DNA from: an uncultured Methylococcaceae bacterium
GTDB taxonomy: Bacteria; Pseudomonadota; Gammaproteobacteria; Methylococcales; Methylomonadaceae
Assembly (NCBI GenBank): GCA_903839855.1
Contig: CAIMEB010000241.1
Location: forward strand, 1 to 55,478
Direction: 5' to 3'
Length of the DNA stretch: 55,478 nucleotides
Position numbers and translations under genes: made by a program. Each line of letters opens with the position of its first letter. The stretch's first letter is position 1. This document shows positions 1-55,478 of this stretch, one piece after another. The notes below the pieces were generated by a model, which was not told where the DNA came from, searched no databases, and was given only the letters and a program-made list of their open reading frames with translations.

Positions 1-1143
1 ATGATGATAACTGGACAAGGAATTAGGTAATGCTGGACTATCACTGACCTGCCGTGTCACTTTAACAGTCAATAGTGGATAGTCACTACCGACCGGCAAT
101 CCCATTTGATGCATACGGCTTGCATGCCCCATCATGCGCTCAGCCATTTTTGGCAGCACACCCGAAAACGAACTACTACGCAATACCAGTTGAGAGCCTA
201 CATTTCGGCCACTAAAATCAGCCCATACATCCAGACGCTCACCCGGTGCCAACATCACATAAGGCTTATGAATCGGAGATTCTAGTAAACCACCATCAGT
301 ACCTATCACAGTAATCGGTGAGTTATCATCCCAGGTCAACTTATAAATACGGGCGTTTGAACCATTAAGTATTCTGAACCGATAAGCACGACTGTCTACC
401 TCAAGCTTAAAATCAGGACGCCCGTTAATAAGTATTTTATCCCCATAAAAGCCCATCATACGATCACGCATGTGGCTTGCATAAACCAACTGATTGTTAT
501 CATCAAATAGCCGGTCTTGAATCACAATGGGAATTTCATACTCGCCATCAGGCAAGCCCAATTTCTGTTCTTCTGGATCATTGACCAGAATAGCACCCGC
601 TAACCCACGATAAACCTGACTGGCAGTCAAATTGTGAGGATGCGGATGATAAATATTCATACTCGCACGATTAAGCATCTCAAATTCATAAACATAAACT
701 TGACCCTTGTCGATAGCGTACACCGGATGACCATCCATCAAAGCCGGTACGTGTAATCCGTGCCAATGAGAGATAGTCGGCTCATTCAGTTCACTGCGGA
801 AATTAATGCGGATTTTTTGACCTTTTTCAAAACGGAGTATCGGGCCTAAATAAGAGCCAGGTATTTCGATCACTGTATTAGCAGGACCCTTAAGCAGTTT
901 TGCAACGTATTGCAGAACCTGAGTCGGTTGACCTGAAAGTATAGATATTGTTGATGGCTTGCTCAGTAACTCGATTTCTACATCGGGATGAAAGCTAGGG
1001 GACGCTTTATTAGGTGCTTTTTTAGGCATCTCACTCATGCCTTCCATAGCCTGTAGCCAGTTGGGTAATCCTGCCCCAACTAATAGTCCGGCGCCAGTCT
1101 TTGTAAAAAAACGCCGACGAGACAAATTAATTGAATGGTGCAT
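1..1143 (-). CDS. Multicopper oxidase, N-terminal 381 residues (gene runs off the window)
   Basis: Secreted copper enzyme of the CueO/CopA-like multicopper oxidase type; its substrate cannot be told. The ATG at 1143 is preceded by AGGAGAGG, a strong ribosome binding site. Residues 8-16 (SRRRFFTKT) form a twin-arginine signal, so the folded protein is probably exported with copper already bound. The first cupredoxin domain carries HWHGLH at 126-131 and HPHPH at 166-170, matching the first two copper-ligand motifs of the trinuclear cluster. RILNGSNAR near 257-265 is typical of domain two. The C-terminal domain with the type 1 site lies beyond position 1. It sits downstream of rpoH on the same strand but is separated from it by a terminator, so it probably has its own promoter. 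Confidence 0.88.
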   Translation of the reverse strand, partial: MHHSINLSRRRFFTKTGAGLLVGAGLPNWLQAMEGMSEMPKKAPNKASPSFHPDVEIELLSKPSTISILSGQPTQVLQYVAKLLKGPANTVIEIPGSYLGPILRFEKGQKIRINFRSELNEPTISHWHGLHVPALMDGHPVYAIDKGQVYVYEFEMLNRASMNIYHPHPHNLTASQVYRGLAGAILVNDPEEQKLGLPDGEYEIPIVIQDRLFDDNNQLVYASHMRDRMMGFYGDKILINGRPDFKLEVDSRAYRFRILNGSNARIYKLTWDDNSPITVIGTDGGLLESPIHKPYVMLAPGERLDVWADFSGRNVGSQLVLRSSSFSGVLPKMAERMMGHASRMHQMGLPVGSDYPLLTVKVTRQVSDSPALPNSLSSYHH

Positions 1144-1193
1144 TTCCTCTCCTAGACCTTGATAGGTTCATTATTATTAAATATCAAACTCAA

Positions 1194-1240
1194 TAAAAAA
1201 GTAAGGCTCTTGGTTATTAACGAAGAGCCTTACATTAATT
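1194..1240 (-). terminator. Intrinsic terminator after rpoH
   Basis: A perfect 10-bp stem is formed by 1201-1210 (GTAAGGCTCT) and 1224-1233, with a 13-nt loop. Read on the minus strand it is followed by a run of six T (1195-1200 on plus are A). It lies 34 bp past the rpoH stop, so it most likely ends the cox/fts/rpoH transcript and insulates the multicopper oxidase gene. Confidence 0.85.
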
Positions 1241-1267
1241 ATTATTGTTTTCTTATTATTATTGTAT

Positions 1268-2125
1268 CTAATCGTCAGCCGAGAGTGATATTCTGATTTT
1301 TTTCATTGCGTTTTGTTCAAGCTGACGAATTCTTTCTGCAGAGACATTATAACGCTCCGCCAGCTCATGTAAGGTAGCTTTTTTCTCAGCTAACCAGCGA
1401 CTGGATAGAATATCAAAACTACGTTCGTCCAATTCTGCCATTGCAACTGACAATAAATCCTGACCGTGTCCTTCCCAATCTGCATTCTCAAGTATCACAG
1501 AAGGATCAGCTTCATATTGATGAAGATAATTGGCAGGATACGCACCTCCTTCTTCTACAGATTCATCTACTGGCATATCAAATGATATATCGTGACTACC
1601 TAAGCGTTTCTCCATTTCATAAACATCACTCAAATCAACATTTAAGTCTTCTGCAATAGCCATAGCTTCCGTATTGGACAACCAGCCTAAATCCTGTTTT
1701 GATTTACGAAGATTAAAAAACAGCTTGCGTTGCGCTTTAGTTGTGGCAATTTTCACAATGCCCCAGTTCTTAATCACATACTCATGAATTTCGGCTTTAA
1801 TCCAATGTACTGCAAAAGAAACTAAGCGCACACCAATATCAGGATCGAAACGCTTAACCGCTTTCATTAAACCAATATTACCTTCTTGAATAATATCCGG
1901 CATGGACAAGCCATAACCACTATAACCTCTGGCAACATGCACTACAAAACGTAAATTAGTCATGACTAATTCACGGGCAGCTTCTAAATCGCCCTGTTCC
2001 CTAAATCTTAATGTTAAATCGCGCTCCTGTTCAGATGTTAATCTAGGCATTTGACGAACTAAATTTAAATAGGCATCAAATGTTCCAACAGATAAATTAA
2101 TAGGTAAAGCTAATGCATTACTCAT
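1268..2125 (-). CDS. rpoH: RNA polymerase heat-shock sigma factor RpoH (sigma-32)
   Basis: Sigma-70 family factor that directs RNA polymerase to heat-shock promoters; 285 residues, the usual length. Region 2 spans about 50-120 with the conserved DIIQEGNIGLM stretch at 77-87 and the FAVHWIKAEI segment at 104-113. The RpoH box QRKLFFNLR at 132-140 is diagnostic for sigma-32 over other sigma factors. Region 4 has the helix-turn-helix near 250-278. The ATG at 2125 has GGAG about 7 nt upstream. It follows ftsX with a 79-bp gap, the classic ftsYEX-rpoH order. The gap is long enough for its own promoter, as in other gammaproteobacteria, but no clear box was identified. Confidence 0.97.
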   Translation of the reverse strand: MSNALALPINLSVGTFDAYLNLVRQMPRLTSEQERDLTLRFREQGDLEAARELVMTNLRFVVHVARGYSGYGLSMPDIIQEGNIGLMKAVKRFDPDIGVRLVSFAVHWIKAEIHEYVIKNWGIVKIATTKAQRKLFFNLRKSKQDLGWLSNTEAMAIAEDLNVDLSDVYEMEKRLGSHDISFDMPVDESVEEGGAYPANYLHQYEADPSVILENADWEGHGQDLLSVAMAELDERSFDILSSRWLAEKKATLHELAERYNVSAERIRQLEQNAMKKIRISLSADD

Positions 2126-2204
2126 AACAACTCCAAGAAAAAAACTTTATGTAAATTTTAGCACTCTCTAGCTAAGTGTGCTAATAATTTTTTATAAAGT
2201 ATTT

Positions 2205-3224
2205 TTAACTAGCCTTAGTATATTGGAGTTGGAAAACAAGGACAGCCCATGAACCTATTACACCCAATAATGACGCTAATAAGATTAGCGTGATCGTTTC
2301 TGTAAAATTTAAAAAAAGTAAATGGAAGCTTCCACCATAAAGCTCTGATAATGCTTCAACAGAATGATTTAATATCAACATCAGTAGTGCCACAATAAAC
2401 CATGCCAATACACCCGAAATAAAACCAATCCAAAAGCCCGTGTATAAAAAAGGCCTTCGTATAAAGGCATCAGTAGCCCCAACTAACTTTGAAATAACCA
2501 CTTCATCACGACGATTATGTAACTCTAATCGCACTGAGTTACCCACTATAAACAAGACTGCCGTCCCTAAAAGTAAACTGAGCAAATTCGCAAAAAGACG
2601 CGCTAATGAAATAATTGACTGAAGACGATCAACCCACTGTAAATCCATCTGGGCAAAATCCACCTCCGGCGATTGCTGAAAATTTTTCAATAACTCACTT
2701 AATTCTTCTTTATCACTCAGGGCATTTTTAGGTAATACCTGTAACACAATGGGTAGTGGATTTGTTTCCAAGGCATTAATAGCCGCACCAAAACCACTGT
2801 AAGTTTTAAACTCTTGTAAAGCCTGCTCTTTAGTGATTAATTTTACCGATTGCACGTTTTTATCCGACTTAATGCTGTCGACTAATTTCTTGGCATGTGC
2901 ATCCGAAACGTCCTCACGCAAAAACAACGATATTTGATTACTGGTTTCAAGATTAGAGGTCAACTGTTGGAGATTGGATACCAGGATATAAAAGCCACTG
3001 GCCAGCGAAATAGCAATCGCTAGCACAGAAATAGTCATCATTGAAACAAACGGTGTAGCGACAAGTCGACCTAGGCTCGAAAACAAAGCTTGAGCATGTT
3101 GATCGCGATAGGCATTTAATTTATCTTTGAAGTTTCCACCTGCCTTGGCAGTCTGGCGAATTTCCGGTTTTACAATTCTGACCGGTGGGTCTTTCTTAAT
3201 ACGATTTTTGTTACTCCGTTTCAT
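2205..3224 (-). CDS. ftsX: Cell-division ABC transporter permease FtsX
   Basis: Membrane partner of FtsE; the pair acts at the septum to activate peptidoglycan hydrolases through periplasmic partners. The 339-residue protein has a basic cytoplasmic N-terminus of about 55 residues, a first membrane segment near 59-83, a periplasmic domain of about 125 residues, and three further segments near 211-231, 264-285 and 311-333. This is the four-helix FtsX topology. The gene starts 3 bp after the ftsE stop, so the two are translationally coupled. Nothing is unusual in length or motifs. Confidence 0.95.
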   Translation of the reverse strand: MKRSNKNRIKKDPPVRIVKPEIRQTAKAGGNFKDKLNAYRDQHAQALFSSLGRLVATPFVSMMTISVLAIAISLASGFYILVSNLQQLTSNLETSNQISLFLREDVSDAHAKKLVDSIKSDKNVQSVKLITKEQALQEFKTYSGFGAAINALETNPLPIVLQVLPKNALSDKEELSELLKNFQQSPEVDFAQMDLQWVDRLQSIISLARLFANLLSLLLGTAVLFIVGNSVRLELHNRRDEVVISKLVGATDAFIRRPFLYTGFWIGFISGVLAWFIVALLMLILNHSVEALSELYGGSFHLLFLNFTETITLILLASLLGVIGSWAVLVFQLQYTKAS

Positions 3225-3227
3225 AAT

Positions 3228-3884
3228 TTAACCCGAAACTAATTGACCATGATCTAATTTTAAGACCCGGTGATTAAGTTGTGTAATTAATGAAATATCA
3301 TGTGATGCAATTAAAATAGTCACACCCACACGCTGAAACTGACCAAACAAAAACATAATTTCTTCTGACAAATCAGGATCTAGGTTACCCGTTGGTTCAT
3401 CAGCGATAATAATGGGTGGCTTGTTAACCACTGCACGCGCAATGCCGACCCGCTGTTGCTCTCCTCCGGAAAGCGCCAAGGGATATTTTTTTTCTTTGCC
3501 TGTTAAACTCACCTTATCTAACGCCGCTCTAACTCGCCGTGTTACTTCATGATGACCATAACCTGCTATTACTAAAGGCAAAGCCACATTATCAAAAACA
3601 GTTCTATCGTGCAACAACTTATAATCCTGATAGATAAAGCCCATTTTTCTTCGTATGTACGGTAATTGACTTTCTTTAGCGAGACTTAAATCTTGATCAT
3701 CTAATAATATTAGACCTCGACTAACACGTTCCATCACCGCAATAAGCCGCAATAAAGTGCTTTTACCGGCTCCCGAGTGTCCTGTGAGAAACGCCATTTC
3801 GCCACGCTGCAAGTGAAAGCTGATGTTGCGTAATACGTCGCCAGTCTCTGCGTAGCGCTTGCTAACATTGACAAAATTTATCAT
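3228..3884 (-). CDS. ftsE: Cell-division ABC transporter ATP-binding protein FtsE
   Basis: Cytoplasmic ATPase of the FtsEX complex. Visible motifs: Walker A GHSGAGKS at 35-42, Q-loop glutamine near 86, signature LSGGEQ at 138-143, Walker B IIIADEP at 158-164, and the switch histidine in IASHD near 195. Length of 218 residues is normal. It begins 6 bp after the stop of the Cox15-FtsY fusion gene and is followed by ftsX after 3 bp. It is therefore probably cotranscribed with both and depends on the promoters of the upstream oxidase cluster or on one inside the fusion gene. Confidence 0.97.
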
Positions 3885-3890
3885 AAGAAT

Positions 3891-5834
3891 CTAGTCTTTC
3901 ACAAATAAGGCATTAACAAATAATTCAGCATCAAAATCCTGTAAATCATCAATACCTTCCCCTATACCGATAAATCGAATAGGAATCCCGGTATGTTTTG
4001 CCAGGGCAAAAATAACTCCTCCTTTTGCAGTCCCATCTAATTTTGTTAATACTAAACCTGTTAGCGCAACAGTTTCATTAAAAAGTTTTGCCTGCGACAA
4101 GGCATTTTGTCCCGTCCCGGCATCTAAAACCAACAAAACCTCATGAGGAGCCGCTTCATCGAGTTTCCCCATAATGCGCTTAACCTTCTTTAACTCTTCC
4201 ATTAAATTTGATTTTGTATGCAAACGCCCTGCAGTATCGGCAATTAACACATCGATACCTTTAGCTTTTGCAGATTGCAGACCATCATAGATTACCGAAG
4301 CTGAATCTGCTCCGGTGTGCTGAGCTACAACTGGAATACCATTACGCTCGCCCCACACTTGCAACTGTTCAACCGCTGCGGCTCTAAAGGTATCACCTGC
4401 GGCTAGCATTACACTGTTTCCTTGTGCCTGCAAACGTTTTGCCAATTTCCCGATAGTTGTAGTCTTTCCAGCCCCATTAACACCCACTACCAGGATAACA
4501 AAAGGTGTATCCTGAACCGGTATTTCAAGCGGCAAACTACACGGTTTTAGAATACTTAACAACTCATATTTTAAAGCAGTTGACAAGGCTTCTCCGTCCG
4601 TTAACTGGTGCTTTTCAAGACTATTTGTTAAGTGCCTGATAATTTCAGTAGTGGCATCAATCCCTACATCGGCCATCAGCAGGTTAGCTTCGATCTCTTC
4701 TAATAATTCATCATTAACTTCTTTTGAACCCAGTGGCAAACTTGATAATAAGCCACTTAAACCCGAACGGGTTCTTTTTAATTGAGATTTAAGACGTAAA
4801 TATAAAGATTCAGGTAAAGGTTCTTCATAGGGTGGCTCAAACTTGGCTTCAAATGACACTACCCGTTCTTGCTGTGTTTCACCATGAATAGCATCAACAG
4901 GGTCAGTTTTGACCCGACCATATCGACTATAAAAGCTAATTGCCAACAACGGTAACATGAGTATTACCGCAAGACCTTGATGAATCGAAACGAACCATAA
5001 TGGCAAGGACAATTTTGCGCTGATAATAGTAAAACCAATCAACGTAAACAACAGCCCGCCCAACCACAAACCAGCCGTTCTTACTGATTTTAAAGAGTTG
5101 ATTGCAGTTGCACCAAACATCACGGTGCTTAACAGTACAAATACCAATAACGTGCCTACTCTATGTAGCCAATTGGCCGCCATCCGAGCATCAGGCGAAA
5201 TAACACCGAAATCTCCTGTAAATATTCCCCTGGTTAAGTCTAAGGCACCTGCATAATCACCTTCAGGCCACCATAAGCCATTACATTTTGGAAAACCAGC
5301 ACACGCCGAAGCAGCGTGATTAGCACTGACCCACACGCCCAGAATAATTTGTATCCCTAACACAAGCATGGCAAAACGAGTTAGAAGTATAAGGCCTTGG
5401 CGTCTACCTTCATTGACTTTTATTAGTTCTACTGCTGATGGATTAGCTCGTAAATACAATCCAAACAGCAGCCAAAAAGTTAGCATACCTAATAATACAT
5501 GACTAGTAATGACAAGAGGCATATTAAGAACAACTTTTGCCGAAAGACCTAGTGCAGCTTGTACAATAACTAATACCAATACGAATAAAGAGATCAAAAT
5601 GGCTGCCAACTTACCCTGTTGTTGTCGCCATGCAGTTAAAGTCAAAATCAGGACAGACAAGCCTAAAGTCGCTGTTAAATATTGATGAACCGTTCCGTTT
5701 AGTATTGTAATTAAATCCGGGGTAAACCCACCCGGTTCTACATTAGCCAACCGAACTAATGAACCCAATACAAGAATTATTAACGTTAAAACAACGCTAA
5801 AAAGTGTTAATTTTCTAAACATTCTGTTTCCCAC
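3891..5834 (-). CDS. ctaA-ftsY: Heme A synthase (Cox15/CtaA) fused in frame to SRP receptor FtsY
   Basis: One uninterrupted frame encodes two normally separate proteins. Residues 1-305 form a polytopic membrane part with the four heme-ligand histidines expected of heme A synthase (H50, H112, H224, H285) and the Cys pair ACAGFPKC (C178, C184). Residues 340-647 are a complete FtsY NG GTPase: G1 GVNGAGKTTT 451-460, G2 DTFRAAA 481-487, G3 DTAGR 533-537, G4 TKLDG 597-601, G5 GIGEG 623-627. About 35 acidic and polar residues link them; the usual acidic A domain of FtsY is lacking. The GTG at 5834 overlaps the upstream stop; the ATG at 5822 with GGGAA before it is an equally good start. Both functions look intact. 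Alternatives are an assembly error removing a stop, or in vivo processing. The first half lacks the N-terminal Cys pair of many Cox15 proteins. Confidence 0.9.
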   Translation of the reverse strand: MGNRMFRKLTLFSVVLTLIILVLGSLVRLANVEPGGFTPDLITILNGTVHQYLTATLGLSVLILTLTAWRQQQGKLAAILISLFVLVLVIVQAALGLSAKVVLNMPLVITSHVLLGMLTFWLLFGLYLRANPSAVELIKVNEGRRQGLILLTRFAMLVLGIQIILGVWVSANHAASACAGFPKCNGLWWPEGDYAGALDLTRGIFTGDFGVISPDARMAANWLHRVGTLLVFVLLSTVMFGATAINSLKSVRTAGLWLGGLLFTLIGFTIISAKLSLPLWFVSIHQGLAVILMLPLLAISFYSRYGRVKTDPVDAIHGETQQERVVSFEAKFEPPYEEPLPESLYLRLKSQLKRTRSGLSGLLSSLPLGSKEVNDELLEEIEANLLMADVGIDATTEIIRHLTNSLEKHQLTDGEALSTALKYELLSILKPCSLPLEIPVQDTPFVILVVGVNGAGKTTTIGKLAKRLQAQGNSVMLAAGDTFRAAAVEQLQVWGERNGIPVVAQHTGADSASVIYDGLQSAKAKGIDVLIADTAGRLHTKSNLMEELKKVKRIMGKLDEAAPHEVLLVLDAGTGQNALSQAKLFNETVALTGLVLTKLDGTAKGGVIFALAKHTGIPIRFIGIGEGIDDLQDFDAELFVNALFVKD

Positions 5835-6586
5835 TAACCAATTTGTGAAATTCTAAGTAGATGCATAAGGTCATCTTTCACTTTATAAGCATTAAAACCT
5901 GGCTCATATTGCATCATTAAATTCCCTAGTGGATCGATTAAAAACAACATTCCATCTGGAATATTTCCCTTTCTAATAGCCAATATTTTTTTAACAGCAT
6001 CCAGACTCGGCTTAACTCTAATCAGATCCGAATTAAGAGCAACTTCGCGATTTTCGTTAACAATTAAACGGTTTATCAAATGATCATCTATTTTGTTTTC
6101 TTCATGCAATAAACTCGAATAAAGTGCTTTACTATTTTTGTCGTCCAAACGATTTAGCCGCCATAACAACGTATCTTTTAGCCACCATTGTTGAGCAACG
6201 TCTTGAGACAGCTCTTTAAAAACAATAACTACACGTCGTGTACGCGGTAATTCTTTGTTTAACATAAGTCTTAATTGCTTTGTTTTAAGCAGTGCATCTA
6301 AACAGACTTCATTACAACCCGTATTTGGAATTACATTAACTATTAACCAATGCCCCGGTAATTCCCCAATATTGCTTGTTGAGAATAAATCAAACCCAGA
6401 AAAGTCTGTGCGACTTATAGCCACTGAAGGAATAACAAGCTGTCCGGTATTGGTAGTTCCTTTGACTAAGCCAGGGTGTTCTTTCAATCCCCAAGCAATT
6501 AAAAATGGAATAATAGTCATTCCAAAAATAATAATAATTAAGCGTTGATTTTTCTTTAGCTGATTATTCTTTTGTTGATTATTCAT
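5834..6586 (-). CDS. SCO/thioredoxin-like membrane-anchored cytochrome oxidase assembly protein
   Basis: A 250-residue protein with one N-terminal membrane anchor (about 15-33) and a periplasmic domain. The GCNEVC motif puts a CxxxC pair at C91 and C95, the spacing of SCO copper chaperones, but the rest is too divergent to call it Sco1. A protein of this kind usually lies between SURF1 and Cox15 in proteobacterial oxidase clusters, as it does here. It probably helps deliver copper or reduce CuA cysteines. Its start overlaps the SURF1 end by 8 bp and its TAG overlaps the start of the next gene by one base, so translation is coupled. Confidence 0.75.
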   Translation of the reverse strand: MNNQQKNNQLKKNQRLIIIIFGMTIIPFLIAWGLKEHPGLVKGTTNTGQLVIPSVAISRTDFSGFDLFSTSNIGELPGHWLIVNVIPNTGCNEVCLDALLKTKQLRLMLNKELPRTRRVVIVFKELSQDVAQQWWLKDTLLWRLNRLDDKNSKALYSSLLHEENKIDDHLINRLIVNENREVALNSDLIRVKPSLDAVKKILAIRKGNIPDGMLFLIDPLGNLMMQYEPGFNAYKVKDDLMHLLRISQIG

Positions 6587-7295
6587 TTTTACTTCTTTTT
6601 ATACTATACCCAAAAAATAGTACTGTTAGAGTAGCTGCCAAAGCAAACCATTGAACAGCGTAGGCCAGATGTTGCTCTGGTGGCATAATCGTTGTAACTT
6701 GCCATTCTCTTTTAAACCCTTCAGGTAAATTCTTATCTAACTCAACCTGGAATATTACTACTGAATAACCTAGTTTTTCAGACAATACACGGGCATCAAC
6801 TACTTGTAAGACTGAAGGCCAACCCTTCGTCGGTATTTCTGCACCGGCTAACTTGAGACCGACACTAGGGAAATTATTTATCCGTCCCTTGAGTAGGCTT
6901 TGCTCAGTTACAATCTGTATATCGGGTAAAATTGATCTATCCTGATTTAAAGGCACCCAACCTCTATTGACTAATACGGCTTTCGATTGACCTGCTATTA
7001 TAAAGGGGGTTAATACAAAGTAGCCGACCCGCCCATTACTGACTTGATTATCTATCAAAAATTGATGTGATTGATCATAATGTCCAATGGCTTGAACGTT
7101 TTTATATCGAAGTGACTCAACATCACCAGTAATCACACTAGTCAACTCTAGAATTTCTGATGAGGCTAACCCTTGTTTTTGTTGCTCAAAGAAGGATCTT
7201 TTTTGTTCAGCTCGTCCTAATTGCCATATACCCAGTGCAATTAATATTGATACTGTACAAAGGTAAACCAACGTTGGGAGTTTTTTTAGTTTCAT
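6579..7295 (-). CDS. SURF1 family cytochrome oxidase biogenesis protein
   Basis: SURF1 proteins assist insertion of heme A into subunit I of aa3 oxidases. The two-helix topology is clear: a membrane segment near 8-24 ending in the family motif LGIWQLGRAEQK, a periplasmic domain containing VLVNRGWVP, and a C-terminal segment after the HLAYAVQWF motif. I start it at the ATG at 7295 (238 residues). An in-frame TTG at 7325 would add ten residues with no gain in similarity. It lies in the oxidase cluster and its end overlaps the SCO-like gene. Confidence 0.93.
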   Translation of the reverse strand: MKLKKLPTLVYLCTVSILIALGIWQLGRAEQKRSFFEQQKQGLASSEILELTSVITGDVESLRYKNVQAIGHYDQSHQFLIDNQVSNGRVGYFVLTPFIIAGQSKAVLVNRGWVPLNQDRSILPDIQIVTEQSLLKGRINNFPSVGLKLAGAEIPTKGWPSVLQVVDARVLSEKLGYSVVIFQVELDKNLPEGFKREWQVTTIMPPEQHLAYAVQWFALAATLTVLFFGYSIKRSKNE

Positions 7296-7523
7296 TATTA
7301 TATCCGTTCTATTAAACCTATCCAAACTTACCTATAGGTAACTTTAGTATTAACTTCCTGCTTCACTGCGGCTGGTTTTGTTATTCGGCATCACGAACTG
7401 TTGCTTGCTGTACGTCTGACTTTCGTTTTAGGGCGCATCACCGACCTAATACGATTAATAATGTGCTTAAGGCAATTATTAAAGACTAAAATATACAAAC
7501 CCTCAATTAATCGTAACGCCACC
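7296..7523. other. Intergenic region between divergent SURF1 and DUF2909 genes
   Basis: A 228-bp stretch separates the minus-strand SURF1 start from the plus-strand DUF2909 start. It must hold a promoter for the plus-strand gene and may hold one for SURF1. I see no ORF, repeat or strong hairpin in it. Confidence 0.4.
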
Positions 7524-7781
7524 ATGATTCTTCAAAGCATCGTCATAATTACTTTTATCCTTATCATTGCTAGCCTAGGCTCAGCACTTTTTCATCTTAT
7601 CAACCATAAGACCGAAGAGCAATCGCATAAAACGGTTAAATCACTGACATTTCGCATTACGCTTTCAGTTATTTTATTTATTTTTCTCTTTATAGCAGTA
7701 GCCACTGGCCTTTTTAAGCCTCATGGCCTGGGTTCAAGAATACATCTACAAAAACCAGTACCCAGTGATGCGACTCAGTAA
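7524..7781 (+). CDS. DUF2909 family twin-transmembrane protein
   Basis: Small 85-residue membrane protein with two hydrophobic segments, about 4-24 and 46-65, and the FKPHG motif after the second, as in DUF2909 (twin-transmembrane) proteins. Members sit in oxidase gene clusters between subunit III and SURF1, exactly this place, and probably aid assembly; no biochemical role is established. It is the only gene of the cluster on the plus strand. The ATG at 7524 is chosen because the frame upstream (to 7401) is not similar to the family and contains no membrane segment. Confidence 0.82.
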   Translation: MILQSIVIITFILIIASLGSALFHLINHKTEEQSHKTVKSLTFRITLSVILFIFLFIAVATGLFKPHGLGSRIHLQKPVPSDATQ

Positions 7782-7797
7782 CGCAACAATCTCTTGA

Positions 7798-7838
7798 CAA
7801 AAAAAAAGCGCCGCCTGTGCTTAGGCAGCGCTTTTTTT
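7798..7838. terminator. Bidirectional terminator between DUF2909 and ctaE
   Basis: Stem AGCGCCGCCT (7807-7816) pairs with AGGCAGCGCT (7822-7831) with one mismatch and a 5-nt loop. A run of A precedes it and a run of seven T follows. It can stop transcription from the plus-strand DUF2909 gene and, read on minus, could attenuate transcripts leaving ctaE before SURF1. Confidence 0.85.
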
Positions 7839-7854
7839 ATGGATGTTTAGAAGT

Positions 7855-8706
7855 TTACAATAGATAAACAAAGATAAACAAGCCTAACCATACCACGTCA
7901 ACAAAGTGCCAATACCAGGCAGCGGCCTCAAATGCGAAATGGTTTTCTGGTTTGAAATGTCCTCTGACACTACGAAATAAAACCACACTTAATATAATCG
8001 CGCCCACGCAGACATGGAAGCCATGGAAGCCTGTTAACATAAAGAAAGTTGAACCATAAACCCCAGAGCCTAAAGTCAAACCCATTTCAGTATACGCTTC
8101 GTGATATTCAAAAGCTTGAAAACTAACAAACAAGAACCCTAAAGCTACTGTTGCAATCAAACCTTTAATTAACTGATCACGATTTTTTGCTAATAAACCA
8201 TGATGAGCCCATGTACAGGTAACACCACTGGTTAACAGAATTAATGTATTCAAAAAAGGTAAACCCCATGCACCCATCGGCTCAAAATCACCGCCGACTT
8301 TACCGGGACCATTCGTTGGCCAGGTTGCATCAAATGCAGGCCACAGTAATTCTTTAGTCGCACCCCCACCTAACCAAGGCACTGATAAATTACGTGTGTA
8401 CCAAAGTGTACCAAAGAACACCGCAAAAAAGACGATTTCTGAAAAGATGAACCACATCATGCCATGACGATAAGAAATACCTACCTCATGGTTATACATC
8501 CCGGTTTCACTTTCTGTTGCTTGTAGAGTAAACCAACCTACCAGCATGGTAATGAAAATAAGTAAACCTACCACCATTAGAGCTGGACCAATTGAAGAAC
8601 CATTTAAATAGTTTGCAAATCCAGCCAGCATAGTCACCAGACCCGCAGTACCTATCACGGGCCAAGTCGCTTTATGCGGAATGTAATAAGCGGTATTCGT
8701 AGACAT
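7855..8706 (-). CDS. ctaE: Cytochrome c oxidase subunit III (CtaE/CoxC)
   Basis: Integral membrane subunit of the aa3-type oxidase. The 283-residue protein shows seven hydrophobic segments. It carries the family signatures RHGMMWFIFSEIVFF near 80-94, FHGFHV near 228-233 and the C-terminal AAAWYWHFVDVVWL near 262-275. Length and order are normal for proteobacteria. It follows cox11 by 12 bp on the minus strand and ends just before a terminator, so it closes the first transcription unit of the oxidase cluster. Confidence 0.97.
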   Translation of the reverse strand: MSTNTAYYIPHKATWPVIGTAGLVTMLAGFANYLNGSSIGPALMVVGLLIFITMLVGWFTLQATESETGMYNHEVGISYRHGMMWFIFSEIVFFAVFFGTLWYTRNLSVPWLGGGATKELLWPAFDATWPTNGPGKVGGDFEPMGAWGLPFLNTLILLTSGVTCTWAHHGLLAKNRDQLIKGLIATVALGFLFVSFQAFEYHEAYTEMGLTLGSGVYGSTFFMLTGFHGFHVCVGAIILSVVLFRSVRGHFKPENHFAFEAAAWYWHFVDVVWLGLFIFVYLL

Positions 8707-8718
8707 AAGATTCCCCTT

Positions 8719-9270
8719 TTATTTTTTTACTGATTTTTCAGTATTGTCGAAAAACGTGTATGAGAGTGTAATGGTTTTGTATTGCTCTGGTATGTCAGGA
8801 TTAATAACAAAACGCATCGGCAGTGTTTTTGCTTCTCGGGGTTTAAAAGTTTGTTCCGAAAAACAGAAACACTCAATTTTTTCAAAATAACGACTGATAA
8901 CAGCTGGCGTAAAACTGGCAATTGCCCTAGCTTGAATCTCCTTATCCGTTTTATTTTCAGCATAAAAATTCACCGTATAATACTGCCCTGGATGAACGTT
9001 TAATTGTTTCTTTTCTGCATGAAATTCCATCGGTGTTGACTCATTCAATATGGTCATGAACTCAACCGAAACTTCTCGGTTCATGTCAACTTTATAAGCC
9101 ACTTCAGGGACTTTTTTAATATCATCGGGTCTGTCTCGCTCAATCCATTTCCATTCACATAACACATCGTAAAGCGGGACTAAAGCGTACCCAAAACCGA
9201 ACATTGCGATAGCGGCTATAAGCAACGTTCGCGCTAACTTAAGGTTCTTCTTGCTTACAGCATCATTCAT
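8719..9270 (-). CDS. ctaG: Cytochrome c oxidase assembly protein Cox11 (CtaG)
   Basis: Copper chaperone that supplies the CuB site of subunit I. One N-terminal membrane anchor (about 14-33) is followed by a periplasmic immunoglobulin-like domain. The copper-binding CFCF motif is at 134-137 (C134, C136), and a further cysteine at C38 lies just outside the membrane, as in the family. Length of 183 residues is usual. Its ATG overlaps the stop of the 32-residue small gene upstream (ATGA). Confidence 0.96.
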   Translation of the reverse strand: MNDAVSKKNLKLARTLLIAAIAMFGFGYALVPLYDVLCEWKWIERDRPDDIKKVPEVAYKVDMNREVSVEFMTILNESTPMEFHAEKKQLNVHPGQYYTVNFYAENKTDKEIQARAIASFTPAVISRYFEKIECFCFSEQTFKPREAKTLPMRFVINPDIPEQYKTITLSYTFFDNTEKSVKK

Positions 9271-9365
9271 GGGGAAACAGCTTGCGCAACGGCAAACAGA
9301 TAAACAATTAAGGTGATTGCCACTAAGATAACAGCTGTTAACAGGTTTTTATTTTTAGTTGTCAT
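9267..9365 (-). CDS. 32-residue membrane protein, probable cytochrome oxidase small assembly protein
   Basis: The frame starts at ATG 9365, reads MTTKNKNLLTAVI and continues into one hydrophobic segment (about 8-28), then stops at TGA 9267-9269. That stop overlaps the cox11 start as ATGA, the usual sign of translational coupling. Very short one-helix proteins between subunit I and Cox11 are annotated in many proteobacteria as oxidase small assembly proteins. Position, size and topology match, but no clear Shine-Dalgarno sequence was seen. It is too short to be called by length-limited gene finders. Confidence 0.72.
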   Translation of the reverse strand: MTTKNKNLLTAVILVAITLIVYLFAVAQAVSP

Positions 9366-9424
9366 ATTATTGGTTGTTACATTGCCCAGTTGTTCATATC
9401 ACCAGGCAACGTATCTTTTATGCC

Positions 9425-11065
9425 TTAATGTGAATCCAAAACATGTTCAGTAGGCACAACACTTGGCGGTGTAGTCCAAGTATGATAAGGAAGTGGCGTT
9501 GGTAAAGTCCATTCTAAACTATGTTTAGCTGCATCTTCCCAAACTTCGTCAGATACTTTTTCACCTGTACCACCTCTAATGGTATCGATCACTATATACA
9601 AGAACAGTAATTGGCTTATTCCAAATATAAAGCCACCTATACTCGAAATCATATTCCAATCTGCAAATTGCACTGCATAATCAGGAATTCTGCGTGGCAT
9701 ACCCGCTAACCCCAAGAAATGCTGAGGGAAAAACAAGACATTCACAGAAACCACTGATATCCAAAAATGCAATTGACCAATTTTCTCGTTATACATATTG
9801 CCAGTCCATTTAGGCAACCAAAAATATCCCGCCGCCATCAAAATAAAGACAGACGCTGGTACCAAGGTGTAATGGAAATGAGCAACAATGAAATAGGTAT
9901 CATGGTATTGGAAATCAGACGGTGCAATAGACATCATCAATCCAGTAAATCCGCCCATGGTAAATAACACCACAAAAGCAATAGAAAACAGCATCGGCGT
10001 TTCAAAGGTCATAGCCCCTTTCCACATAGTGGCTGTCCAGTTAAATACTTTAACGCCGGTCGGAACCGCAATAATCATGGTCGCATACATGAAATACAAT
10101 TCACCTGCTAAAGGCAAGCCAACAGTAAACATGTGATGCGCCCAAACGATAAACGACAGAAAAGCAATAGAACCTGTCGCCCATACCATCGAAGCATAAC
10201 CAAATAAAGGCTTACGTGCAAATACTGGGATGATAGTAGAGGCAACACCAAACGTTGGCAGAATCATGATGTACACTTCTGGATGACCAAAGAACCAGAA
10301 AATATGTTCATAAAGTACTGGATCACCACCACCCGCTGCATTAAAGAAGCTAGTATGGAAAAACTTATCAGTCAACAACATGGTTACTGCCCCAGCGAAC
10401 ACAGGCATAACAGCAATTAACAAAAAGGCAGTAATTAACCAAGTCCATACAAACAATGGCATATCCATCAATTTCATAGATGGCGCACGCATATTGAAAA
10501 TAGTCGCAATAATATTAATCGCGCCCATGATCGAGGAGATACCCAATAAATGTACCGAAAAAATAGCAAACGGTAACGCTTTACCCACTGTAATCGGTTG
10601 CAATACTAGAGGTGGATATAACGTCCAACCACCATTAGGAGCACCACCCTCCATAAATAAAGTACTCGCTAATAACAACACACCCGCAACCAACATCCAG
10701 AAACTCATATTGTTCATACGAGGCAATGCCATATCAGCCGCACCAATCATTAAGGGGATTTGCCAGTTAGCCAAGCCCACAAAAGCAGGCATAACTGCAC
10801 CAAATACCATCACTAAAGCATGCATAGTGGTCATTGAGTTGAAAAATGCAGGGTCTACAAACTGTAAGCCTGGCTCAAATAATTCAGCCCGAATAACCAT
10901 GGCCATTGCACCACCAACAAAGAACATCGCTAGGGCAAACAATAAGTACAATGTACCAATATCTTTATGGTTAGTAGTAATAACCCATCTTAACAGCCCC
11001 TTAGCGGGGCCGTGATCGTGATGATCATCGGCATGATGATCATGTTCATCTACGACAGCAGACAT
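9425..11065 (-). CDS. ctaD: Cytochrome c oxidase subunit I (CtaD/CoxA)
   Basis: Catalytic subunit of a heme-copper oxidase reducing O2 to water while pumping protons. The 546-residue protein has twelve membrane segments. H82 is a heme a ligand; the CuB site is H261, H310 and H311; HPEVY at 261-265 gives the cross-linked tyrosine Y265 and the D-channel glutamate E263, marking an A1-type oxidase. The K-channel lysine is in the TGVKVFNW stretch, and HFHY supplies the remaining heme ligands. D111 in MIGAADMA fits the D-channel entrance. The N-terminus has a His/Asp-rich tail (residues 7-18). It starts 55 bp after ctaC. Confidence 0.98.
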   Translation of the reverse strand: MSAVVDEHDHHADDHHDHGPAKGLLRWVITTNHKDIGTLYLLFALAMFFVGGAMAMVIRAELFEPGLQFVDPAFFNSMTTMHALVMVFGAVMPAFVGLANWQIPLMIGAADMALPRMNNMSFWMLVAGVLLLASTLFMEGGAPNGGWTLYPPLVLQPITVGKALPFAIFSVHLLGISSIMGAINIIATIFNMRAPSMKLMDMPLFVWTWLITAFLLIAVMPVFAGAVTMLLTDKFFHTSFFNAAGGGDPVLYEHIFWFFGHPEVYIMILPTFGVASTIIPVFARKPLFGYASMVWATGSIAFLSFIVWAHHMFTVGLPLAGELYFMYATMIIAVPTGVKVFNWTATMWKGAMTFETPMLFSIAFVVLFTMGGFTGLMMSIAPSDFQYHDTYFIVAHFHYTLVPASVFILMAAGYFWLPKWTGNMYNEKIGQLHFWISVVSVNVLFFPQHFLGLAGMPRRIPDYAVQFADWNMISSIGGFIFGISQLLFLYIVIDTIRGGTGEKVSDEVWEDAAKHSLEWTLPTPLPYHTWTTPPSVVPTEHVLDSH

Positions 11066-11120
11066 ACTTTATACCTCGAAAATAATTAAAAAGAAGTGAG
11101 TCGATAACAGCATCTGAGGC

Positions 11121-12242
11121 TTATTCATCATCATCGGGAAGTGCTGTTTGCTTAGGCTGTAATTCATCACCTACTTTATTACCCAAATTGTTACGTACAT
11201 ATGTCAGCAGTTCAGCAACCTCTTTAGCATTCAACTTGTCAAATTTGGGCATTTTTGAAGTGCCAGCACGTAAGAAACCATCTAAGGACTCCCATTTTCC
11301 TGTTGCTATTGCACTGCCTGTTAAAGCAGGAATTAAACCAGGTACCCCTGCACCATTAATTTGATGACAGCCCACACAATTTTTTAAATAAACTGATTCA
11401 CCATGAGTCATTAATTGCTGTGTAGTTTGGTCACTTAAATCTGGTTTTTGCTTTTGTTGCTCTAAAGTCTTCTTAACCCAAGCGTCATAATCAACTTGTT
11501 CCATGGCAATAACCACGATGGGCATAAAACCATGATCTCGACCACACAACTCAGTACATTGTCCGCGATAAGTACCCGGTTTTTCTACATAAGTTGACGC
11601 TTCATTAATAAAACCCGGGTTAGCATCTTTTTTCCAACCAAAATCAGGTACCCACCAAGAATGAATAACATCCATTGAGGTTAACACAAAACGGACTTTC
11701 TTTTTGACTGGAATAACTAATGGTTTATCAACATTCAATAAGTAGTGAGGCACTGAACGCGGATCAGCACCTGGGGTTCTATGCACCTTTTCACTGGCCT
11801 CATCTAAATGACTTTCAAAGTGAATGTCATTATCCAGATATTTGTAATCCCAATACCATTGACGCCCAGTTACCTGAATAGTCATATCTGATTTATCAAC
11901 ATCACTCAACTCGAGCATCGTTTTTGTTGCCGGGATAGCCATACCCACCAAAATCAGAGTGGGTATGATAGTCCAGATAATTTCAACAGTAGTATTCTCA
12001 TGAAACTGAGCCGCTACATGTCCCTTTGATTTACGATGATGATAAATCGAATAAAACATGGCACCGAATACACCAATGCCTATAAATACGCAAATCCACA
12101 GAATCAGCATATGCAGGTCATAAATGTCATTACTGACTTTTGTAACCCCTTTCATTAAATTGAGCGTATAGTCCGCATGCGCTGCCCCTAGCCCTAAAGC
12201 CATTAGGATCAGACCTGCGAATAGTTGCTTTGCTTTGTTCAC
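11121..12242 (-). CDS. ctaC: Cytochrome c oxidase subunit II with C-terminal cytochrome c domain (CtaC)
   Basis: Takes electrons into the oxidase through CuA. A signal peptide (1-23) and two membrane segments (about 43-65 and 86-106) precede the cupredoxin domain, whose CuA ligands H194, C229, E231, C233, H237 and M240 are all present. A fused class I cytochrome c domain follows with CVGCH at 289-293 and a likely distal methionine M331. The enzyme is therefore of the caa3-like layout, receiving electrons by its own heme c. It is the first gene of the minus-strand cluster; its promoter should lie in 12243-12420. Confidence 0.97.
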   Translation of the reverse strand: MNKAKQLFAGLILMALGLGAAHADYTLNLMKGVTKVSNDIYDLHMLILWICVFIGIGVFGAMFYSIYHHRKSKGHVAAQFHENTTVEIIWTIIPTLILVGMAIPATKTMLELSDVDKSDMTIQVTGRQWYWDYKYLDNDIHFESHLDEASEKVHRTPGADPRSVPHYLLNVDKPLVIPVKKKVRFVLTSMDVIHSWWVPDFGWKKDANPGFINEASTYVEKPGTYRGQCTELCGRDHGFMPIVVIAMEQVDYDAWVKKTLEQQKQKPDLSDQTTQQLMTHGESVYLKNCVGCHQINGAGVPGLIPALTGSAIATGKWESLDGFLRAGTSKMPKFDKLNAKEVAELLTYVRNNLGNKVGDELQPKQTALPDDDE

Positions 12243-12426
12243 GGAGCAGCCTCTTCGATAGTAGTTATAAATTCTTGTAAATGCTAAATCGCCTCATAAT
12301 TTCAAGACACTGTATTGTTATCTTAATTCCTGCGTACGACAAATATCACAAAAAACGTGTAGATTTTAACCTATGACGCTTATCTATACTAGATGTCCTT
12401 TTATGATTTTAATTTAACGCAAAAAA
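12243..12426. other. Upstream region of the oxidase cluster
   Basis: 184 bp without a convincing ORF between ctaC and a terminator. It must contain the ctaC promoter and leader on the minus strand. I could not identify a clear -35/-10 pair or operator. Confidence 0.4.
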
Positions 12427-12462
12427 AAGCTTGTGACTTTATTCTGTCACAAGCTTTTTAAG
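12421..12462. terminator. Bidirectional terminator upstream of the oxidase cluster
   Basis: A perfect 11-bp stem AAGCTTGTGAC (12427-12437) with GTCACAAGCTT (12446-12456) and an 8-nt loop, preceded by A residues and followed by T residues. On the minus strand it stops transcripts from the lipoprotein gene before they enter the ctaC promoter region. Confidence 0.85.
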
Positions 12463-12479
12463 TCAATAAACGATTTATG

Positions 12480-12665
12480 TCAACTGTTTAATGCTGCCGC
12501 ATACGCTTTATGGAAAGTAGGGATATGATGACCTAACTATCCTTTAACGAGTTGCGCCACTTTTTCGTTTACCGCTGCCTCACCTGCATGAGATTGAGCC
12601 TGTAAACCGCCACATATTGTGCTTTGTGAGGACTCATAGGAGTATGGGTTAAGCGCTGCCAATAG
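12480..12665 (-). pseudogene. Possible degraded coding remnant downstream of the lipoprotein gene
   Basis: On the minus strand one frame reads about 40 codons without a start, ending with GEAAVNEKVAQLVKG then TAG. It resumes in the same frame as GHHIPTFHKAYAAALNS before TGA. The composition is protein-like, but there is no start codon, no ribosome site and no family that I recognise. It could be a relic of a gene lost between the lipoprotein and the terminator, or chance. Confidence 0.25.
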
Positions 12666-12671
12666 TCAAAC

Positions 12672-14600
12672 TTAATGTAATTTACTGATAAAAGAGGCAT
12701 CAATTCGGCAATCACTGCTCACCGGATGATCAAGAACCCCTTGCTCAAAATCTCTATAAGTAGGCAACTGAAAAGCAATTCGATTAATTTTTCCATCTGA
12801 AAATTCAAACTCAATAGCTCCCCCTTTCGCTCTAGGACTGTTTGGTTTAGTAGTGAACAACACAAAACCATCGTTTGCAATCGATTGTCCCTGTTGATCA
12901 GATACTAAACGCGCACAACTAAACTCATTAAACGCTAGGCCAGTAATAACTTGCACTAACTGACGTGCCGTCACAATAAGCCCCTCACCAGGAATAGTTA
13001 TTGGTGAAGAAATCACTGGGACTGGAGCTAAAGTCGTTTCTGACGCAGGCGCTGAAACTGGAGCAACCCCAGAGGCTGAACCTGCTACCGTTGAAGAATT
13101 GGTTACGGGTGGGGTAACTGACTCAACCACTGGCGGTGATAATAATTTCTCTAAACCAAAATCGCCTAAATGATTTTGCAACAACACAGTCCCAACGCCA
13201 TTTTTAGTGGTTGCCAACAACGGATACAACTGCTGCTCCATTTCAATCTTGCTCGGATTATTAAGAACTGAAATCAACTGTCGCTCAATCGATTTAAGTG
13301 GTGATAAAAACCGCTCCTTCTTTTGACTGACCGATTCCATTTGCTGCCAATCAAATTGAGAGTTAACGGATAGTCCCATTGATTTCATCACTGCATAATC
13401 TTCAGTTGCTAAACACGAACCAAAGTTTTTGGCCTGATAACCTGCCATTATGTGCGTAGAAATTTCACTGCTCTGAATCTTCTGAGGCGAAATATTATAA
13501 TTTTTCCAATCATTACTATTCGTTAAGAAGTAATAAAGAAAGGCATTACGATCAAACTTATTAAAACCCAGATCTTTTAACACTAACTTTATTTTTCGGC
13601 AATTATTATCCACCTCAGCGTAATTAGCCCAATCAGGTTTTAAATTCGGTTTTGCTGGATGCTTTGAATCTTCAATCAGTTGTAAAAGCTTAACTTCACC
13701 CGATGCTGACTTAATGGGTGAATAACTGATTTCGTCAAATGTTAAATCTCTTGCATCAGGAACCCCAGTCGCAGAACTCTTTAACAACAAGGATGGAATA
13801 AGCTCTGGAAAAATTCTTAACTCCCCTAGCGGTTGAGTATCCGCACCAAAAATATTAACCCCACCTTCTGCCACCGCATACACTTTAAACAAGGTTTGAT
13901 TAAGTACACCTGTTTTTCCCGAGAAATCAACCAATGGGGGCAATGAATGAGACTCTGAACTATTCTTGACAGTTGTTTTAGTCGGTGTAGATAAGGGGGT
14001 CGTTTTTACCAACTGACCCGCAAACTGTCCAACCACAGCAACGCCCATTCCCACACCCGTTAAGGCTAATAAATTACTTGCCGCAGTGACATCATTGGTT
14101 AAACCTGAAACATCCATATCACTATTAGCGCTGGATATAAAACTGTAATCAACATCGGTTGCTTTACCCGAATCCAAACGTATCCAAGGTGTCAAAATTG
14201 TTTTCTTAGCATCAAATTTAAAATTACATTTCCCGGAAGACGCTTTGTACACAAACCCCGGCACCTCATTATTAAACTTAAGCACCTCATTACGAATAGT
14301 AAAAACCAAAGAAGAAGACAAATCCCCTTTCTCATACGAAGGGGTCATATTATTACACCCCGCCTTGAGTATGTTATCGCCTTTAAAATTGAATTCAGAA
14401 ATTAACCGCACATAATAATCATCTCCGTCAATCACCTCAAAACCCGGCAAAGACTGGAATTGATGTAACTGAATAGATTGAACAGACTGCGGATCATTAT
14501 TATTTTGACTCGATGGATAGTCTATAGCAATTTGCCGGGTCGAGGTACACCCTGCCAGCATACAACTGGCGACTAAATTAACTACATAACGATTAGACAT
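12672..14600 (-). CDS. Uncharacterised 642-residue lipoprotein
   Basis: Residues 1-18 form a lipoprotein signal with lipobox LAGC (acylated cysteine C18), so the mature protein is anchored in a membrane, probably the outer one. The middle has no motif I recognise. A stretch rich in Pro, Ser, Thr, Ala and Val near 497-535 looks like a flexible linker before a C-terminal domain of about 110 residues. A mildly hydrophobic Gly/Val/Ala stretch near 175-195 could contact a membrane. It follows the HEAT-repeat gene by 92 bp on the same strand and may be cotranscribed. Function unknown. Confidence 0.8.
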   Translation of the reverse strand: MSNRYVVNLVASCMLAGCTSTRQIAIDYPSSQNNNDPQSVQSIQLHQFQSLPGFEVIDGDDYYVRLISEFNFKGDNILKAGCNNMTPSYEKGDLSSSLVFTIRNEVLKFNNEVPGFVYKASSGKCNFKFDAKKTILTPWIRLDSGKATDVDYSFISSANSDMDVSGLTNDVTAASNLLALTGVGMGVAVVGQFAGQLVKTTPLSTPTKTTVKNSSESHSLPPLVDFSGKTGVLNQTLFKVYAVAEGGVNIFGADTQPLGELRIFPELIPSLLLKSSATGVPDARDLTFDEISYSPIKSASGEVKLLQLIEDSKHPAKPNLKPDWANYAEVDNNCRKIKLVLKDLGFNKFDRNAFLYYFLTNSNDWKNYNISPQKIQSSEISTHIMAGYQAKNFGSCLATEDYAVMKSMGLSVNSQFDWQQMESVSQKKERFLSPLKSIERQLISVLNNPSKIEMEQQLYPLLATTKNGVGTVLLQNHLGDFGLEKLLSPPVVESVTPPVTNSSTVAGSASGVAPVSAPASETTLAPVPVISSPITIPGEGLIVTARQLVQVITGLAFNEFSCARLVSDQQGQSIANDGFVLFTTKPNSPRAKGGAIEFEFSDGKINRIAFQLPTYRDFEQGVLDHPVSSDCRIDASFISKLH

Positions 14601-14692
14601 GTATTAAACCTTATACCGCAGACTATACGGTACATCAAACAAAAAAATAAACGGAGAATAAAACAAAATTCACCCATCAACCGATCAAATTC

Positions 14693-16534
14693 TTAATTGT
14701 ATCTCGCACTTTTATTCGTCCTATCAACAGTGGACGAACGCTTAAATACAATAGTTATGACATACCAAATTGCTTTTAGAAACAGTGTAATACCAAAAGC
14801 AACCAATACCCCCCACTGGAATATACCTCCCCATGCAGCCCCTTGTCTAAACTGCGGATAATAAGGGGTAATACTAGCCAGATATCTAAAACAAAAGACA
14901 GAGATAATTAAGATACCAATGCTTACATAAAACTTCTTACCCTTGAGAAACAAGGGTAAGAACGCCAATAAAGGACAAACCAACATTAACAGAAGAAAAG
15001 TTTTATTAATTAATAGTGTTAATAAGGGGTTCTGTATCCGTGCCAACCTTTCTGCAGTTGCGGTACTTACATCAACCGATTTATCCTCTAAAAGAGGCGC
15101 GATAGTGTGGATGGCATCTATGCCTTGTAAATCTAGCAGCGCATTCATGGCTCCAATCCGTATCTTTGGGTTATAATTTCTTAAGAGAAACACTAATGAT
15201 GGAATGGCCTCCTTAGCCTGTAATTTTGCTACAGCTGCTATCGCCACGAGGCGCACATTAACGTCTTTATCTTGTAAAAGAGAAATAATTTTTGGTGTCG
15301 CTTCTTTTGCCTGCAACACATTTAATGTTGAAACCGCCGCAGTGCGTATATTTTTATTAGTATCTTTCAAAAGGGGCAAGACATTAGAAATTACTTCACC
15401 TTTATTGCGTAATAAATCGTCTTCTTCCAGTTTCGTCAATATTTCCATTGCCCGGATTCTTACCTGAACATCATTATCATTTAACAAGGGAATAACATGG
15501 GAGGGCAATGCTTTTTCTTGCAAATGGTATAACGAATTTAGCGCCTGAATACGCACACTGGCAACAATATCATTTAAAAGTGGAGTAATTCTGGAAATTG
15601 ATTTTTCTCCCTGAAGATCCTCTAAAGCTGCGATCGTGTTACTACGTACTTCAGCATTGGAGTCCTTCAACAGTGGAATAAGTTCGGGAGCCGCTTTTTT
15701 TGCCTGTGCTTTGCGCAACAGATCTATTGCAGAAGTCCGCAGCTTTACATTTTTATCACGCAAAAAAAACAGAATACTCGGCACCGCTCCTTGTGCGTCT
15801 AAATCTTGTAATACTTTCATCGCCCTTAAACGTACATTATCGTCCTGGTCGTTTAATAGGGAAATAATGGCAGGAAATGCCTTTTTTCCTTGCAATAGCT
15901 CCAGTATCTCCATCGCGCGAATACGAATAGCACTTTCATTATCTTCCAAAAGCTCTGTAATACCAGAGATAGCCTCATTTGCCCGAAATTCAGATAACAT
16001 ATTCATAGCCGCCAAACGTACGCTGCTTTCATCATCGTTTAATAGTAGGATAATGTCGGGAATCGCTTCTCTAGCATCTAATTCCAATAAAACCTGCATG
16101 GCTCTGGTGCGGATACTGCTGTCTTTTTCATGTAGTAGAGAAATAATGCTTGGAATGGCTTCTCTTGCATGGAATTGCACTAAGACATTAATTGCTTTAT
16201 TCCGTACAGCGCTATCCGTATCTTGCATACGAGGAATAATGCTGGGGATAGCCTTTTTTGCACCTAATTGCCCTAGCGCTTCAATTGCTGCTTCACGGAC
16301 ATAGGCTTCGCTATCTTTTAGGAAAGGTATAATACTAGGGATTGATTTTTGTTCAACTAAACTTTGTAAAAGTTGCAATACGTCTGTTTTACTATTGCTC
16401 AGGTTATTTCCTTCCACACATCTATTTTCAGTTCCAGAGGGATAATTAGTACAGTTTTTTGTTTTTTCAGCCAGAACTGCATGATTAACCAAAACCAAGA
16501 TCATGGAAAAAATAAAATGCGGAATTATTTTCAT
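14693..16534 (-). CDS. HEAT-repeat (PBS-lyase-like) protein with signal peptide and C-terminal membrane helices
   Basis: After a signal peptide (about 1-22) the protein carries some fourteen repeats of 31 residues from about 45 to 500, each close to VRxxAxxxLxxLxAxxAIPxIIxLLxD, the HEAT-like pattern of the PBS-lyase group. These build an alpha solenoid for protein binding. Three hydrophobic segments follow near 505-525, 533-552 and 570-595, and the tail is basic. The solenoid is therefore probably periplasmic and anchored by its C-terminus. The near-identical repeats imply recent internal duplication. The partner is unknown; the lipoprotein gene 92 bp downstream is the obvious candidate. Confidence 0.85.
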   Translation of the reverse strand: MKIIPHFIFSMILVLVNHAVLAEKTKNCTNYPSGTENRCVEGNNLSNSKTDVLQLLQSLVEQKSIPSIIPFLKDSEAYVREAAIEALGQLGAKKAIPSIIPRMQDTDSAVRNKAINVLVQFHAREAIPSIISLLHEKDSSIRTRAMQVLLELDAREAIPDIILLLNDDESSVRLAAMNMLSEFRANEAISGITELLEDNESAIRIRAMEILELLQGKKAFPAIISLLNDQDDNVRLRAMKVLQDLDAQGAVPSILFFLRDKNVKLRTSAIDLLRKAQAKKAAPELIPLLKDSNAEVRSNTIAALEDLQGEKSISRITPLLNDIVASVRIQALNSLYHLQEKALPSHVIPLLNDNDVQVRIRAMEILTKLEEDDLLRNKGEVISNVLPLLKDTNKNIRTAAVSTLNVLQAKEATPKIISLLQDKDVNVRLVAIAAVAKLQAKEAIPSLVFLLRNYNPKIRIGAMNALLDLQGIDAIHTIAPLLEDKSVDVSTATAERLARIQNPLLTLLINKTFLLLMLVCPLLAFLPLFLKGKKFYVSIGILIISVFCFRYLASITPYYPQFRQGAAWGGIFQWGVLVAFGITLFLKAIWYVITIVFKRSSTVDRTNKSARYN

Positions 16535-16682
16535 AGTTAATGAACTGTATTATAGGAACATAGAGTATATATGCTTTCCTTATTTCTTGCACGACAGGCA
16601 ACACAGGTTAAATCAATACGATCATTAATCTTTTATCTCAGAGTTTCTATCACCCATTAAATGATTCATTGTTAGAATATGC

Positions 16683-16771
16683 AACCGATATTCAGCACCC
16701 TATTGGTATCTTATTGATATTCAATTAACTGGTTTTTAATACTTATTTTTTTAGGGTGTAGAATATCGGTT
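16683..16771. repeat. 89-bp element bounded by 19-bp inverted repeats (MITE-like or hairpin)
   Basis: The left arm 16683-16701 (AACCGATATTCAGCACCCT) and the right arm 16753-16771 are inverted copies with two mismatches in 19. The 51-bp interior is AT-rich and noncoding. Three direct copies of TATAAC (16771-16788) follow at once. The element lies between the HEAT gene start and the DUF1993 gene end, with no protein coding. It may be a miniature transposable element or a long hairpin at the transcript end. Confidence 0.6.
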
Positions 16772-16794
16772 ATAACTATAACTATAACTCTGCG

Positions 16795-17301
16795 TTAAAA
16801 ACTACCTATGTAATCCATTTTTCCTATATCAACTCCGTTATGGCGAAGAATTGCGTAGGTACAGGTCAAATGAAAATGAAAGTTAGGAATTACAAAATCA
16901 ACTAAGTAAGCTTGGCCTAAAAACTTAAACTCCCGGCTACCAAATTTAACGGTAATATCGCGTTCTTCACTGCCATCAATTTGTGAAGCCTCGATACTTT
17001 GCAAAAAAGAAACAGTCTTGGCAACACGTGCTTGTAACTCTGCAAAAGTCGCTTCATTATCTTCATAGCTGGGAACCTCTATACCCGCCAGGCGTGCCGC
17101 GCAACCTTTAACCATGTCAGTAGCAATTTGCACTTGACGGCTTAGAGGAAACATATCGGGTGTTAAGCGAGCATTAATAAAAATAGCAGGCGCAATTTTC
17201 TTTGCTTCAGCGTGCGCGGCTGCTTTATCCAGGATTGTAGATAAATTATCTAACATACGTATAAATGCAGGAATAGAGGCTTGATACATAGTCAATGACA
17301 T
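16795..17301 (-). CDS. DUF1993 family protein
   Basis: 168 residues, soluble, predicted mostly helical, resembling the DinB-like four-helix fold of DUF1993 proteins. The N-terminal stretch (MYQASIPAF, RMLDNLSTILDKA) and the C-terminal HFHLTCTYAILRHNG fit the family. The conserved histidines near 142-144 and 155 might bind metal, but no activity is established. It is transcribed alone or with the small gene upstream; the ATG at 17301 gives the normal family length. Confidence 0.85.
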   Translation of the reverse strand: MSLTMYQASIPAFIRMLDNLSTILDKAAAHAEAKKIAPAIFINARLTPDMFPLSRQVQIATDMVKGCAARLAGIEVPSYEDNEATFAELQARVAKTVSFLQSIEASQIDGSEERDITVKFGSREFKFLGQAYLVDFVIPNFHFHLTCTYAILRHNGVDIGKMDYIGSF

Positions 17302-17364
17302 ACAGATTTAACTCCATGAATTAAGTGAGGGGGGTTGTAAATGACATTATAAGGGAAACTGATG

Positions 17365-17583
17365 TTAATGGGTTTTTTGTAATACGCGCAAGATATAAAC
17401 CAATGCATTCCCGAATAGAGCCAGTGAATCCGCTAGTTCACTTAACAACCCTTGTAAGCCTAACACCACAAACGTCATTTTCCGCGTTCTGCCCATTCTT
17501 GCCCGACAAAAGGTCGCTGCCGTTAAATCCTGATTTTTAAACGACCGTCCACGACAATCCTGCCCACTAAAATCTTTTGCCAT
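17365..17583 (-). pseudogene. Short pentapeptide-repeat-like protein, probably a truncated remnant
   Basis: From the ATG at 17583 the frame begins MAKDFSGQDCRGRSFKNQDL, which is the opening of pentapeptide-repeat proteins (A(D/N)Lxx pattern). After about two repeats it jumps to a stretch resembling the end of the repeat block and one hydrophobic segment (about 37-62), then stops after 72 residues. Full proteins of this type have many repeats and several membrane helices, so this looks like an internally deleted copy. No good ribosome binding site is visible. It could still make a small membrane protein. Confidence 0.45.
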
Positions 17584-17615
17584 AGTCGAGGTGATAATAT
17601 AGCATCTCAAGGATA

Positions 17616-18644
17616 CTATAAGCTGACGAATTTAACTACTTTTCCACTTGCAGCGGATTCAAGTGCGGCAACAATCAACCGACAATTTTCTTTAGCATCG
17701 TCTAAGGATAATAAGGGTGCTTTCTGATTAAACACACAGTCACTAAAGTGTTCTATTTCAAGTTTAAAATGATTATGAGGCAACAACTGCTCTTGATAAT
17801 GCAGGCCTTCTTCAGTCCACCATGAAATCACCGGCACATTTTCTGGTAATTGCCATACGGTATGACATTTAATGCCGCCTTTAGTCCCTATAATTTCATA
17901 CTCACAACGCCTTGCCTGTTCAAAACTAAAATTAAAGTGTGCATACTTACCAGTGCCAAAATCAATAACACCACTCGTAGTAATATCTGCCCCAGTCTCG
18001 ACGTATTTTGCTATAGCCGTTATTGCGACAGGCTTTTCCTCAAAGAATAATCGAGCTGAATGGATGGCATAACACCCAATATCCCACATGGCACCCCCAC
18101 CTCGTTCGACACTTTCTGATAACCGATAAATGCGAGCGGGCTTCATCATGAAAGAGTAGCTAGCGCGTACTGACCTGACCTCGCCCACCACCCCTGAACG
18201 AATCAATTCTTGCACCCGTAGATGTTGTGGATGAAAGCGGTACATAAAGCCTTCCATAACCACTACATTATGAGTTACAGAAGCTTCTTTAATGGCGTCA
18301 ATATCAGCAGTGGTTAAAGCCATTGGCTTTTCACACAATACGTGCTTACCCATTTTAATGGCTCTCAATACCCATTCCGCATGTTCATGATTAGCTAGAG
18401 GCACATAAACAGCATCGACATCCGCATCATTTAACAAAGCATCAAGACTGTCATAGGTTTTTACATTATCTTGATCTTGTTGAGGGGCAAATTGCTTAAG
18501 CATTTTTTCTGCGGCTCCAGCACGACGACTTGCAATGCCAACTAACTGCGCATTGGCAGCCGCAACAATTGCGGGTAGTAAACGCTCGTTAATACGCGCC
18601 GCCCCTAAAATCCCCCAGCGTAATTTCGAATGTGTAGATTCCAT
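17616..18644 (-). CDS. Gfo/Idh/MocA family NAD(P)-dependent oxidoreductase
   Basis: Sugar-type dehydrogenase of 342 residues. The N-terminal Rossmann fold has GILGAA at 11-16, and the catalytic-lysine motif EKP is at 105-107. The C-terminal alpha/beta domain contains the family GGGAMWDIGCYAIH stretch near 185-198. Overall it resembles D-xylose 1-dehydrogenase/dihydrodiol dehydrogenase relatives, but the substrate cannot be assigned. It lies 38 bp after ppgK on the same strand and is probably cotranscribed, which hints at sugar metabolism. Confidence 0.88.
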   Translation of the reverse strand: MESTHSKLRWGILGAARINERLLPAIVAAANAQLVGIASRRAGAAEKMLKQFAPQQDQDNVKTYDSLDALLNDADVDAVYVPLANHEHAEWVLRAIKMGKHVLCEKPMALTTADIDAIKEASVTHNVVVMEGFMYRFHPQHLRVQELIRSGVVGEVRSVRASYSFMMKPARIYRLSESVERGGGAMWDIGCYAIHSARLFFEEKPVAITAIAKYVETGADITTSGVIDFGTGKYAHFNFSFEQARRCEYEIIGTKGGIKCHTVWQLPENVPVISWWTEEGLHYQEQLLPHNHFKLEIEHFSDCVFNQKAPLLSLDDAKENCRLIVAALESAASGKVVKFVSL

Positions 18645-18682
18645 ACTGCTTTAAACTTTTAGTATTGTAACGTAATAGTCAA

Positions 18683-19435
18683 TTAATCAATGCGATCGGC
18701 ATTTAATTTTGCATACAAGGCTGCGCCAACTATACCGGCTTGATTTAAGAATGTAGCGGGTTTAACAGGCGCATCCACCGTTAATTGCGCTTTGAACCTA
18801 TCAAAATGTTTACTGGCTCCCCCCCCAATAACAATCAGGTCAGGCCAAAATAAAGCGTCCATTTGGATCAGATACTTATTAAAGCGCTTACCCCATCGCT
18901 TCCAGCCTAAGCCTTGCGTCTGCCGAACTAAATCGGAAGCATAATGTTCGGCTTTTTTTCCGTTCTTTAAATATAAATGACCTAACTCAGTATTGGGTAA
19001 TAAGTTTCCATCTGTAAATAAAACCGTACCTAACCCCGTTCCAATGGTAATTAATAATACAACACCGGCCTGCCCCACTCCCTCACCAAAATACATTTCA
19101 GCTAAACCCGCCGCATCGGCATCATTAAGGCAGTAACAGGGGCATTTTGTCACTTCAGAGAACAGTTGACTAATATGGGTACCAATAAAAAGAGGTGATA
19201 TGTTGGAAGCAGTCCGCGCCACTCCATGTTGAATGGCAGCAGGAAACCCACAACCCACTAACCCAGTCCAGTTAAAATGACTCACCATCTCTGCCAGCAC
19301 TAACCCAACTGCTTCCGGCGTTGCCGGTTGTGGGGTCTCAATTCGATAACGTTCTGTCACCAGAGAACCATTTGTAGTATCAACAATTGCCCCCTTAATA
19401 CCAGAGCCACCAATATCAACGCCGAGAATCAACAT
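18683..19435 (-). CDS. ppgK: Polyphosphate glucokinase (ROK family)
   Basis: Phosphorylates glucose with inorganic polyphosphate, and in some members also ATP. The phosphate-binding loop DIGGSGIKG is at 6-14, the catalytic aspartate is in CLNDADAAG near 102-110, and TIGTGLGTVLF and ELGHLYLKNGKKAEHYAS match the polyphosphate subgroup. The CxCGxxGCxE zinc motif of typical ROK proteins is missing, as expected for PpgK. Length of 250 residues is normal. It likely forms an operon with the following oxidoreductase. Confidence 0.9.
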   Translation of the reverse strand: MLILGVDIGGSGIKGAIVDTTNGSLVTERYRIETPQPATPEAVGLVLAEMVSHFNWTGLVGCGFPAAIQHGVARTASNISPLFIGTHISQLFSEVTKCPCYCLNDADAAGLAEMYFGEGVGQAGVVLLITIGTGLGTVLFTDGNLLPNTELGHLYLKNGKKAEHYASDLVRQTQGLGWKRWGKRFNKYLIQMDALFWPDLIVIGGGASKHFDRFKAQLTVDAPVKPATFLNQAGIVGAALYAKLNADRID

Positions 19436-19622
19436 AAAATTTCCTTACACAATAGAGTTATTATGCCTGCATTGTAAGCAATGTACTTTTAAATGCAACA
19501 CCTAAAACGCTTGCCAATAAAACGACAACACAACCTATTCTTTAAATTTTGACCAAAAGAAAACAGTCTGAACCTTTAGGTTTGGTATCATAAGACCCTC
19601 AATCAATCTATCTGGAAACACC

Positions 19623-20120
19623 ATGCAACAGCAAATTGAAACTGAACGATTAACTAATGACCTTATCATTCCGCGAATCATTCAGGGTCTGATGATAGTC
19701 CTATTAATGGCACAGGTTTTAATCTGTTTATCCTTCGGTGAACAATTACAAAATCCCTTGGGAGAAACTCAGCGAATATTTATTAGATCCATTCTTTATC
19801 TACTTGCTATCATCGCCTTTCCTATGACTAATTTGATTCGCCACATCCAATTGAGATTAAATGAAACCATGCCATTTACAGGCACAACACCCAGATTGAT
19901 TGCAAAAAAACGCTATCAATGGACAACTACATTGTCTCTGTGTTTAATTGGAATTATCAATATCTTTGGATTTACGCTGTTTATTTTGGGTGATGGTTAT
20001 AACACCCTGTATATATTTTCAGGATTATCTGCATTGGGGATGATATTGTACAGACCCAAACTGAGCGAATACATCAGAATTATTGATAGGCTTGAATCTA
20101 AAGAAGAGCATCGTGCTTAA
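19623..20120 (+). CDS. Uncharacterised four-helix membrane protein
   Basis: A 165-residue protein with hydrophobic segments near 18-38, 51-69, 98-118 and 124-141 and a charged C-terminus. I do not recognise the family. The ATG at 19623 follows a CTGGAAA sequence that may serve as a weak ribosome site. It stands alone on the plus strand between ppgK and the OsmC gene, 10 bp before the OsmC stop, so the two transcripts converge and nearly touch. Confidence 0.7.
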   Translation: MQQQIETERLTNDLIIPRIIQGLMIVLLMAQVLICLSFGEQLQNPLGETQRIFIRSILYLLAIIAFPMTNLIRHIQLRLNETMPFTGTTPRLIAKKRYQWTTTLSLCLIGIINIFGFTLFILGDGYNTLYIFSGLSALGMILYRPKLSEYIRIIDRLESKEEHRA

Positions 20121-20130
20121 TGAGAGGTCA

Positions 20131-20550
20131 TTAAATTTCGATAACTTCAAAATCGTGAGTAATCTCTACACCCGCTTTACCCAACATAATAGAAGCAGAA
20201 CAATATTTCTCTGCCGACAATTTTACTGCACGTTCAACAACCGATTCTTTTAATCCTTTGCCACTGACAATGAAATGCAAATGAATTTTGCTAAATACAC
20301 TCGGCACAGCGTCTACACGTTCAGCTGCAATCTCAGTCACGCAGTTAACAATATCGTTTCTGCCTTTTTGTAAAATCTGTACCACATCAAAAGATGAACA
20401 GCCGCCTAAACCTAATAAAATCATTTCCATGGGACGAGGCCCCATATTACGCCCACCATGATCAGGTGACCCATCCATAACGACCGCATGACCACTACCC
20501 GATTCGCCGACAAACATGACACCGTCAACCCATTTGATTGTTGCTTGCAT
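20131..20550 (-). CDS. OsmC family peroxiredoxin-like protein
   Basis: 139 residues of the OsmC/Ohr fold, YhfA-like branch. The two redox cysteines are C51 in GLGGCSSFDVV and C117 in EKYCSAS, consistent with thiol-based reduction of organic hydroperoxides, though YhfA-like members have no firmly known substrate. The ATG at 20550 has an AGGAGG-like sequence just upstream (complement of tttttcctccta). Monocistronic by context. Confidence 0.9.
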   Translation of the reverse strand: MQATIKWVDGVMFVGESGSGHAVVMDGSPDHGGRNMGPRPMEMILLGLGGCSSFDVVQILQKGRNDIVNCVTEIAAERVDAVPSVFSKIHLHFIVSGKGLKESVVERAVKLSAEKYCSASIMLGKAGVEITHDFEVIEI

Positions 20551-20605
20551 TTTTCCTCCTAAATTTAAAGTAAGGCTAGATTAGCATAAAAAACTTAATC
20601 TAGGC

Positions 20606-20749
20606 CTACCTGATATGATGCTCCTGGCATATTTTTTCGCTATCACTAGCGATTAGCGGATCCTTTGTTAATCCACAATTAAAGCCCAATGCAGATTGAT
20701 TAAAGTAATAACAGGTTTTACAAAGCCCAAACGAATAATTAAGACTCAT
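20606..20749 (-). CDS. Small cysteine-rich protein (47 residues)
   Basis: From ATG 20749 the frame reads MSLNYSFGLCKTCYYFNQSA and ends KICQEHHIR. Four cysteines (C10, C13, C25, C41) with a leading CxxC suggest a small metal-binding module. It overlaps the end of the phosphoesterase gene by 11 bp in another frame, a sign of coupled translation. The longer frame back to 20818 lies wholly within the phosphoesterase gene and is less credible. No family recognised. Confidence 0.6.
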   Translation of the reverse strand: MSLNYSFGLCKTCYYFNQSALGFNCGLTKDPLIASDSEKICQEHHIR

Positions 20750-21560
20750 TGACGTGCGTGGTTTCGGCACTCGACAACAGATCATTATGTTTTTCATCTT
20801 CAATAACAGTCGTTTCAATCTTTTGCCACCTTAATAGCTCCAGCTCACCATTAAAATGCTCAACAATAGCGGTACAGCTTTCTACAAAATCCCCTGTATT
20901 TACATATAAAAAGCCGTTTATATCTTTTATTTCAGCATGATGTATATGCCCGCAAATAACTCCATCCAGGCGCTGATCTTTTAAGGTGCTAACAATACTT
21001 TCTTCATAATCAGAAATAAATTGAACGACGTTCTTGACTTTAAACTTAACGAAAGCAGCTAACGAAAAATTGGATTGCAATCCGAACCAACGTCTGACCG
21101 TCCTTATAATGCGATTAACCCAAATCAAAAAGTCGTAACCCTCACTACCAATCTTGGCAAGCCATCTGTGGCATTTAGCAATCGTGTCATATTCATCGCC
21201 ATGCACAACCAAAAATTTCTTTCCATCAACAGTATTATGAATATCAGATTTTTTAACAATAATGTCTCCAAAAACATAGTTATCATAATCTCTGACATTT
21301 TCATCATGATTACCTGGGACGTAAATCACTTGGGTACCGTGCCTGGCTTTTCTTAAGACTTTTTGAATCACTGTATTATGATCCCTAGGCCAATACATTT
21401 TCTTGGAGAGTGACCAAAAATCAATAATATCGCCCACCAAATAGAGCTTCTCACTGTCGTTATACTTTAAGAAATCCAGTAAAACATCACCTTGACATTG
21501 AGTAGACCCCAAATGTAAATCTGAAATCCAGATAGTTCGATAGGTTTTATTCATAATCAA
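20739..21560 (-). CDS. UDP-2,3-diacylglucosamine diphosphatase-like metallophosphoesterase
   Basis: Calcineurin-like phosphoesterase of 273 residues. Metal ligands are visible in order: SDLHLG (D14, H16), GDIIDFW (D44), GNHDE (N84, H85), HGDEYD (H120) and GHIHH (H205, H207). The layout resembles the LpxH-like proteins that act on lipid A or related pyrophosphates, but this long subfamily is not proved to be LpxH. A basic segment near 150-180 could touch the membrane. Either the ATG at 21560 or the one at 21554 may be used. The small Cys-rich gene overlaps its end. Confidence 0.85.
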   Translation of the reverse strand: MIMNKTYRTIWISDLHLGSTQCQGDVLLDFLKYNDSEKLYLVGDIIDFWSLSKKMYWPRDHNTVIQKVLRKARHGTQVIYVPGNHDENVRDYDNYVFGDIIVKKSDIHNTVDGKKFLVVHGDEYDTIAKCHRWLAKIGSEGYDFLIWVNRIIRTVRRWFGLQSNFSLAAFVKFKVKNVVQFISDYEESIVSTLKDQRLDGVICGHIHHAEIKDINGFLYVNTGDFVESCTAIVEHFNGELELLRWQKIETTVIEDEKHNDLLSSAETTHVNES

Positions 21561-21648
21561 CCGTTAACCTTAGGTTACAAGCAATAGATAAAATAGTAGC
21601 AGACGAACGTGAAGATAATGTTACAGCCGGGTAAAACCCCAATTTACC

Positions 21649-22086
21649 CTAAGACCTTAATATAAAAGTAATCGGCCCATCATTAAGCAACGACACTTTC
21701 ATATCAGCACCAAACCGACCAAATTCCACGGTGTCGTAGGTTTCCTTCGCCAGGCATTGCAAATAGCTAAATAGCTGTAGTCCCTGTTCCGGCGGCGCTG
21801 CCGAAATAAAACCGGGGCGATTCCCCTTTTGGGTATCTGCTGCCAAAGTAAATTGAGGAATCAATAGTAATCCCCCCTTAATATTCTTCAAGCTCAAATT
21901 CATCCGGTCATTCTCATCGGCAAAAATCCGGTAATTAAGAATGCGTTCCAATAAGCGCTCTGCATCTTTCGGGGTATCTGCTTTTTCGACCGCTACCAAC
22001 GCGACGATGCCAACATCTATCTGTCCGACAGTCTCATTATCGATAACCACGTTGGCGTGTGTCACTCGCTGAATAACAGTAATCAT
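21649..22086 (-). CDS. dtd: D-aminoacyl-tRNA deacylase
   Basis: Removes D-amino acids (and glycine) wrongly attached to tRNA. The 145-residue protein from ATG 22086 matches the family length; the frame continues upstream to 22140 but that part lies in the ParA gene and has no similarity. Motifs seen: MITVIQRVTHA at the start, PQFTLAAD at 77-84, RPGFISAAPP at 90-99 and the C-terminal NDGPITF. The gene starts 17 bp after the ParA-like gene and is probably cotranscribed with it. Confidence 0.95.
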   Translation of the reverse strand: MITVIQRVTHANVVIDNETVGQIDVGIVALVAVEKADTPKDAERLLERILNYRIFADENDRMNLSLKNIKGGLLLIPQFTLAADTQKGNRPGFISAAPPEQGLQLFSYLQCLAKETYDTVEFGRFGADMKVSLLNDGPITFILRS

Positions 22087-22103
22087 AACTAAAATTAACG
22101 GGG

Positions 22104-22853
22104 TTATTGTAACTCTGGATGCCGCATCAGTTCCTGCCATAATTCGCTATAAGCTTCCATAGAACGGCTTTTATGGGCAAACCCGCCTAAAGGCATACGC
22201 TCTAAACCCATACGCTCTATATCACTCGCATAAGGAATAAGAACTTTTAAAATCTCGGGGTAATTTTCAGCCAGTGCACTCATAAACTCTTTATGCATTT
22301 TCTTTCGGCGATCAACCATCGAAAAAAATGGAATGAATCCAAGATGATGCAACTCGTGATCTTTTATAAATAATTTCAATTGTTCCAGTGTCCTTAATGA
22401 CAGCGTCGTTGGAATAACCGGCGATAGTAAAACATCAGCCGCTTCAAATACCGCCTCAGATAATAAAGAAATATTAGGCGGACAATCCAGAAAAACAAAA
22501 TCATATTCCTCCGCTAAAGGCTTGAGTAATTTTTTAAGTTGCTGGGTCGGCTTCTTTTTAGTGTCCAGAACAAGATCTATGTTTCTAAATGAAAAATCTG
22601 AGGGTAATAAGTCCAGGTTCTCAAAATCTGTGCCTTTTATTAAGTCATCAAGCTCACGCTTTCTTGTAATCAAACCTTTACTGCCGCCCTTTAACTTGGG
22701 CTTGATACGAAAATAATAGCTACTAGCGCCCTGAGGATCCAAATCCCAGATTAAAGTACGATACCCTTTACTGGCCGAAATAAAAGCTAAATTTACTGCA
22801 CTTGACGTTTTTCCAACTCCCCCCTTGATACTGTATAAAGCAATAATCTTCAT
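22104..22853 (-). CDS. ParA/MinD-like ATPase, no ParB partner seen
   Basis: Deviant Walker A motif KGGVGKT at 10-16, Walker A' stretch WDLDPQGAS near 36-44 and Walker B VFLDCPP near 119-125 place this 249-residue protein with ParA-type ATPases. These position cargo by dimerising on DNA or membrane. No ParB, plasmid replication gene or parS-like repeat is present in the window, so chromosome or plasmid partition is not implied. A role in placing some other cell structure is inference. It is followed by dtd. Confidence 0.88.
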   Translation of the reverse strand: MKIIALYSIKGGVGKTSSAVNLAFISASKGYRTLIWDLDPQGASSYYFRIKPKLKGGSKGLITRKRELDDLIKGTDFENLDLLPSDFSFRNIDLVLDTKKKPTQQLKKLLKPLAEEYDFVFLDCPPNISLLSEAVFEAADVLLSPVIPTTLSLRTLEQLKLFIKDHELHHLGFIPFFSMVDRRKKMHKEFMSALAENYPEILKVLIPYASDIERMGLERMPLGGFAHKSRSMEAYSELWQELMRHPELQ

Positions 22854-22951
22854 TAACTACTCCGGTAAAATCGATGTGTTTTTAAACCTTGGACTGATTA
22901 TAATATACAACATAGAATACATTTCATGAGCGTCAATATGCTTGGAGGTAT

Positions 22952-23073
22952 AACCAGCTAAAATAAAAGATAATAAAAAATAATAAAAGATTGAAATTTT
23001 CGATTAAATTCCCTATCCTTAGCTGGTTTAACTGGATTGCATTTTCCACCAAGAGAACGAGGTTCTCTTTTTT
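22952..23073 (+). promoter_or_regulatory. Structured leader of the cytochrome gene with a terminator-like hairpin
   Basis: Two inverted repeats lie ahead of the cytochrome start at 23093. AACCAGCTAA (22952-22961) can pair with TTAGCTGGTT (23019-23028) across 57 nt. Then AAGAGAAC (23051-23058), loop GAG, pairs with GTTCTCTT (23062-23069) and runs straight into T residues to 23073, a terminator shape. It ends 12 nt before the AAAGAGG ribosome site. No plus-strand gene lies upstream for it to terminate, so it may act as an attenuator or as an mRNA-stabilising stem. Confidence 0.55.
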
Positions 23074-23092
23074 AACACCTAAAGAGGTCACT

Positions 23093-23431
23093 ATGAAAAA
23101 ATCACTTGCTACAGCAGCCGGTATCGTTTTAATCGCATTAAGCGGAGCAGCTTTCGCTGATGAACAGCTTGAAATAGGTCAAAAAATCTATGAACGTGCT
23201 TTTGGTCGTGGTTGTGGTACTTGCCATGACATCGCATCAAACCCACAATTACCTGCAAACATCAAAGCAGGTACTTTAACGAGATCCAGCTTTGAAAAGA
23301 TTTTAAAAGAAGGCAAAGGCGGCATGCCAGTAGCTATTGCTGAAATCATGAAAAACAAAGCCGTTGAAAAAGCGGGCTACGGTGAAGATCAAGCAGTTGA
23401 TGCTTTATTCGCTTACATCAGCAGCAAATAA
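23093..23431 (+). CDS. Small periplasmic c-type cytochrome
   Basis: 112-residue precursor with a signal peptide of about 22 residues ending SGAAFA. The heme c site CGTCH is at 41-45 (C41, C44, H45) and the likely distal ligand is M78 in GGMPVAI. It is a class I monoheme cytochrome, an electron carrier in the periplasm; it could feed the oxidase encoded at 9425-12242, but nothing here proves it. The ATG at 23093 has a strong AAAGAGG site 6 nt upstream; the frame open back to 22991 is noncoding leader. A bidirectional terminator follows. Confidence 0.9.
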   Translation: MKKSLATAAGIVLIALSGAAFADEQLEIGQKIYERAFGRGCGTCHDIASNPQLPANIKAGTLTRSSFEKILKEGKGGMPVAIAEIMKNKAVEKAGYGEDQAVDALFAYISSK

Positions 23432-23454
23432 TAATAAAAACACAGATCAGACAC

Positions 23455-23492
23455 AAAAAAGCCGCCTCTTCCTAACGGAGGGGCGGCTTTTT
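23455..23492. terminator. Bidirectional terminator after the cytochrome gene
   Basis: GCCGCC (23461-23466) pairs with GGCGGC (23482-23487), flanked by six A before and five T after. It lies between the convergent cytochrome gene and the membrane-protein gene on minus and can serve both. Confidence 0.88.
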
Positions 23493-23514
23493 AATTGGGA
23501 TAGCACTCAGGCTA

Positions 23515-24081
23515 TCATTTCTTATTCAAATATTGAATAATCACTTCTTTATAAGGCAAAAGAAAACGATTTCTAAGCCAAACACCACCGATTGCCGCCA
23601 ACATCAAACCACAAGAAGCCAGCGTCAAATAGACAAGATGCTTTAAATGGGACATTTCCTTGATCAATTGCTCATTCTGGACAGCAGTCGCTGCTTCTTT
23701 AACGGGTTCCGAATACGATTTAAGCACTTGCACATCATTTTTCAAATCTTCAAGCGTACCCAATGAATTTGAAACCGTCCCTAGCCGAATACTCTCTTCC
23801 AGAACACGTAATTTACTTTCAATTGATCCACTGACCAAACCAACAAACTGTCCCTTTAACGTGTTAACCTCGGCTGACAACACAGGATTAATTTCGGCAT
23901 TATTAACTTCGGAGATTTTAAGCTTATTAGAAGGAACAATGAAAAAGCCGATAATAATAATCACCGACATCAGAAAAACAACCGCAGCCGTTAGCCATCG
24001 ATTAACTTTCATCAAATTTTGATGGGATGGGATCCTTTCTAGAACCACAATCTCATTTTTCTGCTCATGCAACTCACTCAT
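23515..24081 (-). CDS. Uncharacterised protein with two membrane helices
   Basis: 188 residues: a short charged N-terminus, a membrane segment near 29-50, about 95 residues of polar, helical, periplasm-facing sequence, a second membrane segment near 147-167 and a short basic tail. The middle has leucine spacing suggestive of coiled coil. I do not recognise the family. It lies downstream of argG on the same strand but is separated from it by a palindromic element, so it may be transcribed alone. Confidence 0.65.
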   Translation of the reverse strand: MSELHEQKNEIVVLERIPSHQNLMKVNRWLTAAVVFLMSVIIIIGFFIVPSNKLKISEVNNAEINPVLSAEVNTLKGQFVGLVSGSIESKLRVLEESIRLGTVSNSLGTLEDLKNDVQVLKSYSEPVKEAATAVQNEQLIKEMSHLKHLVYLTLASCGLMLAAIGGVWLRNRFLLPYKEVIIQYLNKK

Positions 24082-24123
24082 TACTCAGCTCCCCCTCAAG
24101 CCCGGCATCGAAAGCACCCCAGC

Positions 24124-24201
24124 AGGACAATGTTATTATTATAGTTGTGGTAATTATTCCACTTAAGGTGATAATTATACTTGTTAAATAACAATTGTCC
24201 T
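24124..24201. repeat. 78-bp palindromic element between argG and the membrane-protein gene
   Basis: The ends AGGACAATGTTATT (24124-24137) and AATAACAATTGTCCT (24187-24201) are inverted copies differing by one inserted base. Inside, TAATTAT (24151-24157) pairs with ATAATTA (24171-24177) around a near-palindrome CACTTAAGGTG. The whole can fold into a long, AT-rich stem. No T-run follows, so it is not an ordinary terminator. It may be a miniature mobile element or a dispersed palindromic repeat. Confidence 0.6.
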
Positions 24202-24216
24202 GAGTTTTTATTCAGC

Positions 24217-25431
24217 TTATTTACGTAATTGTTTAGCAGCAGCGATACGCATTCTTAACGCATTGAGCTTAATAAAGCCTTCCGCATCTTTTTGATTATA
24301 AGCGCCGCCATCATCTTCGAAAGTAGCAATACTTTCATCAAACAGACTATCTGTTTTAGAATGCCTGCCCACGACAACCACATTTCCTTTGTATAGTTTA
24401 AGACGTACTTTACCGTTGACTGACAACTGCGAAGCATCAATCATTGTTTGCAATAGCTTACGTTCAGGACTCCACCAGTATCCGTTATAAATTAACGAGG
24501 CATACCGAGGCATTAATTCATCCTTTAAATGTGCCACTTCTCTATCCAAGGTTAAAGACTCAATCGCACGATGCGCTTTTAACATAATAGTCCCCGCTGG
24601 GGTTTCATAACAGCCGCGTGACTTCATGCCTACGTAACGGTTTTCAACAATATCCAGACGACCGATACCATTTTCGCCGGCTACCTTGTTCAATTGTTCC
24701 AGAACCGTGGCAGGTGAAACCGGTACATCATCAATGGCGACGATATCACCTTTTTCATAAGTCAATTCAATATAAGTGGCTTTATCAGGCGCTGTTTCAG
24801 GTGATACCGTCCAGCGCCACATATCTTCTTCTGGCTCTGCCCAGGGATCTTCAAGGATACGACCTTCATAAGAGATGTGCAGCAAATTAGCATCCATTGA
24901 ATAAGGCGAACTCTTACCTTTTTTTTCAACTGAAATACCGTGCTTTTCAGCATAATCCAATAAGGCTTGCCTAGATGTTAACTCCCACTCACGCCAGGGG
25001 GCAATTACCTGAATATCAGGCCGTAATGCATAAGCACCTAACTCAAAACGTACCTGGTCATTCCCTTTGCCGGTCGCGCCATGAGAAATAGCATCAGCAC
25101 CGGTTTCATTGGCAATCTCAATTAAACGTTTAGCAATTAATGGTCGTGCAATAGAAGTCCCTAACAGATATTCTCCCTCGTAAATGGTATTGGCACGGAA
25201 CATTGGAAACACGTAATCACGTGCAAATTCTTCACGTAAATCTTCAATAAAAATATCTTTAATACCAGCAGCCTGTGCTTTAGCACGTGCGGGTTCTACT
25301 TCTTCACCTTGCCCTAAATCAGCTGTAAAGGTGACTACTTCACATTGATAAACATCCTGCAACCATTTAAGAATAATGGAAGTGTCTAAACCCCCAGAAT
25401 AAGCCAATACAACTTTATTGATTTTTGACAT
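24217..25431 (-). CDS. argG: Argininosuccinate synthase
   Basis: Joins citrulline and aspartate with ATP to give argininosuccinate, the step before arginine. 404 residues, the normal length. The N-type ATP-binding motif AYSGGLDTS is at 10-18, and [15 protein letters not shown] near 116-130 is the family signature around the nucleotide and citrulline sites. Cytoplasmic. The ATG at 25431 gives the expected N-terminus. No other arginine gene is adjacent. Confidence 0.98.
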
Positions 25432-25587
25432 AATATGTTTTTACTCAAAGTTAAAAAATTCTGCAAATTATACCCGAAAACTACTTGATCCATACATAAC
25501 GGAACCGAAACACCTTTGGATCGAGTTCAGGTAAATAGACTGACGCTATCAACCCTATTAATTTCATTCCTCTTAAGACAATTCACA

Positions 25588-26712
25588 ATGAACGCATCCA
25601 ACAACCAAACAGTTCAGATTACTCCGAAAAAAGCCGAAAAGACCACCTTATCAGCGGCGCAGAAACGTTTTAATAGCCTAACAAAAAAGATTGATGCTGA
25701 GCGCAATCGACTCATTGAATGGCAAGAGATCACCCAGACATATAACCAAAAACTCAGTAGTGAATATGAGCCCCAATTAAACAAATTTATCGACATTAAA
25801 AGTCAATTGATATTTCTACTGGATGAAGCCTACGATAGCCGTGCATTTAACAAAACAGATAAACAAAAAATTCACTATATTATCTGTGAACACACACAGG
25901 AGTTAATCGCAGAGTTTGATCGTGAAGAACTTAAGCCGATATTCAACAAGTACAATGATTTTGATTACGATGAGATGCTTACTGAGTCACAAGCTGAGAT
26001 ATCGGATTTAATGAAAGAAATTGTAGAAAACATGTTTAATATAGAACTGGATGAGGATCTTGATTTTAGCTCACCTGAAGAGCTGCATGCTCATTTGCAA
26101 GATAAACTACGCGAAAAAATGGACTCTGATCAGAAGACTCAAGCACAAGAACCCGTTAAAGAACGTAAAAAAACCAAAAAGCAATTGGAAAATGAATTGC
26201 GCCAACAGGAAGAAGAAGCCTTAGCACTGCAATCAGTCCGTGAAGTCTATCGTAAGTTGGCTGCCGCACTGCATCCTGACCGTGAACAGGATCTTGATGA
26301 ACGCCTTCGGAAAACTGAATTAATGCAGCGTGTTAATGCTGCTTATAGTAAAAAGGATTTATTGATGCTACTGGAGATGCAATTAGAAATTGAACAGATT
26401 GATGCCAAGCATTTAACTCAAATCGCTGACAGCCGACTTAAATATTTTAATAAAATACTTAAGGAACAACTGGAAGAACTTAATCATGAAGTCGATCAAA
26501 TAGAAGACCGCTTTAGGATCATGTTAAATATGCCTTACTATGTGTCATTGTCGTCACCCAAGCAAGTCATCCAATCTTTAAACCGTGACATTAATTCCGT
26601 AAAACAGGAATCAAAATTACTCAAAACCCAACTGGAATGGTTTCATGATCCAGCGACACTTAAGGCCTGGCTAAAGCAGTTTAAAATACCTAAAAAAGCA
26701 GATCAAGGATGA
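25588..26712 (+). CDS. Coiled-coil protein with a J-domain-like HPD segment
   Basis: A 374-residue, highly charged cytoplasmic protein from ATG 25588; the frame is open back to 25516 but that extension is AT-rich leader. A J-domain-like helix pair is visible: VREVYRKLAAALHPDRE, with HPD at about 229-231, followed by RTELMQRVNAAYSKKD after a short gap. The N-terminal and C-terminal parts are helical and probably coiled coil. An HPD tripeptide in this setting suggests interaction with an Hsp70 (DnaK). The normal first J-domain helix is not obvious, so function remains inferred. Confidence 0.75.
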   Translation: MNASNNQTVQITPKKAEKTTLSAAQKRFNSLTKKIDAERNRLIEWQEITQTYNQKLSSEYEPQLNKFIDIKSQLIFLLDEAYDSRAFNKTDKQKIHYIICEHTQELIAEFDREELKPIFNKYNDFDYDEMLTESQAEISDLMKEIVENMFNIELDEDLDFSSPEELHAHLQDKLREKMDSDQKTQAQEPVKERKKTKKQLENELRQQEEEALALQSVREVYRKLAAALHPDREQDLDERLRKTELMQRVNAAYSKKDLLMLLEMQLEIEQIDAKHLTQIADSRLKYFNKILKEQLEELNHEVDQIEDRFRIMLNMPYYVSLSSPKQVIQSLNRDINSVKQESKLLKTQLEWFHDPATLKAWLKQFKIPKKADQG

Positions 26713-26791
26713 TTTCTTCTTTGATGACTTCTCACCTTTTGGTTTTAGATAAATCAACAAAAAATACCCATCTTAATGTCTTTTCGGTTCA

Positions 26792-27514
26792 ATGAAACAT
26801 CTGCCCGTTTTACTACTACTGCTCTGTAGTCTCTCTTTCAACACGCATGCTAAAGGGAAAGGTAAAGCCAAGATTAAATTACGCACCCATCCAAACCAGA
26901 TTGAAGATGTCTGGACAGTCACTAATGAACTCAACTATTACCACGAACCCAATCAACAGTACCAAGACACCTTGTACGAAAACATGACTGTGGACTATTC
27001 AGACACTAATGACTGGGACTTTCAGCTCGCGTCTTACAATATTCCTCTGACCGGAGGAGGAGCTCAGAACTATGAGGCAGATACCTATCTCAACATTTCA
27101 AAAACCTTCATTATTAGCCAAAACTTTCAAGTAGTTTTAGGTACTCAAAATGGAACTACTCTGCCCCACTCCTCCAATCCCAGACAACTTCATAACGCAG
27201 ACTATGCGCTTGCCGTTTACCAACCCTTCAGACAAATCAATCTCCATGCTGGATCGTATTGGGTCAATAAAGCCCTCTCCACCACCACAGATTACCTAGG
27301 CTACACAGGCGGCTTTAACATTGAAGTGTTAGATAATTTACTAACACTTCAAGCAGACTATTTTAGTGGTAACAACAACCTCTCAGGCGCCGTATTCAAT
27401 AGCTGGGTACGTGTATACTCGACAGCACAAATTTACTTTGGGGTAGGTGTACCAGAAGCCAACTCAGGTAATGAGTTTTATGGCACGGTAGGATTCTCTG
27501 TAGCAAATAAGTAG
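26792..27514 (+). CDS. Outer-membrane beta-barrel protein (porin-like)
   Basis: 240-residue precursor with a signal peptide (about 1-20, ending NTHA). A short basic stretch (KGKGKAKIK) follows, then alternating amphipathic strands rich in aromatic residues, and a C-terminal strand FYGTVGFSVANK. These features fit a small outer-membrane barrel similar to TorF-type putative porins. No ligand can be assigned. It stands alone on plus, 79 bp after the J-domain-like gene. Confidence 0.65.
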   Translation: MKHLPVLLLLLCSLSFNTHAKGKGKAKIKLRTHPNQIEDVWTVTNELNYYHEPNQQYQDTLYENMTVDYSDTNDWDFQLASYNIPLTGGGAQNYEADTYLNISKTFIISQNFQVVLGTQNGTTLPHSSNPRQLHNADYALAVYQPFRQINLHAGSYWVNKALSTTTDYLGYTGGFNIEVLDNLLTLQADYFSGNNNLSGAVFNSWVRVYSTAQIYFGVGVPEANSGNEFYGTVGFSVANK

Positions 27515-27678
27515 TGTAAACCGAGCTTCGTCGGTGGTCGTCATAGCCAGTATGGCAACATTTGTTTTGATGATTTATCTTGCTTGAACTCACGGGGAGA
27601 AATCGATGGGCAGCCTAAAATCAGGTATAATCAGAAGGCACCATAAATTATTTTTAGCACTCTACCCCCCATTGATTC

Positions 27679-30507
27679 ATGAAAGTCCTGATCTACAACG
27701 AGCTTAACCCCAAAACAATTCCCGGCTTCGATAAGTTAAAAAGCTATCTGGAAAAGGATGATTTTAAATCAGCCGAGATTAAAAAAGTCGGCGATAATTT
27801 ATACCGGGCTAGACTCAATCAACGTGACCGCTTACTGTTTTCCATTTATCGTCATCAAGACCAAAGTTACATCCTGTTACTGGAGTTTATAAAAAACCAC
27901 GCTTATCAGGATTCGCGCTTTTTACGTCAGGTCGGCAGTATTGATGACGACAAGATTCCCGTCATACAAACATTGAATGAGACCACGGGCAATCCTCTGG
28001 TTTATCTTAATCCGAGCCATAACTCGTTTAATCTGCTTGATAAAATTATCTCGTTTGATGATCGACAGCAGTCGATTTATGACTTACAGCCCCCGTTGAT
28101 TGTGATCGGTTCCGCAGGCAGTGGTAAAACCGCCCTGACCCTGGAAAAGATGAAGCAGGCGGTGGGTGATGTCCTGTATGTTACCCAGTCACCTTATCTG
28201 GTTAAAAATTCCCGTGACTTGTATTACGCCAACCATTACGAGAACCCGGAACAGCAGATTGATTTTTTATCGTTTCAAGAGTTTCTGGAGAGTATTCAGG
28301 TGCCCCCCGGTAAACCGGTTACTTTTCAAGCTTTTCAGCAATGGTTCAGCCGCCATAGTCAAGGCAAACTGAAAGATGCGCATAAACTGTTTGAAGAGTT
28401 TAGAGGGGTCATCACCGGCCCCGCCACCGATAAAAGCTGGTTAAGCCGTGCTGATTATCTGGCGCTGGGCATCAAGGAATCCATCTTTCTGGCCGAAGAA
28501 CGAGTCGCTGTCTACGATGTCTTTGAAAAATACTTAGCTTTCTTACAAGAGCAACATTTTTACGACAGCAACATCGTCAGTCACCAGTATTTACAACTCA
28601 GTCAACCCCGTTACGATTTTATTATCGTCGATGAAGTACAGGATTTAACCAATATCCAGTTGTATCTGATTATCAAATCATTGCATCAGGCGCAAGATTT
28701 TATCTTGTGTGGTGATTCAAATCAGATTGTCCATCCCAATTTCTTTTCCTGGTCGAAAGTAAAGAGCCTGTTTTATCGGCAGAGCGATATTCAAACTTCT
28801 GATGAATTGATCCGAATCCTGAATACCAATTACCGTAATTCGCCGCAAGTTACCGAAATTGCCAATAAGATTTTAAAGATTAAGAACCAGCGTTTCGGCT
28901 CCATCGATAAAGAAAGCCACTATCTGGTAGAAAGTAATGGTCACAATCAAGGTGAAGTACTGTTTTTACAAGACACGGACACCATTCGTCAAGAGCTGGA
29001 CAGCAAAACCAAAGCCTCTACGCTATTTGCGGTCATCGTTATGACGGTCGATCAAAAACCGGCGGCGCAGCAACATTTTAGTACGCCCCTGGTCTTTACT
29101 ATTCAGGAAGCCAAAGGTCTGGAATATGAGAATATTATTCTCTATAACTTCTTAAGCCAGGAAGAAACCCGTTACCGGGAAATCACTAAGGGTGTCAGTG
29201 CGGCAGACTTAGAGCTGGATATTAAATATGCCCGAGGCAAAGATAAAACCGATAAGTCACTGGAAGTTTATAAGTTTTATGTTAATGCCTTGTATGTTGC
29301 CATCACCCGTGCAGTTAAAAATCTATATTGGATTGAGAGCAGCCTTAAGCAACCCTTACTCGATCTATTGGGCTTACGTGATGCTCAAGCCAGTTTACAA
29401 CTCGCTGCTCAAAACTCCAGTCTTGATGCCTGGCGTCAAGAAGCGCATAAACTGGAACTGCAGGGCAAACAGGAACAGGCTGACCGGATTCGCAGCGAAA
29501 TCCTTAAACAAAAAACACCTAACTGGGAAGTTATTACCCCATTAACACTGATCGAGCTTAAGCGAAAAGCCTTTGAAGGCAATGATAAAAACGCTAAAAT
29601 GACCTTGTTTGAATACGGCTTGGTATATGAAGACCGCGACATCATCAATAGCTTACTGAAAGCCGATTTTAAAGCCGCCAAACAGCCAGACAAAGGCTTG
29701 CAATTGCTACAACAAAAGCACTACATCAATTACAGTTTTAAAAAACCGGATGCTGTGCTTAAACAGGTTAACGAATATGGTCCCGATTTTCGGAACATCT
29801 TTAATCAAACGCCGTTAATGGTCGCGACCTGGATGAGCAATACCGATGTTATCAAGATCCTGTTTGAACGGGGAGCTAACACCGAAAAAGTTGATGGTAA
29901 CGGGCTAACCGCTTTTCAAATCGCCTTGGCCCAAGCTGATCGCAGTGATATTTACGCTAAAAAGAAACTACCTGATATCTACGAACAGCTGGAACCCACC
30001 AGTATGAGTATTCAAGTGGATGGTCGCTTAATCAAACTCGATAAAAATAGTATGGAGTTTTTTATGCTAAACCTGATGATTTCTCTATTTTACCGGGTTA
30101 TGCCTAAAAAATTGACTTATCGAGTTGAGGGCTTTTCAACCCAGGATTTTATCGATGCGGTACAACATATTCCCGATAGCGTTCTGCCAGAGCGTCGTAA
30201 ACAGCGGGCCTATCTCTCCAGCATCCTGTCTAAAAATGAAATCAACAAAGATGCCAAAAATAACCGCAAGCTATTCTATCGAGTGATACGCGGCGCATAT
30301 ATTTTTAATCCCAGACTCGCGCTCAAAGTGGATGATGAATGGGTTAATATTTACGACTTGTTATCCATTGATCGCCTGGCACCTCAATACAAAGAGAAGC
30401 AATCCTGGTGGTATGGTAATTACAACGAGCATGCCGAGAAGAAAATGGCTGTTTGCAAAGCCTTATTAAAACAGTTGATTGCAAGTAACCAGGCGGAGTT
30501 GCTGTAA
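27679..30507 (+). CDS. RelE-like domain fused to UvrD-like SF1 helicase with ankyrin-like C-terminal part
   Basis: 942 residues in at least three modules. Residues 1-82 resemble a RelE/ParE-family toxin fold (NLYRARLNQRDRLLFSIY, then YILLLEFIKNHAY). An SF1 helicase follows: Walker A GSAGSGKT 144-151, DEVQD 318-322, GDSNQ 345-349, the NYRN motif near 387, QEAKGLEYENIIL and YVAITRA. Near 714-760 an ankyrin-like repeat (TPLMVATWMSNTDVIKILFERGAN) appears, then about 180 residues of unknown fold. Predicted ATP-driven nucleic-acid translocase, possibly coupled to RNA or ribosome recognition. It ends 15 bp before the relic of an OLD-family gene, suggesting a former two-gene defence-type unit. Confidence 0.85.
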   Translation: MKVLIYNELNPKTIPGFDKLKSYLEKDDFKSAEIKKVGDNLYRARLNQRDRLLFSIYRHQDQSYILLLEFIKNHAYQDSRFLRQVGSIDDDKIPVIQTLNETTGNPLVYLNPSHNSFNLLDKIISFDDRQQSIYDLQPPLIVIGSAGSGKTALTLEKMKQAVGDVLYVTQSPYLVKNSRDLYYANHYENPEQQIDFLSFQEFLESIQVPPGKPVTFQAFQQWFSRHSQGKLKDAHKLFEEFRGVITGPATDKSWLSRADYLALGIKESIFLAEERVAVYDVFEKYLAFLQEQHFYDSNIVSHQYLQLSQPRYDFIIVDEVQDLTNIQLYLIIKSLHQAQDFILCGDSNQIVHPNFFSWSKVKSLFYRQSDIQTSDELIRILNTNYRNSPQVTEIANKILKIKNQRFGSIDKESHYLVESNGHNQGEVLFLQDTDTIRQELDSKTKASTLFAVIVMTVDQKPAAQQHFSTPLVFTIQEAKGLEYENIILYNFLSQEETRYREITKGVSAADLELDIKYARGKDKTDKSLEVYKFYVNALYVAITRAVKNLYWIESSLKQPLLDLLGLRDAQASLQLAAQNSSLDAWRQEAHKLELQGKQEQADRIRSEILKQKTPNWEVITPLTLIELKRKAFEGNDKNAKMTLFEYGLVYEDRDIINSLLKADFKAAKQPDKGLQLLQQKHYINYSFKKPDAVLKQVNEYGPDFRNIFNQTPLMVATWMSNTDVIKILFERGANTEKVDGNGLTAFQIALAQADRSDIYAKKKLPDIYEQLEPTSMSIQVDGRLIKLDKNSMEFFMLNLMISLFYRVMPKKLTYRVEGFSTQDFIDAVQHIPDSVLPERRKQRAYLSSILSKNEINKDAKNNRKLFYRVIRGAYIFNPRLALKVDDEWVNIYDLLSIDRLAPQYKEKQSWWYGNYNEHAEKKMAVCKALLKQLIASNQAELL

Positions 30508-30521
30508 ATTCTAAAAAAGAG

Positions 30522-30801
30522 ATGCCGCTTAAATACCCACTGTATCAAGAGAGGGTTGAAAAATATCGAAGTTGAGCTGGAACAAACAACCGTTCTCACT
30601 GGCATGAATAACTCGGGTAAAACATCCTTTCTTAAGGCTCTTCAATTGGCACTGGGTAATAGACAATTCTTATCTCAAGACGATTTTTATATTCAAGGCA
30701 ATGAAAAAGCAGAAAAAATCACTATTGATTTACTAGTAATATTAGCAGAATTATTATTAGCTGAATTAGATGACACTTTAAATTGGTATGAAACTCAATA
30801 A
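30522..30801 (+). pseudogene. OLD-family ATPase/nuclease, frameshifted and truncated
   Basis: Immediately after the helicase, ATG 30522 opens MPLKYPLYQERV, the usual type of OLD-protein start, but reaches a stop at once. Shifting frame by one base gives KNIEVELEQTTVLTGMNNSG, with the Walker A GMNNSGKTS and continuing SQDDFYIQGNEKAEKITI, the N-terminus of OLD-family (overcoming lysogenization defect) ATPases. It ends at 30801 after about 80 codons. The ABC-type remainder and the TOPRIM nuclease are gone. It is thus a broken gene, unless a TTG start at 30556 makes a small ATP-binding stub. Confidence 0.7.
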
Positions 30802-30881
30802 CTAACATTAGGATAGCTGTTTTTAACGTGGTTTGGCGCTTCTATTAGAAAAATTACATCTTACTCACCGTCTTCTGTCCC

Positions 30882-31155
30882 ATTACTGTAGGGACATCTG
30901 GGCTATCGCGAGGTGCATCATGTATTCCTGCCGACAGTTAGATTTTATCGCGCGTACCTTCAAACATTCCTATCGGCACTGAGAGTTTATCGCGTGAATC
31001 TTCGAATATTCTTATCGGCAATGAGGGTTTTTCGCGGAAACCATCAAACATTCCTACCCGCAGTTAGAGTTTATCGCGTGGACCTTCGCGTATTCTTATC
31101 GGTAGTGAGCGTTTATCGCGTGAATCTTCGTATATTCCTATCGTTTGTCAGCCTA
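30882..31155. repeat. Degenerate 42-bp tandem repeats, about six and a half copies
   Basis: Units start at 30882, 30924, 30966, 31008, 31050, 31092 and 31134 (partial). The best shared parts are ATTCYTATCGGC at the unit start and GTTTATCGCGTGAA in the middle. Copies two and five are closest to each other, as are one and four (counting from 30924), so a 126-bp higher period is likely. One plus-strand frame (30913-31158) is open across the array and gives a 14-residue repeat such as FLSALRVYRVNLRI. There are no unique spacers, so it is not a CRISPR array. Confidence 0.8.
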
Positions 31156-31590
31156 TAACGCAAGAAAAAAGCTGAATAATCGACTGTTATACCGCGTATA
31201 TCGTCACTAACATCGGGAGTATCGATCGTAACTCCTCGACTATCGAAAGGAATACTTGATCCTACGAGCGCTATTCGCCCTATACCACAAAGAAAAAGCC
31301 AAATTATCAACTGTTGCACCTCAAGTATCGATAGAAACTCCGGTCTACCCATCGTTTTTTATCGTGTTCCGCAAGATAAACATGAACTACCACGCGAAAA
31401 ACTCTAAGTCCCCACTGAAAAACATCACCCCCCGACTGAAATTTTCAATAACACCTCAGCATTGACAGTGTGCACATGGTTTTACACACACTTTTATTTA
31501 CAACTTATACTCAGTGCTACAACGATTAGGTTATATAATTTTTAGATATATTTCAGGTGGGTTGGTCGAGACATTTTTAACGCTAGGTTT
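31156..31590. other. Noncoding stretch after the 42-bp repeats
   Basis: About 435 bp with no credible gene. The first part keeps a weak periodicity with the preceding array: a segment starting at 31152 (CCTATAACGCAAGAAAAA) recurs in changed form at 31279, about 126 bp on. The last 100 bp are AT-rich and lie downstream of the DUF2956 gene, which ends at 31591 on minus; no clear terminator hairpin was found. Confidence 0.5.
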
Positions 31591-31929
31591 TTAAAAGCCC
31601 ACAAAATAACCAACACCTATACCTACCCAACTCAGTACCAATAAAGCCCAAGGCAACCAGTGTTGTCGGTAAACAATGATGTGCTCCAGTTCATGTTCAT
31701 CTGACTCAACACTGGATGTTTTTTGATTAGCGACTTTCTTAAGCTTTTTATTAAGCTCTCGGGCTTTTTCTTTCTGCTGCTTCTTATAGATTTCAATGCC
31801 TTTTTGAATACCTTGGGCAATCAGCTTGGTTTGTTCTTTCGTTTGAGCAGGCCGCTGAATACCTTTAGCGATTCTTAAAGCATCTTCCTGAGTTTGCGGC
31901 GAAGGTTTTTGATAAGTGTTTTTTGTCAT
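31591..31929 (-). CDS. DUF2956 family protein
   Basis: 112 residues. The N-terminal half is charged and repetitive (KGIQRPAQTKEQTKLIAQGIQKGIEIYKK with KKQQKEKAREL after it), matching DUF2956. A single hydrophobic segment near 93-110 ends the protein, so it is a tail-anchored membrane protein. No function is known for the family. It follows the DUF815 ATPase by 33 bp on the same strand and is probably cotranscribed. Confidence 0.82.
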   Translation of the reverse strand: MTKNTYQKPSPQTQEDALRIAKGIQRPAQTKEQTKLIAQGIQKGIEIYKKQQKEKARELNKKLKKVANQKTSSVESDEHELEHIIVYRQHWLPWALLVLSWVGIGVGYFVGF

Positions 31930-31962
31930 GACAGAATTCTAAATAAAAAAAAGCGCTCATCA

Positions 31963-32718
31963 TTATTGACCGTAAGCATTGAAAAACTGCTTGGCTGTTC
32001 TACCATTCTTAGACGCATTTTGATGGGCAAAGTCTAAAGCCTGTTTATATAAATCTTCACGATTACCCAAATAATCAACAAAATAACTATCGATAATATC
32101 CAGATACGTCTGAGTATGTTGCGGATAAAAAGCCAGTCTTAAACCAAACCGATCGGATAACGATATTTTCTCTTCTACTGTATCAGAATAATGCACCTCA
32201 TCATCAATCAATTGCGTAGCGAGATTATCAGCCATTTTCTCGGGTAATAAATGCCGACGATTAGACGTGGCATAAAACAACACATTTTCAGGTGGTAATT
32301 CAATAGAACCCTCTAGCACACTCTTTAACGGTTTATATAACGTGTCACCCGTATCAAAAGACAGATCATCACAGTAAATAATAAATCGTTTGGGCAACTC
32401 ACGGATGTCATCCACGATTTCTGGAAGATAAATCAGGTCTTGTTTATCCACTTCAATCAACCTTAAATCACGGTTCTTATACTCGTTCAATACCGCTTTA
32501 ACCAACGAGGATTTACCCGTACCGCGTGCTCCCCACAAAAGCGCATTATTCGCAGGCTGACCTGATATAAAACGAAGGCTGTTATCAAGCAATTGCTGCT
32601 TTTGTTTTTCGATACCTAATAGCTGCTCGAGGCTCACTGGATCAATCTGCTTAACAGGTCGCAGATATTCCTTGCGTTGTCGCCAGATAGCCGCATAAGT
32701 CGTATTCCAATCTATCAT
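31963..32718 (-). CDS. DUF815 family AAA-type ATPase
   Basis: Cytoplasmic P-loop ATPase of 251 residues. Walker A is GARGTGKSS near 63-71, Walker B is FIIYCDDLSF near 112-121, and a sensor-like YATSNRRHLLPE near 148-159 is typical of the DUF815 group. Family members are widespread in proteobacteria with no settled role. It opens a small minus-strand unit with the DUF2956 gene. Its start lies 356 bp from the divergent acyltransferase gene. Confidence 0.88.
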   Translation of the reverse strand: MIDWNTTYAAIWRQRKEYLRPVKQIDPVSLEQLLGIEKQKQQLLDNSLRFISGQPANNALLWGARGTGKSSLVKAVLNEYKNRDLRLIEVDKQDLIYLPEIVDDIRELPKRFIIYCDDLSFDTGDTLYKPLKSVLEGSIELPPENVLFYATSNRRHLLPEKMADNLATQLIDDEVHYSDTVEEKISLSDRFGLRLAFYPQHTQTYLDIIDSYFVDYLGNREDLYKQALDFAHQNASKNGRTAKQFFNAYGQ

Positions 32719-33015
32719 CTTATAAATCTCTATCCGTTGTTCGTTATTAATGTGTTTAAATTATTCCACATTCTGGAGCAATTGTACCCGTTAATTATCA
32801 GCGCAAGAAGCGGTGTGATTTTCTGGAAGGGGGCAAAGCCTTACCGAAATTGGCCTCATGGATTTACCAATCCCATTGATTCAAGTCAATTAATTTTCGT
32901 TTCTCAGTCTGAAACTGGTTATAATTTCTTCTTAAGATTGTGGATGTGAATAATTTATTTATTTTATGATTTACCTCTATTTGTGGTCATTATTAAAGCC
33001 TATATTAGAACGTTG
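32719..33015. other. Divergent intergenic region before the polysaccharide locus
   Basis: No credible gene. It must hold promoters for DUF815 (minus) and for the acyltransferase (plus). A TATAAT sequence at 32920-32925 on plus could be a -10 box, but no good -35 match stands 16-18 bp upstream, so it is only a weak candidate. Confidence 0.35.
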
Positions 33016-33048
33016 GGCTATTGGCTATTGGCTATTGGCTATTGCTAT
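33016..33048. repeat. Heptanucleotide tandem repeat (GGCTATT)x4
   Basis: Four perfect copies of GGCTATT occupy 33016-33043, followed by a partial GCTAT to 33048. The tract ends 26 bp before the ATG of the acyltransferase gene, close to its ribosome site (AAGGA near 33057). Seven-base units can gain or lose copies by slipped replication and so change promoter or leader spacing. Confidence 0.9.
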
Positions 33049-33074
33049 ATATTTATTAAGGATTTTAGTTAAAT

Positions 33075-34121
33075 ATGTTAACCCCTCGTATCAATGAAAT
33101 TGAATTTTTGAGATTTTTTGCAGCACTGTCTGTAGTTTTTTTTCATTACTCCTTTAGAGGGTATGCAGCAGACAATATGTCAATTATGCCGTACCCTTTT
33201 TTGTCCCAATTTTCTAAATACGGGTATCTGGGTGTGGACTTATTCTTCATCATCAGCGGGTTTGTGATACTAATGACTACTGCTGATAAGAGCCTGAAAA
33301 GTTTCGTTGTCTCACGAATTATTCGTCTCTATCCAACTTTTGGGATTTGCTGCACCATCACATTTACGGTGATTTTACTTATTGGAGGCTCACAATATCC
33401 AGCATCGATGCTTCAGTATTTAATTAACATGACTATGCTGAATGAGTTTATCAATGTGCCTTCTATTGATGATGTTTATTGGTCATTATTTGTGGAAATA
33501 AGATTTTATGCACTAGTTTCTGTAGTCTTACTTATGGGTCTAATGGATCGGGTGCAGATTATTATAATTTGTTGGTTAATGCTTGCATTAGTTCTTGAGG
33601 CTTTACCTATAGGGATACTACGCAGAATTCTAATCGTTGATTATGCGGCATACTTTATTGTAGGTTCGACCTATTTTTTGATTTGGTCTAAAGGTATTTC
33701 TTTTACAAGGGTTGTGATTGTCATTCTATCCTTGGGTTTGGCATTATTTGAGTCCATCAAGAAATTGCCGGCTTTTGAACAACACTACAATACCACCATG
33801 AATATCTTCGTAGTTACTGGGATTATCACGACATTTTTTTTTGTGATGTTGCTGATATCGTTAAGGAATACAGGTTTTTTGGGGAGTAAATATTGGCTAT
33901 CCGCAGGTACGCTAACGTATCCTCTTTATCTTATTCACCAAAATGTCGGTTTCATGATTTTTAATGTCGCCTACCCCGTGCTTAATCCGCATCTTCTTTT
34001 CTGGGGCACCATAATTGCGGTTGTGGGAATCGCCTATGCTGTGCATAGTCTCGTTGAAAAAAAAGTTTCATTGCCTATGAAGAAGGCCATTAACAACCTT
34101 TTAGATAAGATAACTGTTTGA
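33075..34121 (+). CDS. Acyltransferase 3 family membrane protein
   Basis: Transfers an acyl group, such as acetyl or succinyl, to sugars of surface polysaccharides. The 348-residue protein has about ten membrane segments and the family N-terminus NEIEFLRFFAALSVVFFHYSF with the catalytic histidine near 24. A second conserved stretch GYLGVDLFFIISGFVI lies near 50-65. It is the first plus-strand gene of the polysaccharide locus, with a (GGCTATT)4 tract just upstream that may vary its expression. The acyl donor and sugar target are unknown. Confidence 0.9.
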   Translation: MLTPRINEIEFLRFFAALSVVFFHYSFRGYAADNMSIMPYPFLSQFSKYGYLGVDLFFIISGFVILMTTADKSLKSFVVSRIIRLYPTFGICCTITFTVILLIGGSQYPASMLQYLINMTMLNEFINVPSIDDVYWSLFVEIRFYALVSVVLLMGLMDRVQIIIICWLMLALVLEALPIGILRRILIVDYAAYFIVGSTYFLIWSKGISFTRVVIVILSLGLALFESIKKLPAFEQHYNTTMNIFVVTGIITTFFFVMLLISLRNTGFLGSKYWLSAGTLTYPLYLIHQNVGFMIFNVAYPVLNPHLLFWGTIIAVVGIAYAVHSLVEKKVSLPMKKAINNLLDKITV

Positions 34122-34272
34122 CGTAATGTAATGCTCAAGTAAAGCTGGATACATTCTCAACCACGTACAGTGATTTTAAATATCAGTTTATAGATGGTAT
34201 GATTGAGATTCTTTATATGAAATTAAATTTCAAGTAATACGTTAACAGCTAACTGAATCGGTAAATTACATT

Positions 34273-35556
34273 ATGAAGCTTTATCATATAGTCTTTTTAT
34301 TAAAATGGAGCCTGATTTTTTCGGCATTGGTCAATGTCAATCAATTAGCATTGGCTGGGAACATAGAAACGTGCGAACTGTTTCCACGCAATAATATCTG
34401 GAACACCCCAATAGATAAATTACCTGTTCACCCTTACTCCAATGAATGGATTGGAAATATTGGTCGAGGAACAAGTATTCATGCTGATTTTGGTTCTAAA
34501 TGGGAAGGGAATGATTTAGGTATTCCTTATAATATTGTTAAGGCTAATCACGTTCATAAATATAACATTAATTTTTTATATAGCAACGAATCAGACATAG
34601 GACCTTATCCAATTGATCCTAATTCAAGTATTGAATATGGGGTAGACCATCATCTCATTACCCTTGATATTGACACTTGTAAGCTATATGAGCTTTATGA
34701 TGCAAGTTATGAAAATGGTTGGAAAGCCTCATCGGGTGCTATTTGGGATTTAAAATCCAATGCCATGCGACCTCCTGGCTGGACATCGGCTGATGCAGCA
34801 GGGTTAGCAATACTTCCCGGTTTAGTTCGGTATGACGAAGTAGCCTCGGGGGTTATTAATCATGCCCTACGTTTTGTGGTTGAAAAAACGGATAGCTATA
34901 TTTGGCCTGCCTCTCACCTTACTAAAGGTAAACCCAACCAGCCCAGTCAATACCAACCCCCCTTAGGCGCCCGATTTAGATTGAAATCAAGCTTCGATAT
35001 ATCGGGGTTTGATTCAAATATTCAAGTAATACTAAAAGCAATGAAAACTTATGGTTTGATACTTGCGGACAATGGTAGTAATTGGTTCATCAGTGGTGTG
35101 CCCGATGAACGTTGGAATAATGATGCGCTATCTGTATTTAAACATTTAAAAGGCAATGAATTTGAGGCCGTTGACGAATCTTGTATGATGATTGATTCAG
35201 CATCAGCTCAAGCAGATAGTAGTCGCTGCCAAGGAAATGCCAAGCAGCAGAGTATTAATATTTCTGCTAATAACAAAAACATTGATAAGCAATGTTCTGT
35301 TATTTTACCGAAAGATTCTACGTCTATGACTAAAGCAGGTGGATTTAACGCTTTTGAAGTTGAGACAGACAAAAAGACACTTGCAAATTGTAATGGGTTA
35401 ATAAAAGCAAATGCTAGCTGGATATTGGTAGATGATAAAGCACTGAAAACAACTAAACGGGTCATGTTTTTTGTGGCAAAAAATAATACAGGTGCTAAAA
35501 GAACGGGTGTTATCAATATTGCCGATAAAGCTTTTAATGTTTTACAAACAAAATAA
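34273..35556 (+). CDS. Secreted protein of unknown function in the polysaccharide locus
   Basis: A 427-residue exported protein (signal peptide about 1-28, ending LALAG). The main domain contains FPRNNIWNTPIDKLPVHP, SDIGPYPI, SSGAIWDL, GWTSADAAGLAILPGLVRYDEV and ALRFVVE; this pattern occurs in extracellular proteins of bacteria, but I know no assigned activity. Its many Trp, Pro, Asp and His residues suggest carbohydrate binding or hydrolysis. About 90 C-terminal residues look like a separate beta-rich domain. It lies just ahead of the export lipoprotein gene, so a role in the polymer outside the cell is inferred. Confidence 0.75.
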   Translation: MKLYHIVFLLKWSLIFSALVNVNQLALAGNIETCELFPRNNIWNTPIDKLPVHPYSNEWIGNIGRGTSIHADFGSKWEGNDLGIPYNIVKANHVHKYNINFLYSNESDIGPYPIDPNSSIEYGVDHHLITLDIDTCKLYELYDASYENGWKASSGAIWDLKSNAMRPPGWTSADAAGLAILPGLVRYDEVASGVINHALRFVVEKTDSYIWPASHLTKGKPNQPSQYQPPLGARFRLKSSFDISGFDSNIQVILKAMKTYGLILADNGSNWFISGVPDERWNNDALSVFKHLKGNEFEAVDESCMMIDSASAQADSSRCQGNAKQQSINISANNKNIDKQCSVILPKDSTSMTKAGGFNAFEVETDKKTLANCNGLIKANASWILVDDKALKTTKRVMFFVAKNNTGAKRTGVINIADKAFNVLQTK

Positions 35557-35566
35557 TTAATTATTA

Positions 35567-36283
35567 ATGAAAAAAAAATTATTAACGCCAACAGTATTAT
35601 TCATTTTACTAAGTATTTTTTTTAACCTGGGATGTTCACGGTATCCATTGCTAACGAATAGCGTGGGTGCTGATTCTGATTATAATTATCTTATTGGCCC
35701 CGGCGACCAATTAGAAATTTTTGTATGGGATAATCCGGATATTTCAGCTAAAATACCGGTCAGACCCGACGGAAAAATTACTGTGCCATTAGTACAGGAT
35801 ATAGTTGCAAGTGGAAAAACGCCCAATTTACTCGCGAAAGAATTGGAATCAAAATATGCGACTTATATAAAAAACCCAATGGTAGTGGTTATTGTAACTT
35901 CGTTTCAAGGGGTTGATGATCAACAAATACGCATTATAGGTCAAATTGGTGGTGGCTCATCAACAATAGGCTCTTCAGGCGCCTCTTCCTCGCAATCGGG
36001 CACAGGGCAACTATCCAGCCAAATGGGGGCGCAATCTAATACACGGTATCGAGCAATGAGTCTCCCATATGAAAAAGGCATGACATTGCTTGACATTATG
36101 ACGAAAATTGGTTCAATCGGTCAATATGCTGATGGAAATCGAGCCAGTGTAATTCGAAAAATAAAAGGAAAAGCAAGACGATTTAGAGTGCTACTTGATA
36201 GCTTGGTAGAAGATGCTGATATGAGTGCCAACGTTAAAATGGCGCCGGGTGATATATTAATTATTCCTCAAGCCTATTTTTAA
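35567..36283 (+). CDS. Polysaccharide export lipoprotein (Wza/EpsE-like)
   Basis: Outer-membrane exit channel subunit for exopolysaccharide. Signal peptide with lipobox NLGC puts the acylated cysteine at C23. The polysaccharide-export domain (about 40-112) starts YLIGPGDQLEIFVWDNPD, and an SLBB-type domain follows near 163-235. Between them lies a low-complexity Gly/Ser/Gln insert (about 128-156) that is unusual. The sequence is closest to the XrtA/PEP-CTERM type export proteins. The gene starts 10 bp after the secreted-protein gene. Confidence 0.92.
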   Translation: MKKKLLTPTVLFILLSIFFNLGCSRYPLLTNSVGADSDYNYLIGPGDQLEIFVWDNPDISAKIPVRPDGKITVPLVQDIVASGKTPNLLAKELESKYATYIKNPMVVVIVTSFQGVDDQQIRIIGQIGGGSSTIGSSGASSSQSGTGQLSSQMGAQSNTRYRAMSLPYEKGMTLLDIMTKIGSIGQYADGNRASVIRKIKGKARRFRVLLDSLVEDADMSANVKMAPGDILIIPQAYF

Positions 36284-36369
36284 GACCCTAAATAAATAAC
36301 TAAAAAATGAATTAAAGTATAGAACTAATTGATTCAACTTTTCTTAAAGAATAGCAGGAAGATAGTGAT

Positions 36370-37953
36370 ATGTATGAAAAGTTAAATGAGTTGATTTTTC
36401 GTGTTAAAGGCGCTCTAAAATATAAACGTCTGGCAATCGTTTTATCGTGGGTCGTTTGTCTTAGTGGCTGGTCGTTATTACTCGCACTGCCTAATAAATA
36501 TAAATCTGAAGCCCAGGTACATGTAGATACAAAAAGTATGCTGCAAACCTTACTAAAAGGCTTGGCAGTGCAACAGGATCTGCGTGAATTAATTAGCATT
36601 ATGAAACAATTAATGTTTACAGAACAAAATTTGCAGAGAATTGCACAATTGGCCCATCTTGATTTCGAAGGTAAAAATCCTATACAACAGTATGAGTTAA
36701 TACAAGATTTGAAAAAAGATATACATATTGCTGGGATGCGGCAACAGAGCGATCTTTTTAAAATTGATTTTGAATCAAAAAATCCAGAGTCAGCACGGGA
36801 TGTGGTTCAAGCTGTTTTATCCGTTTTTTCAGAACAGGCACAAAAGTCGACAAGTGATGATGCTGATAGCAGTCAACTGTTCATAGAAAATCAACTTAAA
36901 GAGTATGAAAACAGATTAAGGGCAGCAGAAAAAGCCAGAGAAAATTTTAAAAGAGAAAATTTTGGTTTATTACCTGATGATAATCATAATCAGATGCAAC
37001 ATTTAAATGATTTAAATGATAAATTGAATGAATCAAAACTGACACTTTCTGAAGCAACTGCAGAGCGTAATGTGCTTGCGAAACAAATGCAGGATCTTAT
37101 TAATACTAATAATAAATTCAAAGAAACACATTCGAATATACCTCTTACACCCGTAGAAAAAAAACGTGAAGAATTATTAAATAAAAAAGCTGAATTGTTG
37201 CTTAAATTTACAGAAGTACATCCAGCGGTAATAGCAATAAATCAGGCTTTAGGAAACCTCAATAAATATTCTGAAGTGACCAAACAGCTTAAAAGAAATG
37301 ATGATCAAATTTTGTATAAAGATTTAATCGAAAATAAATATGTACAGGATCTGAAAATGGCATTGAATAATGCCGAAGGAAAAGTGGCTTCGTATCAATC
37401 GAAAATTAAATTTTATCAAAGTGAGATTGATAACCTGGCAGAGGAGTTGAACACAAGATTGTCGGTCGAAACGGAGATGCAAAACTTAAACAGGGATTAT
37501 GACTCAGTATATACCAATTATAAAGCATTGATAGAGCGAAGAGAGCAGGCAACTTTATCTGAAAAGATTGGCAATGAGGAAATGACGTTAAAGTTTAGAA
37601 TTGCAGAGGCTCCCAACTTACCCATTAAACCCTCGTTCCCTAATAGAATATTATTAGATAGTATCATTTTAATAGTGTCTTTAGGGTTAGGGGCTGGCGT
37701 CAGTGTTTCGATTTACTTTATTAAACCAACTTTTATGACCAGTAAACAGTTAAGAGAGGTAACGGGATTGCCAGTATTAGGATATGTTTCATACAGTGCA
37801 AACGCTGTAGACTTAGAAAAGTCAAAAATTGAAAATAAACAGTTCATTGTTCTGTTCTTGGGTTTGTTTTTTGTTTATTCACTGTTTATAAGCTATGAAT
37901 ATTTGAATTTAAAACAAATACCAATCATGACACTGATGAAGAATGCTCTGTAA
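36370..37953 (+). CDS. Polysaccharide chain-length determinant, XrtA-type (Wzc N-terminal like)
   Basis: Inner-membrane co-polymerase that sets polymer length and works with the kinase encoded next. The 527-residue protein has a Wzz-type N-terminal membrane segment near 20-40, a long periplasmic coiled-coil region (about 170-400), a second membrane segment near 430-450 after the Pro-rich APNLPIKPSFPN motif, and a third near 493-512. Unlike Wzc, the kinase domain is not fused and is encoded by the following gene. This split form is typical of exosortase-associated loci. Confidence 0.9.
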   Translation: MYEKLNELIFRVKGALKYKRLAIVLSWVVCLSGWSLLLALPNKYKSEAQVHVDTKSMLQTLLKGLAVQQDLRELISIMKQLMFTEQNLQRIAQLAHLDFEGKNPIQQYELIQDLKKDIHIAGMRQQSDLFKIDFESKNPESARDVVQAVLSVFSEQAQKSTSDDADSSQLFIENQLKEYENRLRAAEKARENFKRENFGLLPDDNHNQMQHLNDLNDKLNESKLTLSEATAERNVLAKQMQDLINTNNKFKETHSNIPLTPVEKKREELLNKKAELLLKFTEVHPAVIAINQALGNLNKYSEVTKQLKRNDDQILYKDLIENKYVQDLKMALNNAEGKVASYQSKIKFYQSEIDNLAEELNTRLSVETEMQNLNRDYDSVYTNYKALIERREQATLSEKIGNEEMTLKFRIAEAPNLPIKPSFPNRILLDSIILIVSLGLGAGVSVSIYFIKPTFMTSKQLREVTGLPVLGYVSYSANAVDLEKSKIENKQFIVLFLGLFFVYSLFISYEYLNLKQIPIMTLMKNAL

Positions 37954-37983
37954 AATTGACTCATAAAAAACAGAAACATAACG

Positions 37984-38736
37984 ATGACTGAGTATTTTGA
38001 AAGACCAAAAAATATAGAGATTAATTGGAGCGCTCTTGCGTCCAGAGGTTTTCTGACTCCAGATAATGTCAATTATCAACTATCAGAAGAATATAGAGCC
38101 ATAAAAAGACCCTTAATAAATAATGCATTAAACGGAAAAGTAAAAGGTATAAACCGCAGTAATCTTATCCTGATTACCAGTAGTTTGCCTAATGAAGGTA
38201 AAACCTATTCTGCAATTAACCTGGCGGTCAGTATTGCCTCAGAACGTGATAAAAATGTATTGCTCATTGATGCGGATATCCCTAAGCCTTCTGTGGCAAG
38301 AACGCTGGATATTCATTATAAATACGGATTAACCGATTATTTGGATGGGTCAATTGAACGTTTTTCTGACAGTATTTTACAAACAAATTTAAAAGACCTC
38401 AGTATTGTATGCTCTGGTAAACACCATAGTTATTCAACAGAGTTATTTGCCAGTAACAGAATGCAACAATTGGTTAATGAATTGACCGAGGCATATTCAG
38501 ACAGAATTATAATTATTGATTCAGCACCCTTATTAGCGACGACACAGGGTGAGGTATTAGCCAGTATGGCCGGACAGATTGTATTAGTTGTGGAAGCAGA
38601 ACAAACGCCACAAGAAGTCGTATTGGAATCTATTAGACGGCTTAAAAGCAATGACGTGGTATTGTTGCTATTAAATAAGTCACGTAATAACGTTGATATA
38701 AATTATTATGGTTATGGGCAGTATGGTAATGTTTAG
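37984..38736 (+). CDS. Tyrosine autokinase of polysaccharide biosynthesis (CpsD/CapB-type)
   Basis: 250-residue BY-kinase. Walker A is SLPNEGKT at 67-74, Walker A' is LLIDADIPKPS starting at 93, and Walker B is IIIDSAP near 177-183. The C-terminus ends in a tyrosine cluster (NYYGYGQYG) that serves as autophosphorylation sites. It partners the chain-length protein encoded 30 bp upstream to control polymer length and export. Its end overlaps the start of the next gene by a few bases. Confidence 0.93.
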   Translation: MTEYFERPKNIEINWSALASRGFLTPDNVNYQLSEEYRAIKRPLINNALNGKVKGINRSNLILITSSLPNEGKTYSAINLAVSIASERDKNVLLIDADIPKPSVARTLDIHYKYGLTDYLDGSIERFSDSILQTNLKDLSIVCSGKHHSYSTELFASNRMQQLVNELTEAYSDRIIIIDSAPLLATTQGEVLASMAGQIVLVVEAEQTPQEVVLESIRRLKSNDVVLLLLNKSRNNVDINYYGYGQYGNV

Positions 38737-40246
38737 CCGGTTTAAAAAAATTGTAATGTTTCTGGTGAGAATACACCTTGTCTTTTTTATATCCGAACAG
38801 GCCTTGTATGCTAAAAACTGGTTAATTTTGCCTTCTTTTACCAGTTCTGAAATTTATACGGATAATTATTCATTGTCTGCTCAAAAAAAAGGCGCTTTCA
38901 TTAGTGAGTTTAGTCCGGGCTTATCAATTACAAATAAAACTAATCGGCTTAATGTTAACTTAAATTATAAATTACAGGACTTGTATAATGAATCACAAGA
39001 TAAATTTAACCTGTATCATAAATTACAATTTAACTCGACGTATAAGGCGAGTAATTTTTTTAACATAGACACAAGGGCGAGTAGTAATCAGGTTAACATA
39101 AGTAGTAATGCCATTTCTAGCGATAATATTACCGGAGCCGGTAATATTGCCAAAACAAATAGTTATGGTGTATCCCCTTATTGGACACCGAATTTCAATG
39201 GCTATGCCTTGGGCAACTTCAGGGTAAATTATGATGCAGTGAATACTTCAGATACTACTGTAATGTCAAATATGACTAAAACAGATGAAATAGTATCATT
39301 ATCGAGTGGCAGTCGCTTTTCCACGGGTACTTGGAATGTAAATTATAATAATAGCGATGAGATTCGTAATGTGGGGGGTAATGTCAAATATCAAAACGCT
39401 TCATTAAACCTGCAGGAAATTATTAATAGAAAAGTTAAACTTTTTTCTTCTGTTGGGTATGCCAATAATGTTTTTGAGACCGTTACTGATAGCAGTAAAA
39501 ACGGTGTTTATTACACGGTAGGTGGGATTTGGGCACCTAGCTGGCGAACCAGTCTTGAAATGGGTTATGGTAATAACAGTCATGTTACCTTAAATGTAAT
39601 GCCTGTCCGAAATTTACAGATGGCGACTACTTTTAGGAATAATAAGGTAGGTACAAACACAGGGAATGTGTGGCAGGCCAGAGTAAATTACCAAGCCCAA
39701 CGTTCTATCGTAAATGTAAACTATGCAGAGGACACCACAACGACGCAGGCTGCAATTTTAAACTTGCCCGTATTTAATACAGTTAATGCTTTTAATGAAG
39801 CGGTCTATGATCCAACAGCGAATTCAACGGCAATAGATTTTGCTGGCTTATCGAATGAAGTTTATGTTAGAAAAAGGGCTGATTCTTCATATAACTTTAG
39901 AACAAGTAAAAGTTTTTTTTCTTTTAAGGCTTATAACGAGCGACGTATATATCAATTAAGCAACAATAATCAATTCGTTATTGGAATGTCGAGCGCCTGG
40001 AACTGGATGTTTAGCCTTAACAAAAGTATCTACATTACCCCAAACTGGCAAGAAACGACTAGCTTTAATCCTAATACCATAAAACAAATTAGATTTGGAT
40101 TTTCTGAAAGACTGCCTTTACACACAATCAGAAACGGTTCTATTAATTTATTAATGGAATATGGCTATACTAATCAAAACTCAAATTCGATAAATAGTAA
40201 CTACGACGAAAATCGTTTGACAGCAAGCGCTATGTTCTTATTCTAA
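38729..40246 (+). CDS. TIGR03016-like PEP-CTERM-system outer-membrane beta-barrel protein
   Basis: Large barrel protein of about 505 residues found next to the XrtA-type polysaccharide export genes. I use ATG 38729, which overlaps the kinase stop by 8 bp; an in-frame ATG at 38708 would add seven residues. A signal-like hydrophobic stretch lies near 9-25. The remainder alternates short amphipathic strands, begins the mature part with LPSFTSSEIYTDNYSL and ends in a strand with terminal Phe (TASAMFLF), as outer-membrane barrels do. It presumably forms part of the polymer exit or modification apparatus. Confidence 0.8.
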   Translation: MFSRFKKIVMFLVRIHLVFFISEQALYAKNWLILPSFTSSEIYTDNYSLSAQKKGAFISEFSPGLSITNKTNRLNVNLNYKLQDLYNESQDKFNLYHKLQFNSTYKASNFFNIDTRASSNQVNISSNAISSDNITGAGNIAKTNSYGVSPYWTPNFNGYALGNFRVNYDAVNTSDTTVMSNMTKTDEIVSLSSGSRFSTGTWNVNYNNSDEIRNVGGNVKYQNASLNLQEIINRKVKLFSSVGYANNVFETVTDSSKNGVYYTVGGIWAPSWRTSLEMGYGNNSHVTLNVMPVRNLQMATTFRNNKVGTNTGNVWQARVNYQAQRSIVNVNYAEDTTTTQAAILNLPVFNTVNAFNEAVYDPTANSTAIDFAGLSNEVYVRKRADSSYNFRTSKSFFSFKAYNERRIYQLSNNNQFVIGMSSAWNWMFSLNKSIYITPNWQETTSFNPNTIKQIRFGFSERLPLHTIRNGSINLLMEYGYTNQNSNSINSNYDENRLTASAMFLF

Positions 40247-40370
40247 GTTAATTATTAATTAGTTGCTCCATGATAATGATAGAAATGCGACTTAAAATTA
40301 TGTCCTAATAATTTAATTTTAATGTTGTTCAAATAGAGTACCAATTTTTCTAATACGATAAAAACTTAAG

Positions 40371-41759
40371 ATGGCAAATTTATTTGGGCATTATGTCTCT
40401 AGATTATTAATCTACATGTACTTAATAGAATATTTGATTCTATTTACTAGCATGTTTTTTGTATTTAATTCAAGTTTTATGCGTGATTCAGGGAGTGAAT
40501 CAGGTTATTTTGTTGTTTTTTCAGGATTGATATTTTCTTCGGCGACATCTTTATCAGCGTTGAGTGTTGGATTTTATAACAGGAAGCTGTCTAAATATAG
40601 CTATGAGATTGTTAAAAGACTCATAATTAGTTACGTAATTTCATTTTTTATTCTGCTTTTAATTTATTACGTCTTTCCTGAAGCAACAATTCCAGGTGGC
40701 GTTTTAGTTTTATCCTGTCTAGTTTCTTGTATCGGTATTCTCTTTACGAGAGTGCTATTTAATAAATTCACACGGATAAAAGAGTTTAAAACACGTGTTC
40801 TGGTATTTGGTTGCGGCAAAATAGCCAACTCACTGACACACTTTTGTCAAAATTATGACGAAAAAGATTTCATGATTGTTGGATTTTATAATACCGGAAA
40901 TGAACTGGTTATTGTCGACGAATCATTATTAGTGAGTTCAGCCCAACCTTTAGTGTCTTTGGTGCGTAATTTAAATATTGATGAAATAGTTATAGCCTTA
41001 GATGATAGAGGAGAATTTCTTCCCTTTGATGAATTACTTGATTGTAAGGTTTTGGGTATTCATGTTATGGAGTTACTCAGTTTTTATGAGAAAGAGGAAC
41101 GATTAATTAATTTGGAGTACTTAAACCCATATTGGTTTTTATTTTCAAAAGGCTTTTATAGTAGAAAAACAAGAGGATTTATAAAACGTGCTGTTGATAT
41201 AGTTGCCAGTTTGTTACTATTAATTATCTCTAGCCCTGTTATCATATTATCCATTCTAGCGATTTATATGGAAAGTTTGGGCAGGGATTCGATTTTTTAT
41301 TGTCAAAATCGAGTTGGACTTAATGGAAAATGTTTTAAATTGTATAAATTTAGAAGTATGATTCCTGAGGCCGAAGCCAGCGGTATCAAAATGGCAAGCG
41401 TAAATGATATTAGAGTAACTAGGGTGGGTACTTTTTTGAGAAAGTACCGTATTGATGAACTTCCTCAGATTATAAATATACTCAAAGGCGATATGCATTT
41501 TATTGGGCCAAGACCTGAAAGGCCGGAATTCGTGGATGACTTTAACAAAAGAATTGTTTATTATCACGAACGACATAGAGTTAAGCCGGGGTTAACTGGC
41601 TGGGCTCAGTTATGCTATTCCTACGGATCTAATGAATACGACACCATACAAAAGCTACAATACGACTTATATTATGTGAAAAACCAAAGTTTTTTTCTAG
41701 ATTTGACTATTATCCTACAGACTGTAGAAGTCATTTTATTTGGAAAGGGTAGTCGTTAA
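40371..41759 (+). CDS. Undecaprenyl-phosphate sugar-1-phosphate transferase (XrtA-type, TIGR03013-like)
   Basis: Priming enzyme that loads the first sugar phosphate on undecaprenyl phosphate in the inner membrane. Four membrane segments (about 10-32, 44-64, 83-104, 112-130) are followed by a nucleotide-binding-like region with VLVFGCGKIAN. A last membrane helix (about 273-293) precedes the catalytic domain, with FRSMIPEAEA, RVTRVGTFLRKYRIDELPQ and GDMHFIGPRPERPEF. Length of 462 is normal for the family. The sugar added is not predictable. Confidence 0.93.
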   Translation: MANLFGHYVSRLLIYMYLIEYLILFTSMFFVFNSSFMRDSGSESGYFVVFSGLIFSSATSLSALSVGFYNRKLSKYSYEIVKRLIISYVISFFILLLIYYVFPEATIPGGVLVLSCLVSCIGILFTRVLFNKFTRIKEFKTRVLVFGCGKIANSLTHFCQNYDEKDFMIVGFYNTGNELVIVDESLLVSSAQPLVSLVRNLNIDEIVIALDDRGEFLPFDELLDCKVLGIHVMELLSFYEKEERLINLEYLNPYWFLFSKGFYSRKTRGFIKRAVDIVASLLLLIISSPVIILSILAIYMESLGRDSIFYCQNRVGLNGKCFKLYKFRSMIPEAEASGIKMASVNDIRVTRVGTFLRKYRIDELPQIINILKGDMHFIGPRPERPEFVDDFNKRIVYYHERHRVKPGLTGWAQLCYSYGSNEYDTIQKLQYDLYYVKNQSFFLDLTIILQTVEVILFGKGSR

Positions 41760-41832
41760 CTGATTAGTTCTCTATCTTCCTTTAATACGATACTTGTTAA
41801 CAGCCGTGTACACACTTATATAAATTTATCCT

Positions 41833-42339
41833 ATGCTTTTTATTGACGATTTGAAAAGAAAGAGGTTTATATTTAATCAGGCAGGGGGAAATTCTAGTTT
41901 ATTCAGAATTTTTTTATCAGATGGCTCAGGCGCTATGCTGCTATATCGTCTGACTGCATTTTTCTCTGACCATAACTTATTCCTTTTAGCTTATCCCTGT
42001 CAATGGCTCAATAAATTTTTAAATGGTTGTGTTATTGGCGTAAACGCAAAGTTTAAAGATGGCTTTGTCATTATGCATCCGGTAGGTGTAGTTATTAATT
42101 CTAAAGTAACTGCTGGTTATAATATTACTATTGAATCAGGCGTTGTTATTGGTGATGAGAAAGGCCGTTCACCCACCTTAGGAAATAACATTTTCATAGG
42201 CTCGGGGGCGAAATTGTTTGGTGCTATAACGATAGGTGATAATGTTAGAATTGGTGCTAATGCTGTTGTCGTAAAAGATATTCCCTCCGAACAGACTGCA
42301 GTAGGCATTCCTGCACGGTTTTTTAAGCATAAAATCTGA
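41833..42339 (+). CDS. Serine acetyltransferase-like left-handed beta-helix acetyltransferase
   Basis: 168-residue hexapeptide-repeat enzyme like CysE or WcaB. The C-terminal half has the repeating I/V-G-x-x pattern (GAKLFGAITIGDNVRIGANAV, ending VGIPARFF). The N-terminal part is short, so it is not the full-length cysteine-pathway CysE. In a polysaccharide locus it most likely O-acetylates a sugar with acetyl-CoA. It lies 9 bp before the glycosyltransferase gene. Confidence 0.85.
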   Translation: MLFIDDLKRKRFIFNQAGGNSSLFRIFLSDGSGAMLLYRLTAFFSDHNLFLLAYPCQWLNKFLNGCVIGVNAKFKDGFVIMHPVGVVINSKVTAGYNITIESGVVIGDEKGRSPTLGNNIFIGSGAKLFGAITIGDNVRIGANAVVVKDIPSEQTAVGIPARFFKHKI

Positions 42340-42348
42340 TAGGGTTAT

Positions 42349-43509
42349 ATGTCTATTGAGAACATAGTGTTTTTACTGATTACTCTGATTTTATATTCGT
42401 ATTGTTTTTATCCGATCGTTTTATTCATTATTAGTAGATATGTTCAGCGCATTCACCAGAGCGAATTAAGCGCTGAAGACAGTAACGATAACCAACATTT
42501 AAGTGTGGCAGTTGTCATTTCTGCTTACAATGAAGAAAAGCATATTGTAAATACCCTCCATAAATTACTACAACAGGATTACCCGTCTGAAAATATAAAA
42601 ATTTATATTGGGTCAGATGGTAGTACTGACAACACAGCAAAACTTATAAAGCAATTACCGGATAACCGAATTGTATTGTTTGATTTCTCTGTTAATCGCG
42701 GAAAGATTTCTGTAATAAATGACATTCTGGCACAAATAACCGAGTCAGTGGTTGTTTTTACTGATGCCAATGCCGCTTTTAGACTAAATGCACTAAGTCA
42801 TCTAATAAAGCATTTTTCTGTCCCTGAAGTTGCAGGCGTATGTGGTGAACTTAACCTTATCAAAGCAGTAACCGGTGATAATTACGACAATGTCTATTGG
42901 CGTATTGAACGTTTTTTAAAATATCACGAAAGTAAAGTCAATGGTTTTCTTGGAGCCAATGGTGCGATTTACGCTATAAGGCGTGAATATTTTCAACCAT
43001 TACCAAGCGATACTATTATTGATGATTTCACCCTATTTATGAAAATAGCGCTTAACGGTTATAAAACAGTCTATGAGGCATCTGCGATTGCAGATGAAGA
43101 GATGGTTGCCAGTATGTCGGGTGAATACGGTAGAAGAGTAAGAATAGGAGCTGGTAATTATCAGGCTTTTTTTCGGTTAAAGTCAGCGTTACACGCTAAA
43201 CAAGGCATTAGGGTCTTTACCTATCTATCACACAAAGTTTTACGTTGGTTTACGCCTCATTTTTTGCTTTTGATATTTATTTTAAACTTATTGTTACTCG
43301 ATCAATATGGCTTTGTGTTACTTTTTATCATGCAGGTTATTCTGTACACGGTTTGTTTTGTTGTTATTAAGTACTTTAAAAATGATTCGTTACCCACCCT
43401 GATAAGTTTGCCGGTATTTTTTATTAATATGAATTTAGCATTAGCTCATGGCTTTATTCATTATATTTTTGGAGAAATAAAAGGTACTTGGAAACGCACT
43501 GAGAGATAG
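42349..43509 (+). CDS. Family 2 glycosyltransferase, membrane-bound
   Basis: 386 residues. An N-terminal membrane segment (about 5-28) leads to a GT-A domain with VVISAYNEEKHI near 55-66, GSDGSTDNTA near 88-97, the metal-binding DAN at 139-141 and the acceptor region DDFTLFMK near 224-231. The RRVRIGAGNYQ motif near 262-272 corresponds to the QxxRW region of processive enzymes. Two or three membrane helices close the protein, so it may both polymerise and translocate, or act as a simple transferase. The sugar is unknown. It precedes the NodB-like gene by 5 bp. Confidence 0.9.
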   Translation: MSIENIVFLLITLILYSYCFYPIVLFIISRYVQRIHQSELSAEDSNDNQHLSVAVVISAYNEEKHIVNTLHKLLQQDYPSENIKIYIGSDGSTDNTAKLIKQLPDNRIVLFDFSVNRGKISVINDILAQITESVVVFTDANAAFRLNALSHLIKHFSVPEVAGVCGELNLIKAVTGDNYDNVYWRIERFLKYHESKVNGFLGANGAIYAIRREYFQPLPSDTIIDDFTLFMKIALNGYKTVYEASAIADEEMVASMSGEYGRRVRIGAGNYQAFFRLKSALHAKQGIRVFTYLSHKVLRWFTPHFLLLIFILNLLLLDQYGFVLLFIMQVILYTVCFVVIKYFKNDSLPTLISLPVFFINMNLALAHGFIHYIFGEIKGTWKRTER

Positions 43510-43514
43510 TTATT

Positions 43515-44690
43515 ATGATAATTGATTATGTTGTAATTTTATTGCTTTTATCTATTGGCCTTATATTTTTTTGTCTTCGTCACAAACATATTGATATATG
43601 GATACTTTCCTATTTGCTCAGCTTGTTCAGAAAAAGACAAAGGGCACAGGGGGCAGTGCATATCATGTTTTGCTTCGTTGATCATTTTGAACCGCAATGG
43701 AATACGCATGATATAAACGTTGAACGACATCGGGTCGATCAATGGCTACAAGACTATCCTGTTTTATGTGAAAACCATTTCGATGCCGATGGAAAACATC
43801 CTCAGCATACTTTTTTTTATCCTGAAGAGGAATATAGACAAGAACATCTTGAAAAGCTGAGTCAACTTTGTCAAAGCGGTTATGGAGAAGTTGAAGTTCA
43901 TCTTCATCATGATAATGACACAAGTGCTAACTTACGTAAAACGCTAACTCATTTTATCGATATTTTGTATCATCATCATGGGCTATTAACCAAACATCCT
44001 GTGACTAATCAAATTGTTTATGGCTTTATTCACGGCAATTGGTGCCTGGATAATTCTCGTGCCGATGGTCGTTGGTGTGGAGTCAAAGACGAGTTGATTG
44101 TTTTAAAAGAAACCGGTTGTTACGCTGATTTTACACTACCTTCTGCACCCAGTGAAACTCAAACAAAGAAAATTAACAGCATATACTATGCTAAACAGAA
44201 TCCTATAAAACCAAAATCACATAATACCGGATTAGAAGTGACTGTTGGAGGTCAATCCTGGGGAGATCTGTTAATTGTTCAAGGACCATTGACTTTAAAC
44301 TGGAAGTCCAGAAAATTCGGATTATTACCCCGTATTGAAGCTGCTGATATTAGAACTTCAATTCTACCTCTTATAGAACGGGTTGATCTTTGGGTTAACG
44401 CAGGTATCAGTGTTAAAGGTAAGCCAAACTGGATTTTTATAAAAATACATACCCACGGTACTCAAGAACGGGATAGAACAACGTTGCTGGGTAAACCGTG
44501 TAACGACATGTTTAGCTATTTAGAGACCAAGTATAATGATGGGGTTAATTATAACCTCCATTATGTGACCGCACGGGAAACTTATAATATTATCAAGGCA
44601 GCCGAGGCGGGCTTAGAAGGTAACCCTAACGATTACCGGGATTATTTATTAAAACCTCCAACTTATCTGCAAAGCATTTCGTCGTTGTAA
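43515..44690 (+). CDS. Membrane-anchored NodB-like (polysaccharide deacetylase-like) protein
   Basis: 391 residues with one N-terminal membrane helix (about 4-20). The rest fits an unusual branch of the NodB/polysaccharide-deacetylase fold: FVDHFEPQW near 54-62, FFYPEEEY, EVEVHLHHDNDT near 125-136, and HGNWCLDNSRADGRWCGV near 174-191, which together supply several Asp and His for metal. Classic NodB motifs are only partly kept. It is predicted to modify the polysaccharide, perhaps by deacetylation. It lies 5 bp after the GT2 gene and 30 bp before the GT4 start, in one operon. Confidence 0.65.
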   Translation: MIIDYVVILLLLSIGLIFFCLRHKHIDIWILSYLLSLFRKRQRAQGAVHIMFCFVDHFEPQWNTHDINVERHRVDQWLQDYPVLCENHFDADGKHPQHTFFYPEEEYRQEHLEKLSQLCQSGYGEVEVHLHHDNDTSANLRKTLTHFIDILYHHHGLLTKHPVTNQIVYGFIHGNWCLDNSRADGRWCGVKDELIVLKETGCYADFTLPSAPSETQTKKINSIYYAKQNPIKPKSHNTGLEVTVGGQSWGDLLIVQGPLTLNWKSRKFGLLPRIEAADIRTSILPLIERVDLWVNAGISVKGKPNWIFIKIHTHGTQERDRTTLLGKPCNDMFSYLETKYNDGVNYNLHYVTARETYNIIKAAEAGLEGNPNDYRDYLLKPPTYLQSISSL

Positions 44691-44720
44691 CCCACTATAA
44701 ACATTTTGGATAAAAATCTA

Positions 44721-45911
44721 ATGAATATCATATACCACTTTAGAGTGAAAGGAGTGGGTCCCGAGCGTGTTCACATTGCTGGAATTGCAGGCGCTTTGGA
44801 GAATCTAGGACATCAGGTTTATTTTGTATCGCCAACAGATATAAATCCACTTAAAACAGGCGATATTGCGGTGCAAAAAGGTGGGATGCGCAATGTTATG
44901 TATTTTCTTGCTGATAAGATGCCACAGGTGTTTTTTGAAAGTATGGAAATATTGTATAATATTATGGTCATTAAGAAGTTAAAGCTAAAAATTGCCAAAA
45001 CCAGACCACAGCTAATTTATGAGCGATATTCGTTTTTTTGCGTAGCTGGAATCTATATCTCCCGAAAAACAAATATTCCATTTGTGCTTGAAGTGAATGA
45101 GGTTGCGGGTTTTGATCGAGTACGCCCTCAGCAGATGGTTAAACTTTCAAAAATGTTTGAACGTTATATCTTTTCACACGCCGATGTCATAATAACCGTA
45201 TCCGAATTTCTTAAAAATCAAATAGTACAGAGGGGGGGTAAAAAGGAATCTATTTTGATAGTACCCAATGGGATTGACATTAATGTATTTAATAAACAGG
45301 TGAGTCCTGATAGCTTGAAACATAAATTGGGTGTTTCAGACTCAATCATTATTGGTTTTGTAGGTTATCTAATTCATTGGCATCGTCTTGACATGCTCAT
45401 GGAGGTCTATGCCAAAATCAGATTGAAGTTTCCAACAACAAAATTATTTTTTGTCGGCGATGGTGTGCTTCGAAATGATCTTGAGATACAGGCAAAATCA
45501 CTTGGCATAGAGTCTGACTTTATAATTACCGGGCGAATCGATCATTCTGACGTGCCTAATTACATCAATATATTTGATGTTGCTGTCATTCCAAACTCTA
45601 ATGAATACCGCTCACCCATAAAAATGTTTGAGTATATGGCAATGGGTAAAGCGATAGTTGCACCAGACCAACCTCCAATTAAAGCCGTTCTTCGTGACGG
45701 TGTAGAAGGGGCTGTATTTCAAAACGGCAACGCTGATAGCCTGTATTCTAAGCTGGAACTAATATTAGAAGACCACGAATTTTGTTCAAACTTTGGTAAA
45801 AAAGCTCAAGAACTTGTGTATAGCAGGTATACCTGGGATATTCATGCGAAAACAATATTGGATTTTGTGCTTAACAATAAACTAATTAAAAAAACCGAGA
45901 CGGAAAGTTAA
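44721..45911 (+). CDS. Family 4 glycosyltransferase
   Basis: 396 residues from the ATG at 44721; a TTG at 44706 is the only longer start and is less likely. Cytoplasmic GT-B fold: N-terminal GPERVHIAGIAGAL, C-terminal domain with GFVGYLIHWHRLDML near 212-226, and donor-site motif SNEYRSPIKMFEYMAMGKAIVAP near 293-315 with the family E-x7-E pattern. It adds a sugar, by a retaining mechanism, to the growing lipid-linked unit. It is the last plus-strand gene of the locus and converges on the flippase gene. Confidence 0.92.
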   Translation: MNIIYHFRVKGVGPERVHIAGIAGALENLGHQVYFVSPTDINPLKTGDIAVQKGGMRNVMYFLADKMPQVFFESMEILYNIMVIKKLKLKIAKTRPQLIYERYSFFCVAGIYISRKTNIPFVLEVNEVAGFDRVRPQQMVKLSKMFERYIFSHADVIITVSEFLKNQIVQRGGKKESILIVPNGIDINVFNKQVSPDSLKHKLGVSDSIIIGFVGYLIHWHRLDMLMEVYAKIRLKFPTTKLFFVGDGVLRNDLEIQAKSLGIESDFIITGRIDHSDVPNYINIFDVAVIPNSNEYRSPIKMFEYMAMGKAIVAPDQPPIKAVLRDGVEGAVFQNGNADSLYSKLELILEDHEFCSNFGKKAQELVYSRYTWDIHAKTILDFVLNNKLIKKTETES

Positions 45912-45953
45912 ATAAAGCCAGTTTATGGGCTATTTGCTTAGACGTTCACTAAG

Positions 45954-47429
45954 TTAAGTTTTTAGAAATGCCCTTATATTACTTTTAAGTCCGTTTATTT
46001 CCTGTTTAGTTAATGCTTTCATAAAAAATAAAAGTATTAAATAAAATAAAACGTATGAAAAAGATAAAACAAATAACGACAGTAAATCATGATTCAGTTT
46101 ATTAAAGGGATAGATTAAGCTAAACGCGAGTGCGCCGGCAAAAAAAGTTCGAAAATACATTCGCCAATCCAGACTTAATTTTAATGAATAGAGTAAGTAG
46201 CATAAATAAACAAACGCCGTAAATAGTGTTGAAAGAGAAAATGCTAGTAAAGCGCCTGATAACCCGTAATATTTTATCAAAAAGTTATCTAAAATAATGG
46301 TTACAAGAGAAGATGCTATTGTAATGTTCAGTTGCAAAGATTGTTTATTATTACTTAATAGATATGCATTGACACAGTCGACCATCTTATTTAAACAGGT
46401 GCATAGCACAACAAATTGAAAAGGTAATGCTACCGATTCAAAATCTTTACCATACAAAATAAATACGATTTCATCAGAAAAATAAAGTATAGGGAATAAT
46501 AATAGCGTATTTAAATAGCCCATATAGCGCATAGATTGTTTTAATTTCGTTTTAGCGTGGGTATTGCTGTTTTTATTTTCTCTGGCTATGAGTGGCAACA
46601 GGATATTACTATAAACACCCGGTACCAATGTACTAACCGCAAATGCCAAAGTAAAAGCAATATTGAAATAAGCAACATTGCTTTTAGTTGAATATAAATT
46701 TAAAAAAAATATTTCAGATTGGCGCATGACAATAAATGTGAATATAGATGTCCAGTTGGACTTTCTGACTTGTTCAGAAATTTTTGCCTTAAAAGAATCG
46801 TTCAAAGAACTTATTTTTCTATTAATCAATTTAAAGTATAAAAAATAGCACGATAAAATAAAATAAATCGTACTGGAAACACAATAAACCATTATGAAGT
46901 TATTAAGATTAGTTTTTCCATAAAAAGTTAATAGCATTACCAAACTTATATTGATAAAAGATGTTGGTGTAATAATAAGCGCTATTCCTTTAAAGTCGTC
47001 GCACCCTTTAAGAATAGCAACATTGAACATGTACAGCGTTCTGAAAATAAATGAAATAAATAAGTAATAGATTATATTTTTATCAGTATTTAACTGACCG
47101 AAAAAAAGATAGGCTATCCACAATAAAGCACATACAATCAGAAGTGATTTGACTTGTTTTATAGCCAAATAGCGATAAATTGAAAGCAGATCAGGCGCGT
47201 CATCTACTACTCTCGATTCGGCGATAAGCTTAATAGCCGTAAGAGAAACGCCACCGTTAACTACAAAAATTAACAGTGTGATTAGCCACATATAGTATCC
47301 ATAAGTGCCATAGTTTTCTGAGCCTAATTGACGAGCCAATATGATTGATATTAATAGCCCGATAAAAAACTCTACGTAGGCAGCGACAGTAGAAAAAAAT
47401 GTATTTAAAAGTGCATTTGTATGCGTCAT
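45954..47429 (-). CDS. Wzx-type polysaccharide flippase
   Basis: 491 residues with about twelve to fourteen membrane segments, matching the oligosaccharide flippase family (MOP superfamily). The N-terminus (FFSTVAAYVEFFIGLLISIILARQLGSENYG) is typical. It moves lipid-linked repeat units across the inner membrane. It shares the minus strand with the ligase/polymerase gene, 111 bp upstream, and converges on the plus-strand glycosyltransferase operon. Its presence implies a Wzx/Wzy-dependent pathway. Confidence 0.9.
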   Translation of the reverse strand: MTHTNALLNTFFSTVAAYVEFFIGLLISIILARQLGSENYGTYGYYMWLITLLIFVVNGGVSLTAIKLIAESRVVDDAPDLLSIYRYLAIKQVKSLLIVCALLWIAYLFFGQLNTDKNIIYYLFISFIFRTLYMFNVAILKGCDDFKGIALIITPTSFINISLVMLLTFYGKTNLNNFIMVYCVSSTIYFILSCYFLYFKLINRKISSLNDSFKAKISEQVRKSNWTSIFTFIVMRQSEIFFLNLYSTKSNVAYFNIAFTLAFAVSTLVPGVYSNILLPLIARENKNSNTHAKTKLKQSMRYMGYLNTLLLFPILYFSDEIVFILYGKDFESVALPFQFVVLCTCLNKMVDCVNAYLLSNNKQSLQLNITIASSLVTIILDNFLIKYYGLSGALLAFSLSTLFTAFVYLCYLLYSLKLSLDWRMYFRTFFAGALAFSLIYPFNKLNHDLLSLFVLSFSYVLFYLILLFFMKALTKQEINGLKSNIRAFLKT

Positions 47430-47540
47430 ATTATTGTAATACCAATGATGTTTAGCAAGAAATTACGCTGTTTTTTTGTCACACACTCTGTTGATAGCTT
47501 CTCGGTGGCTGCTACCTCATTGGCTGACGTATACCCTAAA

Positions 47541-48845
47541 TTAGATTTTTAGCAGTATCTTTATTACAAGGTTTAATAATATTATGAACAACAAAGAAAA
47601 TCCTATCAGCTTAAAAATATAGTTGTTCGTCGTTATATTAAATGAAGGGTTTCTCTCTACTAACCTTAAATAGGAAGAAAAAGCAATTCCTGAGAAAATA
47701 TACAATGTAAAACTGTAGCTACGGCTTAAAAAAAATGAGCCTGTTACAAAAGCGATCATAGAATAAAACGAGCAATATACGATTGATAACTCATTAGTGA
47801 TATACAGTCTTAGCTCCGAACCATCGTCAGTGGAATCTGTAGAATCTAAAGTGGAATCCAATGTTGATTTTATATTTTTAATGGTATTAATAAGATATAC
47901 AAAGAGTAACATTAAAAATAAACTCCATGTTACAAATCCAAAAACACCCAATTCACCTAAAACAAGAATATAAGAGTTGTGAGCGGTTAATTCGTTATAT
48001 TCCGTATAGGATTCCATGCCGACACCAAAAAAGGGGTGTTCTTTTAACATTTGAAAGCCCTCATACCATGAATCGATGCGACCGTTAGCGGATTCATCCT
48101 GTTCGATTTTTCTAAAGTTGGACATTAAAAATTTCAGTATAGGTAGTGCAATAATTCCGAATATTAACATTTTTCGTAATCCTATTATCTGTATGCCAAA
48201 CAGGTATCCTATTGATAGTGTTGATAATAATGCACCACGTGAATTTGTTAAATATATCCCGTAAAACACTGTAAATAGTATAGCCACCCAAAATATCTTC
48301 TTAAAAAGCGAAGAAATAGTATATAGATAAATTATCATAGGCAATGTCATTACAAAAAAAAGACCTAAATCATTAGGGTCATTTAAAGTGCCTAAATATG
48401 TTATTCTCTTATTCTCCACCCATTTTGTTCCTGCCCAGCCATAACCATCTTCTGCATTAATTTGAGAATATCCCTGATGAATCATAATGAGTGCGCAGGT
48501 TATACAGATAAACATTATTATTTTATGCTTAGTGATGCTATTTAATGTATTAGAGAATAACAAGAAGGGTATTATCGCCACAGAAATAAACTTATAACTA
48601 TAAGTAAACATACCACCGATCCAGCCGTTTACGGCTGAAGAAATCATGATAACAACTGTCATTATTAATAAAGTTATTATAGGTGCGCTTATTATTTTTT
48701 GTTTCTTATCAAAAACAAATGAGGTTAAAGTAAATACCAATGTTATTAATATGACTTGTAAATCAAAGTATTCACCGCCAAACAAAAAATCTTGAGGCCT
48801 GAGTAGGGTTAATAACAAATACACGCAAAGTAATAAAAATGTCAT
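47541..48845 (-). CDS. O-antigen ligase/polymerase family protein (Wzy-like)
   Basis: 434-residue membrane protein with ten or more segments. A large periplasmic loop carries GRIDSWYEGFQMLKEHPFFGVGMESY near 253-280 and then AHNSYILVLGELG, the Wzy_C signature of O-antigen polymerases and ligases. In this setting it most likely polymerises the exopolysaccharide repeat unit flipped by the Wzx protein downstream. An Asp/Ser/Thr-rich patch (SLDSTLDSTDSTDDGS type) near 330-345 may be a flexible loop. Confidence 0.88.
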   Translation of the reverse strand: MTFLLLCVYLLLTLLRPQDFLFGGEYFDLQVILITLVFTLTSFVFDKKQKIISAPIITLLIMTVVIMISSAVNGWIGGMFTYSYKFISVAIIPFLLFSNTLNSITKHKIIMFICITCALIMIHQGYSQINAEDGYGWAGTKWVENKRITYLGTLNDPNDLGLFFVMTLPMIIYLYTISSLFKKIFWVAILFTVFYGIYLTNSRGALLSTLSIGYLFGIQIIGLRKMLIFGIIALPILKFLMSNFRKIEQDESANGRIDSWYEGFQMLKEHPFFGVGMESYTEYNELTAHNSYILVLGELGVFGFVTWSLFLMLLFVYLINTIKNIKSTLDSTLDSTDSTDDGSELRLYITNELSIVYCSFYSMIAFVTGSFFLSRSYSFTLYIFSGIAFSSYLRLVERNPSFNITTNNYIFKLIGFSLLFIILLNLVIKILLKI

Positions 48846-48919
48846 AATTTATCTAATAAAAGTTAACTATTCATTAATTAGGGTAACGGCTTACCGTCTG
48901 TTGAGTGATTGTAACTCCA

Positions 48920-51502
48920 TTATTTCCAAAAAATCCCTTGCCAACCACCTGATATGAGACGGGTAATTTGCATAAGAATAACAGGTACAGATGGCCCAGC
49001 TGGTGCTGCCAAATAAAGAGCGTGCCATTCGGGCACAAACTTGGCCTTGTATTCATAAAGCCCTTCAAAATTATAAAACTGATCACCCATCTTAAAAATA
49101 GTCGCACCCACTTTATGCCATAACGGTGCCAATGGACGACTTTCCAACCCGGCTAAGGGTGCCATACCTAAAGAAAACCAGTGATAACCTTCTGCCCTCC
49201 CCCACAACAAAAGCCCAGCAAACAAAAAATCCATAATACCTTTTGGACTGTCTGGGTGATAACGCATCAAATCAATCGATAATTCTTCACGTCCTTGGGT
49301 TTGCCAAAGATTAGCAAAGGCTTTGATCTGCCCAGACTCATCCTTTATAACTGCAATATCGGTACTACACAGGTAATTATCATCAAAAAATCCTAATGAA
49401 AAGCCTTTTTCCCGGGTTTTCTTATTTAATAACCAACCATCTGAAATTTGTCGTAGTCTTGGCATTGCCAGCTCAACATCCACACCCGATAATATTTCAA
49501 AACGATAACCCAGTTTATCGAATTTTTTACGCGCACTGCGTTGTGATTCACGTTGCTTCCCTTGCAGAGTAAACGTGGATAAATCAATACGCGCTTCTTC
49601 ACCCAATTTAAATAGCGACAAGCCCAAATCCAGATAAGAGGGTAACCAGGTCGTACTAGCTTGATAAAAAACTATTTTGGCACCATAACGGTCTGCCTGT
49701 TCTAAAAATTGATACAATAATTCCTCGATCGCTTCAGACTTACCCACTGGATCCCCCATCGCAATCCAGAACTGGTGGGTAATGGCGTACATAATAAACG
49801 CATTTCGCTGCGCATTCCAGAATAGATATTTATCACCCAGTAAAGCCAAATAACCCATTGTAATAGGGCAGTTCATGATTATTCGTCTCGCTTCCAGAAG
49901 CTCCTGCTCAGTGGGTTTCAAACGAAGCTGTGGTGGCGCAACACTCAGCAAATGAAACAAACCATAAATAACAATCACTACACTGATTAACAACACCGCA
50001 CGTAAAAACCGGGGTGCATTACCATCATAAGAAAATTGCCACCACAAATCCCGTGAGAACTCGACATCACGATAGGCAAAAAAGCCTAACCAGATAGAAC
50101 CCACTAAAACCATCGTGACCGTTGCTAGCCAAGTCCTGGAAAATGACAGATGTAATAATGACGATTGCCGTTGAAAATAACCGCGAGCAGGTAACATTAA
50201 AAGCAAAATAACTGATAACACTAACGCCTCATGCCAATCGAAACCTTTAAGCAAAGAAGCAATAATACCCACGATGAGCAAGCCTACGCTGCCAAACCAG
50301 GCCGAATCAATTCTAAGCAAAATACCCCGAGCCAAAAACAACAACAAAATACCCGCTAAACTACCGCTTAAATGAGATAGCTCAACAATGGGCAATGGCA
50401 CAACATCTCTTAAGGACTCCAGAATTTCTGAGTTAGCTGGAATAGAGCCTGAAATCAATAACAAAGCCCCAGCCAAAAACAATAAAAGTGAATACAACTG
50501 AGGCACAAAAGCGAGTAAGACATGATATACCACATGACTACTGGCAGTTAATAATTCTCGACGGCTGTATATTTCATAGCCCAACAAACTGATACCCGCT
50601 ATCAGTAATGGCATGAAATAGTAAATGACCCGATATAATAACAGGGCACCAATCAATACCAGATGTTGATCAGTGGCTTCTATGTCTGACATTAACCAAA
50701 GAAAAGCGCTTTCAAAGACGCCTATGCCCCCCGGCACCTGACTTAAAACGCCGACCACCTGCGCTACGACAAACACAACCACAAACGCCCCGAAATCAAT
50801 ATCGATCTTACCGAGCAAAAGCACCCACAAAACCAGGGATGACAAGATGACGTCTATACTGGACACGATTGTTTGCCAGAACGCCATCGTCAGTGAAGGC
50901 AAAGATACCTCAAAGCCTTTAAGCAATAATGGTTTACGCCACAAGCCAACGGCTCCCCAATAAAATACTAAAGAACCCAAACAAACCAGACTGACCCAGT
51001 GAATCGCATGAGGGACTTGAACAGTACGCGATAAATAATGCGGCAACACTAAACTACCGATTAAGCCTAAACTCAACGCACCCAATAGATAGGTGATAGT
51101 TTGAAACAGAGAAATCTTTAAAATATCCCAACCGGGCACCCCCCATTTAGAATAAAACCGATAACGAATAGAGCCACCTGCAGCCCAGGCATGTCCAGTG
51201 TTATTACTGATCGCATAACTCAATAAAGCAGCAGCCATCATCTTAGGAACAGGAATATGTCCATGACCGGTATAGCGCAAAGCTAACCAGTCATAGGCAG
51301 CCAGCACCACATAATTAATAATCGTCAAGAAAACCGAGGCGATAACCATTCTGAACGGCATGGCTTCTAGTCTGGACAGAATGTCGCTTAAATCATGGGC
51401 TTTAATTTGCTTGTGAACAATATAGAGTGCACAGGCAAACAAAATAACCGGTAGCCACTGTGTTATTTTATGTACCGATCGACTTAACATTTCACGAGTC
51501 AT
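48920..51502 (-). CDS. mprF: Bifunctional lysylphosphatidylglycerol synthase/flippase MprF
   Basis: About 860 residues from ATG 51502, which almost abuts the stop of the upstream gene; a start at 51532 would lie within that gene. The N-terminal half is a flippase of many membrane helices (YAISNNTGHAWAAGGSIRYRFYS near 100-120). The C-terminal 330 residues are the soluble aminoacyl-transferase of the DUF2156/GNAT type, with AMGDPVGKSEA, RYHPDSPKGIMDFLFAG and GMAPLAGLE. It transfers lysine (or another amino acid) from tRNA to phosphatidylglycerol, giving resistance to cationic peptides. It is paired with the AcvB/VirJ gene. Confidence 0.93.
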   Translation of the reverse strand: MTREMLSRSVHKITQWLPVILFACALYIVHKQIKAHDLSDILSRLEAMPFRMVIASVFLTIINYVVLAAYDWLALRYTGHGHIPVPKMMAAALLSYAISNNTGHAWAAGGSIRYRFYSKWGVPGWDILKISLFQTITYLLGALSLGLIGSLVLPHYLSRTVQVPHAIHWVSLVCLGSLVFYWGAVGLWRKPLLLKGFEVSLPSLTMAFWQTIVSSIDVILSSLVLWVLLLGKIDIDFGAFVVVFVVAQVVGVLSQVPGGIGVFESAFLWLMSDIEATDQHLVLIGALLLYRVIYYFMPLLIAGISLLGYEIYSRRELLTASSHVVYHVLLAFVPQLYSLLLFLAGALLLISGSIPANSEILESLRDVVPLPIVELSHLSGSLAGILLLFLARGILLRIDSAWFGSVGLLIVGIIASLLKGFDWHEALVLSVILLLMLPARGYFQRQSSLLHLSFSRTWLATVTMVLVGSIWLGFFAYRDVEFSRDLWWQFSYDGNAPRFLRAVLLISVVIVIYGLFHLLSVAPPQLRLKPTEQELLEARRIIMNCPITMGYLALLGDKYLFWNAQRNAFIMYAITHQFWIAMGDPVGKSEAIEELLYQFLEQADRYGAKIVFYQASTTWLPSYLDLGLSLFKLGEEARIDLSTFTLQGKQRESQRSARKKFDKLGYRFEILSGVDVELAMPRLRQISDGWLLNKKTREKGFSLGFFDDNYLCSTDIAVIKDESGQIKAFANLWQTQGREELSIDLMRYHPDSPKGIMDFLFAGLLLWGRAEGYHWFSLGMAPLAGLESRPLAPLWHKVGATIFKMGDQFYNFEGLYEYKAKFVPEWHALYLAAPAGPSVPVILMQITRLISGGWQGIFWK

Positions 51503-51503
51503 G

Positions 51504-52865
51504 TTAATGAATACCGTGTTGAAGATAGACATCCAAAATTTGTCGGGTTAACTTAGGATAATCTTGATCAAAATGATGCCCACCCGGCAATTCCAAAATC
51601 TTGGCCTCAGTATTGAGTAAACTGTTACAGGCTGTTTCGGCTTTTTCGTCTCGCCCATAAACACATAATAGCTTACTCTTGGGAATCTTTGCCAGTTCAG
51701 GCGCTAAGGGCAATTCACCTGAACTGTGACCCAGCCATCCTGAAACATGAATCTCAAAATCCGCGCTTTCAGCTAGAGCCAATAATGTCAACAGCGCAAC
51801 ACTGTCCTTATCGTTTTGAGGCAAGCGGTTGTATAATGCTGGCAAAATATCTGCACCAAAGGAATACCCCGTTAAAACAAAAGTATCTACCTGCCAGTGT
51901 TTTCGATAATAAGCCATCGTAGCTGATAAATCCGCTGCGGCTTGTTCTGGGGTTTTATGCTCCCAGAAATAACGTAAAACATCCACGCCCACCACCGGAT
52001 AACTCAGCTTGACCATCTCATCAGCCACGGTTCTATCCAAATCCCGCCAGCCACCATCACCCGAATAAAACAGGGTCACATTATGACTCGATTGACTGGT
52101 TTTTATTTCAACGACGGGCATCGGTGGGACTTCAGTATCTGCTAGCCCCATACTGATATTTAACTCATCAACCAGCAAAGTTTCAAGTGGGGTATCGTAA
52201 GCTGCAATACGAACATCGACCTCACCTAAGGCTTTAATAAACACGCCAGTCTTTGGATCAGGTTGATCAGCCCAAACTGAACGCCAGTTGCTTTTTAACT
52301 TGGGAGAGAACACTAAACTTTGTTGATTCTGCTGATACTGAGTAGACATCGGTGGACACAAAACAAGCATATCTGGCAGAGCAACTGAAAAACCAATAGA
52401 AAGATTATTGACTTTTTGTTCAGATAAAACCTGCGCATTTAAAAACGGAATTAACGCACCTTCCTGAATACCGGCAATAATTGGCGGTTTACCGTTAGGT
52501 ACGGGCAAGTCTTTTAATAGCGTCTCTAAAGATTTAGACACTTGCTTTGCCTCTAAACAGTGTTCAGCGACAGATTTAAAACTATTAATAAAATGTCCGG
52601 TATCGATTACCTCTGCAATCACACCTTTAGCAGCCAATCTCTGACTTAGCTCAACGTTGGAAATTTGTTTACTGTCAACAAAGGCCAGGATTGAACCTTT
52701 TGGCTCACCCCAGGCAGGTTGAGTCCTCTCTATAGCCCCAAAAACATCAGACTGAATAGTTTTATTGACCAGAGGAGGATCAATATAACTTATCGTCCAA
52801 ATACTTAATACCGTAACAATGAATAACAAACCTATTAATATCAACGAACGTTTTTTTGTTTTCAT
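51504..52865 (-). CDS. acvB: AcvB/VirJ family periplasmic protein
   Basis: 453 residues, with an N-terminal signal anchor (about 9-27) and two alpha/beta-hydrolase-like domains. The second domain has FYSGDGGWRDLDR near 252-264 and the nucleophile motif GYSFGAD near 339-345. AcvB proteins lie in an operon with mprF/lpiA in rhizobia and hydrolyse lysyl-phosphatidylglycerol, removing the lysine. The same pair, in the same order and 1 bp apart, supports that role here. The first gene product would then undo what MprF makes, fine-tuning membrane charge. Confidence 0.88.
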   Translation of the reverse strand: MKTKKRSLILIGLLFIVTVLSIWTISYIDPPLVNKTIQSDVFGAIERTQPAWGEPKGSILAFVDSKQISNVELSQRLAAKGVIAEVIDTGHFINSFKSVAEHCLEAKQVSKSLETLLKDLPVPNGKPPIIAGIQEGALIPFLNAQVLSEQKVNNLSIGFSVALPDMLVLCPPMSTQYQQNQQSLVFSPKLKSNWRSVWADQPDPKTGVFIKALGEVDVRIAAYDTPLETLLVDELNISMGLADTEVPPMPVVEIKTSQSSHNVTLFYSGDGGWRDLDRTVADEMVKLSYPVVGVDVLRYFWEHKTPEQAAADLSATMAYYRKHWQVDTFVLTGYSFGADILPALYNRLPQNDKDSVALLTLLALAESADFEIHVSGWLGHSSGELPLAPELAKIPKSKLLCVYGRDEKAETACNSLLNTEAKILELPGGHHFDQDYPKLTRQILDVYLQHGIH

Positions 52866-52893
52866 GATAATTTTTATCGTAAAAAATAATGCT

Positions 52894-53763
52894 TTAATAA
52901 ATCCCCAGGAACGAGGCGATCAATTGATTGATTTGTTGAGCATGAGTCACAGGCGCCGCATGACCGGCACCGATGATAACTTCTATACGACCGTTGGCTA
53001 ATAGTCGAGCTAAGTCATTTGAATGCTTCAAGTCAATAATGTCATTTTCGCCCACTACCACCATTGTCGGCGCAGTGATAGCCTGTAAATCAGTCTGTCC
53101 CAGTTGAGGCTCCGTGCGCCATAAGGTCTTTATCTCTGCCTCCAGTGAGGGATGTTGTTCACCGGCTCCTGACCATATCCCACGCACCCAGTCAGTGATT
53201 GGTTTTAATAAGAAATGCTCAGCCACTGACGGTGTGCTATCCGTTTCAGGAAGTACACCAGAAGGATGAAAATTAGCACTAATCGCGATAATTTTACCGA
53301 TCCGTTGCGGTGCCTCTAAACCCAGTAATAAGGCAATAATACCGCCATCACTCCAGCCCACCACATCAGCACGCTGAATACCCAGTTTATCCAGCACTTG
53401 CAGCGTATCCTCAGCAAAAATCTGGTAACTCAGTTTTGAATGCCCCTTGGTTGAATAACCATGACCTCGGGTGTCTATCAGAATAACGCGTCGACCAGAC
53501 GAAACTAGCCAGGGGATTTGAGAAAACCAACTGAGCTTGTTACTTAAACCACCATGAAGCAATAATATCGGCTCACCTTGACCATAAGATACATAATGTA
53601 TTTTCGCCCCTTGATATTCGATATTACCCGCTTCAACCTGTGTTGAGGTTAAACTCTTCCAGATCAGATAATTCAGCGTATTAACTGACATTGGCTTAAA
53701 CCAGACAAAAAGCGACATCGTCATTATCAACACGATCCAGGCAATAGGAAACAATCGCTTCAT
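52894..53763 (-). CDS. Alpha/beta hydrolase
   Basis: 289 residues with a signal anchor (about 4-24). The fold is clear: oxyanion region LLLHGGLSN near 73-81, DTRGHGYST near 97-105, nucleophile GWSDGG near 137-142, acid residue in GENDIID near 249-255 and histidine in GAGHAAP near 276-282. Substrate unknown. It lies 28 bp upstream of the acvB gene on the same strand, so all three genes to mprF may form an operon; a role in envelope lipid turnover is an inference from that. Confidence 0.87.
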   Translation of the reverse strand: MKRLFPIAWIVLIMTMSLFVWFKPMSVNTLNYLIWKSLTSTQVEAGNIEYQGAKIHYVSYGQGEPILLLHGGLSNKLSWFSQIPWLVSSGRRVILIDTRGHGYSTKGHSKLSYQIFAEDTLQVLDKLGIQRADVVGWSDGGIIALLLGLEAPQRIGKIIAISANFHPSGVLPETDSTPSVAEHFLLKPITDWVRGIWSGAGEQHPSLEAEIKTLWRTEPQLGQTDLQAITAPTMVVVGENDIIDLKHSNDLARLLANGRIEVIIGAGHAAPVTHAQQINQLIASFLGIY

Positions 53764-53889
53764 TGAGTCATACTCTATCGGTTAAATACTCAAATTATGG
53801 ACGCATCAGCTATTAACCACAAGTTAATGCTAATATTACACAATAAGTTGAATAATTATAATGAGTTAGATTAGAATGTAAACAATAGC

Positions 53890-55014
53890 ATGAATACCGT
53901 TGATCTGGAATCTAATAACGCAGGGATAATGACGACTTATAAAACCCATTATACAAAGGAGCAGCTTTTCGAATTATCCGATAAGGGAAATAGCGATGCT
54001 ATGTACTCGATTGGCTACCGTTATTTAAAAGGTATGGGTGGCTTACCCCAAAATAACGATTTAGCGCGTGAATGGTTTAAAAAATCTGCTGATGCAGGCA
54101 ATCGTAATGCCATCAAAATATTAAATAATACATCGGTATTGACTACACATATAACTACGAAGCCGACTGAGAAGTCCGATTTCAGCCTTCAGGACTCTTT
54201 ATGGTCTTTTGTCTCAGAGTCATCGGCGCAAACCGATCAGCTTTTAAACCTGAAGAATCACCTCTCCATTTCCAGAGAGACCATCAGTAATGGTTTGATC
54301 ATTATATTATTTCTGGTCTATTTGATAAGAACATTAAACAAGGTGCGAAAAGCATTTAAGTCCACTAGGAAAATAAAGCAGTTAAACAAACAAATAGATG
54401 AACTAATCAATCAGCACATTAAAGCACTCGCTCTAAAATATAGACAAACAGTAAAACAGGATGAATACGGTAATGTTTTCTATGATCAATGGGACACCGC
54501 CGTCGGCTATTTTATTAAACAGGTACTTTGTAAAAAGACTGAGATAAAAAATCACTTAGTGCAAGAAGACCGATTTAATAATATTAAAGGACGGATTACC
54601 CGTGCAGTTAAAGCTTATGAGCAAAAGGCCGCTAATTCAGACTATAAAAACATCGACGTGGAGCAACTGTCTCCTATTGACTTTGAGTATTATTGCGCCG
54701 ACATTTTAAAAGCTAATGGCTGGAAAGCAAAAGTCACCCAAGCCTCTAGTGATCAAGGTATCGACATTATTGCTCAATATAAAAATATACACGTGGCTTT
54801 TCAATGTAAAAAATACTCGAACCCGGTCGGTAATAAAGCAGTACAGCAAATTATTGCCGGTAAACAATACATCAGGGCGGATATCGCGGCGGTGATATCT
54901 AACGCACGTTATACCGCTTCAGCTAAACAACTAGCGGATTCAACCGGAGTCCACCTGTTACATTACTCGGAATTAAAGTGCTTTAAAGACTTACTCTTAA
55001 AATCGGTTGCCTAG
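53890..55014 (+). CDS. Membrane-anchored Mrr-type restriction endonuclease with Sel1 repeat
   Basis: 374 residues. One Sel1-type repeat (about 30-74: GNSDAMYSIGYRYLKG, ending REWFKKSADAGNRNA) opens the protein. A single membrane helix (about 133-150) and a coiled-coil, basic linker follow. The C-terminal Mrr_cat domain (about 258-370) shows the D...QxK nuclease site in DQGIDIIA (D292) and FQCKKY (Q305, K307). Mrr-type enzymes cut modified or foreign DNA. Tethering to the membrane and a protein-binding repeat suggest defence against incoming DNA, inferred. Promoter probably within 53764-53889. Confidence 0.85.
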   Translation: MNTVDLESNNAGIMTTYKTHYTKEQLFELSDKGNSDAMYSIGYRYLKGMGGLPQNNDLAREWFKKSADAGNRNAIKILNNTSVLTTHITTKPTEKSDFSLQDSLWSFVSESSAQTDQLLNLKNHLSISRETISNGLIIILFLVYLIRTLNKVRKAFKSTRKIKQLNKQIDELINQHIKALALKYRQTVKQDEYGNVFYDQWDTAVGYFIKQVLCKKTEIKNHLVQEDRFNNIKGRITRAVKAYEQKAANSDYKNIDVEQLSPIDFEYYCADILKANGWKAKVTQASSDQGIDIIAQYKNIHVAFQCKKYSNPVGNKAVQQIIAGKQYIRADIAAVISNARYTASAKQLADSTGVHLLHYSELKCFKDLLLKSVA

Positions 55015-55162
55015 TCAATAAGCTATTTCCTCGTGACCAGTTTTAGCGAGCAAGGCAACTCATGAATTTGATGCTTTACTTAAAAAGCTTTATCATACCC
55101 ATATATGAGTAGTGGTGATAATGAACCCTAATAAAGTATAACTCATCACATTCAATACACCG
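55015..55162. other. Short intergenic stretch
   Basis: 148 bp between the nuclease gene and the CHASE-domain remnant. I see no gene and no strong hairpin. A promoter for the broken gene could lie here. Confidence 0.35.
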
Positions 55163-55342
55163 ATGCTCAAACTGCATATCAGTAAACTACTACTCCCGCT
55201 GCTGCTACTACTGACGGGATTCTCTGTTACCTATTTTTTACAATGGCAAGCATTTAATGCCGCACGCCAAAGCCAACAAAATAACTTCGATTATCAGACC
55301 CGGGAGATCATACTTCGAATTGAGCAGCGACTAGCCGACTAA
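55163..55342 (+). pseudogene. Start of a CHASE-domain sensor gene, cut by an insertion
   Basis: The frame from ATG 55163 encodes a membrane helix (LLLPLLLLLTGFSVTYFL), then WQAFNAARQSQQNNFDYQTR and IEQRLAD, which is the beginning of a CHASE extracellular sensor domain. Intact proteins continue with D-Y and some hundreds more residues, usually ending in GGDEF/EAL or kinase domains. Here the Tyr codon is replaced by TAA made at a TA junction, so the gene is disrupted by the element that follows. Confidence 0.6.
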
Positions 55343-55478
55343 GTACTTATGAATAATTAATTTAACTAAGGCCTGGCATGTTTAGCGTATGATAGAGTCA
55401 TTTTTAAATTATAAATGCTCTATATAAAACAGCTCACCTCGCAAGAAATTCTCACCTTAGAAGAGATGCATAAAAATC
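55342..55478 (+). mobile_element. Left end of an IS630-family-like insertion element (partial)
   Basis: Coding similarity to CHASE proteins stops at the TA at 55340-55341, and the IS630 family inserts at TA. A noncoding end of about 70 bp follows, then a transposase-like start. The putative terminal inverted repeat would begin AGTACTTATGAA at 55342. The right end lies outside the window, so the boundary is a prediction. Confidence 0.5.
55415..55478 (+). CDS. Transposase N-terminus, IS630-like (partial)
   Basis: From ATG 55415 the 21 visible codons read MLYIKQLTSQEILTLEEMHK and run off the window. This matches the opening of IS630-type transposases, which continue with a helix-turn-helix and a DDE domain. 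Too little is present for a firm family call. Confidence 0.5.
   Translation, partial: MLYIKQLTSQEILTLEEMHKN

Follow-up and report, generated by a model that had tools for sequence, protein, structure and literature searches.

The window, a 55,478-nucleotide stretch of DNA from an uncultured Methylococcaceae bacterium, encodes a protein in which a CtaA/Cox15-type heme A synthase domain is joined to the SRP receptor FtsY. Our analyses make it likely that the fused CtaA is an enzyme turned membrane anchor of FtsY, one that probably binds heme, may still be bifunctional in a few lineages and appears to have been born by inversion. A search of the open PMC literature returned no description of a CtaA-FtsY fusion.

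Architecture of the joined gene

The preliminary description had placed both parts in one open frame at 3891-5834, and these coordinates were correct; we assigned the gene to the minus strand because the plus strand is full of stops (Table 1). The frame can be read from a GTG that overlaps the stop codon of the upstream PA0111-like gene by one base, but translation probably begins at the ATG encoding M5 (of 'MFRK'), since this codon is common to the family and eight relatives (L006, L015-L020 and L027) carry a stop upstream of it, their open frames starting right behind that stop at query residue 4 or 5. The gene map also bears out the observation that the junction falls exactly between the oxidase cluster and ftsEX-rpoH.

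Table 1. Genes around the junction and domains of the fusion protein (positions in the window)
Feature	Position	Strand	Remarks
rpoH	1268-2125	-	downstream of fusion; ftsE-ftsX-rpoH block 1268..3884
ftsX	2205-3224	-	downstream of fusion
ftsE	3228-3884	-	downstream of fusion
ctaA-ftsY fusion gene	3894..5834	-	647 aa from GTG 5834; 643 aa from conserved ATG 5822; stop codon 3891-3893
FtsY NG GTPase domain	3894..4724	-	residues 371-647; GTPase motifs present
Helices at the A/NG junction	4743..4805	-	residues 344-364; aligned with lipid-binding helix of E. coli FtsY
Linker	4806..4922	-	residues 305-343; predicted disordered, pLDDT <50 at 308-341
CtaA C-bundle, TM5-8	4923..5411	-	residues 142-304; Cys178/Cys184 pair, H224, H285
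CtaA N-bundle, TM1-4	5445..5822	-	residues 5-130; substrate-heme half
PA0111-like protein	5834..6586	-	weak match, 39 bits, to PA_0111 redox-active disulfide family
SURF1	6579..7325	-	upstream of fusion
coxC, ctaG, coxA, coxB of oxidase cluster (presumed names)	7855..12242	-	upstream of fusion; homologous blocks in relatives

From its N-terminus, the protein consists of eight CtaA/Cox15-type membrane helices, a disordered linker, the lipid-binding helix of FtsY and a complete FtsY GTPase. Pfam searches matched COX15-CtaA at residues 49-294 (88.9 bits, cut-off 29.9), SRP54_N at residues 359-425 and the SRP54 GTPase at residues 444-644 (259.5 bits), and in the predicted structure eight long helices reach residue 304 and lead through a linker of low confidence into the NG domain. 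The FtsY half scored 364.5 bits against the NCBIfam ftsY equivalog TIGR00064 (cut-off 260.7). Its NG domain is complete, with the FtsY fold (TM 0.94 on the target and 62% identity to E. coli FtsY) and the GTPase motifs, in line with the five G motifs noted in the preliminary description. Alignment with E. coli FtsY and the modelled helices indicate that the putative lipid-binding helix is kept as well; its role at the A/NG junction is treated in PMC5533587. The source genome (99.98% complete by tool estimate) holds one further match to the fusion protein, at 36% identity over the GTPase part, which we take to be Ffh. A second, free ftsY, a check proposed at the outset, was not found there; the fusion is the only FtsY found and must therefore carry the essential job.

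For the CtaA half alone, only two PDB matches were significant, the heme A synthases of B. subtilis (6A2J, E 1.8e-6) and Aquifex (8AW5, E 1.2e-4), with which the fusion shares the fold, the four histidine positions and the second Cys pair. All four heme-ligand histidines, H50, H112, H224 and H285, are present, as had been described. H224 (codon 5163-5165) and H285 (codon 4980-4982) occupy the positions of the heme b cofactor ligands in known heme A synthases. Unlike those enzymes, the window protein carries FtsY at its C-terminus and lacks both the first Cys pair and the catalytic Glu of the E-x-x-H/N-R motif, the equivalent of Glu57 being Gly47 (codon 5694-5696; B. subtilis CtaA numbering and residue roles follow PMC12808453). 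The same source describes this Glu as strictly conserved in the CtaA/Cox15 family, and in yeast Cox15 the E166A change abolished heme a, according to PMC13213658. The first-loop Cys pair of the nearest unfused relatives is absent from the window protein and from all 30 aligned members of its genus. Of the earlier proposal that an eight-helix enzyme takes the place of the A domain, the membrane part stands, but in this genome the domain lacks these two features of the enzyme. The source genome also encodes, on another contig, a second CtaA that is free, full-length, complete and of a different type. Because the fused half lacks the Glu and the first Cys pair and this free copy is present, heme A synthesis in this organism most likely rests with the free CtaA.

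Distribution and origin of the fusion

The joined gene, which it had been suggested to look for in relatives, is whole in 49 of 61 close genomes, spread over six of the eight Methylococcales families. Five further genomes (G004, G005, G022, G023 and G027) hold pieces of the fusion that end at contig ends, and in the remaining seven, from families f7 and f8, ctaA and ftsY are separate. A scan of 311 genomes of the order gave the same picture, the joined gene being spanned in all of the best 150 matches listed, including one with an in-frame stop (G122). Since it recurs in so many independent genomes, we could rule out an assembly artefact. Among the matches listed for 365 other gammaproteobacteria, no joining of ctaA to ftsY was seen; in this class scan, every non-order match listed began at least as far in as query residue 283, and 15 of 369 genomes gave no match. 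Methanotrophy does not account for the distribution, as the AMO family was present in 19 of 25 genomes, including seven of nine from the unfused f7 and f8, and so does not separate fused from unfused groups.

In gene order, the outgroup loci L050 and L053 have ftsYEX-rpoH convergent with cox-ctaA-cyoE. Traces of a reciprocal arrangement survive elsewhere: rpoH still faces cyoE in L045 and L048, where the gene behind cyoE has no Pfam match, and in the source genome, the only one in which this pair was examined, cyoE is divergent from an M16 peptidase pair of the kind bordering ftsY in L050. No genome examined shows the reciprocal arrangement in full, and in L265-L267 cyoE is missing from the stretch behind rpoH. 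On account of this gene order and these traces, a chromosomal inversion appears to have welded ctaA to ftsY: in a common ancestor of most Methylococcales, the cyoE-to-ftsY segment would have been inverted so that the 3' end of ctaA came to run, in frame, into the start of ftsY. Synteny thus favours inversion over the deletion of the cyoE/sco end of the cluster that had been put forward. In L050, a small gene next to cyoE had been a candidate for sco, but Pfam assigns it to the aspartyl proteases. In a quick FtsY tree, one branch (SH-aLRT 97) sets the fused sequences apart, with one label change, which agrees with a single origin. It counts against the favoured account that the unfused f7 and f8 sequences sit among other gammaproteobacteria, away from the fused clade.

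Of the 125 FtsY frames examined from the fused families, 122 carry the fusion; a contig end truncates one more, and the last two are broken. In G122 a stop interrupts the frame between the two parts, where CtaA ends; in G102, a genome 98% complete, CtaA and FtsY are out of frame with each other and some of the GTPase is missing from the FtsY part. Both may be draft errors or real. If real, they would need an internal start, which would suit a scheme in which one transcript gives two products and an internal start or proteolysis frees an ordinary soluble FtsY. An in-frame ATG, GTG or TTG does occur in 111 of 122 linkers, but a Shine-Dalgarno-like 4-mer at the searched distance was found in only 13 of the 122, and the linker of the window protein has no start codon so equipped; we give this scheme very little credence.

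Active-site residues and the second CtaA

Across the 122 aligned fusions, the two halves of the CtaA domain have fared differently. The heme-b His pair and the second Cys pair are all kept in 121, and the full substrate-site signature of the N-bundle (first Cys pair, Glu and both His) in 31. Taken singly, the first two His are kept in 80 and 75 of the fusions and the Glu in 35. None of the 30 aligned fusions from the window's genus has the full signature, and the tree requires at least 13 changes. At the 142 columns invariant in seven unfused CtaA proteins, mean retention in the fusions is 0.46 for the N-bundle and 0.57 for the C-bundle, the five best-retained C-bundle columns including both His and both Cys (0.99-1.0). 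In genus g36, two N-bundle helices are deleted, with the heme-b histidines and the Cys pair still kept. Exceptions that speak against the favoured account are L182, in which the second Cys pair and the H216 position are gone, and the very divergent fusions of L186 and L187.

The CtaA part is nonetheless under constraint, with dN/dS of 0.04-0.33 in the 13 pairs computed, including 0.04 for the g36-type remnant in L175/L176. With values so far below 1, 'decaying' is the wrong word for the fused domain, and with open frames besides, a pseudogene is unsupported for the window. It had been stated in advance that free ctaA and ftsY genes beside a decaying fusion would speak against the proposal; a free ctaA was found, but neither a free ftsY nor decay.

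These data bear on two further readings. The domain might confer no benefit and persist as a frozen accident, FtsY being essential and the membrane half hard to lose without breaking it; one rearrangement at the breakpoint would suffice, and the repeated N-bundle erosion and the two copies broken between the parts fit this account. It sits poorly, however, with the near-universal retention of the C-bundle ligands, with the low dN/dS of the domain and with the persistence of the fusion in nearly all FtsY frames when unfused outgroup FtsYs manage with only 27-35 residues ahead of the same point, and we consider it unlikely. Alternatively, the occupancy or redox state of heme b could regulate FtsY, tying insertion to heme or oxygen status. 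The near-absolute retention of the heme-b site, even in g36 with its tightly constrained remnant, is in keeping with such gating, but structural heme binding accounts for the same conservation and a long, predicted disordered linker separates the bundle from FtsY; we regard gating as quite improbable. Conservation of the C-bundle residues could also serve folding alone.

A search for CtaA in 135 genomes showed where the fused copy may still work. Six genomes (G040, G254-G257 and G103) were kept as having the fused CtaA and no other found; G007, G011 and G050, 65-85% complete, were left out of this count; their fused copy is degenerate and a second CtaA was not found in them. The N-bundle residues are complete in each of the five sole-copy fusions that could be aligned, and N-bundle dN/dS is low, 0.07, between L196 and L197, a pair of this kind. 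Together with the full signature in a quarter or so of the aligned fusions, this is what would be expected if the fused CtaA were still a working heme A synthase, linking the provision of heme A to the insertion of CoxA during its translation. CoxA was found in three of the sole-copy genomes (G040, G255 and G256) and not in the other three (G254, G257 and G103). Against such coupling stand the loss of the signature in all aligned fusions of the window's genus and the free CtaA of the source genome. As a general account we hold it to be rather doubtful; coupling to oxidase biogenesis is possible in lineages with an intact fused half. The presence of a second CtaA was associated with N-bundle loss when kinship was ignored (Fisher p 0.003), and on phylogenetically independent pairs, of which there were only 2-3, the link was not significant. 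A second CtaA does not by itself bring this loss, because the signature is still intact in 24 of the 84 fusions examined that have one.

Membrane attachment of the SRP receptor

Under the favoured reading, in which the enzyme became an anchor, the early fusion protein would have been heme A synthase and SRP receptor at once, as it perhaps still is where it is the sole CtaA. Many descendants carry another CtaA besides, of a different type, and the fused N-bundle has repeatedly lost active-site residues; what persists is the C-bundle, complete with Cys pair and both histidines for heme b. It is from this loss and retention that we infer that, in the window's species, the CtaA domain would act as a permanent membrane anchor of FtsY, probably still stabilised by heme b, and would take over from the acidic A domain in making first contact with the membrane. 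The earlier alternative that the domain is simply an anchor comes close to this for the window's species. The lipid-binding helix and NG domain would, by homology to FtsY, run an ordinary SRP cycle, binding SRP-ribosome complexes, switching on the helix at the membrane and hydrolysing GTP. The receptor would itself be a polytopic membrane protein, likely dependent on its own pathway for insertion.

The eukaryotic SRP receptor has two subunits, with an unrelated anchor GTPase and no known heme-enzyme domain. Its receptor GTPase likewise never leaves the membrane, SR alpha being anchored there by the integral membrane protein SR beta (PMC2780400). Further parallels are the integral-membrane FtsY of the actinobacterium Streptomyces lividans and engineered FtsY-NG constructs, whose NG domain is also tethered by N-terminal hydrophobic segments (PMC2780400 and PMC5533587). 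In those cases a hydrophobic segment or a carrier made in the laboratory serves as tether, whereas the fusion has a complete, naturally occurring domain of eight helices that descends from a heme enzyme. The same two sources cite Zelazny 1997 for an FtsY NG domain that works in E. coli when joined to an unrelated membrane protein. Heme A synthase also occurs fused to heme O synthase (CtaA-CtaB; PMC8239418 and PMC12808453); that partner catalyses the step just before it in heme A synthesis, in contrast to the SRP receptor here.

More broadly, co-translational membrane insertion in Methylococcales might run through a heme-protein SRP receptor, its essential GTPase mounted on a cytochrome-b-like bundle; some lineages would combine it with heme A synthesis, and elsewhere heme b would gate or stabilise it. 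We put this forward with low confidence; if true, membrane-protein biogenesis would be physically tied to heme supply and the receptor would be a client of its own pathway.

FtsY is essential, and the manner in which it meets the membrane is still debated. If this step has been replaced in most members of a methane-oxidising order, they lend themselves to testing the purpose of the A domain. The locus would record an inversion that fused two important genes and the turning of an enzyme into an anchor with one of its two heme sites kept, and this selective retention of the heme-b site may throw light on the heme b cofactor of heme A synthase, whose role still lacks an explanation.

The joined gene and its distribution

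The preliminary description had claimed a single frame joining CtaA and FtsY, and this was borne out: the fusion is one minus-strand open frame of 647 codons, opposite a plus strand with stops throughout, with Pfam matches to both halves, the C-terminal half being FtsY by NCBIfam (364.5 bits). Because an MFRK start is common to the fusion family and a stop directly precedes it in eight relatives, translation probably begins at ATG 5822 rather than at the GTG, which shares one base with the stop codon of the PA0111-like gene; six bases separate the fusion stop from ftsE. The cox and ctaG names in the oxidase cluster are presumptive, assigned from the sequence. The PA0111-like protein, for which a Pfam search returned no match, lies directly upstream of ctaA here and holds the same position in most annotated clusters, fused and unfused.

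Features of the fusion and related loci
Feature	Location	Details
Fusion frame, minus strand	GTG 5834 to stop 3891–3893	
COX15-CtaA (Pfam)	residues 49–294 of fusion	88.9 bits, cut-off 29.9
SRP54_N (Pfam)	residues 359–425 of fusion	
SRP54 GTPase (Pfam)	residues 444–644 of fusion	
PA0111-like gene	5834–6586	
Upstream genes	same strand as fusion	coxB-coxA-ctaG-coxC-SURF1-PA0111-like
Downstream genes	same strand as fusion	ftsE-ftsX-rpoH
Free CtaA, window's genome	L271 2771–3814 (G000:C59)	type differs from fused copy
Shortened fusions, genus g36	L172, L174–L176, L178, L179, L183–L185	about 565 codons
Two ~470-aa genes, family f8	L053 11486–14308	between rpoH and cyoE

The expectation that relatives would carry the same joined gene also held. 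A single frame spans both parts in 49 of 61 close genomes; five more (G004, G005, G022, G023, G027) have pieces ending at contig ends, and the seven with separate genes are families f7 (five genomes) and f8 (two). Order-wide, 300 of 311 genomes matched at E ≤ 1e-60, and both parts are spanned in all 150 of the matches listed (the best 150 of 300), from families f1–f6; by their coordinates, all listed matches flagged with a stop overrun the terminal stop, G122 excepted. When thirty chosen genomes, mostly those with weak, split or missing scores, were searched again, FtsY was found in 24, with frames of 558–672 residues in 22 of these, one cut by a contig end (G112) and one broken (G102); G022, G125, G211, G264, G219 and G089 gave no FtsY match at the limit set.

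Among the best 80 loci listed, the named records of the fusion clade are Methyloglobulus, Crenothrix polyspora, Methyloprofundus and unnamed Methylococcales, by which the clade belongs to this order; the next-best 71 match FtsY only and are mainly Pseudomonas. Among the matches listed in a class sample of 369 genomes (365 outside the order), none from outside the order extends into the CtaA part. The window's genome carries the AMO family, which includes methane monooxygenase subunit A, so its organism is probably a methanotroph. The CtaA-FtsY architecture is real, occurs across most of an order, and is undescribed as far as open PMC text shows.

Of 125 FtsY frames loaded from fused families, 122 are fused; a contig end truncates one more (L173), and the other two are broken. 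In G122 (75% complete; L223, G122:C246), the halves are split by an in-frame TGA within the last CtaA helix, which may be a draft error or a real split. In G102 (98% complete, f4; L190, G102:C243), the two parts are out of frame with each other, a segment of the GTPase domain is missing from the FtsY part, and a search for another FtsY found none. Since FtsY is thought essential and no other showed in G102, draft errors are a likely cause of the broken copies.

Probable origin by inversion

The unfused families suggest how the genes may have met. In L050 (f7), M16-M16 reads leftward and ftsY-ftsE-ftsX-rpoH rightward, followed beyond rpoH by leftward genes for an aspartyl protease, cyoE, ctaA, PA0111-like, SURF1, coxC, coxA and coxB; L053 (f8) shares this convergent arrangement, and there an M16 gene lies beyond ftsY. 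The first of the two genes between rpoH and cyoE in L053 matches COX1 (52.9 bits, cut-off 34.8). Inversion of the cyoE-to-ftsY stretch would join ctaA to ftsY-ftsE-ftsX-rpoH and move cyoE to the opposite end, where it would converge on rpoH and diverge from the M16 pair. Both predicted consequences are seen: rpoH faces cyoE in L045 and L048 (f6), and on contig C208 of the window's genome (L277) cyoE lies beside a divergent M16 pair, the open frames 28 bases apart; no single genome among those examined shows both ends together. In a quick FtsY tree, which has some long branches, a single branch (SH-aLRT 97) sets the 119 fused rows apart, and f7 and f8 lie among other gammaproteobacteria. Outgroup FtsYs have 27–35 residues, counted from the upstream stop, ahead of the part used as query.

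Fate of the fused CtaA half

In known heme A synthases the C-bundle (TM5–8) holds heme b and the N-bundle (TM1–4) receives the substrate, heme O, as described in PMC7327177, PMC13213658 and PMC12808453. We surveyed 122 distinct fused proteins, from 115 genomes (41 genera, 6 families) and 7 named contigs. The first Cys pair, Glu57, His60 and His123 (B. subtilis numbering) are all present in only 31, and the intactness of this N-bundle signature changes at least 13 times on the FtsY tree; the second Cys pair, His216 and His278 are all present in 121, the exception being L182. Background drift is far more even between bundles than ligand retention: of the 142 columns that do not vary among seven unfused CtaA (N-bundle 77, C-bundle 63), fusions keep on average 46% in the N-bundle versus 57% in the C-bundle, against 0.99–1.0 for both heme-b histidines and their Cys pair. 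In genus g36, nine aligned members lack TM2 and TM3 with the C-bundle motifs present, and the two plotted show six hydrophobic segments. The membrane halves of L186, L187 and L182 (genus g31) are very divergent; the second Cys pair and the His216 position are missing from L182, and L186 and L187 retain little CtaA similarity and are still fused.

An "eight-helix enzyme", as the window protein was first called, does not fit a protein without the catalytic Glu. Because this residue was tested for and is missing, the protein is CtaA-derived and ought not to be classed with the heme A synthases; in other lineages the fusion may well be one.

A free ctaA or ftsY elsewhere had also been considered, and for ctaA one was found: the window's genome has a second, full-length PF02628 gene (194.7 bits, versus 91.2 for the fused copy), as well as cyoE. 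Our tree groups its 21 free CtaA copies in a single clade, separate from the fused copies and those of f7/f8 (SH-aLRT 100); they carry an E-x-x-N-R motif without the second Cys pair; Asn at this His position is described as an accepted heme ligand in the CtaA family (PMC12808453), and an H60N type is among those tabulated in PMC8239418. No oxidase cluster adjoins the free copy L271 in the stretches seen, and in four relatives the neighbours tested are GcvT-like or HDOD/aldolase genes.

Across 135 genomes searched for PF02628 (61 + 72 + two), the fused CtaA is the only one found in six kept: G040 (f5), G254–G257 (genus g32, whose fifth member, G258, was outside the search) and G103 (83% complete). 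The sole-copy fusions in the alignment are intact in 5/5 cases, and those with a second CtaA in 24/84 (60/84 not), kinship-aware pairs being too few for a test. Outside this count, the incomplete genomes G007, G011 and G050, each with one CtaA match and a degenerate fused copy, count against the pattern should they really lack free copies. A search for CoxA was positive in G040, G255 and G256 and negative in G254, G257 and G103.

By the Nei-Gojobori method, eight pairs of the window's genus gave dN/dS of 0.14–0.33 for the CtaA part (N-bundle 0.14–0.38, C-bundle 0.09–0.32; N-bundle looser in 6/8) and 0.00–0.07 for the FtsY part, some single values in the analysis being rough, with synonymous distances near or above 0.7. 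The sole-copy pair L196/L197 gave 0.07 in each bundle, L200/L208 (intact, second CtaA present) 0.07 and 0.18, and the six-helix pair L175/L176 0.04 over the whole remnant. These low values indicate that the CtaA domain is constrained in every pair tested.

The fused protein as a probable SRP receptor

An AlphaFold2 model from a 23-sequence alignment (mean pLDDT 79.6) has a pTM of just 0.50, in keeping with two bodies joined by a flexible linker: long membrane helices run to residue 304, pLDDT falls below 50 at 308–341, and helices at 344–364 lead into the NG fold, which matches E. coli FtsY-NG (TM-score 0.94 on target, 62% identity). The first 310 residues, modelled separately from ten sequences (pTM 0.81), have two significant PDB matches only, both heme A synthases: 6a2j from B. 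subtilis (E 1.8e-6) and 8aw5 from Aquifex (E 1.2e-4). Eight helices place both ends of the CtaA part on the same membrane side, and the FtsY half would be cytoplasmic provided that the start is. Conservation of its ligands suggests that the heme-b site is occupied.

According to PMC5533587, E. coli FtsY touches the membrane loosely through the first helix of its A domain, whose place can be taken by a transmembrane segment or by an unrelated membrane protein; once there, it is activated by a second helix, which is amphiphilic and located where the A and NG domains meet. The fusion retains this second helix and differs in its first contact, for which the CtaA part would stand in. A Shine-Dalgarno-like 4-mer accompanies a start codon in 13 of 122 linkers, the window's not among them, offering at best weak support for an internal start that might free soluble FtsY. 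By every sequence test made the fusion is a member of FtsY, and it probably works like an integral-membrane SRP receptor.
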